DNA of 64,000 bases from Actinomucor elegans (lineage: Eukaryota > Mucoromycota > Mucoromycetes > Mucorales > Mucoraceae), in contig JAMSLZ010000007.1 of NCBI GenBank assembly GCA_026027325.1, positions 1,736,001 through 1,800,000 of the forward strand. Reading direction: 5' to 3'. A model generated the notes under the pieces. The model saw only the letters and a list, made by a program, of their open reading frames with translations. It was not told the origin of the DNA and searched no databases. The position numbers and the translations under genes are program-made. Positions 1 through 64,000 of this stretch are shown piece after piece; positions within the stretch are counted from its first letter, which is position 1, and each line of letters opens with the position of its first letter.

Positions 1-777
1 ACGTTATAAAACTACATGTTTTCATCTCTTTGATGATCTTTTACCCTGCTACTACGCTAACAATAAATGAAGCTGCACCTATCAATTCACCCAAAGCGAG
101 TGAACCTAGATTGGAGTTCATAGCACTAAATGTCGAGAACAAATCAGGACTGCCATTACCAAGCGCCAAGAAAGTAACACCAGTCTGAAGGAAGCGTTAG
201 TTTTCTCGACGAATATCCTATGAACAAGGGAAACTTACAAGACTTTCGGACAAATGTAATGCAGAAGCGATTGTTTGAAGATTGGGACCTATATAAAAGC
301 ATTGGTATTAAGCTAAGAAAAATGTTATATGGGTTGCTTTTTTTACAAAAAAAATCTGAGGCGGCAATGCCTACAAATCCAAATAGAAACAATAACCAGC
401 AACACTATATTATTGAATTGAGTCTTGTTTGTTTGCACAAGAGGGGGATCTGTTCAGTACCATATATATAAAGACAAAAGGCCTCGCAGAAGAACAAAAA
501 TACAGCTGAATATAGTTGAATAACCCTGGAGTGGCATCCATACAGTATTCAAGCACATATGCGCACTGGTCCGGTTGTACATAGATATTATCGCACTAAC
601 AAAGACAGAGATGAGTTTAGAGTGAAAGCTTTGGTCATGTAGGTAGTACTTTTTGTTCCAGATCAGATTCGCCTCTTTATGTAGACGTTGATTATGCGAT
701 CTTGACCATGCATAGCCTATGCAATTTGAAATGAATAATATAGATAAAAGAATAACGGTGCTTCTTCCTATCGCCAT
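1..777 (-). CDS. Cation/Ca2+ exchanger (CaCA superfamily), 5' part, continues off left edge
   Basis: Five exons can be read on the minus strand. A possible signal-peptide exon starts at the ATG ending at 777. Then come 595-461 (Cys-rich, with an NYIQLYFC-like segment), 404-347 (hydrophobic, ending ASDFF), 288-239 (CPNLQTIASALHL) and 184-45, which carries the alpha-repeat signature TGVTFLALGNGSPDLFST followed by GELIGAASFIVSVVAG. That GNGSPD block is the ion-binding alpha-1 repeat of K+-dependent or fungal YDL206W-like Na+/Ca2+ exchangers, polytopic organelle or plasma-membrane antiporters. Introns between 461 and 184 join in phase (donors GTACTG, GTAAAA, GTAAGT; acceptors TAG/CAG). The donor ending the first exon does not fit in phase, so the N-terminus is unresolved. 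The transport family is certain enough; the exchanged ions are not. Confidence 0.8.
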
Positions 778-1446
778 CTTTTTATTTAAAAAGAAAAAGA
801 AAAGAAAAAGAAAAAACACGTATAGTGGCCTTGATATGCATATCTGTCCTTAAACCGCTGTACCTTTAATAGCGTTGATTGTTTTTTATAATAATTGGGC
901 AGCGGAGATATAGAATTAGTACAAAAAAAAAAAATCGGATCTGCCTAATATGTAATACGCTCTAATCAACAGTCAACAACCTTCTCATTGAGCATATTTT
1001 ATCCCTATGATATTCACCACTCTATGGTGTATCTGGTGTTTCCACTGGAACCCTGTAATTACAAATATATCATTTTCAACGGATATGGTCATAGCAAAGA
1101 TTGAATTACAATTACTTATACTGCAATCATCAATTAAATTGAACAAAGCTCTAGTGCTACATATAGTTTACGCAACCGTTATCTTTACCCATTAGTTAGA
1201 GTGTAATACAATCTCATCTCCTTATTATCACATACCTTTATATTCAAATTCTATCTCTGTGAATTGTGTGGCCTCTAGAAGTTTCATTTTGATATTTTAT
1301 AACAGCAACACTCTTTTCTGGTGGGTTTCAGATGACTTTTTATTAACAAGCGATTCGCTTTGAAGTGGGATAGTTTTATTTTTTATTTTCTAAGAAAAAT
1401 AAATCAAATAGTACAAGATTACATTGGACGATATACAGCAGTTTAT
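778..1446. other. Intergenic, exchanger 5' flank
   Basis: AT-rich spacer between the start of the exchanger gene and the end of the next minus-strand gene. It must hold the exchanger promoter. An A-rich run lies near 905-935. I see no coding or RNA gene in it. Confidence 0.5.
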
Positions 1447-4400
1447 TTACATAAATTCCTCTGGGTTAGATATAGGTGTATATCTTAAGTTATTCTTTGT
1501 TACATATTCACTCAAGATACATTTAGAAGCAATAGCGGCGTGATGTAAAGGAGAGTAGGGCGTAAAAGGGAACATGGGCCCCACCGAGACGCCTGCTTCA
1601 CCGCCTAGCATGATACCTGCCAGCACGTTACCATGAATGCATACATTTTTGAAGGTTTCTGGAAATTGTGTAGCAATTGTGCCATATGTGAAAAATCGTT
1701 CAGAATCTACATAGCAACGCTCAGCTTTTTCGTGTTCACGCAACAGTCCTTCAGTCATTTCAATACAGGAACGATCCGTATAGCTTTCATCGTTGCCATT
1801 GGCTAATTGCTTTGTTAATAAAGGACGTGTTGAGCTTTCCATGCGACTATAAATATAGTAACGGATCAAAGAGATCAGGCGGACACAGAGACCGTAAAGA
1901 TCATAGAGTTTGTGTGTATCTAATCGTTTGATAAGGCTGTCGCTAAAAGGAAATAGACTCTTCCAGGCACCAGACGCTTTTTGGAAAGATACTAGAGGAT
2001 TTGCTTTATCGACATAGTAAAAGTTGAGGATATAATCGCAGAGCGCATGGAAATGATCAAGGATGCTGAATACTGGATCGGTTTCTGTGTCACCTCGTCG
2101 TTTGCTAGCATGCGCTGACTTGTTAAACCTAGAAAAAAAACGAGTGAATGACTATTGTTTAGTCATTAAAATTCAACTTACATGATGGTAAACACTTTAT
2201 ATTGTTCGGGTGTTTCAGCATTAGGTGCAGTTGCAGATATGCTATTTTCTGTAGGCAAACTGGTAATCGAGATAGGTGCACTTGAAGCAATTTTGGCGGC
2301 AGTGGTTGTAGTCGGAACGGCTGTAGCTTTAGTTGAATTACTTGCAGTAGTTGTGGCTTTAGTAACAATTGGTGTTGCCGTAGTTTTAGTAACAGTGGAA
2401 GTTGTTGTATTTTTATTAGCAGTTGAGGCTGCTGTTGCTGCTTTAGTTGTAGTTGGAGCTGTTGCAACTGGAATTGGTGATTTAGTCGAGGTAACTGGAT
2501 CTGCTGTTGCTTTGGTTGTGCTGACTGGAGTGGCTGCTACTTTAGTTGTAGTTGGAGCTACTGTGGATGGTGTTGTTGCTTTAGTTGCAGTTGCAGTTAC
2601 AGTTGCAGTTGGCGTGGATATCGGTTTAGGTGTATTATTACTAGAAATTGACTTCTTGTTGGAAGATGTTGATACATTATTATTATTAGAGCTGGTATAT
2701 TTCTTTTCCTTTTCTTCATCAGAGGATAATGGTTTCTTTTGTCGCTTAGTGGATGGCTCGTCATTCTTTGTAGATTTGCTTGTCACGGCATGGCTACTAG
2801 TTGTACTATTGGTATCATTGTCACTGGATGAACTCTTACGCTTATAAATCTCTCTTTCACTACGTGTTGGTGATCGTCGACGTTCATGGTTTGGCTCAGG
2901 GCTGGCTTTTCTATCGGATCTTTCAGAGCGATGGTGTGTTCTACTTTGAGAGCGACGGCCATCTCTTGTGGGTGATCGTGATCGTGTACGTGATCTTGAA
3001 CGGCGATAGGAAGAACGATGGGACCGTTCACGCCGAATTTCTGATCTACTGTCGCGTCTAGATGACGATGAACGCTCTTCAACTCGTTTTGTGGATCGTT
3101 CTTCCTCACGTCGTCTACTGCGTTTTCTGCTGGATTCATCGACTTCTTTCACAGTACTGGGATGAGACGTTTTATTAACGTTGTCACTTACTATAGCACG
3201 AATTGGCGAAGGTGATGGGCTGATGGTTTCACCTTCCTCTAATTCCATGTCCGTTATTTTATTGACTCGCTTAGGAATCTTATAAATGGTGGAAGATTTA
3301 CTCGTTTCTACGATCAAAAATGAATATGGGGTCTTCTCGCTTGATGTTAACTTACTTTTTTCAGTGTTGGGCCGCTTTTCTTCTTGTTGTACATTATTTA
3401 AAGGCTTGTTATTGTTATTTACAGTTAATTTAGTATTTGCGATCGCAGCTCTTTTCTGTGCTTTTCCAATTTTTGTCATTTCATTAATCGGTTTAGGGAA
3501 ATGAAGAAACAGTACAGGTTTTTCTATACTATCAGTAATAGGTGGAGCTCTGACAAGATGGTTAATATCAACACCAACTGGCGCGTGTACCTTGAACTTA
3601 CTCTGCTAAATTTTTCAAATTTCTATATTCTACCTCATCCACTTCACCCAAAAGATACTTGCGAGCTTCAATCAGGTCCTATGTAGCTATCAGTAACTAT
3701 CATACCAACAGGTTAAGCGTACTCACTGGTATATTCTCTGTTTTTTCTACTGCTATAGTGGTTGGTGTAGGCGTTGATTTGGAAGAAAGTCGGGGACGTG
3801 CGCTGGATGCAGTCGTGCTCTGTGGTACATTAATTGGTGCAGATTGTTTCTTGCTGTCAAGGTTTTCAGGACTAATAGCAGATTTCAACTGAGAAGATCG
3901 ACGAGGCACATTAGATTTATCATTAGCATAGGCCTTGGTTTTACTAACTGGCTTTCGTCTTGTTGTATCTGTGATGTTCTTTAAAACACCTTTAATTTTA
4001 TCTGGAATAGGTTCCAATAAACAATTTGTTTTATCTTGAACGCGCGGTGGTGTTTTCTTTGCTAAACCCAGTGGAGCTTTTGTAGAAACTGTAGGCGCCT
4101 TGTATGGTGGAGCCTTGCTATATTCATTCATAATATCCTCCACAGGCCGAAGTTTTACACCTGTGCTTTGAGGATAAACAGGTTCGGGATGCTTGAACTT
4201 TTTTGTTGAGGGCGGTACGGTCCAGTCCCGATCGAGGATGCGATGCCGTTTGGTTATTTCTTTTGTAGGTACATCGGCATTCATGTCTTGTATTATAGGC
4301 CAAGCTTCTTTGGGATCCGGTGTAAATTCGTCTTCGTCGTCTTGATCAGCAAAAAGACTAATGACATCACCTGGTCTCTGCCAGGTGCTTTTAGCTCTTA

Positions 4401-4578
4401 ATCCTTTATAGGTGATTACGTTGGTTGCTCGAAAACCTCTCATACATTTGCTGATTTCATTCTTTAATTTCACGTCAAAGCCCGTGTTTCCTTCTCTAGC
4501 TGGAGTCCTGTCGTATTCTCCATTGTTACTGAAAGACCTGTTATATTCCCTAGAGTGTTTATCCTCTTGGGTTGTCAT
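1447..4578 (-). CDS. RS-rich nuclear protein with putative AF4/FMR2 C-terminal homology domain, four exons
   Basis: Exons 4578-3727, 3678-3602, 3549-2182 and 2128-1447 join in phase to exactly 993 codons (992 residues). The introns are 48, 52 and 53 nt with donors GTGAGT, GTAAGT, GTAAGT and branch-like CTTAAC, ATTAAC, GACTAA. The N-terminal third is hydrophilic. About residues 449-520 are Arg/Ser-rich like an SR protein. About 617-752 are a Thr/Ala/Pro-rich low-complexity stretch with repeated TTKA-type units. The last about 225 residues are a helical globular region containing DHFHALCDYILNFYYVDKAN and an aromatic RYYIYSRMES segment. That C-terminal pattern resembles the AFF C-terminal homology domain of super elongation complex scaffolds, annotated in other Mucoromycota. 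This is recognition from memory and tentative. It appears intact and is a host gene, not a transposon. Confidence 0.72.
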
Positions 4579-7139
4579 GAGTAATGTTAGATGTTCGAAT
4601 AAAAAAAAGAGACAAAGGCAAGAAAAAAGAATAAAAAGGCTTCAAATTCAAATATTTTTACATTTATATGGATACAATCGGCCACTGAATATCACTTGCA
4701 GTTGTGTCAGACAACATGGAGAAAAATCATTTCTTAAGAATATACCATGAACTCGAAGCTGGAAGCACAGTTTTGTATTTTCTAACGTCGAGTTGTATTA
4801 TGGTTCTTGTTGAGTAGCATTTATATAGGACCAAATCAATACTATATATTGTTCCTTTTGGCTACTGTCATAGAAACAGGAAGTACAATTATTACCAAGG
4901 CATTATTGGTGAATGGTCCGTATCTTTTGATTTGATCTATTGTTGAGTATAGGAATAACTATGTTAATGGAGTGCTTACTACAATTCATACTGCATTGTG
5001 GAAAGTAATGATAAGAGTCCTGCACCGTAATAGTACTCGCAATGATCAGATAATTCAACTCATCGAAGCAACCAGGGTTGAAGGATCAGATCAGCCCTGA
5101 TTATCATAGCAACTAGAGTCGAATTAGATTTATTCAAGCCTATATAGTAACTATAACCATGATAATCAGGTAATTCTATATTTCTTCATAATGACCGTAG
5201 CAAGCAAAAGAGATGTCTAGTCATTACAAGCTATAACATAGCACTTCTGTAATATGATGTACTTATTCGTTATCATTATAGATTACAATACATTTGATCA
5301 TAATATATAGATTGATGCACACTTGATTGACGGACGCGCTTATTTCATTGGTCGACTATGATTAACTGTTGTAGTTCTTTATTTCTCGGAGAAACTTTTT
5401 AAAATCAACCAAATCACTCAAAGGAATGTAACATACAATCTTCTGGCAGGATATATATCTCCTCCACACACACATACATATACCTATATACAAATTACTG
5501 CTGTTTCCTTATTCGTCCCTATGTCAAATATGTTTACAAGGTATACTGAATTTGACTGAGCTTTTGGCATAATCTGCAAGAAATCATTTTTGAATGTTTG
5601 TGATATATGGTAAATATTCACGGCAACAAAGCAACTCTATGCTCATTGGACTTTTATAATGTTCAGTACTGCCAGAAATCTTCCATAGTTCTCCTTATTA
5701 CGCTGGCTAATATTTGAAAAGCGTATTTCTGTATTGTTATTCATAATACACTTTTTTCCTGGCGGCTCATTGCGGCTCTTACCCGCAAAGATATTATCAA
5801 TCAACACATCCAAGAAGGCTGATCCCTTCGCTTATGTAATATTCATAGTTAGCTTAGTTTTAACATAGCTTTTGCTTACCACAACTATTCATCATATCCT
5901 TTTAACTTTCATTTGCTCCTTGGTTGATACCCTTGTCATTTTGTACAAATAGATTATTAATTTAAACAAATGTCTGTAGACCTATAACCAACAAAAAATG
6001 TACAGTCTATTCTCAAAGAGATATTGACGAAATTAAAAGTGCTTGTTTTGATTTACATGTTACTGTAACTGTTAGCATGCGTCAAAAGACTTTTATAAGA
6101 AGTGCTGAATATATAATTCTTTTTACCATCCTGAGATGAATTTTTGCATGCACATTAATTATTAAGTTGTGTCATTCGAAAGAAAAACTAATTTGCTGTA
6201 ATAAGTATACAAATAACAGTTACTCCGCGCCTGTCTGTCATAAGATTATAGTTGAGCAAACTGGGATACTACAATGATGGAGCTGATAAATCTCAGTTTA
6301 TCATCGCTTTTGACTATTATGAAGTTTGATTTATAGACTTTAGAAACGGGTTTGAAATATGGCTCTTTCAACAAGCACTATTTAAATCGGGCCATTTGGT
6401 CCGCTTATATTTCAATGAATACTCTGAACCTTACTTTTCTCTGTTCGTTGAAAATTTATGTAATGGAAGCTGATAGCAGTTACATCATTTGAAATCGCTG
6501 TTTGTTTCCGTTTTTTTTCACACTATTTTACATACGCGTACGCATTTCGTTCAACATCCAAAAAATTAATCTCAAAAATGCCAGCCATGAATTAGAATAT
6601 CGATGTTACGGTTCGCATTTCTATCTTTGCTCATTCCTTAAAATCTTTTTGATACTCCAGAACTTTTAAGAAGGACTATTTCCAATACTTCCTGCTTCAA
6701 TCACTGGAAAGATCATGATGTTATACTTGATCTTCCTAGTCATTCATTTTCTTTTATGGTACTGTAGTGATTATAGACCTTATATGATATTGATACCCCG
6801 ATTAACTAACTCAGCTGTAAAGAGCGACCATTGATCTTCAGCTCTAGGCCAGTATAATATATAAACCTTCTGCATTAAGGTACTAGGCAATTAGTGATTG
6901 ACACTAACCAAGATCAAGATCAAGAAATGCTTAACCATGGTTATCTTGGCATGAATATAGAGAACAAGACCATGGGTCAATTATACCCTACATAATCTAA
7001 CCACTAAGATACATTCGCTATTACAAATGATCTAAACTAGAAAACTATCTTATTATCAATAAAGTGGAAGCCTGCTTGGTTTATCAAAGACTTTCTCTAG
7101 TTATACATTTCATACCTTACAAACATTACAGGTACTTCT
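4579..7139. other. Long intergenic region without a recognisable gene
   Basis: About 2.5 kb of AT-rich DNA upstream of the RS-rich gene. Short CA/TA-rich simple sequence lies at about 5463-5490. No ORF of convincing length or composition and no tRNA-like fold was seen. The part next to 4579 presumably holds the promoter of the minus-strand gene. Confidence 0.5.
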
Positions 7140-7500
7140 TTGAAGTATGAAAACCTTAGGGTACCAACTGTTCGCGCTGTTACCATTATTGGCAATGAAA
7201 AGTCTGAAAGTGAGGACTTTCTTGAAGATGCTGAGGAAGAGCAAAAAGCAGAAGAGAAACTCGATGAGTTTGCATCCGGTAGTGATGATTTTGGAAAGTC
7301 AATGAGGCAACTATTGTTTGTAGACTTACCTCGGGTGGCAATTACTTCTTTAGCAATTCCAGGTTCGACATGCCAAACAAGTTAACTACTTCTCCTGCTG
7401 ATTACTTCTTGTACCTTTTGTCAGTCAACTTAATTAAGGATGTTGCTATCCCAAACACGAATGGTCGCGCTCATACAGTGTTAGTCACAATTTGATTGAT
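7140..7500 (+). pseudogene. Decayed acidic ORF, possibly a piggyBac-like transposase N-terminal fragment
   Basis: An 81-codon frame (7140-7385) has an acidic Glu/Asp-rich stretch followed by a short, apparently out-of-frame tail. A one-base shift near 7300 opens a frame reading FFSNSRFDMPNKLTTSPADYF and then VNLIKDVAIPNTNGRA. A Phe-rich start followed by a TNxxA-like end is reminiscent of the conserved N-terminal block of piggyBac transposases, but I cannot verify this. No DDD catalytic part, terminal repeats or TTAA duplication were found. Treat it as a broken fragment of unknown origin. Confidence 0.3.
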
Positions 7501-7676
7501 TTAACATTCCTTGGGTATTTTACTTAGTTTGCCTTGTCAATAATTATGACTATGTGCAGACATGCCAATAAGAAGACATATTGTAGGATGAAATCTAGTT
7601 CTTTTATATTGACTGTTGACTTCTATAAATACATAATGTAAGATAGATTCAATTCTATTATACAGTTTCTTGTATG

Positions 7677-7843
7677 TTATATCCGGTTATAAAGACAAAG
7701 GATACAATTTAAAATACAAAATAAAAGAATAGACAGTAAATGGAATCAGCTATCCTGATAGTAAAAGTTATTCTGATCTTTATTCACAATTCAAAATCAA
7801 GTCTTCTTTATATACATTTCATCAGAGCTTAATAGTGTAGCAT
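7677..7843 (-). repeat. Left arm of a ~165-bp inverted repeat (partner 9258-9434)
   Basis: This stretch reads as the reverse complement of 9258-9434 with a few mismatches: starts TGTTATATCCGG, ends GTGTAGCATTC. The arms flank a LINE 3' tail and two LTR-like repeats. The partner arm includes sequence that also occurs in the LINE-associated region near 33.2 kb, so this looks like an inverted duplication of chromosomal TE sequence rather than the TIRs of one element. Confidence 0.6.
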
Positions 7844-8313
7844 TCTTTTTTTTTTTTTTTTTTTTTTGTAGGGGAGCGAGCTCCATTTTTATTTAAGGTC
7901 CTTTAAACGTCAGGTGCGAGAGGAATAAAAGACTGGTATAATAATATTAAATTAAGTTGACAATTGAATGAATGGAAAGAATTGGTGGTTACATAAGGAG
8001 AGTACCTATTGATGGCCGTGGTTCGAGTCAAGCTGCAGTTCCGAGTCAAGCTGGGTAAGAAGTCGTGCTATTGATTTAAGTACTTTTGAGGGACGAAAAG
8101 GAATCTCATCGAAAACAAATCGCCAATGCGCCTGCCAAACGCACTGAAGAGAACATGCGAAGATTTGATGTAAAGTGAGTTTGGGGAATAGTGGATGGGA
8201 TGTTCGGTGAACAGTCGGGAATGAAAGGTGTAATAGTAGGTAGAATGAGGATAGAGTGATCCTGTTGGGTGGTGGAGAGGGAAGAGAGTGCCGAATATAG
8301 GCGTAGTAGATGG
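7844..8313 (-). pseudogene. 5'-truncated LINE 3' end with poly(A) tail
   Basis: On the minus strand this is a degenerate coding-like region ending in a 3' UTR and a poly(A) tract, seen as about 22 T on the plus strand at about 7846-7867. A 3' poly(A) next to a 5' truncation is typical of non-LTR retrotransposons. It stops where LTR-A begins at 8314. No target duplication could be defined. Confidence 0.5.
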
Positions 8314-8622
8314 TGTTATAGAATAGAGACTATTGTATGAATAATAACTTATTCATTATCAATCTCATCTTTACGGAAGCACTTATGAGTTGATATGTTT
8401 AAGATTCATGTCTCAGATGGATATATATCTAGAACATAGACCTATAACATAACATCTTCTTAAATCCTCTTCACCACACTTAGATAGACGATTAGTATAA
8501 ATAGGTTTAGTTTAGACATAGTTATAGGATCTTCATCTTTATATTCATCTTTGTTAATAAAGCACAGTCTCAAAAAGTACTCTTTTTAGTCTTCTTCATT
8601 ATTTCACTGTGCAAATACAACA
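8314..8622 (-). repeat. Solo LTR, family A (~309 bp)
   Basis: Begins TGTTATAGAATAG and ends ATACAACA on the plus strand, so it has TG...CA ends. The same sequence occurs at 55373-55681 (opposite orientation), 61572-61813 (interrupted) and, partly, 34118-34600. At 55.4 and 61.6 kb it lies beside gypsy gag/protease fragments in a consistent orientation, which makes it a gypsy LTR. No matching 5-bp flanks are visible here. Confidence 0.6.
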
Positions 8623-8928
8623 ACCTGTCAATCGGTTAAACATAAGACCTTTAACTAATATAAATACACCTTCATTTTATGATCGAAATAAAGAATTAAT
8701 AACTATCTTATTACCAATCAGTAATCTGATTACTTATACAAGTCTTATTATTATTATTACGTGAATCTTTGGTCTTTAGCTATGTTGTGTACGTGGATAG
8801 AAAGAGGATTATAATAGAAGAACAGAAGAATAATATCAAAACTGTGGTAAGTCTTTTATTTCAAAATTAAATTTCGAATGATCTTTTTCTAATCAGCTAA
8901 GAGCTCGTCCTTTTATACTTTTCAGCTT

Positions 8929-9175
8929 TGTTGTATTCCACCTACTATTTTGCATCGACATAATAGTAAGGAATCAACTGTTCATTTATGTCATACACGG
9001 ACTCTATCTGATAACCCAATCAGATTAACGAGGCCTGCATAAATACAAGCGATGTGTCATCCTTAGAACTATTAGCCAATAATCCTTACAAGAAACACGC
9101 GGCATCATACTATCGAGTAGTATCGAGTGTATCTCAAGATAAGACCTGAATATCGAATAACGCGTGGGTTATACA
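8929..9175 (+). repeat. LTR-like repeat, family B (247 bp)
   Basis: Starts TGTTGTATTCCACC and ends GGGTTATACA. A second copy lies in reverse at 33542-34100, split by a nested solo LTR. In both places the same LINE-associated sequence follows it (ATTACAACAATGCGTGG here), so it could be an LTR or a conserved 5' leader of that element. No target duplication was identified. Confidence 0.45.
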
Positions 9176-9257
9176 ATTACAACAATGCGTGGTTGAAAGG
9201 CTTATTAGTGGCTGCTGGGATTGGACTCCGTTGTACGGCCATGCGTGCTTGATAGAT

Positions 9258-9434
9258 ATTGAATGCTACACTATTAAGCTCTGATGAAATGTATATAAAG
9301 AAGACTTGATTTTGAATTGTGAATAAAAACATTAGAATAACTTTTACTATCAGGATAGCTGATTCCATTTACTGTCTATTCTTTTATTATTGTATTTTAA
9401 ATTATATCCTTCGTCTTTAGCACCGGATATAACA
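9258..9434 (+). repeat. Right arm of the ~165-bp inverted repeat (partner 7677-7843)
   Basis: Reads GAATGCTACAC at its left end and CCGGATATAACA at its right end, the reverse complement of the arm at 7677-7843. It sits between LTR-like family B and the start of the decayed LINE ORF2. Confidence 0.6.
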
Positions 9435-9649
9435 AGCGTTTACAACAAGCTACTTCGGATTCAACACAAATGCTACTAATCCTTCTACCCATTCTTCCCT
9501 TAAGATATGCTCACTCAATTGCCGAAGTCTCATTAAATCCTCCAACCCTACCAATGGAGCTGAATTTATACGATATCTACGCACCCTCAAGTATGTGATG
9601 TTCTACATGCCAGCACTATCGAAATACAAAATACTCTCGACATAGAGCA

Positions 9650-10044
9650 ACGTTAAAAATAAAAAAAAATAAAAATTAGTTTTTAAATTAAATAGTGTTT
9701 TTTGTAATTATATTTTTTTTTGTTTAACACTTTTTTATTGTAATTTTTGAAAGTTTGGTAATTAACGTAAAAATAAGAAATTGCAATAATTATGCAAAAC
9801 TTATAAAGATTAAACTTTTATATTACTTTTCAATACAATTAAACTTTTTTTTTTCATAATATTTCACACCAGATCGAAACCCTGTTGTGCGACAATTTTT
9901 TTCTTTTAAAATTGATTAAAAAGCACGTCGTAAGTTTTTTAGCAACTTACAACTTGATAAATAAAGAAAACTATATAATTTTAATTTAATAATATGAAAA
10001 TAATTATAATATATATATTAATTATTAATGATATGTAATGTAGC
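9650..10044. repeat. AT-rich insertion inside the LINE endonuclease
   Basis: About 395 bp of very AT-rich sequence separates two blocks of LINE endonuclease coding sequence that would otherwise be close neighbours. No clear inverted ends or duplication could be fixed, so its class is unknown. Confidence 0.4.
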
Positions 10045-10283
10045 TCATACGCTTCCAAGCACATTCTGCCCATTGGTCATACCATTGTGGTATAGTTTCT
10101 CTCAATCCAATGATACAACTACAAACTCCCACCGTCACTGAAGATGGGCGCTTCATGGCTTGTCAAGCTAGTCATCAAAACGACCTGTTTCCACCAACCA
10201 CGATAGTGAATATCTATGCTCCTGCACAATACCCAAACGAAAGGCCTTTTGGGTCATTATGCATCTAACTCTCATATAATTTT

Positions 10284-11060
10284 TTATACCATTTCTTCAA
10301 TTAATTTTATAAAACTATCAATTGAAGTCTTCTTTATACTATTAAATGTATATAAAGGAAAAACTAAATTACTATTAGTTATTTTTTCATTACTACATAT
10401 TTTGAAACTTATTTCTAAATTTTTTAAAAACCTTGATTTGTTTTTATCATACATTTCATAAATATTATCACTATTTATTTGATTATTTTTAATTTTTGTA
10501 TATAAATCATTAAACAATTTTAATGTATTTCTATTATTAACAATTACATCATTAAGCAAATTAACATCATCTTTACATTTAAGTAAATTCAAATTGTTCT
10601 TTTTAATCTATTTATTACCTTTAAGTTTTCTTCATTATTATTTATTTTAATATAATCTTTTCTTTGTTTTTTATTATTATTACTGTTTGTAGTGGTACTA
10701 TAATTACTTGTATTACTGGTTATAGAACTATTATCATCATATTCTTCAATATCATTACCGCTGCTAATACTATTATTTTCCTCATATAACTCATCTTCTA
10801 TATCTTCTAAATCACTTTCTAATATTTCATCTTCATAGCTTTTATTTTTATTATTATTACTTTCTAAAAATTCATCATATATATCTTCTTCGATTACTTC
10901 TTTATCTATTTTATTATTTTGTTCATGATATTCTATAACTTTAAAATGATTTAAGCAATATAAATTATTATTAACTAACCAATTACCAACTTCATTGCAT
11001 TTATCATTATAGCATTTTTTACTTTCTAATTTTAATGTATTTCTATTAATATTATTTAAT
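10284..11060 (-). pseudogene. Accessory ORF of ISXO2 copy D, frameshifted
   Basis: Downstream of the transposase and on the same strand. One frame reads a possible Cys/His site (CYNDKCNEVGNWLV ... YCLNHF) followed by a strongly acidic, Asn/Ser-rich stretch. It hits a stop near 10590, and a one-base shift in an A-rich run continues into a 102-codon frame (10284-10592; CKDDVNLLNDVIVNNRNTLK). No known function. Its position parallels the 98-residue ORF of copies A-C, but the sequence is different. The start is not defined. Confidence 0.5.
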
Positions 11061-11245
11061 TGATTTTTAATTCTTCATTTATTTTTTATAATTATTATTT
11101 TCATCTGTTAATATTTTATTATTTTTGTTAAAAATGAAATCTTTTTAATGAGATAATAATAATCCTTCTTGTTAATTTTAATGTATTTTAATTTTTATTT
11201 GGTCTTACTCTACTCATATTTTTATTATATAATGAAATTCAATTT

Positions 11246-12124
11246 TTAATCTTTCAAAAAGTTTTTCCAAATATTATATTCTCTATTTTTTTTTCTCCAT
11301 TGATATTCCCTGAGATATAGAATTATGTCTTTCTTGTTTCTATTTCTAGGTATAATACTTTGTTTTAATCCATTCCATGTTCCTTCTATGGTATTTGTAT
11401 GAATTCCTGTTATAGGATCTTTAAAATGTTTTTTATGATTTACTGTTTTATGTTTATACCCAATTTTATTTAAATCATTATAACCTTTCCAACAATCTGT
11501 GTATATAGTTGTACCTTTCTTAATATACTTACTAATTATTTGATTAATATTCTCTATATTTCTTTCTTCAATAGGTTCTAAAAATACTTTTTTATTTTCA
11601 TTTGTAACCTTATTCTTTAATCTACTTCTTTGTATTCCACCAATAACCCAAGCACCTTCAACTTTATGTCCCTTGTTATATTTTCTTTTTGCAATTTTAG
11701 TTTCATCAATTTCTACAATTTCATTTCTTCCACCTATTTTATTACTTGGTTTAATAAGTTGTTTATTCTTAATGTATTTTCTGAAAATTTTATTATATCT
11801 ACTTACTGTATTTTTATCAATTTGTAAACTTGAGGATATAAAAGATGAGGGTGCTTTTCCTAAAAATAAATACAATATGTGTAACTGGATATTTAACGGT
11901 AATCTTAATTTACTAAATATTGTTCCTTTCAATGGTGATATAGCTTTTCTACATTTATAATATTTACAAACATACAATTTTTTTTTCAAATTTAATTTCA
12001 TATCATGTCCACATTCATTACATTTTTCAATCTTATTCACATAATTATTTTTAATTAAATATTCCAATGCATCATCTTCATTATCGAATATATGCTTCAA
12101 ACTTTTATAAGATTCTATAAACAT
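11246..12124 (-). CDS. ISXO2-like (IS1595 family) DDE transposase, copy D
   Basis: 292 residues, uninterrupted. An N-terminal zinc ribbon (CNECGHDMKLN ... CKYYKCRKAISPLKGTIF, about residues 37-75) precedes the DDE core, with VEIDETKIAKRKYNKGHKVEG (first Asp), TTIYTDCWKGYNDL (second Asp) and GIHTNTIEGTWNGLKQSIIP (acid/Asn block). These are the hallmark motifs of ISXO2-like transposases, which cut and paste short elements. It is about 80% similar by eye to the proteins of copies A-C. No intron is seen. Homopolymer-rich AT coding is unlike the host genes and similar to the other ISXO2 copies. Confidence 0.9.
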   Translation of the reverse strand: MFIESYKSLKHIFDNEDDALEYLIKNNYVNKIEKCNECGHDMKLNLKKKLYVCKYYKCRKAISPLKGTIFSKLRLPLNIQLHILYLFLGKAPSSFISSSLQIDKNTVSRYNKIFRKYIKNKQLIKPSNKIGGRNEIVEIDETKIAKRKYNKGHKVEGAWVIGGIQRSRLKNKVTNENKKVFLEPIEERNIENINQIISKYIKKGTTIYTDCWKGYNDLNKIGYKHKTVNHKKHFKDPITGIHTNTIEGTWNGLKQSIIPRNRNKKDIILYLREYQWRKKNREYNIWKNFLKD

Positions 12125-13480
12125 AATAGATAATAATATCTTGGGTATTTAATTTAATAAATTATGAAAATTCAATTTTGATGAAAAACAATTTTAATAA
12201 TTCGGAGTTTAAATATAACCTGAGACCTATATGCAGATACATCCGGCCTTTTATCATAACATCCTGGAACACCCAATACTTCATTCTTCTTCCATGAATA
12301 TAGCAAATAATCCGGATAATTCTTCAGATCATTCTGATGAAGATCCTGAACCAAATGCTTATACTCGACCAATGCTGGTTATGGGTGACTTCAATCTCAA
12401 TGCAACAAAATATACTAATGATACTATAGATTCCACAGATTACTCACTCGATGAGTCCTCTTTTTCCTTCACAACAGGACCAGCAACATCTGCCGACAAT
12501 ACTGCAAACCCTCAGAAACTCTGGCATGAATTTCTACAACGTAACTTCTTTGAATGCACCCACGCTCGGGATATCCGTCAGCTTTTGCCGACTTTTCGTC
12601 GCGGGTCATCGGCATCTACAATCGACTATCTCTACGCATCCCCAATACTTCACCAGTCATTGCAAACATCGGATATCGAATTTATCTCATCCCAATGGAC
12701 TGATCATGCTACTGTATGCGAAAAAAGGGTTTCAATGTTTTATAAATTAACCTTTTTCTCTTTACACAGCTGTCTAAAATAAAACTATGCGGTTGATGTT
12801 GGTATCAATAGAGGGCTAAAACTTTGGCCTTTTTTCCTATAGGTTTTCTTTTACTGCGAACTCTATTTAAAACTATGGAGCTAAGGCGAATTTGAGAAAT
12901 TTTGATTTTTTGATTTTTCAAAATTCGTCATTACTTAGCGTCGCATAAAATTATTTTAAATTGAGCTATCGAAGAAATTTAAAACATGTTCCAAAACAAT
13001 GGGACGTTCTTTATGAATAGGAAAATTAAAATAAAGAATAAAAGAAGCTGGCTCGTCCTGTCCAAATTGAATATTTTCATCAATTTTTTTTTTATAAAAA
13101 AATTGACATCATGATTCGTTCTATTACTAAAGATAAGCAAGACACTCTCAAGTCACTGTTGTCAACAAACACTCCATACTCAAGAATCCAGAAACAACTA
13201 CCAAATATTTCTCTAGCCACTATTAGTAGATATAAAGCAAAGTTTTTTCCTACTACGAAGCCTGCTATCACTGGAAGGCCATGTTCAATAAGCAATACAA
13301 CAAAGAAATGACATTCGAAATAAGATGAAAACCGGTCAATTCAAATCACCACAAGATATAAAGGCTTATCTTATTTCAGTTGGAATTAATATGACAATCA
13401 GGAACATTCAGTTAATGCTTCATTCTATGGGCTTCAAAGCAAAAAGAAAGCAGGAGTCTGATTTCATCTCCGAAAGCAAT

Positions 13481-13762
13481 GGAGGTCATACAGATACTCG
13501 CAATTGTTGTACAATTACTCGTACAGGTTCTGGGTTAGTGGATGACCTCAGGTATTTACTCATGGGCATATTTTTGGCTGCTGTGATGTTCTCTGGATAT
13601 GTGTACCCATTTAAATGGCTATTTCCAATTTTTAAAACGGCTAAAAATATTTGGAACGCCGGAGACATATTGGATAACCGCATTCTACTACACCCGGTCA
13701 TCCACTAACCCAGAACCTGTACGAGTAATTGTACAACAATTGCGAGTATCTGTATGACCTCC
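13481..13762. repeat. Solo 282-bp LDR (MITE-like) with 66-bp inverted ends
   Basis: It starts GGAGGTCATACAGATACTCG and ends with the inverse of the same sequence; the inverted match runs about 66 bp. It is flanked by AAT on both sides (13478-13480, 13763-13765) and interrupts the mariner transposase; excision leaving one AAT restores the frame. The same 282-bp sequence, with its centre in the opposite orientation, forms both direct repeats bounding the large element 17658-31288. It therefore behaves as the solo form of that repeat. Confidence 0.85.
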
Positions 13763-13993
13763 AATAGAAAAAAGCGACTTGCGTGGGCTAAACAACATAG
13801 GGTGTTAGCCAAGGACAACTGGCGTGAGTGGATATTTTCAGACAAAACAAAGGTTAACATTTGGGCTTCAGACGGTATTAAGTACTATTGGTCTCAGCTA
13901 AATGATGTTGTTCGCCCTCACTATTTAGATCTCCAAATTCAGTAGGAAGGGGGTAGTGTCATGTTTTGGACTTGTATAACAGCGAAAGGCCCT

Positions 13994-14215
13994 GAGATTC
14001 GTCTCAATTTAAAATAATATAATTCATATTTTAAAAATTAAGAAAAAACTAAAATTTAATAATTTATTATATATTTATATTATATTATAGTTTATGCCAA
14101 GTAACCAACTCTTTGTTTATGGATAAAGAAACAACATTACATTTATGTTTTTATTTATTATATGTTTTTTATAAATATGATTTTTATATAGTTTATTTAT
14201 TTGGAGACACTTCTC
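13994..14215. repeat. 222-bp AT-rich MITE with 3-bp duplication
   Basis: Ends GAGATTCGTCTCAA and, inverted, GAGAAGTGTCTCCAA; flanked by CCT on both sides (13991-13993, 14216-14218). Excision restores the mariner reading frame (KGP joined to GYGT). An internal segment with AACAACATTACATTTATG resembles a segment of the 210-bp repeats at 15127 and 17151, suggesting a solo member of the same broad family. Confidence 0.7.
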
Positions 14216-14884
14216 CCTGGTTATGGTACTACAATCATTGAAGGCTCGATAAATTCATCTTTGTACGTTGAAATACTTCAGTCATCACTTAAAGATACCT
14301 TAGACTATTATGAGTTGGATTCAAAACATGTTCGTTTTCAACGAGACAAGGCCACTCCTCATAGATCAACTATTGCTAAAAAGTTGTTTCCCAAAAACAA
14401 GTTCAATGTGGACCAAATTTATAACTGGCCACCGCAAAGCCCGGATTTGAACCCAATTGAACATATGTGGCACCAATTGAAAAACCGTTTGGGACAGTAC
14501 CCAACTAAACCTCATACTGTAGAAGAACTAGAAAAGAGGATCAATATAGAGTGGTATAAATTTACTAAGGAGGACTGCCTGAAATAGATTGATAGCATGC
14601 CTGGTAGAATTGAAACTGTTATAAAAAGTAAAGGTCAACAAACAAATTATTAATTTTTTTTCCGTACTTTTCAGCAAGCTTAATTTTTTACTTTTTAACT
14701 TTATACTTATATAAGTACTAATAAACTTTTGTTTGTTAAGAACAAAGCATATATCATCTGAAAGCCCTTCATTTCTTCTACAACTTTCTCTAAGTAACAT
14801 GTTTGTTTTATAGAGTTATAAGCTGCTTATATGATGAAATATTCAAAATTGGAAAACATTGAAACCCTTTTTTCGCATACAGTA

Positions 14885-15060
14885 GAAGCTTAATTGATTA
14901 TGCGTGATTGCTTGATTGGTGAAACCTGTTTGTCGGGTCAATCAGTTACGCAGTTAGATCTAGCTTTAATTGAGACATGTCGTATGTATAGCCTGTGAAT
15001 ATAAGCGTGTATACGACAATTTGTGTTTATATTTGTGGACATGGGGTGTATAAATTACTC
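14885..15060. other. Spacer between mariner and LINE ORF1 stop
   Basis: Short AT-rich remnant, probably LINE sequence downstream of ORF1 on the minus strand. No gene can be read. Confidence 0.4.
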
Positions 15061-15126
15061 TTAGGATGATGGGGCTGATTGGCCATCAGCTTGGCTTATA
15101 TTGTCGGTTTCCATATCCTCATCCTT

Positions 15127-17360
15127 GACGGATGTCTATAATTACTTTAATATTTATTTACATTTGGGATAGACTATTTTATTATGGATATGTTAAAAAT
15201 AATAAAATGTTAGAAAACTTTTATATTTTTATGATATCCTCAAGAAGTCCACATTACATTTAGGAATGAAAAACAACATCATATTTATGTTTCTCCCGAT
15301 ATATATACATATTTAGTAAGTTATAATATATCCGTCTACTATTATTATTTTATTACGTATTTTTAATTAATACGATTACGTAATAAGAATGACATGCCAA
15401 AATTATAAAATTATAATAGAAAATATTTTTAAATTAAACTTTATGATTATAATTATAATTTTCTTATTTTTAAAAAATTGTATTATAAAGAATTATACTA
15501 TCACCTGAAGAAAATTTAAAAATTATAAAATTCTTAAAACATAGAAAACTACAATTTTATTTCAAAACATACAATTACATCTATTTAAATTAAGACTTTG
15601 TATTTTTTGTTTTTTTATATATATATTTAATCATATTCGTAATCTAATGTTTACTATTTCTTTTAATTTCTAAATAATCACATTTATTGTTTATGTAAAT
15701 TGTTTGTCATTGAAAAATAAATATATTTATTTTCATTAAAACAATTAATGTTTGTTTACAAATAAAATGTCTTGGCATTTTATATTGTTACACAAACTAT
15801 ATCAATTATACTATTTTTATAAAAATGTTTTTAATGTTTTTTTATACTTTTTATGTTAAAATAATTAAATGGTAAAAAACAATTTTCAAAATAATTCATC
15901 TTTTTATATGCAATAAATGTTTTTATATTTTAATTTTTCTATTTTACATAATAAACGATTTTATTTTTGAAGTCAAAAACAAATTATGATTAATTAAAAA
16001 AAACATTTTTAACCTTAGATGCATAAAAATCTTTACAATTATGCAATTATTTTTATAATGTTAAATATATACACTACAATAAAATACATAAAATAAATAT
16101 TAACCCTATTACTATAGAATTATATAGTATCATTTAAAACTATAGGAATACATTAAATAGGTGATTTTTAATACAATTAAAAACAAGATTATAACTTGGA
16201 TTGATTATGTGTCATTGAATAAAAATATTTTTTATTTCATTCTATAATCAATGTTTGTTAAAATATATTTGATTATAAGTCAAAATATTTGTCACAAACT
16301 AATGGATTGTTATTAAATACATAAAGTAAAAAAATTAATATTTGTTTAATCATAGAATTGCATTATGTTTTTGAATTTGATTATTGACCATTTGCTTATA
16401 TAATCGTGTAACTGGCAATGAAAAAAAAAAGACGAAATTAATTTTATGTTGTGTATACTTTTTTATTAAAATTAAAATTTAATTATATAAATGGTGTGGT
16501 GAAATAGCCACATAATTGAAGTACAGACAGACTAGAGGCCTGTGCGCCCTAGCTGTAGCACATACATACTAAAGCATCATTGATTACCTTATACAGCGAT
16601 ACAGTCCTTAAACAGAGATACGTCCTTCTTATACTTTTTATATGAACACAAGTAAATAACCTTCAGTCACAATTCAACGAGTATAAATACAAGCTAGAAA
16701 AACTAGTTAGAAATAATTAATCACATTTAAGTTGAATAAACTATAACCAAGTTATAATCGACTTACTACCTGCTTTTATATTTTAATTTTACCGCAAATG
16801 GTATTTTACCAATATGGCAATGTTATAACTTATGATTTTATATATAGCAGAAATAATTAAATTATATATTAACTTTATAAAACATAAAAAACTATATGTT
16901 ATTCATCATGCACTACTAAGTTATAATTTAAGCACTGGATGATTTATTATATATTTTATAATTATGTTATGGAATTTATTGTTTTTTTATTAAATATATG
17001 AATAATTTTTACATTTCGTTAATTTATATTATTTCTCTTCTGATGGATTTATAATTTAAATCAGATGGGGTCTTTTTGAAAACAGATGTTGTTATGTGTA
17101 ATTATCTTTTTTAAAATAATAAGGCATGCAGCCTTCTAAACCTGATATAAGACGGATGTCTATAATTACTTTAATATTTATTTACATTTGGGATAGACTA
17201 TTTTATTATGGATATGTTAAAAATAATAAAATGTTAGAAAACTTTTATATTTTTATGATATCCTCAAGAAGTCCACATTACATTTAGGAATGAAAAACAA
17301 CATCATATTTATGTTTCTCCCGATATATATACATATTTAGTAAGTTATAATATATCCGTC
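15127..17360. mobile_element. Non-autonomous LDR element (210-bp direct repeats)
   Basis: Two apparently identical 210-bp direct repeats (15127-15336 and 17151-17360), each starting GACGGATGTC and ending ATATCCGTC, enclose 1.8 kb of AT-rich DNA with no ORF of note. The outer flanks are CTT on both sides (15124-15126, 17361-17363); the inner edges show no duplication. So the pair moved as one unit. It inserted into the LINE ORF1, whose frame is restored on removal. A 302-bp solo LTR has since inserted at 16495-16796. Confidence 0.75.
16495..16796 (+). repeat. Solo LTR, family D (302 bp)
   Basis: TGTGGTGAAATAGCC ... TTTTACCGCA with 5-bp duplication AATGG (16490-16494, 16797-16801). A close copy is at 33593-33893 and a divergent relative at 34249-34534, both with their own 5-bp duplications. 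No internal retrotransposon region accompanies any copy in this window. Confidence 0.85.
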
Positions 17361-17657
17361 CTTGTCATTGTTGGTACTAGTATTGTTGTTTGTGATTTCA
17401 TTGTATTGTAGATTGTATTGGTCGGTGTTTGTTCTAGTGGCGGTGGTGTGTTGCTCTTTGGTAATCCATTGTTTAGCTAGGAAGTCACGCGCTACAGCAA
17501 GTTTAACTGGAGCTGCGAAGCGTTGTATCAATCTAATAAGATGGTTTTGGTGAATGGACAGAGCCTGTTCAGCACGAGCGGCTTCGTCTAGAGTAGCGTA
17601 TTTTGGGTCTTTGAGAACTTCAGCAGCAGTGGGATCGAATTCCACCGTCTCTACACT

Positions 17658-17939
17658 GGAGGTCATACAGATACTCGCAATTGTTGTACAATTACTCGTA
17701 CAGGTTCTGGGTTAGTGGATGACCGGGTGCAATAGAATGTGGTTATACAATATGTCTCCGGCATTCCAAATATTTCTAGCCGTTTTAAAAATTGGAAATA
17801 GCCATTTAAATGGGTACACATATCCAGAGAACATCACAGCAGCCAAAAATATGCCCATGAGTAAATACCTAAGGTCATCCACTAACCCAGAACCTGTACG
17901 AGTAATTGTACAACAATTGCGAGTATCTGTATGACCTCC
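17658..17939. repeat. Left 282-bp LDR of element 17658-31288
   Basis: Same orientation as, and by eye the same sequence as, the repeat at 31007-31288. It carries its own 66-bp inverted ends (GGAGGTCATACAG ... CTGTATGACCTCC). The inner junction goes straight into the inner inverted repeat (TAGTGGG). Confidence 0.85.
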
Positions 17940-18082
17940 TAGTGGGATATCTCACCACACACTGGTAGACATACGTTCCATAGCAAGGTAGTAGAGAGGG
18001 GGGGGGGGCCAAAAGGGATGATCTTGTCCAGAGACCTGAATAGTTTCAGCCCCCCTGGGAATGGAAACTAAGGAGCCTAAGG
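17940..18082 (+). repeat. Inner terminal inverted repeat, left
   Basis: 143 bp beginning TAGTGGGATATCTC and ending GGAGCCTAAGG, including a run of 11 G. It matches 30864-31006 as reverse complement, including the homopolymer length. Confidence 0.85.
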
Positions 18083-18138
18083 TTGTAGTACGAGTAACAT
18101 GTGTTGACAGTTGGGCGAAGCTTTTAAAAAACAAGTAC

Positions 18139-19807
18139 TCATACGTTGGTGATCTCGCATTCTACATCACGAACACCACGTACTTTCTTTACTCGAATTA
18201 TACAAACATAGAACAAGGTATGCTTCTCTAGTTGCTTCTCTACAACTTGTTTTAAACCTGGACTGCAACGGACTGAGGTACCATTGGACAGCCGTAAGTG
18301 GAGATAGTTCTTACTTCGGAATGTACCATAACCATATCCGGTTACTTGGTACTTCACACCTACTTTCATGAAAGAATAATCTGGTTTAGCTCCAGACACT
18401 GGGAAGGGATCTAGATGCTGTAATAGTTTATCATCATGTGTCTCCTTGGCCAACCTGATGGTCGCAAGTTTATCTCCTCTTTCAGGTCGCAGTCTACTTT
18501 TTGGCCATTCGAGGGTGATGTTGCGGAAAGAACAAATCCCTAAATCACCAAAAGAAGCTGCTTTGTTGGTTAAATCCTTTCTATAGGGTGTTAAGGAGTT
18601 AGATATCCCTGGAACCAACGTGATGGCAGAACATCCTTCTTCACGACGATATATGCTGTCTTCGAGTATCTTATATTCATGACTATTCTTCTCAAACTTA
18701 ACTACCAGATAGTGGATGGGCCTATCGTTAAAGCTAAAGTTTGCAAGATGGAGCATTACGTACTCTTCTGGTACTTTTGTATGAATTATGCCTTGCATTC
18801 GCTTGGTAAGGGAGTTCCACCAATGGCAGTAAGCGAAAGTCTTTGTTTTGGGAACATATAGCTGCCATTTGCGTAAGGTTCTTAGCTAGTTGCTTCCATT
18901 GTCTGTCGAAGCTGACCTTGTATGTTGGACAATTATCAAGGAACTCAAGGACCCTAGACATAGTTTTGGTATAATAGCTTTCCTTCTTGAGTTGGGTGTT
19001 ATAAAACGTAATTTCTATTCTGGTCATACCATTACCACGATACTTATTAAGGCGCTCTTGAAAATCTTTGTCAGGGTTAGAAACCAAGTGGTGCAATTGG
19101 GAGCCGATTAAAGACCTTAATTCACGGCTTTCAAGCATTTGGACAAACTTGTTATAGATCTTTATTCGTAAGGGTATCTTAGCACTAGAACTATCATGCT
19201 GCCTCCATGATAAGCAGTTATCACCGACTGAGTGACGATCGTTGACAATATCTTTATCTTCTACGCCATTAGAAGTAATGTACTCCTTAATAATATCGCG
19301 TGTTGATATGTAGGCGCAGTCGATGCTTATATCCAAGTCATGTAAAAGGATATAATTCTTTGCAACCTTACAGCATATCTTCTTAAGCTTTGGCCACAGT
19401 TCCCCATAGCTGATATTCTCAAACGAAACTCTCAGCGATATATAGCCTGGCTGGTATTTATCCCAGCTAATACCTGATTCTTTTGCCTCCCTTTGTTGGA
19501 TGTCGTTGACAAGTTTATCTTCACCAGCATGCCATTTACCCCTACCAGTGTAAAAGAGCTTGAACTGCTCCACTTGTAGGTGACGGGATAGAAGAAGCCG
19601 AAGAATGCTCATGTACATTCCTACAGCAGAACTTAGCTTCTCTTGTTCCCAATGTACAGCACACCAGAAGACAATGCTGTCGCAGAATACTGCGCTAACA
19701 TAATCCCAGCCCACACGTTCTCTCGTCGCGCTACCACAAGTGTAATCGACACCATAGATATTACTAAGGTATTGGTTGTAATCTATAAAGATTTTACTAA
19801 GGGGCAT
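18139..19807 (-). pseudogene. Second protein of the LDR element, unrecognised; one frameshift
   Basis: Frame 19807-18734 runs about 357 residues, and the downstream frame ending at 18139 adds about 220. A one-base shift near 18850 would join them (reading KWQLYVPKTKTFAYCHWWNSL) into roughly 560-570 residues. I do not recognise the family. The blocks LHDLDISIDCAYISTRDIIKEY, KIPLRIKIYNKFVQMLES and NGMTRIEITFYN recall the order of motifs in replication-initiator (Rep_trans/phage gene II-like) proteins, but no clear HUH motif is visible, so this is only a resemblance. It starts 97 bp downstream of the DDE gene on the same strand. Programmed frameshifting, a real mutation or a sequencing error are all possible. 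Confidence 0.5.
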
Positions 19808-22306
19808 TGTGTAGTATATGCTTAGAATATGCTACCATGTGCTTTAAAAGGCTTAAATATTCCATATATTTTAACAAGTTTTAAAAAACATCCCCTTGTG
19901 GAACCTACTTCTTCCGCCTTCTTCTAACGTCTTTCTCATACTCGATAATAATATCAGAGTCGTCGAAGTTGTTAGGAGAAAGCCAACTATTGCTACTCTC
20001 ATCATAGCCTACCCACCTAACCAAATACTCTCTACGATGCTTTGGTCCACGATGCCCAACAATGGCCTCAACCTCGTAGTGTCCTTGTGGTAAGTCCTCG
20101 TCGATGGGTTCGTCATCAGAGCCATTATCTTCGTTCACCCCCAAAGAGAGAAACTGCTGCTGTATTTCTTTTACCATCTCAGCATCTTGGGACTTTTCCG
20201 CAATTGTAAGGGTACTTACTACGTCATAGACATTCTTACTGCTGCCATTTGGAAAGTCGAAGTTAGGCTGCATCCAAAAAGTATGTTGTTCAGAGCTAGA
20301 AACACACCCAATGTTAACAAACTTCTTGATGTTTGCAAGAAGACATGCAAGCTTGAACTGTACCGTGAATGTCTCCATCTCGGTAACTCGAATAACGCCT
20401 TTACCGTTGAATCGTTGAAATAAGGTTCCAATCTCTCCAAACGTTGCTTCTATCGAGGAACGAAAGCTTCCAAGAATGGAGTTGTAATTAACTTCTTCTT
20501 GTTTCAGACCCACTCCTCGAGACTTACGGATAGGGAATACAAAATTATGGCGATCCAGGTGACGATTATTTGCTACAATACGATCTATAAAAGTAGTGTA
20601 TCCACCATCAACGACAACACAATCGTACTTACTAATCTTCTTCTTCAACCGCATATCAGCAAGCATAGACCCATCGTTGTTATCTGAACATGGTGCCGCA
20701 TCGGAGACAAACAACACCATCCCATTAACATCTGTACATACTTGTGTTCGGAAGCCAGACTTCTTAAGCTTATACGAATAGAACATGGCATGATCTGCAG
20801 CGTTGATATATGTTGCTCTAGAATCATGTCCATCTATCATCAAGGTAACATGCTTAAAATCTTCAGGGTTTCGGTGAAGAGCACACATAATTCGCAGCTT
20901 TGTTGAGGAGAACATCTTTCGTAGGCAATAGTCCAAACAGGTATTCAGCTCCTCTCCGTATTTTGTATAAAAGGCATTGTAAATAGCATGGTAGCTACTA
21001 GAACACTATGGCGAAAATATTGTCGGTTTTTTGCCCAAAAGTTGATAATATTAGGGGTAAAATCGACTATAGTTCTGCTAATAATTATTGTCAATTTCTA
21101 GGCAGTGTTTTTTCGGCGGTTGATAATATTAGTGACTCTTATTCGATAATATTATGGGTAAATACTATAATATTAAGGGTTTTCCTTCAATATTATTATG
21201 GGTAAATTGTATAATAGTAGTGGTTTCCAGTCAATAATAGTATGGATTAATCCCTCCATATTGATGATTTATAATCAATATTATTATTAGTTTTCTATCA
21301 TATATTCACAATACACTACTAATAATATTATAGTCATTTTGGTTATTCAGATAATAATTTAATTGCTATTTTTTTTATTTATATAATATATAACTTCAAC
21401 AGATATTACTCTAATACACACTAGCCTTCAATAGCTGAATATACAATAACCAGCTTTCTATCACACACGAACAGTATTTAACTTACCTTATTGTCATACA
21501 AGTATAAAAGAATTTATGTCCCACTGGCAAGTAACAGGTAAATGAATTAAGCAAATAACTGTATAAATAATGTCAGTTATCGTTGATGAAACAATATTTT
21601 AAGAGTATATTTGAACTAACCTTTAGAAGAATGGCCCACGCTTGTATAATAGCATATTTTAATCATCTTTTCCTAAAGTAAGTAATGATTAGATTCTTGA
21701 ATGAAACTCGCTATTGCTACAGACTTACCAACACTATATCAGACACAATCAATTATAATTCACTGGGCTACAGTTTTAATAGTCTTCGTCTTGTATATAT
21801 ACACAACTAAATCTATTATAACAGTATTAGATTAATATACAAAGAAATTAATGGATTAGTAATCATTGCACTTACTTAATGGTTATTAGCTTTAAAACTA
21901 ATAGTAAAGGTTCAAAAGCTATATGGCATTACTGGCTATAAGTATTACTGAAGTGGTATAAGTATTTAAGAATACAAGTCAGTATAAGAATATAAGCAGT
22001 ATGAATGACGACGTATTTATAGATAATTACGACATTAAGAACGAGGGAAATATTCGAAAGCTTGGAAAAAAAAACACAATTACAAGCTGACATTGAGGTT
22101 AATTCCTATTATACAGAAGCTTCAGTTAAAGTGTTGTGCGCAATAAGAGTGACAAATGTCAAGAAACCTTACGTTTAATGTGCCAATTTAGCAAACGAAA
22201 AAAAAGAAAGAAACTCAAGATTGGTGTAAAAAAGTTTTTCTTAATACTGAAAAGCCGCAGAAAAATGCTACGTCAGCTACTTAAACCAATAAAAAAACGT
22301 CTATAT

Positions 22307-23389
22307 TTATTTCGTTTTTTTTGTATTTTTCTTAGAGCGTGGTTTACGCTTATTGGAATCCGCTTCTTTGGAACGATTGTCAGATCCAGCCTCCTCATCT
22401 TCACCAACGTCAGGTTGAACCGTAATGGCTTTTCTTTTCGTTGATGAGCGAGCAGAATGTAGATCCAACAAGCTAGCAATTGGAGATGCAAGACCAACTG
22501 GAGCAACAGAAGTAGCTAGACGATCAACAAGGATATGCTGATTATCCACACTATTTGCATAACAAGCATATTAATAAAGATATAAAAACAGAAATAAAAA
22601 AGCATCTAACCTGAAGAACGATTCAATCTCATTGTCTTCAACAGATTCTTGATTTTGTTGACTTTCACCTTCTTCAGCAGAATTACTTCTGGTACGTACA
22701 GTCTTCTTGTTTTTGAGTGCTTCAGATAAAAGTAACTTGGCAGCCCACATCTCTACACAGAGATGCAGATGCAAGCCCACATCTAAAGCACGTTTCTCTA
22801 AAAGCAAAGCATAACGTTCTTGAATGCTGGTATCCTCTTCGCCAATTTCACTCCAAGTTTTACCAACAATATTTATATTTGCCCTTTCCATGTCTTTCAA
22901 GACATCTCTTGCCAAGTATTTCAACGTATTGTATTGCGGTTGAACATCATCATCGGTCAGTTCATTTTGTTGGCCTTTTATATACTTGAGGTGTTTCAAG
23001 AGGGCATATAACCTTAATGGTGCAGAAGGGGTGACATTTGTCTTGGTTGCCTTTTGTTGATAACGCACTTTTGCTTCTTCTAGCACTTTTGGGATTGACC
23101 GTTTACTACGTAAATTAGGATTCAAAGCATTTGCAATTGCTTCTCGTTCAGCTATATATGACAAGCTAAGAGGTTAATAAAACTGAATGTAGTAACATGC
23201 TTCAGATATGATTGTACCATCGTCAAGTGCTTGTTCAATTTCTTCGTTAGATGAAACCCTCGAAGCTTCTCGAGGAAATAGAGGTGCTAATATTTGGATC
23301 AAATCTTGAATTAAACGACGGTTGATTAAGATTTCTTGTTCAATCTTCTCAAAGTAGACGCTCCAATTATTGTTGTTGTTGTTTGACAT
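22307..23389 (-). CDS. CACTA second protein (TnpA-like position), three exons
   Basis: Exons 23389-23197, 23151-22611 and 22550-22307 join in phase to 326 codons (325 residues). The introns are 45 nt (GTTACT...TATAG, a weak donor) and 60 nt (GTTAGA...AATAG). The protein starts with an Asn run, has helical N-terminal and central parts, and ends in a Lys/Arg-rich tail with KRKPRSKKNTKKTK, a likely nuclear localisation signal. No known domain is recognised. By position, divergent from tnp2 inside the same element, it may be the DNA-binding partner that plant CACTA elements encode as TnpA; that role is inference. The copy at 63115-64000 is almost identical. Confidence 0.7.
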
Positions 23390-23794
23390 AGCTATAAAGT
23401 AAATATATTATAAAGAAAAGTGATTGAATGATTTGAGCTATTTAACTGTTTTATAAGCGTACTTTACCATTTATCCATTAGTAATCCTTACTAATGTCCA
23501 AAGAGCTTTCTGGAAAGTAAGCTTACTGACAGGTATGACTGACTTGGAAAGGAATTAGCTTGATTAGAAATCATAAGGATCCATTAAAATGTATTCGATA
23601 TCTGAATAATCTGGAAGGCTGAGTAATATGAAAAGCTGATTAGTTCAAAGGATTCAACAGCCTAAAACAATGAATTACCATTGAGAACTCTGTCAATTGT
23701 AGACCAAGCAAACGTATTTAAGACCTGCTTTTTCTAAACAACAAAACCGCTATTCATTAATTCGATATATTTACTTGTTTTTACTTATCTTTAA

Positions 23795-26767
23795 ATGGGC
23801 AAAGTTTCCTCTTCTGCTACACCATATAAATATACTTGCGCTACTTGTTTGAGGCCATTCAAAACTGTTAAAGCTAGGAGTAATCACTATAGCCATAATC
23901 GTGATCATAGAAAACAAAGGGTCGTCCAAACGCAAGAAGCTAGCATTCCTGTCCAAGGTGAGTTAACAGATATATTACTAAAGCTTTTAATTTAACAATA
24001 TACCTTGTTTGAAATAGAGCCTACTCCAATTGCTTACAACGTCAAATCCTCGGATCAAAACCTTTTCACCAATACGGAATTAAATAGCATCCAATTGAGA
24101 GATATTTGCGACACGTATGGTATTCCTCGAGAGGCTCAAAGAGAACTTGTCTATCTAATGCGTACCATAATCAAAAACAATGAAGAGAGCCGTAAAACCG
24201 ATGGATTGGGTATGTATCTATTCAAATAGAGTTAAAAAAAAAGTACTTATCAGCTTTTATTCCCATTATATATAGGTTACCTACCATCCACTCTCATGTT
24301 CCCTGATACCTTGGATCGTACTCTTAAAGCAAAAACCAATATTCAATGTCATTTTCATGATGTCTGCGTCAATGGTTGCATGCTGTTTGAAAAGGAAGAT
24401 ATAGAGACTATTCAATGTAAAAACCCTGCTTGTAAAGAAAATCGCTTTGATGATCATGGTAAACCTCGTCGCTCTATGAAGATGCTTCCTATTGGTGAAC
24501 AAGTCGCTCAAATGCTTGCGAATGCAAAGACAAGAGACTTGATGAAATACCGCTACAACTATAAATCAACTGACGGTGAATATAAAGATTACTTTGATGG
24601 TGCAGCATACAAGTACTTTAAGGATAATAGCATTCTGTTTTCCGGTGAAGATGATGTCGCAATGGTTCTTTTTGTCGATGGTTTCTGTACTAGCAAGAAT
24701 CATAAAGGGGACAAGTTAACAATCATCCATCTCTTGAATATGAACATTCCCCCAGAATACCGCTACCAAGACGAATACATGCTTCAATTGGCGATCTTGC
24801 CAGGTCCAAACTACCCAAAGTACATGCATACCTTTTTAAAGCCTATTATTGATGAGTTTCATGCTCTGTCTACCAAAGGCATGCTTGTACAAAAGGATGG
24901 TGTAATTGTTTGTCAAGCTAAAGTCAACTTGGTGATGGCTACTGGTGATCTTCCTGCTGCAGCTGAGCTTGCAAATCATATTGGTCATATGGCTACGTTT
25001 GGTTGCCGTATTTGTCGTGTCCAAGCTGAACGTCATGATTATCATAATTGTTTTTTAACGATCGACAATGAGATCAGAAGCAGAAACGATTTCATTTCCC
25101 CAGATGCAGCGAATGTAAGTACTATAATCAGCATTAATCTTTACAAGTTTTTAACATTTCTTTTTCTTTTTACCTCATAGAGCTACAGTATCAAGTCTGC
25201 AACACCATTTGCAATACTTCCCAGTTTTACTGGCGCTACTTTTTTTGGTTTAGACGAAATGCATCTTCTCGGACAAGGTATCGCTCAACACGTATTCAAT
25301 ATGCTGACAGTCGACATGGGTAAAGAGTACAATGCAGCAAGAAAAACTCGATATAAGCCCAATGAAGATGAATTGAGTGATGCCCGATTGAAGTCTGCTG
25401 ATGAATGGCCGTATACTTTCTATATTCCAAAATTATCGCTCATCAAAATTGGTAAACTTGTTGAAGCTTCTAGAGCCACTGTACCGACATCCTTTTCATC
25501 CAAATGGGAAGATCCAATTATCAAGAGTGGTGGCAAACGTGCTGTTGACTGGATTGATATTTTCTTATATATGATTCCCACCTTGTTCGTTCCTGAATTG
25601 ATTCAAGAATCCGCTAAGAAACCATTGATTCATCTGACAAAAGCTGTCGCATTGGCTCTTAAATGGGAACTTTCTATTGAAGACCTTATTCTGATGGAAA
25701 GGTAAATATATTTTTTTTGTACTCATAAATCTAGTTTACTTACATACTTTCCAAAGATATATCAAAGAATGGCAAGAATTTTTGTTGGCAGAAATCAAGG
25801 CAAAGCGTATTCATTCCGGTGTATTCAAGCCTGTTCAACACTACCTTTCGCATATAGTCTATATGATCAAACAACAAGGTGTGTTGAGAGCATATTCCGC
25901 CCGATCAATGGAAAGAAGCATCGGAAAATACAAAAAGCTCATCAAGTCAAAGGTTGATGCTGGCGCAAACGCTGGTAATATCTTGGAAAGACTCATAACG
26001 CGTAATCATATAAACAGCCAGACTTGGGATGTTCATACTGAGCTTGACCTGATCACTCCTCGAAAATACAGCGAATCCACTTTCAGGAATAACCCTTCTG
26101 GTGATGCTAGTGATCCACAATTATGGGCTCCCTTTAGTAATATTTCAGTGGATACTCTTCCCTTTGGTGTCTCCACTCAAACTTTTTTGAAGGCGCTATT
26201 GCATTACTATCGCCGTACTGAAGCAAATGGTGTAAATATTGCTGAAATTGATTCGTTGAATAGTATTTCCATCGCTGGTCGTGCCTGGGCATATGGCAAT
26301 GTATATACGTCTACCATGTATAAAAGCCATATAAATGAATATCGTCGAGGAAACAATTACGTGATGATCACTGCCAGCTACTTGAAGTAAGTAATTAGCT
26401 CAAGAACAAAAACCTCTTTGATTAACCAACCTTTGTTAATAGTCGAAATAATTCCATTCGTGAAAGCTGGTTCATTGGTTCTATCGTTTTCTTTTTCGAG
26501 CATTCATTCAATGGTAGACCACAGTATTTGGCTTTGGTTGATTTAGCGAAAAAGAATGCAACTACCAAATATGACAAGACTATTGCTTTGGTTGAGCTGC
26601 ACAGTAGCGGTGCACACAGTTACGCTGTCTGTCGGTTTGAAGATATTGTTGCCAGTGTAGGTCTTGTGCGTTCAAGTGAATCTAATGAGAAAGAGTTCAA
26701 GATCATCTCTCATCATATATTTAAACAAGATCTAGAGCAAAATGCTGGCATATTAAGTCGTTTGTAA
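23795..26767 (+). CDS. CACTA transposase (tnp2 family), six exons
   Basis: Exons 23795-23957, 24018-24209, 24276-25114, 25181-25701, 25757-26386 and 26443-26767 sum to 890 codons (889 residues), all junctions in phase with GT...AG introns of 55-66 nt. The N-terminus holds a C2H2-like zinc finger (YTCATCLRPFKTVKARSNHYSH). The core shows tnp2/Transposase_21 blocks: VLFVDGF (probable first catalytic Asp near residue 253), IIHLLNMNIPPEYRYQDEYM, LAILPGPNYPKYMHTFLKPI, then a Cys/His cluster HIGHMATFGCRICRVQAERHDYH. The tail is helical and basic. No stop or frameshift is seen, so it may be active. A promoter presumably lies in the 0.4 kb shared with the divergent gene. Confidence 0.93.
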
Positions 26768-28382
26768 ATAGCATGAAGACAAGAGCAAAAAGCGTTTTAT
26801 TTTGAAATAAAATTGTTCTCTGAATTGATTATGTATTTAAACCACCGAAAATAATATAAAGCTTCCCTCCAAAAGGACTTCATCATAATATAGCAAAAGT
26901 AAAATAGGTATTTACACTTTCTGTAGTAGATATAAACTATAGATAATTTAACTCGTTTTTATATATCATGTTATTAATTCGAGAGAAAGGTATTAGCAAT
27001 CTTGCAACAGAATGTAAAAACATTTCTTAATCAAAAATTTAACCCATTTCCCTGATGTTTAAGAAATTATTTCATAATATCAGAAATATAGAACCAGGAT
27101 AACCCAAGTTATACAGTTCTATATTCATCATTCAATAATGTTAATTGACTATTTAGTTGCTCCAGTTAATCTTTAAAACCAAATGTAAAATATGATTAAT
27201 GCTCTTGTTTATCTTTATAGTAAAATTAGTTTATTATCAAGCAATGCGGATTAATTTTCCAACAGACAGCAAAAATGTTCATCGATTGTAGTTTTCTAGC
27301 ACCTAAAAAAACGTGCATGTTTTTGAAGCTTTCGATCGTCATTAAGAATTCTATCATAATCATCAATTACTCGAAAGTCCAAAAACGAACGCGTTTTTTT
27401 GTAGTTTGAGAAGTGGATATATGATTTTGACAATAAATCATCTAGTTAAATAACCGCCTAGCAATAATGACTAAGATTACTGGCAATTAATAATCGCTAC
27501 TTGACCTATTTTTTTTTTTACACAATAATTTATCTCTTTTTTTACGCAATATATTTCTTTTTTTTTACGCAATGTATTTCTTTTTTTTTAACGCAATGTA
27601 TTTTCTTTTTTTCTTTCTTTCTTTCTTTATTCTATAATTTTACTAAACATAAAATTGAGTAAATTAGACACTTAATGGCAGCTCATTCTTAATGTCATTC
27701 AGCATTTTAAATACACAGCTATTAGCCAAAGGCTAAATCACGGCAATGAAAGTGCTCAGCTTATTAAATGGAACTAGCGATTCGTTCTTGTTTCCAAAAG
27801 AGTAATTTACAAGAGAATTTTTTGCAACCTGACCTGTATAAGAGACTTTTCAACGAATAATAAACGCATTTGAAAGACAATTGTTCAACATTATTTTTGA
27901 CAAACGTTGAAATTAAACGTTTCTAGGAATTTACATAAAAGATCGTTGAAACGAAAAGCAGAGTTCATTTTAGTAAATAAAATAAACGAGGATTATGTTG
28001 TTGCGTACAAGCATCAGAATTTCATGTACTCATTTATAAGAAGTTTGCAAGATTTGGCTTTCATCGGCAAAAGACAAGAATACATAAAAATTGTTTGCAA
28101 ATAAAATGGAGTTCAGGCTTTTCTTTCTTATTGTCAATTTATGTTATAATATTGACTAAACCCATAACATTATTGTCTGCTTTCCACTAATATTAGGAGT
28201 AACCACTAATAAATGAGCAAAGCACTGTTAATTGCGCAGCCATAGAAAATAATTGCTCTAATTTCATTGGTTCGCAGATTATTATTAGTAGGTAAATCTA
28301 TAGTATTAGTAGGTAAATGATAATAAAATCGTCGTTTTACCACATAATATTATGGGTAGCACACAATATTTTCGCCATAGTG
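26768..28382. other. CACTA 3' untranslated and subterminal region
   Basis: AT-rich. At about 27510-27630 there are imperfect tandem units of the form T-run plus ACGCAATGTATTTC, ending in a CTTT microsatellite. A 65-codon frame at 27907-28104 has no supporting feature. The last 250 bp carry the short ATAATATTA-type repeats and the right inverted end. Confidence 0.6.
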
Positions 28383-28614
28383 GAAGGGATGAAACGTGCC
28401 ATATGCGCAATAGAACAACCGGTAAGAAGCTGGTAGATTATCAACAATCCTTTGTCCACGTTGGAATATGGACCAGGATATTCGGATGTATCCCAAAGGA
28501 ACTCTCAGGTCCATATTGAAACTCCTACTACCACAAATTTTATTGTTATATGAAAAAATTGAATTTTTTTTACAAATTAAAATTAAAAATAAAAAGGATT
28601 TAATAAAATTGCAG

Positions 28615-29494
28615 ATGTTTATAGAACCATATAAATCTTTAAAAAAATATTCGACGATGAAAAAGAAGCACTATTATATTTAATTAGTAATGATTACGTT
28701 AATAAACATATAAAGTGTAATAAATGTGAACATGAAACTAAATTAAACTTAAATAAAAAATTATATGTTTGTAGATATTATAAATGTAGGAAAGCAATAT
28801 CACCATTGAAAGGAACAATTTTTAATAATTTAACTTTACCTTTAAATACTCAATTACACATATTATATCTTTTTCTTGGAAAAGCACCTTCTTCCTTTAT
28901 AGCATCAAGTTTGCAAATTAGCAAAAATACAGTGTCATCATACAATAAAATATTCAGAAAATACTTGAAAAATAAACAATTGTTAGGTAACAGAAATATT
29001 AAAATTGGAGGTAGAAATAAAATTGTAGAAATCGATGAAAGTAAAATTGCAAAAAGAAAATATAATAAGGGGCATAAGGTAGAAGGTGCTTGGGTAATTG
29101 GTGGTATCGAAAGAAGTATGCTAAAAAATAAAATAAAAATGAAAACAAAAAAATGTTTTTATTACCCATTGAAGAAAGAAATGTTGATAATATTGATTTA
29201 ATTATAAAAAGATATGTAAAAAAAGGTACAACAATATATACGGATTTATGGAAAGGGTATAATAACTTGAAAAATATAGGATACAAACATTTAACTGTAA
29301 ATCATTCAAAGCATTTTAAAGATCCAAATACAGGTGTGCATACAAATACAATTGAAGGCACATGGAATGGCTTAAAGCAAAGTATAATACCACGAAATAG
29401 AAATAAAAAAGATATAGTATTGTATTTAAAAGAATATCAATGGCGTAAGAAAAATAGAGAGTATAACGTATGGAAAAAGTTTTTAAAGGATTAA
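28615..29494 (+). pseudogene. ISXO2-like transposase, copy A, two homopolymer frameshifts
   Basis: Aligned by eye to the intact copy at 53102-53983, it lacks one A in the run near 28640-28647 and one A in the run near 29138. The motifs VEIDESKIAKRKYNKGHKVEG, TTIYTDLWKGYNNL and HTNTIEGTWNGLKQ are otherwise present. Both lesions are in A-runs, so either replication slippage or base-calling error could explain them. Confidence 0.88.
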
Positions 29495-29764
29495 TTTTAA
29501 TTTACATAAAAAATGCAAAAAATTGAATTTTTATATTTATTAAAAATATGATAGAAAATATATTGATAGTTATAAATGTGAAATGCATATTTGATATTCA
29601 TTATTCTTATTACAAGGACCTGACTAAGTCAGTAAACTAGCCTATTTAAGACACAATGATTATGTAATAGATCAGAGACAATTGGGTATTACATTATGAG
29701 TGGGATTAAATATATCTATTATAAAAAAATAAAAAAATTGAAAAAGTAATAATATAAAAAAGAA

Positions 29765-30061
29765 ATGGATGAAATATTTAATATTATTGTAGATGATAAA
29801 TATAAATACAATATTAAACGAAGTATAATTATAAAAGATATGAAAAAATATGATTTAGCAGAATACAAAATAAAGCAAAAAGATGGGTGTTATGAAATCT
29901 ACATGAAAAAAAATGGTTCAAATAAAAGATTAAGAAAAGTATATGAATTTAAGACATATAATAAAGATAAAAACAAAGGTATAAAAAGAAAAACATTAGA
30001 TAATAAGAATAATATGATACTTGATGAAATCGCACCCATCATGAAAAAACTTAAATTATAA
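29765..30061 (+). CDS. Conserved 98-residue accessory protein of ISXO2 copy A
   Basis: A small Lys-rich protein (starts MDEIFNIIVDDKYKYNIKRS, ends with a basic KKLKL tail) encoded 270 bp downstream of the transposase on the same strand. The same 98 codons recur unbroken in copies B and C even though the transposases of A and B are frameshifted. I do not recognise it. The basic tail suggests nuclear or nucleic-acid association; that is inference. Confidence 0.6.
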   Translation: MDEIFNIIVDDKYKYNIKRSIIIKDMKKYDLAEYKIKQKDGCYEIYMKKNGSNKRLRKVYEFKTYNKDKNKGIKRKTLDNKNNMILDEIAPIMKKLKL

Positions 30062-30863
30062 TTTAAATATATTTTCTAAATTAAATTTTTCAATATATAT
30101 TCCATTAATTTTAACATTTATATCATGCTGATAATTATTATCTAAATTAAATTTTTATTTTCTAAGTTTTTTATTTCTTCCTTCACAATATCTATTTCTA
30201 ATAAATTTTCATTATATTCATCATATGAGAAACATTTTAAATATAATTTTATTGTTATTATATATTTTTAATTAATATTTTTATTATCTATTACTTGATA
30301 TATAAAATTAAATAGTTTTAATAGAAAAACAAAATAAAATATTGAAAATAAAGGAAAAAGTAGAATTTATGATAAAAATATGAAAAAAAGAATTATTTTA
30401 GAAATTAGTAATAGTAATTATTTAAATACTTTTTGATATATTTATTGGTCATATTAAAAGCTTAAAAAACAAAAAATGTTAAGCATTTCCCTATGAAGTG
30501 TAAAATAAAATATTATGTATTATTAGTATAAATTAAATCTGAGACCTCGTTTGGTAATCACCCGGATATTCTTGGTTTGCAAACAGCTCTACGAGAAAGA
30601 AAAAAACAGGTATGTAGCCAAGATGCTCCAACACATAAGTTTTTACATGCTGGATATCTTTTACAGGCTTAACCTCAGATCGGTGATACTTAGTCTTTTC
30701 CAACACTGGCCAATCTTTAGAAAGAAACTGCCAGTAAGTCGCCATAAGCAACGTAAACGCATCTACTATTTCTTTCGGAAACATGTTTATTTAAGAATGC
30801 TGTAGTATAATAGGAGTTGTATGCTACCAAATGCTGTTGTTCACTCCCAGTCCTACAGTGTAG

Positions 30864-31006
30864 CCTTAGGCTCCTTAGTTTCCATTCCCAGGGGGGCTGA
30901 AACTATTCAGGTCTCTGGACAAGATCATCCCTTTTGGCCCCCCCCCCCTCTCTACTACCTTGCTATGGAACGTATGTCTACCAGTGTGTGGTGAGATATC
31001 CCACTA
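30864..31006 (-). repeat. Inner terminal inverted repeat, right
   Basis: Reverse complement of 17940-18082. It ends GAGATATCCCACTA immediately before the right 282-bp repeat. Confidence 0.85.
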
Positions 31007-31288
31007 GGAGGTCATACAGATACTCGCAATTGTTGTACAATTACTCGTACAGGTTCTGGGTTAGTGGATGACCGGGTGCAATAGAATGTGGTTATACAAT
31101 ATGTCTCCGGCATTCCAAATATTTCTAGCCGTTTTAAAAATTGGAAATAGCCATTTAAATGGGTACACATATCCAGAGAACATCACAGCAGCCAAAAATA
31201 TGCCCATGAGTAAATACCTAAGGTCATCCACTAACCCAGAACCTGTACGAGTAATTGTACAACAATTGCGAGTATCTGTATGACCTCC
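31007..31288. repeat. Right 282-bp LDR of element 17658-31288
   Basis: Direct copy of 17658-17939 with the same internal orientation. The flank ACT (31289-31291) matches the left flank of the whole element. Confidence 0.85.
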
Positions 31289-31751
31289 ACTACTGATCTT
31301 GAGAATGTTTATTACTTCCTGTGCATAGTCGTTGTGTACCAGGATGGAGTGTATATTTTGGCCTGGTGTTTGAATATCAATAATTCGTGAAACCATAATG
31401 CCAAGTCGACGAAGAGTGTGTTTAATGGTAGTGATAGGAGTTTTACCACGACCAAAGAAGGAGATTATCCATTGATAACCTTGGCTTGTGGCAACTGGAA
31501 TGAAGGCACGGGCAATAATCTTGCGTTGTTGCTTCGATAATGGGCGACGGGAAGGTTTTTTCGTCGTTGGTTGAGCATTAATACCTTTCTGGACCATCTT
31601 CAAATATGAGGGTTTCATGATCGGTACTTCGCGAGGAAGAGGAGTGTAGTCTGGATTGGCATATTTCGATGCTAAAGTTCCTTGATTTTGATCATCCATA
31701 TTCACATCGTCAGAGGTGCTGTCAAACTGTGGTATGTTAGGTTGTTGATTG

Positions 31752-32452
31752 TGTTGTAAACACGACTTGTTCAGTGTCCGTCACCAATCAGGTCAATGTT
31801 CGACAATGCTTATACTCAGCTTGTGCTTTGACAGCTTTGTAATGTCGGTTAAGAGATATATATGGAAATCAATGCTTAGGAGAAACATTTTAATTCACAA
31901 GATTTTTTTACAAAATAAAAAAAGAAAAAAAAATGTTAAATGTATATTATTTAATACAATTAATACTATTTTCATAAATACAGTAAATTGTTTAAAAAAT
32001 TGTCAATGTAAAAATAATAATTATTTAAAATTTAAAAGTAAAATAAAAATTTTGATAAATTCCAAAATTAATCAATATATGTTAAATTAGTGTTAATATT
32101 GAAATTTTCACAAACCCACATAATTTGCATAATGTTATAATTTATATTAATATCAATTCTTGTGATTTATTTTAAATTCTATTTTTTTTATAATAAGAAC
32201 ATTCCTCTAGTGCAACTAACCTTCATAAACTATCTATCACCGAATATAAAGTCGTACTAGAATGGGTTACTATAAATCCTTGTTAACTCCATGAGCGCAG
32301 TCTTTGACTAACTCAATCGTCTATAATATCAAGTTAAATCCGAACTTCAATTCAATTTTGTATAAATAGCTCATCATTTTAATGCTTTAATAAATCAATT
32401 CGTTTTTATCAGTCTGGTTATTTTTACAGTCTTTATTATATTCGATATAACA
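31752..32452 (+). repeat. Solo LTR (701 bp) inside LINE ORF1
   Basis: Begins TGTTGTAAACACGAC, ends TTCGATATAACA, with 5-bp duplication GATTG (31747-31751, 32453-32457). A TATAAATAG box near 32363 and AATAAA near 32388 indicate plus-strand orientation. Removing it with one duplication joins the coiled-coil part of the LINE ORF1 to the next block in frame. Confidence 0.82.
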
Positions 32453-32862
32453 GATTGAGCTGTTTTTGGAGCGCTTGGATTTGTGTTTGGAGGTCAGCAT
32501 TGAGAGCATTAGCTTGGATTAATGCTGCTCGTGTTTCATGTAGTTCAGACACTAATTGATTGGTTTCAGCTTGTTGAATTCTAAGCGATTCAAACTCGAG
32601 TTTCTGATTTTCGATTGCTTTGTAAATGTTGGATATCCATTCAGGCATCTGAGCATGAGCATGTATATCATTTGGTCAGTTGACCTTTTACGAAGTTGAA
32701 TGAGTTTGCAGAAGGCACCGTGCTGGTAGTGAGTTGATTGGTTGGAATAGTGACTCCAATTTCCGTTGGTGTAACTGAAGGCACATCAACATTGAGAGGG
32801 ATGCGAGATTTATTCAGGACTGAGCGAGTTACAGGCTTTGAAGAGACTTTGAATGGTTCCAT

Positions 32863-33541
32863 AGCTGTTGCAGTAGGAGTGTTGCGTTTTAAATTATGCT
32901 TTTTGGGGGTCAGGACTGGTAGGCATATCAGAAGGTGATTCTTCTCGAGATCTTTTAGAAAGAATCTGGATGTGGAGATCTCAATTTTAGAGTTGGAAAT
33001 GTCAACGATCGAAGTAGTTCGTTTAAAACTTAATAAAACTTCGGAAGGTTGATAAGAGATTGGACTTTGGTTGGACGTGGATGGTGTGGACGACTTAATG
33101 TGATCTATTGTTGTCTCTTACGCTTGACAATAGTCTTGTTTCGGGGTTTAAAATGTCCCAAAAACAAGGTATTGGGTAAAAAGGTGTAGCATTCAATCTA
33201 TCAGCACGCATGGCCGTACAACGGAGTCCAATCCCAGCAGCCACTAATAAGCCTTTCAACCACGGATTGTTGTAATTGAGAATCAATTCATCCATTTTAA
33301 AAATTATTAAAAAAAAAATATAAAAAAAATTAAAAATTGTTTGTTACTTTTATTGAAAACTTTAGGGTTCATTCTTTGAGATAAATTATGAAGTTAATAA
33401 AAAATTGGAAAAATAATTAATTTTGTAAATTTATTTTAACTTTCTAATGTTTTTTTAAATTTTAAATATTAAAACTAATGCTTTTATAATTTTATTTTCT
33501 ACATATTTAGTAATTTTAATAGTTTTTAAATTGTTTCTCAT
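32863..33541 (-). pseudogene. Degenerate LINE-associated sequence upstream of ORF1
   Basis: A 66-codon minus frame (33295-33095) reads NYNNPWLKGLLVAAGIGLRC. The same sequence follows LTR-like B at 9176. Between it and ORF1 the frames are broken. About 33303-33541 is AT-rich filler present here but absent from the 9.2-kb copy. Confidence 0.4.
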
Positions 33542-34100
33542 TGTATAACCCACGCGTTATTCGATATTCAGGTCTTATCTTGAGATACACTCTGTGGTGA
33601 AATAGCCACATAATTGAAGTACAGACAGACTAGAGGCCTGTGCGCCCTAGCTGTAGCACATACATACTAAAGCATCATTGATTACCTTATACAGCGATAC
33701 AGTCCTTAAACAGAGATACGTCCTTCTTATACTTCTTATATGAACACAAGTAAATAACCTTCAGTCACAATTCAACGAGTATAAATACAAGCTAGAAAAA
33801 CTAGTTAGAAAGAACTAATCACATTTAAGTTGAATAAACTATAACCAAGTTATAATCGACTTACTACCTGCTTTTATTTTTAATTTTACCGCACACTCGA
33901 TACTACTCGATAGTATGATGCCACGTGTTCCTTGAGTAATGATTATTGGCTAATAGTTCTAAGGATGACACATCGCTTGTATTTTTATGCAGGCCTCGTT
34001 AAAATCTGATTGGGTTATCAGATAGAGTCCGTGTATGACATAAATGAACAGTTGATTCCTTACTATTATGTCGATGCAAGATAGTAGATGGAATACAACA
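33542..34100 (-). repeat. LTR-like repeat, family B, second copy, split by a solo LTR
   Basis: Reverse copy of 8929-9175: TGTATAACCC at the left and GAATACAACA at the right, interrupted at 33593-33893. Confidence 0.55.
33593..33893 (+). repeat. Solo LTR, family D, second copy (301 bp)
   Basis: TGTGGTGAAATAGCC ... TTTTACCGCA with 5-bp duplication CACTC (33588-33592, 33894-33898). It differs from 16495-16796 by only a few bases. Confidence 0.88.
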
Positions 34101-34117
34101 CAGTTTTTATTATATTC

Positions 34118-34600
34118 GATATGCTTAAGATTCATGCCTCAGATGGATATATATCTAGAACATTGACCTATATAACATAACATCTTCTTAAACCCTCTTC
34201 ACCACACATAGATAGACGATTTTCATCTTTATATTTATCTTTGATAATTGTGGTGAAATCCACATATAACATTCTACATTATATTAAAAAGACGGGATAC
34301 ATTTAATAACTATCCATCAAAAGAGGGAGTTTTGAATCACCGCTGAAAATACAATTAATGAAGAATGAACATAGATTAAAAAGACCTTTGATTGTTACTA
34401 AGAGACCATTTCTTTGGAAGTATAAATACAAGAGATACAAGCTAGATAGAAAGAACTTAACTCACTTTGAATCAATAAAACCCCATAAAACGGTTCTAAC
34501 TGATTCACTCGCTTTTTATTCAATTTTTACCGCAATAATAAAGCACATGTTCAAAAAGTACTCTTTTTAGTCTTCTTTATTGGAATCGACTATAAAACAT
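34118..34600 (-). repeat. LTR family A fragment, split by a solo LTR
   Basis: Shares TTAAGATTCATG, GGATATATATCTAGAACAT and AAAAAGTACTCTTTTTAG with the complete family A copies, but lacks one end and is interrupted at 34249-34534. Confidence 0.6.
34249..34534 (+). repeat. Solo LTR related to family D (286 bp)
   Basis: TGTGGTGAAATCCAC ... TTTTTACCGCA, flanked by ATAAT on both sides (34244-34248, 34535-34539). The ends match family D, but the middle has diverged. Confidence 0.78.
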
Positions 34601-34653
34601 ATATCGCGACACGACAAAATAAAAAGGGCTACATATGAAGTTATATAAAAAAG

Positions 34654-34736
34654 TGAAAAGAGTGGGATTTGAACCCACGCCTCCGAAGAGATCACGACCT
34701 TAACGTGACGCCTTAGACCAACTCGGCCATCTTTCC
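34654..34736 (-). tRNA. tRNA-Leu (anticodon AAG)
   Basis: The 83-nt minus-strand sequence folds as a type II tRNA. The acceptor stem is GGAAAGA with TCTTTTC and discriminator A. The D-arm/A-box is TGGCCGAGTTGG, the anticodon stem TCACG/CGTGA encloses loop TTAAGGT (anticodon AAG), a long variable arm contains TTCG, and the T-arm/B-box is GGTTCAAATCC. No intron. It is the only clear host RNA gene in the TE-rich part. Confidence 0.92.
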
Positions 34737-35754
34737 ATATATTTGTTGCGTGTCTGGATTGAATGATGTCGCATTTCACTCACTATTTTTTGGGTTTGGT
34801 GATGATCTGTATTATTAAGTGGTGTCAAGAATCTAATACAATTTGAAGAATAAGTGGAAGAAGCGTCCCTATTTGTTTGAAGTCGTTTGGTTAATCCTAG
34901 CTCAACTTATTCGCGTTTTTGTCTGGGCCAATCAACTCGGTTTTTCTTTTTGGGTGGTCATTGTTCAAGTCCCGACATTCTTTTCTTTGATTCAAGTCTT
35001 GATATTCTTTATTATACGGTCATTAGTAATTTTTGTGTTATTTTCTTTCTTTTTCCCGTTCCCTGATCTTTTGGGTAGTTTATAATTATTTTTATTGATT
35101 TATTTTTCGAGGGAACATCTCTAAATATCCAATTTATCTTAGTTATGTTTACTTTCAACAGTTTGCATGATGATTTTAATCTCAGTCAAGAAATCAGATC
35201 TGACAGATTTTCGATGGTCCAGACTGGCATTATGGAAGAATCATCATTTTTTTTTGAAATACTATAAGAGAAGACATAATTAAGACGATAATAAACAACA
35301 ACAAGAAGTAATTTTTCTTTTACATTTTTTCTTTTATATACATCCTTCACTGTCTTTTTGAAGCTTACACCTATTTACTTAATTACACATTTGTTCTATA
35401 TACTCAATTGATATATCTTTCAGTCTAGTATCATATTGTTTATATATATTGTTTACTCTTTAATCTTCAAGTTATTCAAGGTAAACATAAGAACAAAACC
35501 CCACATTATCATATTTGATACGTAGCGTGGTGTATAATCCCCACTCTAAACTAAAAGAACCCTAGACACACACCACCTACTATATTAGGCCCTTAAGGTC
35601 CGACCTTAATATTTTACTTACACTACGAAATAACTTAGTTACACACTCTACTCTCTGATAATTTAAGTATCATTATAATTTAACTTATAAATAAACAAGC
35701 TTTTCTTTTGATTATAAATTGAATAAGACGTTTTAACGAGTTTGGAATTGATAC
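34737..35754. other. AT-rich region, no supported gene
   Basis: Contains an 80-codon hydrophobic plus frame (34843-35085) with no homology I recognise. Around 35450-35520 is a short sequence (TATTGTTTACTC ... GGTAAACATAA) also found at 39300, probably the edge of an old LTR. Nothing else can be supported. Confidence 0.4.
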
Positions 35755-35757
35755 TTG

Positions 35758-38095
35758 GACGGATATCTACAATTAATATATCTTTTAAATCTATTGTATA
35801 TGTCCTATTTTTTTTAATATATCCATATATTTTATAATTTATAACTTTTTTTCATGAATTAAAATTATTATTAAGTATAATAAACATTATCAAGAAGGCA
35901 ACTGTTCCATTTTGCATGAAAAAGCAATATTATATTTATGCTTTCTCCTAATATACGTACCAAATTTATATGAAACAAGATGTCCGTCTTCTATAACATT
36001 TTAAATTAGTTACTTACTATTCCAATATATATTAATACAATCAAAACTATTAAATTTACTGTAATGTATCCATGAATTATCCTCATCACTGTAGTTTTGC
36101 CATTTCACAAGGTAATAACTATCTTCGACTATTAACCCTTTATGATCCAAAATAGTTTCAATTTCATAACTTTCATTATTATCTATATCTATTTCCAAGT
36201 CCATTTTCTCATTATTATAAATATTATTATTTTTAAAATGAGCAATATTTGATAATTCTAATCCTAAAAATTGTTGCTGTAATAATTTCATTTTATCTAA
36301 ATTGTTTATTCTTTCATTTAACTTTGGAAGTGATTTATAATTTTCATTATTATTCAAAATATCATTTTTGTATTTAAAATCAAAGCTATCATTAATCCAA
36401 TATGAATGAAAATCACTATGTTCTATATTGTTTAGTTTAATATATTTTTTAAATTAAAAAGGACACATGCAATTTTTAGTTGAATATTATATATATTTAT
36501 ATTAGTAGTTAAAAAAGGTTTTTTGTTATTTAATCTTTTAAAGATACATCCCAAATCTGAGAAAGTTTTTTCCATTTTAGACCGAAAACTTCCAAATTGA
36601 TCGTTATAATTTATTTCAATTTCATTTAAGTTTATATTTTTATCTTTTCTGATAGGATATACGAAGTTATAGTCATTTAGATCAGAACTATTTATTATAT
36701 TATCTACGTATAGGCTATATCCTCCATCTAATGCAATACAATCCATCAAATTTAGTTTATTTTCAATATTCATATTTATAAGCATAGATCCATCATTATT
36801 AGTACTACATGGTTGACTGTCTGATACAAATAATACCATACCATTTGTATCTATTGCAACTTGTGTTCTAAACCCATTTTTTTTAAGTTTGTAACTATAA
36901 TATATGGATTTATCTTCTGCACCATATACCATACCTCTTTTATCATGGCCGTCTAAATGTATTGTTACTTGATTAAACAAATCTGGATTCTCTATCATTC
37001 CATTTAAAAGTCTAATTTTTATATTTGAAAACATGTTTTGTAAAGAAAAACTTAAAATCTTATTTAATTTTAACATTCTATCTGATGAATAAAATTGTCT
37101 GTATATTTGATGAAAAGTACTTTTTGATATATAATCATCCATATCTTCAATTGATATATTCTCTACTATAAAATATAATATCAATAAGCCTTTTTCTATA
37201 TTATTATATGGTCCTCTATAATCTCTATCTCCAAATAATATAACTAGGAAGAAATAAACAGGTATTATTCCTAACTTTTCTAATAAAATCTTTTTAATTT
37301 CTTTGATCTTTTTAATAGATATAATCTTTTTAGTGTGATATTTTTTTTGTTCAATCTCTGGCCAACCATAATTTAAAAATTTCCAATAATCATTTGTTAG
37401 AATCTGATACTCCATTAATAAAGTATCCTTAACATTATTAATATTATCCATTTGTTCTTTTTTATATTGAGATAAATTCAATTTTTTATAACTTAAAATA
37501 AAATTAATAATAATATATATACATTATTATGTTTTAGAAAACATTTTTTATTTTGAAAAGTTTGAAGTAATTCTAAAATTTATTAATTTTATATTTTGCT
37601 TAGTCAGCAAAATTGTAAAATCAATTATTTTTTTTGAACTTTTTATTAATAGACAGATTTATAAATATTTTGTGTTACACAAAATATAATAAATCCTAAT
37701 TGTTTTAAAGAAATAGAAAATATAAAAAGTTCACAAATTGTGAACATTTTTAATTTTCATGGAATGACAAACAAATTGATAATTTGAAAAGAATTGTAGT
37801 GTTAAGCTGATTTTATAATTCAGAATTTTATAGCAACAGAAACATTTCTCTATGGTTATAGTAGACGGATATCTACAATTAATATATCTTTTAAATCTAT
37901 TGTATATGTCCTATTTTTTTTTAATATATCCATATATTTTATAATTTATAACTTTTTTTCATGAATTAAAATTATTATTAAGTATAATAAACATTATCAA
38001 GAAGGCAACTGTTCCATTTTGCATGAAAAAGCAATATTATATTTATGCTTTCTCCTAATATACGTACCAAATTTATATGAAACAAGATGTCCGTC
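35758..38095 (-). mobile_element. LDR element with DDE-chromodomain transposase (231/232-bp direct repeats)
   Basis: Direct repeats 35758-35988 and 37864-38095 (GACGGATATC ... GATGTCCGTC) are flanked by TTG on both outer sides (35755-35757, 38096-38098). The interior carries one minus-strand gene, a DDE transposase with chromodomain, and its inner edges read TTCTATAAC and, inverted, TACTATAAC. The plan matches 17658-31288 with unrelated repeat sequences and without the second gene. Total 2338 bp. Confidence 0.75.
36010..37481 (-). pseudogene. Harbinger/IS5-like DDE transposase with chromodomain, one frameshift
   Basis: The first frame (37481-36432, 349 residues) has an N-terminal helical region, then VTIHLDGHDKRG (Asp), MDCIALDGGYSLY (Asp) and FGSFRSKMEKTFSDLG (Glu). 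It ends at a stop created by a one-base loss in an A-run near 36440. The shifted frame continues KYIKLNNIEHSDFHSY and ends at 36010 with a chromodomain (YEIETILDHKG, DSYYLVKWQNYSDEDNSWIH). Domain order equals that of the gene at 19905-30784. The protein sequence is much more Asn/Ile/Lys-rich. A single lesion means it may be only recently inactivated or a base-call error. Confidence 0.85.
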
Positions 38096-38098
38096 TTG

Positions 38099-39406
38099 GA
38101 AGGATTTGAAAAGATAATCGCGAATCATTAACTTAATAGAACAAATATACATTTTATACATCAATATTCGATATAAATTCATATTAATCTCGGGTGAATT
38201 GTATCAGAAGAACCGTAAAGCAACTCAAATCAAGAATTCACACTTTAGTACCGTAAACGTATCATATTGTTGCATGTTGCATTTGGTTATTACCGCTTTT
38301 TCATTCACAATTTCGAAATGCCAAGTAACAAGTATAGTCAAGGTTTTGATACATATTGAAGAAAATTACAAGGAATTGCTCCATTTTTGTTTGAAGTCTC
38401 TAGCATATCTCTAGCTCGAGATTTTTGCATTTTAGTTTTCAGCCAATGAAGGACGTTCGTTATCTCCGCTCTCAGCCAATGAAATTGCGTTCGCTCCTTT
38501 GGCTGTAAACTCAAGATCTCTCTGGAATAAGCAAGGTTTCAAGTTACTATCTCTCTTGGCCTGGTCTCAAACAGTGTATTTTTCTGACACATTTTCCTTC
38601 TTATATATATTTTCTTATTATATTTGTTATTCCCTTTACTTTTAGTATTATATTCCCTTCATTCAGTTTTCTTTTGTACATTTCACTCATTTCACTCATT
38701 TCATTCACATTGTGAATCTTTATTTTCCCTTTTCTTTTATTCGATGTCCTTTTCCCATTTTTCCCGTCTTTTCCGTTTTCCCCTTTTGTATATATTATCG
38801 TAGATCCATTCAATGTCTCGGTCCCTCGAATTTGACATTTGATCTAGTGTTACACCTAGATTCTTATTGTTCTCGAGTGATCGCAGATCAAATGCATTGA
38901 CTCTGGATAGTTACTCGGTGCTCTGCTGCAGAAGATGGATGTTTTACGCTGGTTATGTTTCTGATGCTTCAGTATTCACAATCTAATGGTCTTTAGATTG
39001 GTGATTGTATATGTTGTGATTAGAAGCCAGTTATTGAAGTTACTGATGGTTTATCCGGTTGTACTTGTAGAATGTTAAGTTATGTAGTAGAAGTAGAAGG
39101 CAGATTGATGTCTATATAAGATAGATCAATCGTGCCTGTCAATAAACGATAATTCAATTTTTGGGTCTTTCTTCCCTTACTTTATCACTTTTTCTTTTAC
39201 TTGCTTTATTGTCTTTTAAAGCGAACACACCTAAAGCCCTTTCTGGATCTGTTCGATATATAATAATAGTCTTTACAGTCTTCTATTACGCAATTATATA
39301 TATATTGTTTACTCTCTCTATTCAAGGTAAACATAAAAGAACATAGCCACAATATCAATATTTTTGTCGTCTTGATGTTATAATAACTAATAGTATAATT
39401 GCAGTA
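38099..39406. other. Unassigned region with LTR-like promoter signals
   Basis: No convincing ORF. TATATAAGATAGATC near 39112 followed by AATAAACG, and a terminal stretch sharing GTTTACTC/GGTAAACATAA with 35.45 kb, suggest a degenerate LTR. The 5-bp target duplication of the chromovirus (ATAAC) lies at 39407-39411. Confidence 0.35.
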
Positions 39407-39411
39407 ATAAC

Positions 39412-39917
39412 TGTTGTAAACGCTCATAATTATATTAATAAGAGAATACTGTACAGATAGAAAATCGTATAGATATCCTTATATATAGCTGCAGAAGTGT
39501 ATAAAGCATTATTACCAAGAACCAGAATGTAAATGACTGTATTTGATTATGTTAAAATATCTTTATTTATATATCACTCTGAGCAAGTAGACGCTAATTG
39601 ATAAATACTATCTCTCACACCAAATATTACATTCAATACTATTACCTTTGGATATATTGATCCCGACACTCCTCGCCGCTAATCTTGGTCCGCTCATTTG
39701 GTTATTATCCCTGGTCTTCTTTATACGCAGTCCAACCTTGTTCCTGGCAAATCGTAATATGAATTTAGAATCAAGTACCGACCGAGAAAAAGTATATAAG
39801 AGATGCGTTTTATCACCTTTTGACCAGTTAATCAATTCTTGATCTCTAATAAAAAACTATCCACAGTTTTAAAAGTATTTCTATCTTCCAAAATCTTTAT
39901 CTACCACCTTTACAACA
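39412..39917 (+). repeat. Chromovirus LTR 1 (506 bp)
   Basis: TG...CA ends, TATATAAG box near 39794. The left flank is target duplication ATAAC. Confidence 0.93.
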
Positions 39918-39962
39918 TTTTTTACTTTTAATTACTGTCCTATTTTCCTTACTTTTATCGAT

Positions 39963-42497
39963 ATGGCTTCCAACAACGTTTCTGGTTCTTCTTCTGCCAA
40001 CTGTGGTGTTAACCCTGACACCCCCATGTTTGATGAATCGACCTTGTCAAGCAACCTTGATGAGTTTATCAAGTCTCCTGGTGCTAGTTCTTTGTTGTCT
40101 GAGTCGGCTGAGCATGCTGTTGCTGACATGACTGACCCACAACTGATTGACACAAATATCGCCGGGCTCCGTGCAGATATTACCCGATACCTTCAAGCGT
40201 TTAGTCGTGCTCGTGTAGTCAGAGATGACGTAGCGGCTGATGAAGCCTTGTTGGCCCTTGAACGCTCCAAGAGGATGCTCCGTGAGATCCAAGAGTGCAG
40301 TTCATTGATCGGTGAGGTTGATCGTGTTAAGCCACCTACTGGTTTGACATTGAATCGTCGCGACTTGCCCAAGTTCCAACTCTTGACCTCGGCTGTCAAA
40401 CCTTTTCCAGGTTACGAAGCCTTCGAGTCTGTTGAGCATTTTTTGAGAGAATTTGAGGATGTAGTTGAGTCTTCTTCCATGTCCATTGATGAGGTGTGGA
40501 AGAACTTCTTACCCCTTTGCCTTCCCCATGGCGATAAAGCATGGGTGAAAGATGAGCTGAGTAGAGGTTGTACCCTATGGGCAGATGCTCGTAGAGAGTT
40601 TAAGAAGCAGCACGGTTCTTCCCTTGTGTTGAGAAGATATACTGACCTTGTGTTTACCATGGTAATGGAAAACAATGAGTCGGTGGGCGACTATGCTAAG
40701 CGTTTTCAAACAGCAATGTTTGATGCAGGCCTACCTAGAGAGTGTCCTAGAGTAGCTGATCGTTTTTTGGCCTCGCTGACTAAACCTGTTCAGACGCTGA
40801 TCAGAGTTGCAATGAATTCAGTGAAGGCTGGATCTTCTGGTGAGAATGCTGAATACACTGTCGATCAAATCGCACAGATTGGTCGTGATATTCTTGGTGA
40901 CGACCATACGTCGTATAATGAGGCTGTTTCTCTTCTTCCTGGTGCGCCTGTTGTTGAGCGACGCAAAGAAAAGGCCCCCTATCACCATCATCACAAGAAT
41001 GCAGCTCGTCGGGTGCAAAAGGCGAGTAAGGTGGCGAAACCCTTTTCGTGCATCCATCATGGTAACAATGCGACCCATGACACCAAGGATTGTTTTCTCG
41101 CTAAGAGAAGAGCTGAACGCCCTCCTTCTGTGAAGAAGGCGAAGGGTAAAGAGTGTTGGACTTGTGGTGTGTCTCCATGGCGTCCTGGTCATCGTTGTGG
41201 TGCTGCTGAAAGCAGTAGTAGCAGTACTGTCTTGGCTGTGATGCCTGCGGCTTCCTCGAGTGAGAAGTCAATTGAGCAGCAAGTTCAAGAGGACTTGGAG
41301 ATGGCCGACTCCGAGATTGAGAATCAGAGCTATCAATGTAAGTACCTGAATGAGAACAAGAAGAGTGACAAATTAAAGGCTAATGACGCATTTAATTTAT
41401 GTACACCGTTGATTGTAGAGTCTGAACGTCTCCTGGGACGCGTAGATACAGGAAGTAGTTGTAGCTTTGTTAGTTTGTCTTCTTTGAAGAATAAACTTCA
41501 TATAAATAAAGTACATAAATTACCTGGTTCTTATAATTTCTTGTCTCATCAAAATACTGCAAAGAGAATTGGTATCACCGATCCTTTGGAAATAAAGTAT
41601 GCAAATGGCATTAAGTTCAAACACTCATTTGAAGTAATGAACTTTAACGACGGATTCGAGTTTGATATTCTTCTTGGCACAGATATTCTTCCCAAAATGA
41701 ATATCGGATTAACTGGAGTGGCTTTTCGCATCAAAGATGATCATGCACATTCTGACGCTGCCTTGAGTGATGAAGCTATTTTTGAAAACTTGAACATTGA
41801 ACGTGAAAGAAAACATGAACCTGACAATTCGCCTGCTGGTACGCCTGAGCAAAGAGCAGAGTTCATGAGTATAATTAAAGAATCACTAGAGATTAATCAG
41901 AGCATACCCATAACATCTTCATGTCCTTTGCCTGAATCCATTGTTCGATTACCTACGAAAGAGGGTGCAACGGCGTATAGACGTCAATACCCCATCCCTT
42001 ATGCATTAAGACCAGTTCTCGATAAGCAAATAAAAGAATGGTTGGAAACAGGTACAATCATTCGATCCCGAGTAAACACGTCATTCAACAGTCCATTACT
42101 GCTTGTTCCTAAACGTAACAAAGATGGTGAGATTGTGAGCCATAGAGCGTGTTTAGATGTGAGATCGTTGAATCAAATTCTACCTCCAACATTCAATTTT
42201 CCCGTACCTTTGGTTAAGGATATCTTTGATAACTTGGCCGGTAAAAAAGTGTTTACAACTTTGGATTTGTCGAATGCATATCATCGATTCAAAGTGGCAC
42301 CCGAGGATGTACACAAGTTATCGTTTACTTATAATGGCAATGGCTTTTCCTTTCAAAAAGCGTGCTTTGGAGTGAAAATGCTAACCTCGCAATTTCAAAA
42401 GGTCATGGCAACCTTGTTTGAAGGTATTGATTGCGTTCAGAACTTCGTGGATGACTGTATTGTTGCCAGTGAAAGTATCTGTTGTAAACGCTCATAA
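39963..42497 (+). pseudogene. Truncated chromovirus gag-pol
   Basis: The first 839 or so residues are identical to the full polyprotein at 43031-47956: gag, zinc motif, protease and reverse transcriptase up to just past FVDDCIVAS. Coding then stops because the body joins directly to the start of LTR 2 at 42480, adding a few LTR-encoded residues before a stop. The rest of RT, RNase H, integrase and chromodomain is missing. Confidence 0.95.
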
Positions 42498-42985
42498 TTA
42501 TATTAATAAGAGAATACTGTACAGATAGAAAATCGTATAGATATCCTTATATATAGCTGCAGAAGTGTATAAAGCATTATTACCAAGAACCAGAATGTAA
42601 ATGACTGTATTTGATTATGTTAAAATATCTTTATTTATATATCACTCTGAGCAAGTAGACGCTAATTGATAAATACTATCTCTCACACCAAATATTACAT
42701 TCAATACTATTACCTTTGGATATATTGATCCCGACACTCCTCGCCGCTAATCTTGGTCCGCTCATTTGGTTATTATCCCTGGTCTTCTTTATACGCAGTC
42801 CAACCTTGTTCCTGGCAAATCGTAATATGAATTTAGAATCAAGTACCGACCGAGAAAAAGTATATAAGAGATGCGTTTTATCACCTTTTGACCAGTTAAT
42901 CAATTCTTGATCTCTAATAAAAAACTATCCACAGTTTTAAAAGTATTTCTATCTTCCAAAATCTTTATCTACCACCTTTACAACA
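42480..42985 (+). repeat. Chromovirus LTR 2 (shared middle LTR)
   Basis: Serves as the 3' boundary of the truncated body and as the 5' LTR of the full one. By eye identical to LTRs 1 and 3. Confidence 0.93.
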
Positions 42986-43030
42986 TTTTTTACTTTTAAT
43001 TACTGTCCTATTTTCCTTACTTTTATCGAT

Positions 43031-46000
43031 ATGGCTTCCAACAACGTTTCTGGTTCTTCTTCTGCCAACTGTGGTGTTAACCCTGACACCCCCATGTTTG
43101 ATGAATCGACCTTGTCAAGCAACCTTGATGAGTTTATCAAGTCTCCTGGTGCTAGTTCTTTGTTGTCTGAGTCGGCTGAGCATGCTGTTGCTGACATGAC
43201 TGACCCACAACTGATTGACACAAATATCGCCGGGCTCCGTGCAGATATTACCCGATACCTTCAAGCGTTTAGTCGTGCTCGTGTAGTCAGAGATGACGTA
43301 GCGGCTGATGAAGCCTTGTTGGCCCTTGAACGCTCCAAGAGGATGCTCCGTGAGATCCAAGAGTGCAGTTCATTGATCGGTGAGGTTGATCGTGTTAAGC
43401 CACCTACTGGTTTGACATTGAATCGTCGCGACTTGCCCAAGTTCCAACTCTTGACCTCGGCTGTCAAACCTTTTCCAGGTTACGAAGCCTTCGAGTCTGT
43501 TGAGCATTTTTTGAGAGAATTTGAGGATGTAGTTGAGTCTTCTTCCATGTCCATTGATGAGGTGTGGAAGAACTTCTTACCCCTTTGCCTTCCCCATGGC
43601 GATAAAGCATGGGTGAAAGATGAGCTGAGTAGAGGTTGTACCCTATGGGCAGATGCTCGTAGAGAGTTTAAGAAGCAGCACGGTTCTTCCCTTGTGTTGA
43701 GAAGATATACTGACCTTGTGTTTACCATGGTAATGGAAAACAATGAGTCGGTGGGCGACTATGCTAAGCGTTTTCAAACAGCAATGTTTGATGCAGGCCT
43801 ACCTAGAGAGTGTCCTAGAGTAGCTGATCGTTTTTTGGCCTCGCTGACTAAACCTGTTCAGACGCTGATCAGAGTTGCAATGAATTCAGTGAAGGCTGGA
43901 TCTTCTGGTGAGAATGCTGAATACACTGTCGATCAAATCGCACAGATTGGTCGTGATATTCTTGGTGACGACCATACGTCGTATAATGAGGCTGTTTCTC
44001 TTCTTCCTGGTGCGCCTGTTGTTGAGCGACGCAAAGAAAAGGCCCCCTATCACCATCATCACAAGAATGCAGCTCGTCGGGTGCAAAAGGCGAGTAAGGT
44101 GGCGAAACCCTTTTCGTGCATCCATCATGGTAACAATGCGACCCATGACACCAAGGATTGTTTTCTCGCTAAGAGAAGAGCTGAACGCCCTCCTTCTGTG
44201 AAGAAGGCGAAGGGTAAAGAGTGTTGGACTTGTGGTGTGTCTCCATGGCGTCCTGGTCATCGTTGTGGTGCTGCTGAAAGCAGTAGTAGCAGTACTGTCT
44301 TGGCTGTGATGCCTGCGGCTTCCTCGAGTGAGAAGTCAATTGAGCAGCAAGTTCAAGAGGACTTGGAGATGGCCGACTCCGAGATTGAGAATCAGAGCTA
44401 TCAATGTAAGTACCTGAATGAGAACAAGAAGAGTGACAAATTAAAGGCTAATGACGCATTTAATTTATGTACACCGTTGATTGTAGAGTCTGAACGTCTC
44501 CTGGGACGCGTAGATACAGGAAGTAGTTGTAGCTTTGTTAGTTTGTCTTCTTTGAAGAATAAACTTCATATAAATAAAGTACATAAATTACCTGGTTCTT
44601 ATAATTTCTTGTCTCATCAAAATACTGCAAAGAGAATTGGTATCACCGATCCTTTGGAAATAAAGTATGCAAATGGCATTAAGTTCAAACACTCATTTGA
44701 AGTAATGAACTTTAACGACGGATTCGAGTTTGATATTCTTCTTGGCACAGATATTCTTCCCAAAATGAATATCGGATTAACTGGAGTGGCTTTTCGCATC
44801 AAAGATGATCATGCACATTCTGACGCTGCCTTGAGTGATGAAGCTATTTTTGAAAACTTGAACATTGAACGTGAAAGAAAACATGAACCTGACAATTCGC
44901 CTGCTGGTACGCCTGAGCAAAGAGCAGAGTTCATGAGTATAATTAAAGAATCACTAGAGATTAATCAGAGCATACCCATAACATCTTCATGTCCTTTGCC
45001 TGAATCCATTGTTCGATTACCTACGAAAGAGGGTGCAACGGCGTATAGACGTCAATACCCCATCCCTTATGCATTAAGACCAGTTCTCGATAAGCAAATA
45101 AAAGAATGGTTGGAAACAGGTACAATCATTCGATCCCGAGTAAACACGTCATTCAACAGTCCATTACTGCTTGTTCCTAAACGTAACAAAGATGGTGAGA
45201 TTGTGAGCCATAGAGCGTGTTTAGATGTGAGATCGTTGAATCAAATTCTACCTCCAACATTCAATTTTCCCGTACCTTTGGTTAAGGATATCTTTGATAA
45301 CTTGGCCGGTAAAAAAGTGTTTACAACTTTGGATTTGTCGAATGCATATCATCGATTCAAAGTGGCACCCGAGGATGTACACAAGTTATCGTTTACTTAT
45401 AATGGCAATGGCTTTTCCTTTCAAAAAGCGTGCTTTGGAGTGAAAATGCTAACCTCGCAATTTCAAAAGGTCATGGCAACCTTGTTTGAAGGTATTGATT
45501 GCGTTCAGAACTTCGTGGATGACTGTATTGTTGCCAGTGAAAGTATCGAACAGCATGCAAAAGATGTAAAGTTTGTGATTGACAGATTAAATTCCGCAAA
45601 TTTAATCCTGAAAGAATCCAAGTGTTCATGGTTTCAACATTCAGTTCGTATGTTGGGATTTGTAGTGGACGCTTCAGGAGTTCGTGTGGATCAATCAAAA
45701 CTTACCAATGTTTCAAAGTGGCCACTTCCAAATAAAAATAAGAAACACATCCAGCAATTTATGGGTTTGGTCAATTACCTGAGAGAATTCGTTCCGATGA
45801 TTTCCAGAGTAGCAGAACCACTCACCAGTTTAGTGAATGCAGAGAATGTGGAAGAGCTGTGGACCGATCGTCACACTAAGAGCTTTGAAACTATCAAAGA
45901 GATTTTGCAGTCGAAGATGATGCTGCATTATCCGGATTTGTCAAAACAGTTTTACGTAGCTACAGACGCATCACTTTATGGTGTCGCGGCAGTGTTGTTT

Positions 46001-47956
46001 CAAAAGAATGAGGCCGGCCAAGATCTTTACATAGGATTTGTATCGAGCTCCTTGTCACCTTCACAACGCCGTTGGAGCACTACTAAAAGAGAATTGTATG
46101 CAGTCGTGTTAGCATTACTGAAGTTTCGCAAGTATATATGGGGCAAAAAGTTCACTGTATTTACAGATCACAAGGCACTAGTATACTTACATACGCAAAA
46201 GATCGCAAATCCCATGTTAATTGGATGGATCGAGACTCTTCTGGATTTTGATTTTGATGTAGTGCACATCCCCGGTATATTGAACAAATTGCCTGATATT
46301 CTGAGCCGTTTGTATTCACCTTTAGAAGATGAAAACAAACTGGTGGAGGATAGTGTTACGAGCAAAATCATCAGACGAAGCCCTAAAAAGAAAGCCATCA
46401 TTAGAAAAAAGCGATTTAGCCGAGATAAAACGATTAACGTACTCGCGACTAAACTAGTTGAAAGAAAAGATGAGCTGACTGACTATATGACTCCTCCTGA
46501 AGAAGAGAGAGATGCTCTGTTGAAAGAAGCGCATGCATTTGGACACTTTGGATCGCAAGCAATTGTGCGAGATTTACATTCACAAGGTCTCCATTGGGCG
46601 AATATCTACGCAGAAGCAAAAGACATTGTTAGTTCGTGTGTTGAATGTCAAAAGCACAACATCAGTAAGAGAGGTTATCACCCATTATCTAATGTTGTAG
46701 CCAACCGACCATTTGATCATATTGCTATCGACTTGGCTGGACCTTTTGACGTAACTGAAGAAGGATATGTTTACATGTTGGTTATAACAGATATTTGTTC
46801 GAAATTCGTTATTCTCAGACCTCTGAAGAACAAACAATCCGATACTGTTGCAAAAGAGTTGGTCAAAGTCTATGGTGATTTTGGTGTTCCACGTATTTGC
46901 CAGTCTGATAATGGTCTAGAGTTCAAGAATGCTGTGATGAACAGTATTTCGAAGAACCTAGGAATTGATAGAAGATACACTACGCCATATCATCCTCGAG
47001 CAAATGGAGCAGCGGAAAATGCAGTTCGTACCGCAACTAACACGTTAAGAAAAATGATGAAGTCAGACAGTCATAGTTGGGCGTATTATCTTCCTATCAT
47101 ACAGCTCTGCATGAACCGACACATTAAAGCAAAAACTATGAGTTCTCCCTTCTCCTTGATGTTTGCACGTAGAGTCAACTTACCTGATGACTACGGGAAC
47201 GAGAAGAAGTTCAAACTACCCATTGAGTCTATGACCATGCGAGAGTTGGAAGAACGCGTAGATTACATGGATAAGATCGTATTCCCAGCCATCCTCGAAA
47301 GAACTCAGAAGATAAATGAGGAATATAACAAAAAGTTCAATCAAAAGAGTGTTCTTGTCGACATTCCAGTTGGAACGCATGTCATGATCAGATTACAGAA
47401 TCGATCTAGTAAGTTAGCTCCGATTTATGAGGGACCTTACACTGTTGTTCGAAGAAATACTGGTGGATCGTATGAACTAAAGGATGAACAGAATGAATTA
47501 TTATCCCGAAACTATGTACCGTCGGAATTGAAAGTAGTTACCCTGGATGAGTCTAGTATCGAAGAAGAATACTACGAAGTCGAAGGTATCCGTGATCATC
47601 GAGGTGAAGAAGGTCATCGAGAATACTTGATTAAGTGGAAAGGTTATTCTGAGAAAGAAAATACTTGGCAAAAAGCAAGTGATTTCACCGATCCAACTAT
47701 CATTCAACGGTACTGGAATAAGCAAAGAGAATTACGACGTTTAGAGCAAACTAGAGTCGAACAGTCAATTCAAAACTCTGAACCTAACAGACGCAAAAAA
47801 GTTGGAACTTCCAAGATTCCTAAATGCAATGGGAATGAGATGTCAAATGTAGCGATCGAGATGTCGAAAAACAAAAGAGCAAATATTGCAGCCACTACGA
47901 GTAGAGAAGAGAGAATACTGAATAGACGTTCAAACAAGAAAAGAAAGATAGAATAA
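43031..47956 (+). CDS. Ty3/gypsy chromovirus gag-pol polyprotein, intact, with C-terminal chromodomain
   Basis: One 1641-residue frame. Gag includes a zinc-knuckle-like CWTCGVSPWRPGHRCG (about 397). Protease DTGSSCSFV is near 494. The reverse transcriptase has LDLSNAYHRF and FVDDCIVAS (about 827). RNase H starts YVATDASLYG (about 975). The integrase zinc site is HAFGHFGSQAI ... SSCVECQ (about 1167-1205), with catalytic blocks AIDLAGPF, CQSDNGLEF and NGAAENAV. A chromodomain lies at about 1513-1570 (YYEVEGIRDHRG, REYLIKWKGYSEKENTWQ), which in chromoviruses directs integration to marked chromatin. Gag and pol are one frame with no shift. It starts at the first ATG 45 bp after the LTR. All catalytic residues seem present. 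Confidence 0.96.
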   Translation: MASNNVSGSSSANCGVNPDTPMFDESTLSSNLDEFIKSPGASSLLSESAEHAVADMTDPQLIDTNIAGLRADITRYLQAFSRARVVRDDVAADEALLALERSKRMLREIQECSSLIGEVDRVKPPTGLTLNRRDLPKFQLLTSAVKPFPGYEAFESVEHFLREFEDVVESSSMSIDEVWKNFLPLCLPHGDKAWVKDELSRGCTLWADARREFKKQHGSSLVLRRYTDLVFTMVMENNESVGDYAKRFQTAMFDAGLPRECPRVADRFLASLTKPVQTLIRVAMNSVKAGSSGENAEYTVDQIAQIGRDILGDDHTSYNEAVSLLPGAPVVERRKEKAPYHHHHKNAARRVQKASKVAKPFSCIHHGNNATHDTKDCFLAKRRAERPPSVKKAKGKECWTCGVSPWRPGHRCGAAESSSSSTVLAVMPAASSSEKSIEQQVQEDLEMADSEIENQSYQCKYLNENKKSDKLKANDAFNLCTPLIVESERLLGRVDTGSSCSFVSLSSLKNKLHINKVHKLPGSYNFLSHQNTAKRIGITDPLEIKYANGIKFKHSFEVMNFNDGFEFDILLGTDILPKMNIGLTGVAFRIKDDHAHSDAALSDEAIFENLNIERERKHEPDNSPAGTPEQRAEFMSIIKESLEINQSIPITSSCPLPESIVRLPTKEGATAYRRQYPIPYALRPVLDKQIKEWLETGTIIRSRVNTSFNSPLLLVPKRNKDGEIVSHRACLDVRSLNQILPPTFNFPVPLVKDIFDNLAGKKVFTTLDLSNAYHRFKVAPEDVHKLSFTYNGNGFSFQKACFGVKMLTSQFQKVMATLFEGIDCVQNFVDDCIVASESIEQHAKDVKFVIDRLNSANLILKESKCSWFQHSVRMLGFVVDASGVRVDQSKLTNVSKWPLPNKNKKHIQQFMGLVNYLREFVPMISRVAEPLTSLVNAENVEELWTDRHTKSFETIKEILQSKMMLHYPDLSKQFYVATDASLYGVAAVLFQKNEAGQDLYIGFVSSSLSPSQRRWSTTKRELYAVVLALLKFRKYIWGKKFTVFTDHKALVYLHTQKIANPMLIGWIETLLDFDFDVVHIPGILNKLPDILSRLYSPLEDENKLVEDSVTSKIIRRSPKKKAIIRKKRFSRDKTINVLATKLVERKDELTDYMTPPEEERDALLKEAHAFGHFGSQAIVRDLHSQGLHWANIYAEAKDIVSSCVECQKHNISKRGYHPLSNVVANRPFDHIAIDLAGPFDVTEEGYVYMLVITDICSKFVILRPLKNKQSDTVAKELVKVYGDFGVPRICQSDNGLEFKNAVMNSISKNLGIDRRYTTPYHPRANGAAENAVRTATNTLRKMMKSDSHSWAYYLPIIQLCMNRHIKAKTMSSPFSLMFARRVNLPDDYGNEKKFKLPIESMTMRELEERVDYMDKIVFPAILERTQKINEEYNKKFNQKSVLVDIPVGTHVMIRLQNRSSKLAPIYEGPYTVVRRNTGGSYELKDEQNELLSRNYVPSELKVVTLDESSIEEEYYEVEGIRDHRGEEGHREYLIKWKGYSEKENTWQKASDFTDPTIIQRYWNKQRELRRLEQTRVEQSIQNSEPNRRKKVGTSKIPKCNGNEMSNVAIEMSKNKRANIAATTSREERILNRRSNKKRKIE

Positions 47957-48139
47957 GTAGGCAAGTTATGAAACAAGAACCAAGAAAAGCCACGATGCAA
48001 GAAAAGACCCTGAATTGGTGCGTAAAAGGAGGTATACCTGAGCGTGTTAATCAAAACTCAGCCGCATGAATGTACTATTTGGTGGAACTGACGCACTTGC
48101 CGAATCAATACAAGTTTGTTTGATTCTGGTGGAGGATAA

Positions 48140-48645
48140 TGTTGTAAACGCTCATAATTATATTAATAAGAGAATACTGTACAGATAGAAAATCGTATAG
48201 ATATCCTTATATATAGCTGCAGAAGTGTATAAAGCATTATTACCAAGAACCAGAATGTAAATGACTGTATTTGATTATGTTAAAATATCTTTATTTATAT
48301 ATCACTCTGAGCAAGTAGACGCTAATTGATAAATACTATCTCTCACACCAAATATTACATTCAATACTATTACCTTTGGATATATTGATCCCGACACTCC
48401 TCGCCGCTAATCTTGGTCCGCTCATTTGGTTATTATCCCTGGTCTTCTTTATACGCAGTCCAACCTTGTTCCTGGCAAATCGTAATATGAATTTAGAATC
48501 AAGTACCGACCGAGAAAAAGTATATAAGAGATGCGTTTTATCACCTTTTGACCAGTTAATCAATTCTTGATCTCTAATAAAAAACTATCCACAGTTTTAA
48601 AAGTATTTCTATCTTCCAAAATCTTTATCTACCACCTTTACAACA
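48140..48645 (+). repeat. Chromovirus LTR 3
   Basis: 3' LTR of the complete copy, preceded by purine tract GGTGGAGGATAA. The right flank is target duplication ATAAC. Confidence 0.93.
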
Positions 48646-48889
48646 ATAACTAAAAGATATAGTATTAACTATTCAATTAGGAGTAGAAGTTGAGTCCTTT
48701 ATTACTTTATGAACATAAGTTATATTTATACTTTTTCTAATACTAAAAGAGAATATTCGGATGTATCCCAAAGGAACTCTCAGGTCCATATTGAAACTCC
48801 TACTACCACAAATTTTATTGTTATATGAAAAAATTGAATTTTTTTTACAAATTAAAATTAAAAATAAAAAGGATTTAATAAAATTGCAG

Positions 48890-49770
48890 ATGTTTATAGA
48901 ACCATATAAATCTTTAAAAAAAATATTCGACGATGAAAAAGAAGCACTATTATATTTAATTAGTAATGATTACGTTAATAAACATATAAAGTGTAATAAA
49001 TGTGAACATGAAACTAAATTAAACTTAAATAAAAAATTATATGTTTGTAGATATTATAAATGTAGGAAAGCAATATCACCATTGAAAGGAACAATTTTTA
49101 ATAATTTAACTTTACCTTTAAATACTCAATTACACATATTATATCTTTTTCTTGGAAAAGCACCTTCTTCCTTTATAGCATCAAGTTTGCAAATTAGCAA
49201 AAATACAGTGTCATCATACAATAAAATATTCAGAAAATACTTGAAAAATAAACAATTGTTAGGTAACAGAAATATTAAAATTGGAGGTAGAAATAAAATT
49301 GTAGAAATCGATGAAAGTAAAATTGCAAAAAGAAAATATAATAAGGGGCATAAGGTAGAAGGTGCTTGGGTAATTGGTGGTATCGAAAGAAGTATGCTAA
49401 AAAATAAAATAAAAAATGAAAACAAAAAAATGTTTTTATTACCCATTGAAGAAAGAAATGTTGATAATATTGATTTAATTATAAAAAGATATGTAAAAAA
49501 AGGTACAACAATATATACGGATTTATGGAAAGGGTATAATAACTTGAAAAATATAGGATACAAACATTTAACTGTAAATCATTCAAAGCATTTTAAAATC
49601 CAAATACAGGTGTGCATACAAATACAATTGAAGGCACATGGAATGGCTTAAAGCAAAGTATAATACCACGAAATAGAAATAAAAAAGATATAGTATTGTA
49701 TTTAAAAGAATATCAATGGCGTAAGAAAAATAGAGAGTATAACGTATGGAAAAAGTTTTTAAAGGATTAA
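48890..49770 (+). pseudogene. ISXO2-like transposase, copy B, one frameshift
   Basis: Identical by eye to copy C except for loss of one G near 49596 (HFK-DPNTG region), which moves the conserved HTNTIEGTWNG block out of frame. The zinc ribbon CNKCEHETKLN ... CRYYKCRKA and the first two catalytic Asp blocks remain. Confidence 0.9.
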
Positions 49771-50041
49771 TTTTAATTTACATAAAAAATGCAAAAAATT
49801 GAATTTTTATATTTATTAAAAATATGATAGAAAATATATTGATAGTTATAAATGTGAAATGCATATTTGATATTCATTATTCTTATTACAAGGACCTGAC
49901 TAAGTCAGTAAACTAGCCTATTTAAGACACAATGATTATGTAATAGATCAGAGACAATTGGGTATTACATTATGAGTGGGATTAAATATATCTATTATAA
50001 AAAAATAAAAAAAATTGAAAAAGTAATAATATAAAAAAGAA

Positions 50042-50338
50042 ATGGATGAAATATTTAATATTATTGTAGATGATAAATATAAATACAATATTAAACGAAG
50101 TATAATTATAAAAGATATGAAAAAATATGATTTAGCAGAATACAAAATAAAGCAAAAAGATGGGTGTTATGAAATCTACATGAAAAAAAATGGTTCAAAT
50201 AAAAGATTAAGAAAAGTATATGAATTTAAGACATATAATAAAGATAAAAACAAAGGTATAAAAAGAAAAACATTAGATAATAAGAATAATATGATACTTG
50301 ATGAAATCGCACCCATCATGAAAAAACTTAAATTATAA
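50042..50338 (+). CDS. 98-residue accessory protein of ISXO2 copy B
   Basis: Same 98 codons as 29765-30061 and 54254-54550; unrecognised, Lys-rich, basic C-terminus. Confidence 0.6.
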   Translation: MDEIFNIIVDDKYKYNIKRSIIIKDMKKYDLAEYKIKQKDGCYEIYMKKNGSNKRLRKVYEFKTYNKDKNKGIKRKTLDNKNNMILDEIAPIMKKLKL

Positions 50339-53101
50339 TTTAAATATATTTTCTAAATTAAATTTTTCAATATATATTCCATTAATTTTAACATTTATAT
50401 CATGCTGATAATTATTATCTAAATTAAATTTTTATTTTCTAAGTTTTTTATTTCTTCCTTCACAATATCTATTTCTAATAAATTTTCATTATATTCATCA
50501 TATGAGAAACATTTTAAATATAATTTTATTGTTATTATATATTTTTAATTAATATTTTTATTATCTATTACTTGATATATAAAATTAAATAGTTTTAATA
50601 GAAAAACAAAATAAAATATTGAAAATAAAGGAAAAAGTAGAATTTATGATAAAAATATGAAAAAAAGAATTATTTTAGAAATTAGTAATAGTAATTATTT
50701 AAATACTTTTTGATATATTTATTGGTCATATTAAAAGCTTAAAAAACAAAAAATGTTAAGCATTTCCCTATGAAGTGTAAAATAAAATATTATGTATTAT
50801 TAGTATAAATTAAATCTGAGACCTCGTTTGGTAATCACCCGAATATTCTAAGTAGAACATGGAAGGTTGTGGAAAGTGTAGTGGAAGGTTCTGGATAGTA
50901 CGATTATTAATACTCATATATGAAACCTTCTAGCAAGATCACTTTCTGGAACCTTCTTGAATCTGCTAGGTAGCACGTGACCTTCTTGGTTGAGGGTTTG
51001 GCTTGAACCTTCTTTTCGCTACGACATCACTCCCCCCCGAAACTGTTGGTCGTCCCTGACCAACTTCGGATGAACTGTCTTGATTTAAGCTCGGAGACAT
51101 TACTGCTTGGTTTTTAGAGTTTAGGCCCATAGTAGAACGCCAATTTGCGCGAGAGATCGTAGGATTATACCATGCAGTATCAATAGATTCGGCCTTGACT
51201 TCTTTTAAGCGATCAACATGCACCCAAGAAGGATAAGGTTCGCCAGTTACGGAGACCAATTTGAAGATGTGACTAGTCTCGTTCTTGTCTACAATTATGA
51301 AAGGGCCAGTCCAATTGAATTCCAGGCCGTACTTCTGTTCATGTCTGAGGAGAACATGATCGCCAATTTCGAAGTCTAACTTGTCGATGAGAGCATCCCA
51401 ACGTTGCTTATCTTGTTGTTGAACAGATTGCATTCGTTTTTCGGCAGCAGCTCGTACTTGGCCAAGTTCTTCCAATTCACGGGCCGTATGTTCAGCTACT
51501 GTTCTAGGATCTTGAGAAACAGCCTTTCCAAAAAAGGGTCGAACATAATCACCAGGTAGCTTGGGTTCCCGACCATAAACCAGGAAGAAAGGGGAGAAAC
51601 CAGTAGATCTATGGTGACGGATGCGAGTAGCGAACAGAGCGGTATCCACAAACTCATCCCAAATATGGATGGCACCATTAACATACTTGCGAAGCATAGC
51701 CTTGATAATACCATTTAAGCGTTCACATTTTCCGTTTGTCCTGGGGTGAAATGCCGAAGTAAACTTATGGTTTGTCTTGATTCGATCCATGTAAAGCTTG
51801 ACGACGGTTGACATGAAGTTTGCACCCCGATCGGTAATGATTTCAGCTGGGCAACCAAAACGCATGACGATTTCTTCGTATATGAAGTTGGCTACAGCTT
51901 CTGCAGTTGCTTCCGGGACAGCACGAGCGATGGGCCAATTAGTCGAATAGTCGACAGCTGTCAGTAACCATTTGTTGCCTTTGATAGTAGTCGGAAGTTC
52001 GCCTACAAAGTCCAAGTGCCAACGACCAAAAGCAGGAGGGATATCCAAAGGGACCATAGGAGCACGGTGTTTAGACTTGTTATCACCAGAAGCCAGTTGA
52101 CACTCCTTACATCGAGATAGCCATTCTTGAACGTCCATAGTTATACCAGGCCACCACCAACGCTTCTTAAGAATACTTAGCACAGTAGTTTGACCAGCAT
52201 GACCATATCCTTCATGAAACCGGTTCACCAAATCGGCACGATTGGCGAAGCTACAGAAACGCACCTCAGAATCAGTACCATTATTGAGCTTGACCTTCCT
52301 GAAAACTTTGCCGTTACGAACCACAAACTTGTCACGATTCCTGTCTAGTACAGGTTTCATAGATTCGGGTATACTTCCAGAGGACTTAGCGTAGAACAAT
52401 GGCCAATCCGTTTCATGAATCTGATGATTCATGGTATACAAAAATTTTGGTTCCATGTCAATTCCAGCGACAGCACAATCAGGACCATCACGACGACTGA
52501 GTAAATCAGGAACATAGTTTTCGCGACCAGGTTTGTATAGAATCTTCGGATCATACGCTTCAATTTCGGATAACCAACGGACCAATCTAGGGGTAGGTTT
52601 GACTTGAGACCTTAGATATTGAAGGGGGTTATGATCCGTATATACTACGTAATCAGTACCGTCTACGAAACACCGCCATGTACGAATACAATGAAGAACA
52701 CCTAGTAATTCCCGCTCTTGCGCCGGGTAACTTCGCTCAGCCGAAGAGAACTTCTTGGATTCGAAAGCCAGAGGATGCAGAACACCATTCTCGTCTTTTT
52801 GAAGAAGAACACCACCACAACCAAAATCTGAACTGTCCGTCTCTATGATAAAAGGCTTAGACATATCGGGGGCTTGCAAAACCGGAGCGTTAGTCAGCAT
52901 ATCCTTGAGGAGTTCAAAAGCTTCTTGACACTTGCTAGACCAAGTTATGCTTCTACGTTTGAGACCAGTAGGATGTATCCCAAAGGAACTCTCAGGTCCA
53001 TATTGAAACTCCTACTACCACAAATTTTATTGTTATATGAAAAAATTGAATTTTTTTTACAAATTAAAATTAAAAATAAAAAGGATTTAATAAAATTGCA
53101 G

Positions 53102-53983
53102 ATGTTTATAGAACCATATAAATCTTTAAAAAAAATATTCGACGATGAAAAAGAAGCACTATTATATTTAATTAGTAATGATTACGTTAATAAACATATA
53201 AAGTGTAATAAATGTGAACATGAAACTAAATTAAACTTAAATAAAAAATTATATGTTTGTAGATATTATAAATGTAGGAAAGCAATATCACCATTGAAAG
53301 GAACAATTTTTAATAATTTAACTTTACCTTTAAATACTCAATTACACATATTATATCTTTTTCTTGGAAAAGCACCTTCTTCCTTTATAGCATCAAGTTT
53401 GCAAATTAGCAAAAATACAGTGTCATCATACAATAAAATATTCAGAAAATACTTGAAAAATAAACAATTGTTAGGTAACAGAAATATTAAAATTGGAGGT
53501 AGAAATAAAATTGTAGAAATCGATGAAAGTAAAATTGCAAAAAGAAAATATAATAAGGGGCATAAGGTAGAAGGTGCTTGGGTAATTGGTGGTATCGAAA
53601 GAAGTATGCTAAAAAATAAAATAAAAAATGAAAACAAAAAAATGTTTTTATTACCCATTGAAGAAAGAAATGTTGATAATATTGATTTAATTATAAAAAG
53701 ATATGTAAAAAAAGGTACAACAATATATACGGATTTATGGAAAGGGTATAATAACTTGAAAAATATAGGATACAAACATTTAACTGTAAATCATTCAAAG
53801 CATTTTAAAGATCCAAATACAGGTGTGCATACAAATACAATTGAAGGCACATGGAATGGCTTAAAGCAAAGTATAATACCACGAAATAGAAATAAAAAAG
53901 ATATAGTATTGTATTTAAAAGAATATCAATGGCGTAAGAAAAATAGAGAGTATAACGTATGGAAAAAGTTTTTAAAGGATTAA
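53102..53983 (+). CDS. ISXO2-like (IS1595 family) DDE transposase, copy C, intact
   Basis: 293 residues from the ATG that matches the start of copy D (MFIEPYKSLKKIFDDE). The open frame extends further upstream, but only through element end and host sequence. Zinc ribbon CNKCEHETKLN ... CRYYKCRKAISPLKGTIF, then VEIDESKIAKRKYNKGHKVEG, TTIYTDLWKGYNNL and GVHTNTIEGTWNGLKQSII. It is the best candidate for the active source of copies A and B. Confidence 0.92.
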   Translation: MFIEPYKSLKKIFDDEKEALLYLISNDYVNKHIKCNKCEHETKLNLNKKLYVCRYYKCRKAISPLKGTIFNNLTLPLNTQLHILYLFLGKAPSSFIASSLQISKNTVSSYNKIFRKYLKNKQLLGNRNIKIGGRNKIVEIDESKIAKRKYNKGHKVEGAWVIGGIERSMLKNKIKNENKKMFLLPIEERNVDNIDLIIKRYVKKGTTIYTDLWKGYNNLKNIGYKHLTVNHSKHFKDPNTGVHTNTIEGTWNGLKQSIIPRNRNKKDIVLYLKEYQWRKKNREYNVWKKFLKD

Positions 53984-54253
53984 TTTTAATTTACATAAAA
54001 AATACAAAAAATTGAATTTTTATATTTATTAAAATATGATAGAAAATATATTGATAGTTATAAATGTGAAATGCATATTTGATATTCATTATTCTTATTA
54101 CAAGGACCTGACTAAGTCAGTAAACTAGTCTATTTAAGACACAATGATTATGTAATAGATCAGAGACAATTGGGTATTACATTATGAGTGGGATTAAATA
54201 TATCTATTATAAAAAAATAAAAAAAATTGAAAAAGTAATAATATAAAAAAGAA

Positions 54254-54550
54254 ATGGATGAAATATTTAATATTATTGTAGATGATAAATATAAATACAA
54301 TATTAAACGAAGTATAATTATAAAAGATATGAAAAAATATGATTTAGCAGAATACAAAATAAAGCAAAAAGATGGGTGTTATGAAATCTACATGAAAAAA
54401 AATGGTTCAAATAAAAGATTAAGAAAAGTATATGAATTTAAGACATATAATAAAGATAAAAACAAAGGTATAAAAAGAAAAACATTAGATAATAAGAATA
54501 ATATGATACTTGATGAAATCGCACCCATCATGAAAAAACTTAAATTATAA
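54254..54550 (+). CDS. 98-residue accessory protein of ISXO2 copy C
   Basis: Identical by eye to the ORFs at 29765-30061 and 50042-50338; 270 bp downstream of the transposase. Confidence 0.6.
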   Translation: MDEIFNIIVDDKYKYNIKRSIIIKDMKKYDLAEYKIKQKDGCYEIYMKKNGSNKRLRKVYEFKTYNKDKNKGIKRKTLDNKNNMILDEIAPIMKKLKL

Positions 54551-54618
54551 TTTAAATATATTTTCTAAATTAAATTTTTCAATATCTATTCCATTAATTT
54601 TAACATTTATATCATGCT

Positions 54619-54914
54619 TGTGCTGAACTAAGATCTCGCACATAATAAGTTCCGTCTTAAAACATAATCATCATCATAATGTACTCCATTAACAAATATA
54701 TCTCAGCAACCGTCTTGTACAAACAATATAATTCTGCATCCGAGGTCTTTGTATATACTACTAATTATATACCCGACAATAATATATATAGAGCCTGATT
54801 TTATATCTAAAGAAGTTCAGTTAACTAAGAATCATCTTTTACCTTTCTACACAATAAACCATTAGAAGGATTTTAATTGTATTCTTATAACGTTTTTATA
54901 TATTTTTTATAACA
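54619..54914. repeat. Solo LTR (296 bp) inside ISXO2 copy C
   Basis: TGTGCTGAACTAAG ... TTTTTTATAACA with 5-bp duplication ATGCT (54614-54618, 54915-54919). It is absent at the same place in copies A and B, which gives the empty site directly. Confidence 0.9.
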
Positions 54915-55372
54915 ATGCTGATAATTATTATCTAAATTAAATTTTTATTTTCTAAGTTTTTTATTTCTTCCTTCACAATATCTATTTCTAATAAATTTTC
55001 ATTATATTCATCATATGAGAAACATTTTAAATATAATTTTATTGTTATTATATATTTTTAATTAATATTTTTATTATCTATTACTTGATATATAAAATTA
55101 AATAGTTTTAATAGAAAAAGAAAATAAAATATTGAAAATAAAGGAAAAAGTAGAATTTATGATAAAAATATGAAAAAAAGAATGATTTTAGAAATTAGTA
55201 ATAGTAATTATTTAAATACTTTTTGATATATTTATTGGTCATATTAAAAGCTTAAAAAACAAAAAATGTTAATCATTTCCCTATGAAGTGTAAAATAAAA
55301 TATTATGTATTATTAGTATAAATTAAATCTGAGACCTCGTTTGGTAATCACCCGACCAGTACCTTTAGTAAG

Positions 55373-55681
55373 TGTTGTGTTTGCACAGTGAAATAATAAA
55401 GAAGACTAAAAAGAGTACTTTTTGAGACTGTGCTTTATTAACAAAGATGAATATAAAGATGAAGATCCTATAACTATGTCTAAACTAAACCTATTTATAC
55501 TAATCGTCTATCTAAGTGTGGTGAAGAGGATTTAAGAAGATGTTATGTTATAGGTCTATGTTCTAGATATATATCCATCTGAGACATGAATCTTAAACAT
55601 ATCAACTCGTAAGTGCTTCCGTAAAGATGAGATTGATAATGAATAAGTTATTATTCATACAATAGTCTCTATTCTATAACA
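55373..55681 (+). repeat. LTR family A, plus orientation (309 bp)
   Basis: TGTTGTGTTTGCACAG ... TCTATTCTATAACA. A gag fragment in the same orientation follows immediately. The left side abuts an unrelated minus-strand pol fragment, so the original partner is lost. No target duplication. Confidence 0.7.
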
Positions 55682-57190
55682 AAGAGTGAAAGCTTCCAGG
55701 TTCGTACGTTTTTGAATGCCATCAAGCCGAATATCGCTTTTGAGGTGGAAAAAGATGGTACCCCGTTGAAATTTCAAGACGCCATGGATAAGGCTAAGCA
55801 AATTGAGAAGAGTTTGCTTAAATATGGTTCTCTTGGGTATTCTGGTGGTGTAAATGGTGAAATTAGAGCTGAAAAGCAATTCAGTTCTGGTGATTCTGAA
55901 GCATCTGCAGTATCAAGCATGTTTTCTTTGGTGGATAAGTTGGAGAAACTTAGTATTAACCTGGTTAAATTGAGCAATGGATCGATTGCTAATAATGGTT
56001 ATTCTGCCCCGGTCAACAACGCTAGCGTGCCTGTAGCTTCTGGTTCTCGTCGTTTTGTGTGCTTTTTCTGTGACAAAGAGGGTCATAAGAAGTATGACTG
56101 TCCTGAATATTTGGCTAAGAGCAAGGCGGGCGCTACTATGGGTACTGGTAGTAATGCTATTCCTATCGAGCAGGGAAAAGGCAAGGAGTATCAGCATTAG
56201 AGGTGGCTGATACTCGTAAAACAAGTGAAAATCCTCGAAAATTTATGATGGGGTCAAGCAAGCAAGGTGTTAACTTGGTCGATACGGTTATTGATTCTTT
56301 TGGTGAAGGTCTTGTTACAAAGGAGGTGTTTGGGGTTAAACGCACTGGTAGCGAAGCAGTTGATATTGTGGTGCCTAACAATATTAATCAAACAACCAGT
56401 CCTCCAGCTAAACGAAGACGTGACAAAGGGAAAGAAGTGAACCGTGCCAATCCAATACCGATTTTGCCTGCGCCTCCAATTGTTCAAGATTCTAACCCGA
56501 TGGTGATTGATTCTGCTGAAGTTACCAAGAGGAAAAGAACAAAAGCAAGAAGGTTACCGGTCAAGACGTCAAGGTTAGACGTATGGGACAAGTTAAGCAA
56601 GTTGGATTCTGGTCTTTCTATGTTGGATTGGATCGCAATCGATAAGGATGCTGCTCGCGATATGAACGATGGTTTAAGGGACCTTCGTATACAAAGGCCC
56701 AAGCGATCTAAAAGGCATTTGGCGGTTATTGCTAGTGGTGCGATTGACGATCCTATGTTAGTCAACGCGGTTGAGCACGAGGAATCTTACGATTCGATGG
56801 ATGGTGATGCTTCTAGTTATGAATCTGATCAGTCAAGCGATCTGGATTCAATTTCAGATTATTCGGATGACAGTGATTTGGAATTTAGTGATACTGAATC
56901 AGTCTATCGTTATCCCTATAATTTGAATCGTATGAAGATCAGTTCGCCAATGCGCGGTGTAGTAGAAATATGCGGCAAACCTGTAGTGGCATGTTTCGAT
57001 AGTGGTGCATCTATATCTGTCTTGAGCAAGAAATTAGCTGATTCTTTGGGTTTGGTCCCGAATGGTGATAGTTTGAACTTGGTGGGATTCGACAACAAGA
57101 AGGCGAATGCTAAGAGTGATATTGTCATGGATGTTCCTATAAGGGTGGCTGGAAAATTAAGACCTGAACATACAGTGGGTGGAAAAATGG
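55682..57190 (+). pseudogene. Gypsy gag-protease fragment
   Basis: Gag starts mid-domain directly after the LTR (no initiator) and reads to a stop at 56200 with zinc knuckle CFFCDKEGHKKYDC (C-x2-C-x4-H-x4-C). The next frame (56203-57228) has a long acidic/Ser linker and an aspartic protease (CFDSGASISVLSKKLADSLG). It is cut off after RPEHT near 57170. No reverse transcriptase remains. The short step between gag and protease frames could be readthrough of a TAG or decay. Confidence 0.7.
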
Positions 57191-57399
57191 TTCGGGTGTT
57201 TTCCAAAATTTTATATAATCTGGAATAAAACAAGAACTATTAATCTGATCAATGTAAAACTAACTTTGTTAGAAAGCTGAAGCCAATATCAATTATATGC
57301 CGGAATATGATATCCCTATATTAGCGGAGGTTTATTTAAATTGAGATTAAAAAAATAGTATACACCCGAACCATTTTTCAGGGTCGATGCTAATCATAG

Positions 57400-58431
57400 C
57401 TAGTACTTCGTATATCCACCTTTTGCTTTAATAACTGCTTCGATTCTTTTTGGCATACTATCAATATACTTTTGGCAATCCTCTTTTGTAAAAGTATCCC
57501 ATTCTTTTTCAACTCTTTCCCACAAATCATGGACTCCTTTGGCCCTATCCGGATAAGCGCTAAGTTTGAGCTTTAGGTGATGCCAAACATGCTCGATTGG
57601 ATTTAAATCAGGGCTTTGGGGTGGCCAACTATATGTCCAATCAATGTTAAAACCATTGTCCTTGAACCATTGCTTTGTAGCCTTGGCAGTATGCTTTGGG
57701 TCCTTGTCTTGTTGGAAGTAGACTTCTTTGGGGTCATATCCATACCACTCCATGGTGTCCTTTAAAGTTGTCTCTAGGATATGGATGTAGCCCTCCTTCT
57801 TCATAGTACCATCAAATATTTGGCAGGCATATCCAGGACCATCGTAAGTGATGCAACCCCACATCATTAAGCTTCCACCACCATGCTTAACAGTAAGATC
57901 CAAATGATGGAACTGGAGCTTATCATCAGGTCTTCTCCAGAAATACTTGCAGCCGTCGGAGCCCCAAACATTGATCTTGGTCTCGTCGGAGAAAATCATT
58001 CGCCTCCAGTCATCGCTAGTCCAACTTCTATGGGCTTTGGCCCAGTTTAACCTTTGAACCATGTGCTTTTTGCTAAGGAAAGGTTTTTTTTTTTTTATCT
58101 CGGCTTGAAAATCCATCGATCTGAGCAACTTCAAGCATCCAGAGTAGCTTATTTTCATTCCTAGATCATCAAGGTGCCTTTCTACATCCTTGGCAGTTTT
58201 AAAAGTTCCAAGTATAAGCTTCCTGCGAATGTAATTGCGACTTGTAGCATTTACAATGGCATGGCGACCAGATGGCAATGGCTTCATTTCTGGAAACCAC
58301 TTGCGTTTATAACTATTGATCGTAGTTTTTTTGACTCCAGGGATACGCTTCATGATTTGGGAGTAAGAATAGCCAGATTCCAACAAGTTTTTGATGTTGT
58401 TTTGAGTATCTTTGGGAATGCAGCGTGTCAT
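57400..58431 (-). CDS. Tc1/mariner transposase, DD37E type, intact
   Basis: 343 residues from MTRCIPKDTQNN; the frame is open 16 codons further, but this ATG matches the start of the copy at 13111. Two HTH regions (YSQIMKRIPGVKKTTINSYK; GRHAIVNATSRNYIRR) precede MIFSDETKINVWG, VYFQQDKDPKHTAK and PQSPDLNPIEHVWH, with 37 residues between second Asp and Glu. No stop or frameshift. A CAGTGGGTGGAAAAATGG end next to TA lies at about 57174, and part of it recurs inverted at 57362. The opposite end could not be located, so the element may be truncated. Confidence 0.88.
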   Translation of the reverse strand: MTRCIPKDTQNNIKNLLESGYSYSQIMKRIPGVKKTTINSYKRKWFPEMKPLPSGRHAIVNATSRNYIRRKLILGTFKTAKDVERHLDDLGMKISYSGCLKLLRSMDFQAEIKKKKPFLSKKHMVQRLNWAKAHRSWTSDDWRRMIFSDETKINVWGSDGCKYFWRRPDDKLQFHHLDLTVKHGGGSLMMWGCITYDGPGYACQIFDGTMKKEGYIHILETTLKDTMEWYGYDPKEVYFQQDKDPKHTAKATKQWFKDNGFNIDWTYSWPPQSPDLNPIEHVWHHLKLKLSAYPDRAKGVHDLWERVEKEWDTFTKEDCQKYIDSMPKRIEAVIKAKGGYTKY

Positions 58432-58597
58432 AGTTGAAAAGTGAAAAAATTGAAAATTGGTGAGCTTATCTCTCAGCAAAAACGCTTCTTTTTATACTTT
58501 TTTTAAATTTGAGACGCAACATAGTGATTATTAATCACAAATATTAATTAGTAATCCATTGGGGCCTTTTTATCCTGAGATTTCTAGAAGGGTTAAA

Positions 58598-60986
58598 TGC
58601 TAATATAAGGACACCAGGTGGATTTGGACGAATTGAGACCCTAAGGGGCTTTCCTAATTTGGACGAGGTCACGTGGTTTAAACTCCGGTCGGTAGGGGCA
58701 AAAATTATAAGTTTTAAAAATATAAAGTTGCGCACTTAGTAAAGTGGTAGTAATGCAATCTGACGCTGATGAGGCCTTAGGTTCAATACTGGCTCAAGTC
58801 AGTTGTATTTTTTTAGTAGGTGGTAGTGCATGTAGTCAACATTATTATTGTGAAAGTCTATGAAAATGGATATTGTTTTGTATTTTATAAGACTTAAGAT
58901 GCTGTACTTTGATTAGTAACTTAAAGTGTCATATATACATATATAAGTTGAATTTTAACATACAAATTTATTAATTTTAATTTAATTTAGCCTTCTTCTT
59001 CTATGGCGTCGTCTTTCAATTGGTATATCTTCTTCTGTTTCACGTTCTTCTATTACTTGAGTATATACTGGAGGATTGAACTCCCTACGGTTGAATTCAA
59101 CCTCTCTCAAAGTCTTCAGAAGCCCTCCAAATATGTCGGCGTTGTATTTTCGACGCCACATAAACTCGAGCAATATCCAAGGCATTTCTTCAGCGGTACG
59201 TTGGCGTGGTTTTGCATGGAGTTTAATACCATTCCAATTACCTAAAGTTTATAAATTGTGTTAATTAGGCGAGTTTATATTAATGTATTAATAAAAATAC
59301 CTTCAATTACTTGAGTATGCACCCCAGTTCTTGATACAAATTCCGCTGAATGGTTTACTGTTTCATGCGAAAAGTCACCCCATTGAGGAATATTGTTATA
59401 TGCCCTCCAGCAGTCTGAGTGGATAATCGTACCTGGTTTTATAAACCTTTGGATGATAACCTTCATCGTTTCAGCACTACGATTTGGTACTGTCACCATA
59501 AAACATCTTCGTTTGTTGGTGATCTCTACACCACCAACAACCCAAATACCATCAACTCGGTGGCCTCGATTATATTTTCGTTTACCAAATTTGGATTCGT
59601 CAATTTGGACGATAATGGGATTTCTATTATCGTCCAGACCTCCTAAGGAGTTAATTTAATGTAAGTAACGTAAATTTATCTCGCTTCCTTAGCTGGTACA
59701 CTTACCAATTTTAAGATCTTCTTCCGTTTGATTACCAGATAAAAAGTCCTCTTGCATTATCTGGTAAAAATCATCTATTACGCCTCTAATGGTGTCAGGA
59801 TGGATACCAGTAGATAGAGTAATTGTATTACGAGGAGCCTTACAGCATAGCCAGTAATACAAAACAATAAACTGATCACGGAGAGTGCTTTTACGTTCAG
59901 CAAAGAACGATTGAAAAAGAACCGAACATCTACTTTTGTTGCAGCATTTGCTCTTGTGACAACGCCAAACATAGCCGCGATCGCTATTAAAGGTTAGTTT
60001 CATGGTGATACCATTAGGACACTTTATTCCTGTGTGAGTATAGTCATAAAGTATTTTTTGTTCCATGAGATAACTAAATAAAATGAATTCAGTTAATTAT
60101 ACTTTATGCTAGGTGAATGTATATACGTACCGCACTGTACTATTGTCGTCTTTTAACTGATTTCCAATAAGTTCAAAGATAGTGATCATTTTAGTGGTAG
60201 GTTTTCTAGACCAAAGCTCTATTTCACCAAGCTGACTAAGAGGCAAAGCCGTTGGGAGAGAAACGCCACTAAATGTACTTGGTTCAACTTGCTGAGGTTG
60301 AAGACTATCCAAATAAGCCAAATAAGCATCACCATCATCCTCCTCGTCGCCAGAGGATCTGGTTGAAGTCACAGTATTCTGCTCCAGACTTAGGTCATCC
60401 AATAATTGAGGACTAGTCGAGCGAACTTCAATAGAAGAAGTAGGAATAGGAGTTGAGAGAGAACCAGAAGCGTTGGTAGAACTGGAATCAAAAGCATGGA
60501 ATGAGGAGAACATCTTGACAAGAAGCTTAGATAAAATGAAGATAGTAAATACTTGATAAAAGAGATAAAGAAAGGGGAGAAGGTGGAAAAAGGCACCTTT
60601 TTATTACTTTTTTTCTACAACTAGCAGTCACAATGAGTCATAATATGTCATACTGAGCTATATAAGCCAGCCAATTACTAACTACAAAAGAAAATGAGTC
60701 ATTAAGACTCAAAATTGATGAGTAAGCCAGATAAAAGACTACATACACTACAGAGCAATGGAAAAATAATAATGTTGACTACTAGTATTGAACTCCCAAC
60801 CGTTTCAATATAACTGAACCGAGCCTACACCTAGGCCAAATGCGCACTCTTTTACAAATAAAAAAATGGTAACAGCCCAACAAGGACATATATTAATCAC
60901 GTGACCATCACGTGGTCTCATCCGAATTAGGTAACCCCCTTATGGTCTCAATTCGTCCAAATCCACCTGGTGTCCTTATATTAGCA
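58598..60986 (-). mobile_element. ISXO2-like transposon with long inverted ends and spliced transposase (element E)
   Basis: Inverted ends begin TGCTAATATAAGGACACCAG and can be followed with interruptions for about 220-250 bp (58598-58850 and 60764-60986), ending near GTAGTCAACATTATTATT. They contain GGTTCAATACT/GAGTTCAATACT blocks resembling a tRNA B box. The interior has one spliced minus-strand transposase gene. No matching 8-bp flank was found, so the outer boundary or the flanks may be altered. It interrupts or abuts a gypsy protease fragment. Confidence 0.7.
58982..60513 (-). CDS. ISXO2-like (IS1595 family) transposase with three introns
   Basis: Exons 60513-60131, 60073-59706, 59642-59301 and 59241-58982 sum to 451 codons (450 residues). 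Introns of 57, 63 and 59 nt have GTACGT, GTAAGT and GTATTT donors, and all junctions are in phase. A Ser/Thr-rich acidic N-terminal extension of about 125 residues is absent from copies A-D. Then come a Cys-rich zinc region (KCPNG ... WRCHKSKCCNKSRC), VQIDESKFGKRKYNRGHRVDG (Asp), GTIIHSDCWRAYN (Asp) and GVHTQVIEGNWNGIKLHAK, and a basic RRRHRRRRLN tail. Intact. It is a second, intron-containing lineage of the same family. Confidence 0.9.
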
Positions 60987-61549
60987 CTGATCCCATCTTC
61001 ATGAGTAAAGAAAGGAAAAACTTCAAAAGTATGGTAAAAAGATTTTTTATTATAGAATACTTTTAGAGTGCAAAACCCTATTCTACTGATCGCATTATTG
61101 ACGTGGCCAAGCTGGATTGTGCCTTCTTGCTTCACCAAAGGAATAGGTGGAACAAGTGAGTTAAAAAACTCTGGCGTAACCATAGAAAAGCTCGAACCCG
61201 AATCGATCAAACTGTAGGTAGTAATATTCTCTATAATAGCCGGTACAAAGAGAGAATTAGAAATCTGTCTTGGTGGCAATGAAAATCTTTTGTGATACTT
61301 ACAAGCTTGTGCCTGCGCGGCGACCAGAAGCGATTCTTCATCTGAAATATCCATATCGTTGATGCGTTGTGTGGCAACAGCCACAGCAGAAGAAGAAGAA
61401 GCATTGGTTGATCCAGCAGAAGAAGCAACAGAAGTATTAGTCTCGACGGTAGTGGAAACCGGAGCACGAGGAGCAGCAGAAGAAGTAGTAGTAGTGGTGC
61501 GAGAGGCAGAAGAGGAAAAACGTTCGGGCGACGTGGACATAGCTCTCAT
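60908..61549 (-). pseudogene. Gypsy gag-protease fragment, minus strand
   Basis: Ser/Thr/Ala-rich start (61549), then an aspartic protease (TYSLIDSGSSFSMVTPEFF, LGHVNNAISRIGF) reading to about 60987. From there the frame runs by chance into the inverted end of element E. Reverse transcriptase and integrase are absent. LTR-A lies just upstream in matching orientation. Confidence 0.65.
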
Positions 61550-61571
61550 TACCAGATTACTGGCAGATTTA

Positions 61572-61813
61572 TGTTATAGAATAGAGACTATTGTATGAAT
61601 AATAACTTATTCATTATCAATCTCATCTTTACGGAAGCACTTATGAGTTGATATGTTTAAGATTCATGTCTCAGATGGATATATATCTAGAACATAGACC
61701 TATAACATAACATCTTCTTAAATCCTCTTCACCACACTTAGATAGACGATTAGTATAAATAGGTTTAGTTTAGACATAGTTATAGGATCTTCATCTTCAT
61801 ATTCATCTTTGTT
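61572..61813 (-). repeat. LTR family A, interrupted by the CACTA element
   Basis: TGTTATAGAATAG to CATCTTTGTT, identical by eye to the first 240 bp of 8314-8622. The remainder is presumably beyond the inserted CACTA element, outside the window. Confidence 0.75.
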
Positions 61814-64000
61814 CACTATGGCGAAAATATTGTCGGTTTTTTGCCCAAAAGTTGATAATATTAGGGGTAAAATCGACTATAGTTCTGCTAATAATTATTG
61901 TCAATTTCTAGGCAGTGTTTTTTCGGCGGTTGATAATATTAGTGACTCTTATTCGATAATATTATGGGTAAATACTATAGTATTAGGGGTTTTCCTTCAA
62001 TATTATTATGGGTAAATTGTATAATAGTAGTGGTTTCCAGTCAATAATAGTATGGATTAATCCCTCCATATTGATGATTTATAATCAATATTATTATTAG
62101 TTTTCTATCATATATTCACAATACACTACTAATAATATTATAGTCATTTTGGTTATTCAGATAATAATTTAATTGCTATTTTTTTTATTTATATAATATA
62201 TAACTTCAACAGATATTACTCTAATACACACTAGCCTTCAATAGCTGAATGTACAATAACCAGCTTTCTATCACACACGAACAGTATTTAACTTACCTTA
62301 TTGTCATACAAGTATAAAATAATTTATGTCCCACTGGCAAGTAACAGGTAAATGAATTAAGCAAATAACTGTATAAATAATGTCAGTTATCGTTGATGAA
62401 ACAATATTTCAAGACTATATTTGAACTAACCTTTAGAAGAATGGCCCACGAGCTTGTATAATAGTATATTTTAATCATCTTTTCCTAAAGTAATGATTAG
62501 ATTCTTGAATGAAACTCGCTATTGCTACAGACTTACCAACACTATATCAGACACAATCAATTATAATTCACTGGGCTACAGTTTTAATAGTCTTCGTCTT
62601 GTATATATATACAACTAAATCTATTATAACAGTATTAGATTAATATACAAAGAAATTAATGGATTAGTAATCATTGCACTTACTTAATGGTTATTAGCTT
62701 TAAAACTAATAGTAAAGGTTCAAAAGCCATATGGCATTACTGGCTATAAGTATTACTGAAGTGGTATAAGTATTTAAGAATACAAGTCAGTATAAGAACA
62801 TAAGCAGTATGAATGACGACGTATTTATAGATAATTACGACATTAAGAACGAGGGAGATATTCGAAAGCTTGGAAAAAAAAACACAATTACAAGCTGACA
62901 TTGAGGTTAATTCCTATTATACAGAAGCTTCAGTTAAAGTGTTGTGCGCAATAAGAGTGACAAATGTCAAGAAACCTTACGTTTAATGTGCCAATTTAGC
63001 AAACGAAAAAAAAGAAAGAAACTCAAGATTGGTGTAAAAAAGTTTTTCTTAATACTGAAAAGCCGCAGAAAAATGCTACGTCAGCTACTTAAACCAATAA
63101 AAAAACATCTATATTTATTTCGTTTTTTTTGTATTTTTCTTAGAGCGTGGTTTACGCTTATTGGAATCCGCTTCTTTGGAACGATTGTCAGATCCAGCCT
63201 CCTCATCTTCACCAACGTCAGGTTGAACCGTAATGGCTTTTCTTTTCGTTGATGAGCGAGCAGAATGTAGATCCAACAAGCTAGTGATTGGAGATGCAAG
63301 ACCAACTGGAGCAACAGAAGTAGCTAGACGATCAACAAGGATATGCTGATTATCCACACTATTTGCATAACAAGCATATTAATAAAGATATAAAAACAGA
63401 AATAAAAAAGCATCTAACCTGAAGAACGATTCAATCTCATTGTCTTCAACAGATTCTTGATTTTGTTGACTTTCACCTTCTTCAGCAGAATTACTTCTGG
63501 TACGTACAGTCTTCTTGTTTTTGAGTGCTTCAGATAAAAGTAACTTGGCAGCCCACATCTCTACACAGAGATGCAGATGCAAGCCCACATCTAAAGCACG
63601 TTTCTCCAAAAGCAAAGCATAACGTTCTTGAATGCTGGTATCCTCTTCGCCAATTTCACTCCAAGTTTTACCAACAATATTTATATTTGCCCTTTCCATG
63701 TCTTTCAAGACATCTCTTGCCAAGTATTTCAACGTATTGTATTGCGGTTGAACATCATCATCGGTCAGTTCATTTTGTTGGCCTTTTATATACTTGAGGT
63801 GTTTCAAGAGGGCATACAACCTTAATGGTGCAGAAGGGGTGACATTTGTCTTGGTTGCCTTTTGTTGATAACGCACTTTTGCTTCTTCTAGCACTTTTGG
63901 GATTGACCGTTTACTACGTAAATTAGGATTCAAAGCATTTGCAATTGCTTCTCGTTCAGCTATATATGACAAGCTAAGAGGTTAATAAAACTGAATGTAG
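61814..64000 (+). mobile_element. Second CACTA transposon, cut by right window edge
   Basis: Starts CACTATGGCGAAAATATTGT and follows 21004-23192 with only scattered substitutions and small indels at a constant offset of about 40.8 kb. By homology the tnp2 gene lies past the edge. Confidence 0.93.
63115..64000 (-). CDS. CACTA second protein, copy 2 (exons 2 and 3, exon 1 cut by edge)
   Basis: Exon 2 (63959-63419) and exon 3 (63358-63115) correspond to 23151-22611 and 22550-22307, with the same splice signals and an intact frame. Exon 1 begins beyond the window. One or two residue differences from copy 1 (for example SPIT for SPIA). Unknown function; basic C-terminal tail. Confidence 0.75.

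Follow-up and report, generated by a model that had tools for sequence, protein, structure and literature searches.

Elements of the PIF/Harbinger group prefer TWA or CWG targets, and in Foldback or FB-NOF elements a transposase core lies between long end modules that are internally inverted. Bacterial composite transposons, in which two end modules, direct or inverted, move a core, are a further point of comparison, although in these the enzyme is encoded in the modules and not in the core as here (PMC9587614). The closest described system is KolobokP, reported from animals in 2022, with an LTDR-INT-LTDR plan, solo repeats, multimers, and a Kolobok transposase (PMC9587614), and presented as without parallel among DNA transposons (Kojima and Bao 2022, PMC9587614).

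Three transposons with a comparable plan, each a core between two copies of a long repeat (R-core-R units A, B, and C; Table 1), occur in a 64,000-nucleotide stretch of the Actinomucor elegans assembly (contig JAMSLZ010000007.1), hereafter the window. The reading favored here, at a probability of roughly 0.8, is that these units represent a Harbinger-like lineage of the Mucoromycota (DDE_Tnp_4 with a chromodomain) with an R-core-R organization, in which the whole block transposes and the repeats recombine. The likeness to KolobokP (PMC9587614) includes long terminal direct repeats with their own short inverted tips, a DDE core, solo repeats, short target duplications, and a further enzyme for DNA cleavage encoded in the core (here putative, Rep_trans-like by similarity). 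The systems differ in enzymes and hosts (a Kolobok transposase and a His-Me homing nuclease in animals; DDE_Tnp_4 with a chromodomain and a Rep_trans-like protein in fungi), in repeat length (~450 or 660 bp against 210–401 bp), in the KolobokP cores seen with a missing repeat (0 of 40 A-core ends lack R), and in the invertible repeat of family A. The DDE_Tnp_4 assignment, made with Pfam models only, speaks against a Kolobok-type transposase, and no match to a His-Me finger nuclease gene was present among the frames scanned (small frames partly covered). A preliminary description of the window had suggested a new architecture; as KolobokP has the same plan (PMC9587614), a categorically new architecture is rejected, and KolobokP is the only other case of R-core-R found in searches of open-access papers. 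New are the occurrence of direct terminal repeats in a second lineage (Mucoromycota, Harbinger-like with a chromodomain) and an accessory gene of a new kind, Rep_trans-like, in family A.

The DDE_Tnp_4 transposase and the 3-bp duplications are shared with PIF/Harbinger (PHIS group) elements, whereas the long direct terminal repeats and the C-terminal chromodomain are not, and the fungal outer duplications are not restricted to TWA or CWG. No Myb/SANT-like second protein scored above the cut-off among the frames scanned. Family A also resembles Foldback or FB-NOF elements, but each of its end modules is one stem-loop of 282 bp, found in either orientation.

Anatomy of the units in the window

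That the three units share a repeat-core-repeat plan, each with a single 3-bp duplication at its outer ends and none at the inner repeat edges, and that two of them (A and B) enclose a Harbinger-like DDE gene, had been claimed in the preliminary description and is confirmed (Table 1). The extent given there for A also stands as that of one unit, but the window copy owes its 13.6 kb to two other transposons lodged in its transposase gene, as comparison with other A copies demonstrates; uninterrupted A copies are ~4.16 kb. The second of these nested transposons is presumably Merlin/IS1016-like. The B transposase has a 480-amino acid open frame in two other copies (L035 and L039), and unit C contains no stop-to-stop frame of at least 70 amino acids. 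An LTR retrotransposon was rejected as an interpretation, with no reverse transcriptase between the repeats in the main frames of A and B scanned and no 70-amino acid frame in C. A 295-bp repeat (98% alike) occurs both inside the core of unit C (16495-16789) and at 33593-33887.

Table 1. Features of the R-core-R units in the window and terminal repeats of further families (TSD, target site duplication)
Feature	Position	Strand	Description
A unit (R-core-R)	17658..31288	-	13,631 bp including two nested transposons; transposase on minus strand
A unit TSD	17655-17657 and 31289-31291		ACT
Left A repeat	17658..17939		282 bp; two perfect 67-bp inverted arms with 148 bp between them
Right A repeat	31007..31288		282/282 bp identical to left repeat, same orientation
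A core, left terminal inverted repeat	17940..18082	+	143 bp
A core, right terminal inverted repeat	30864..31006	-	143 bp
Rep_trans-like accessory gene of A	18139..19831	-	Two overlapping frames in window copy
A transposase, C-terminal part	19905..21003	-	DDE_Tnp_4 and Chromo
A transposase, short middle piece	28383..28483	-	Between both nested insertions
A transposase, N-terminal part	30560..30790	-
Nested transposon in A	21004..28382	+	Transposase_21 (Tnp2) gene; edges overlap by 3 bp
Second nested transposon in A	28484..30559	+	No Pfam match over cut-off
B unit	35758..38095	-	2,338 bp; TSD TTG at 35755-35757 and 38096-38098
Left B repeat	35758..35988		231 bp
Right B repeat	37864..38095		232 bp; one T differs from left
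B transposase	36013..37451	-	DDE_Tnp_4 and Chromo; one frame break in window copy
C unit	15127..17360		2,234 bp; TSD CTT at 15124-15126 and 17361-17363
Left C repeat	15127..15336		210 bp
Right C repeat	17151..17360		210/210 bp identical to left
Solo A repeat	13481..13762	-	7 differences; flanks AAT/AAT
Stem-loop, B repeat	38028-38051
Stem-loop, C repeat	15271-15292
Stem-loop, F8 repeat	L136:85-108
F2			Direct R 288 bp; outer ATA
F3			Direct R 239 bp; outer ACT
F5			Direct R 220 bp; outer AGA
F7			Direct R 401 bp; outer CTG
F10			Direct R 223 bp; outer CTT
F8			Direct R 155 bp or longer; sequence read stops before left outer end

Genome-wide copies, target duplications, and solo repeats

Across the 36.5-Mb assembly (27 contigs), for which all repeat counts are lower bounds, family A is represented by at least 124 tip matches (~62 repeats), family B by at least 60 left tips and 23 pairs, all direct, and family C by a second pair on contig C10 (flanks TAT/TAT). 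Pairs recur at fixed spacings, near 3.88, 2.12, and 1.19 kb in A (larger where interrupted) and at ~2.34 kb overall for 19 of the 23 B pairs, the other four being longer. Among the 19 aligned B copies, 18 are 0–4 positions off the majority across the whole unit and the last (L047) has a broken right repeat; single-base homopolymer indels among B copies, possibly assembly errors, were excluded from use. The other A counts are exclusive of partial or truncated repeats (L096, of 57 bp, L109, L119, and L122), two interrupted repeats, the C24 copy, and about four repeats on C25-C27 that enter only the ~62 total, and the A flank count is exclusive of the L108 unit, in which the right R is interrupted. 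The B counts are exclusive of the right repeats of L047 and L054, each with an unmatched end, and of solo L060, with its right end unmatched, and the B pairs of L063, with its left R truncated.

Several copies are of more complex structure. One candidate multimer, R-core-R-core-R (C21:2358212-2366250, L116-L118), has its cores in opposite orientation and unmatched outer flanks (TAA/ACT). Two B units, L049 on C3 and L050 on C21, share an 8.28-kb spacing with different outer duplications (TGA and TTA). At C12:3673977-3676765 an F8 transposase gene lies within an interrupted A repeat, and L034 is a B element inserted into the transposase gene of an A copy; its flanks, when joined, match window positions 20222-20341.

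Outer 3-bp flanks match genome-wide in 42 of 46 testable units from eight families (A, 16/18; B, 19/21; C, 2/2; five further families with one unit each, 5/5). At a chance rate of 0.021 per unit the binomial p is ~1e-65, so that coincidental matching, which the preliminary description had named as one outcome that would undo its reading, is rejected, and the recurrence of paired copies at fixed spacing with 3-bp duplications that it had proposed to look for is found. The mismatches are L126/L127 and the C21 triple in A, and L042 and L043 in B. Outer duplications in A and B are varied (ACT, CCT, ACA, CGG, GGT, AGT, CTT, and others). None of the units read has a duplication at the inner repeat edges, which are constant in A (TAGTGGG / CCCACTA) and in B (TTCTATAAC / GTTATAGTA). 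Inner edges are exactly inverted to each other in six of eight families (TAG/CTA, TTA/TAA, etc.), off by one base in B and by two in C, and most inner trinucleotides read TTA, TAA, or TAG. The core ends of A, B, C, F2, F3, F5, F7, and F10 start with T[TA][ACG], though the outer duplications are arbitrary; these starts may be left over from Harbinger targets of the TWA type or may serve as a functional signal.

Empty sites, also proposed as a check in the preliminary description, exist as uninterrupted paralogous loci. In searches of the whole genome, the site of window A is uninterrupted at C3:16801-16960 (160 contiguous bases, 99%) and on C22 (96%), and that of window C at C22:1925523-1925679 (97%), the C22 copy being without both A and C. 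In searches of a limited sequence subset, such sites were recovered for nine of 20 B pairs and four of 17 A pairs queried, at 98–100% identity, and for some solo repeats; given the limited subset, misses carry no weight. Insertion of the R-core-R block in one event, with a single 3-bp duplication at the outermost tips, is well supported by these sequence comparisons, and the inner tips are shown at the same level to stay fused to the core during insertion. A B pair (L033, C4) and a B solo (L057, C11) occupy the equivalent spot in related target copies (~79% alike, via L054) with different duplications (CAA and CTA), and probably are two independent hits on one spot.

Solo repeats have matching trinucleotides in 11 of 12 cases in B and seven of 10 in A (four identically flanked copies counted once). 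They could stem from recombination in older elements as well as from MITEs moving on their own, recombination between direct repeats leaving the same footprint, so that the independent insertion of repeats, named in the preliminary description as refuting its reading, agrees in part with the solos as observed without being singled out by them; a recombination origin is favored, as no A core without a repeat occurs among those scored. Under the alternative of an opportunistic composite, R would be an independent MITE moved in trans, two of which came to bracket a transposase core by accident and were then amplified. The inverted tips of each R, the duplications around solos, and the exact uninterrupted paralogous sites of solo L053 are in line with such an origin, as is the variant 99G>A, present in six of 12 B solos and in none of the 45 core-joined B repeats read, as in a separate MITE subfamily. 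The same plan in nine families is, however, hard to call an accident, and the four identically flanked A solos (L080, L091, L097, and L112) look like one insertion copied within another repeat. Of 42 candidate A-core termini, 40 were scored, and every one of these abuts an R at one constant base, whereas cut-and-paste exit of an R should leave cores with one R. Repeat and core consequently behave as one element, and of the two-MITE composite raised in the preliminary description the anatomy is retained while the composite itself is decidedly unlikely.

A related alternative, one route proposed for KolobokP (PMC9587614), takes R to be a MITE and has the core arrive in a solo R when an R-core circle recombines homologously with it, the outer duplication dating from the MITE. 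This would account for the single outer duplication, the lack of an inner one, the solos, and the multimers, but old solos should then have gained cores, and the old-solo variant 99G>A is absent from core-joined B repeats; the near identity of the aligned B copies is, moreover, as in block transposition. Entry by circles is rated very improbable, and block transposition is retained.

Inversion of the A repeat and the Rep_trans-like protein

The window copy of A is a direct-repeat unit, as the preliminary description had it, but this does not extend to the family. Each A repeat is itself an inverted repeat with 67-bp arms, and the R-core-R units (triple left out) are direct in 11 of 19 cases and inverted in eight. 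Oriented by the transposase, the two units lacking a located gene being symmetrical, all four loop states occur (seven -+, six --, five ++, and one +-). Paired A repeats are only 0–1 bases from the window copy (truncated L119 apart); as they are near-identical yet in every orientation, inversion of the repeat middle seems to be faster than base change. No flipped R occurs in the 23 B pairs, and the B repeat is without long arms. Recombination between the 67-bp arms would explain both the flipping in A and its absence in B. For B, with 0 flipped R in 23 pairs, the idea that the transposase turns a whole R around was rejected.

Like the flipping, a second gene carried by the 4.16-kb form of A is absent from the preliminary description. 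Its product resembles Rep_trans rolling-circle nickases, and its frame is open over all 556 amino acids in six A copies. Homologues occur in other Mucoromycota and Mortierella. Named protein relatives are from Mucor hiemalis, Thamnidium, Cunninghamella, Apophysomyces, Rhizomucor, Mortierella, and kin. Rep_trans motifs consist of N' (D), I (RxD), II (T/SxY/ExG), III (YxKxxE), and IV (W/LxRxE) (PMC5714925, PMC6499999). The likeness to Rep_trans initiators and MOBT relaxases lies in the order of the catalytic motifs and in 4cwc and 4cij being among the closest solved folds; the eukaryotic transposon context and an extra C-terminal half set the fungal protein apart. D43, D163, Y218, K220, R263, and E265 (D, D, YxK, RxE) are invariant in 59 of 59 homologues and fall in the published order N'-I-III-IV, on strands. 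Against the motifs, the protein has DxxxD without R in I, an unclear match to II, Q for E in III, and a variable residue for W/L in IV.

The Rep_trans fold ranked first with Foldseek (whole protein and domain) and VIA (domain) and 21st with VIA for the whole protein, with weak scores throughout, and the 4cij alignment spans 176 residues compared to 79–150 in the other 49 rows listed. The one PHROG match, phrog_702 ('replication protein'), covers residues 133-288 of P0013. The Pfam Rep_trans model (PF02486) did not match the accessory protein, a search of the genome for the Rep_trans family returned none, a scan of viral contigs found no relative, and tblastn against phages returned none. A PDB sequence search had no match for the accessory alignment and two unrelated weak matches for P0013. 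A SANT-type match in one of the 59 members (E 0.11) was taken as noise. In Rhizomucor pusillus, a single predicted protein (P0087) comprises DDE_Tnp_4, a weak Chromo match, and a Rep_trans-like region behind them.

The accessory protein is shown to carry the residues of a tyrosine nickase and is, by similarity, nickase-like. It could instead be a ferredoxin-fold DNA-binding partner without nicking activity, its match to the Rep_trans motifs being a coincidence, which is unlikely given the six invariant residues in their published order and on strands, the coverage of 4cij, and the phrog_702 match. The Rep_trans-like protein was found in family A only, and no other case of such a nickase-like protein in a eukaryotic transposon was found in searches of open-access papers.

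Related families and a proposed mechanism

A search with the B transposase identified many families at 38–46% identity, of which eight (F1, F2, F3, F4, F5, F7, F8, and F10) were read in one copy each. Direct terminal repeats are present in six (Table 1), bringing the R-core-R plan to nine families in the genome with A, B, and C. In F1 (L071), a second stretch bounded by repeats lies next to the 210-bp inverted repeat and the duplication is unreadable, and the copy of F4 read has no terminal repeat. All eight transposases match DDE_Tnp_4, F10 at 24.3 bits being 0.5 under the cut-off of 24.8, and all except F2 have a Chromo match. In a rough transposase tree, with a provisional root and some low supports (0.14, 0.25), the direct-repeat families fall on both sides of F1 and F4, and the plan is therefore probably old in this transposase lineage. 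The repeats of B, C, and F8 have in common a stem-loop with a 12-base loop and changing stem bases (AAAGCA/TGCTTT, AAACA/TGTTT, and AAGGCA/TGCCTT, respectively). Despite these changes, no role is assigned to the hairpin, as folding is not clearly above that of shuffled sequences (26, 74, and 22 of 200 shuffles as good in B, C, and F8).

In the favored reading, the transposase would bring together the two outermost tips, the left one on the left R and the right one on the right R, and the whole block would be cut out and pasted elsewhere. LTR-like recombination between the repeats would mainly keep the paired R identical and yield solo R, and in family A the 67-bp arms would let the repeat middle invert in place, interchanging direct and inverted forms. 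The least certain step is that nicking by the Rep_trans-like protein may help the repeats recombine, circles form, or the element be copied, a role comparable to that proposed for the KolobokP homing nuclease. An extension of this step, tentative and more doubtful than the reading itself, is a hybrid element in which DDE cut-and-paste is joined by a rolling-circle-type tyrosine nickase acting on the long end repeats or on the core edges, giving R-core circles, rebuilt R-core-R units, or copies of the element.

Automatic repeat annotation could mistake R-core-R elements for LTRs or MITEs. The A and B copies, near identical, present in dozens, and with exact uninterrupted paralogous sites, allow a direct test of which tip, out of four, a transposase uses and why the inner ones stay idle. 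These findings indicate that two or more DDE lineages whose transposases differ have LTR-like direct ends, so that a functional explanation is called for. If the hybrid reading were true, the pairing of direct terminal repeats with a second enzyme that cleaves DNA would have arisen independently in an animal DDE lineage (KolobokP) and in a fungal one.
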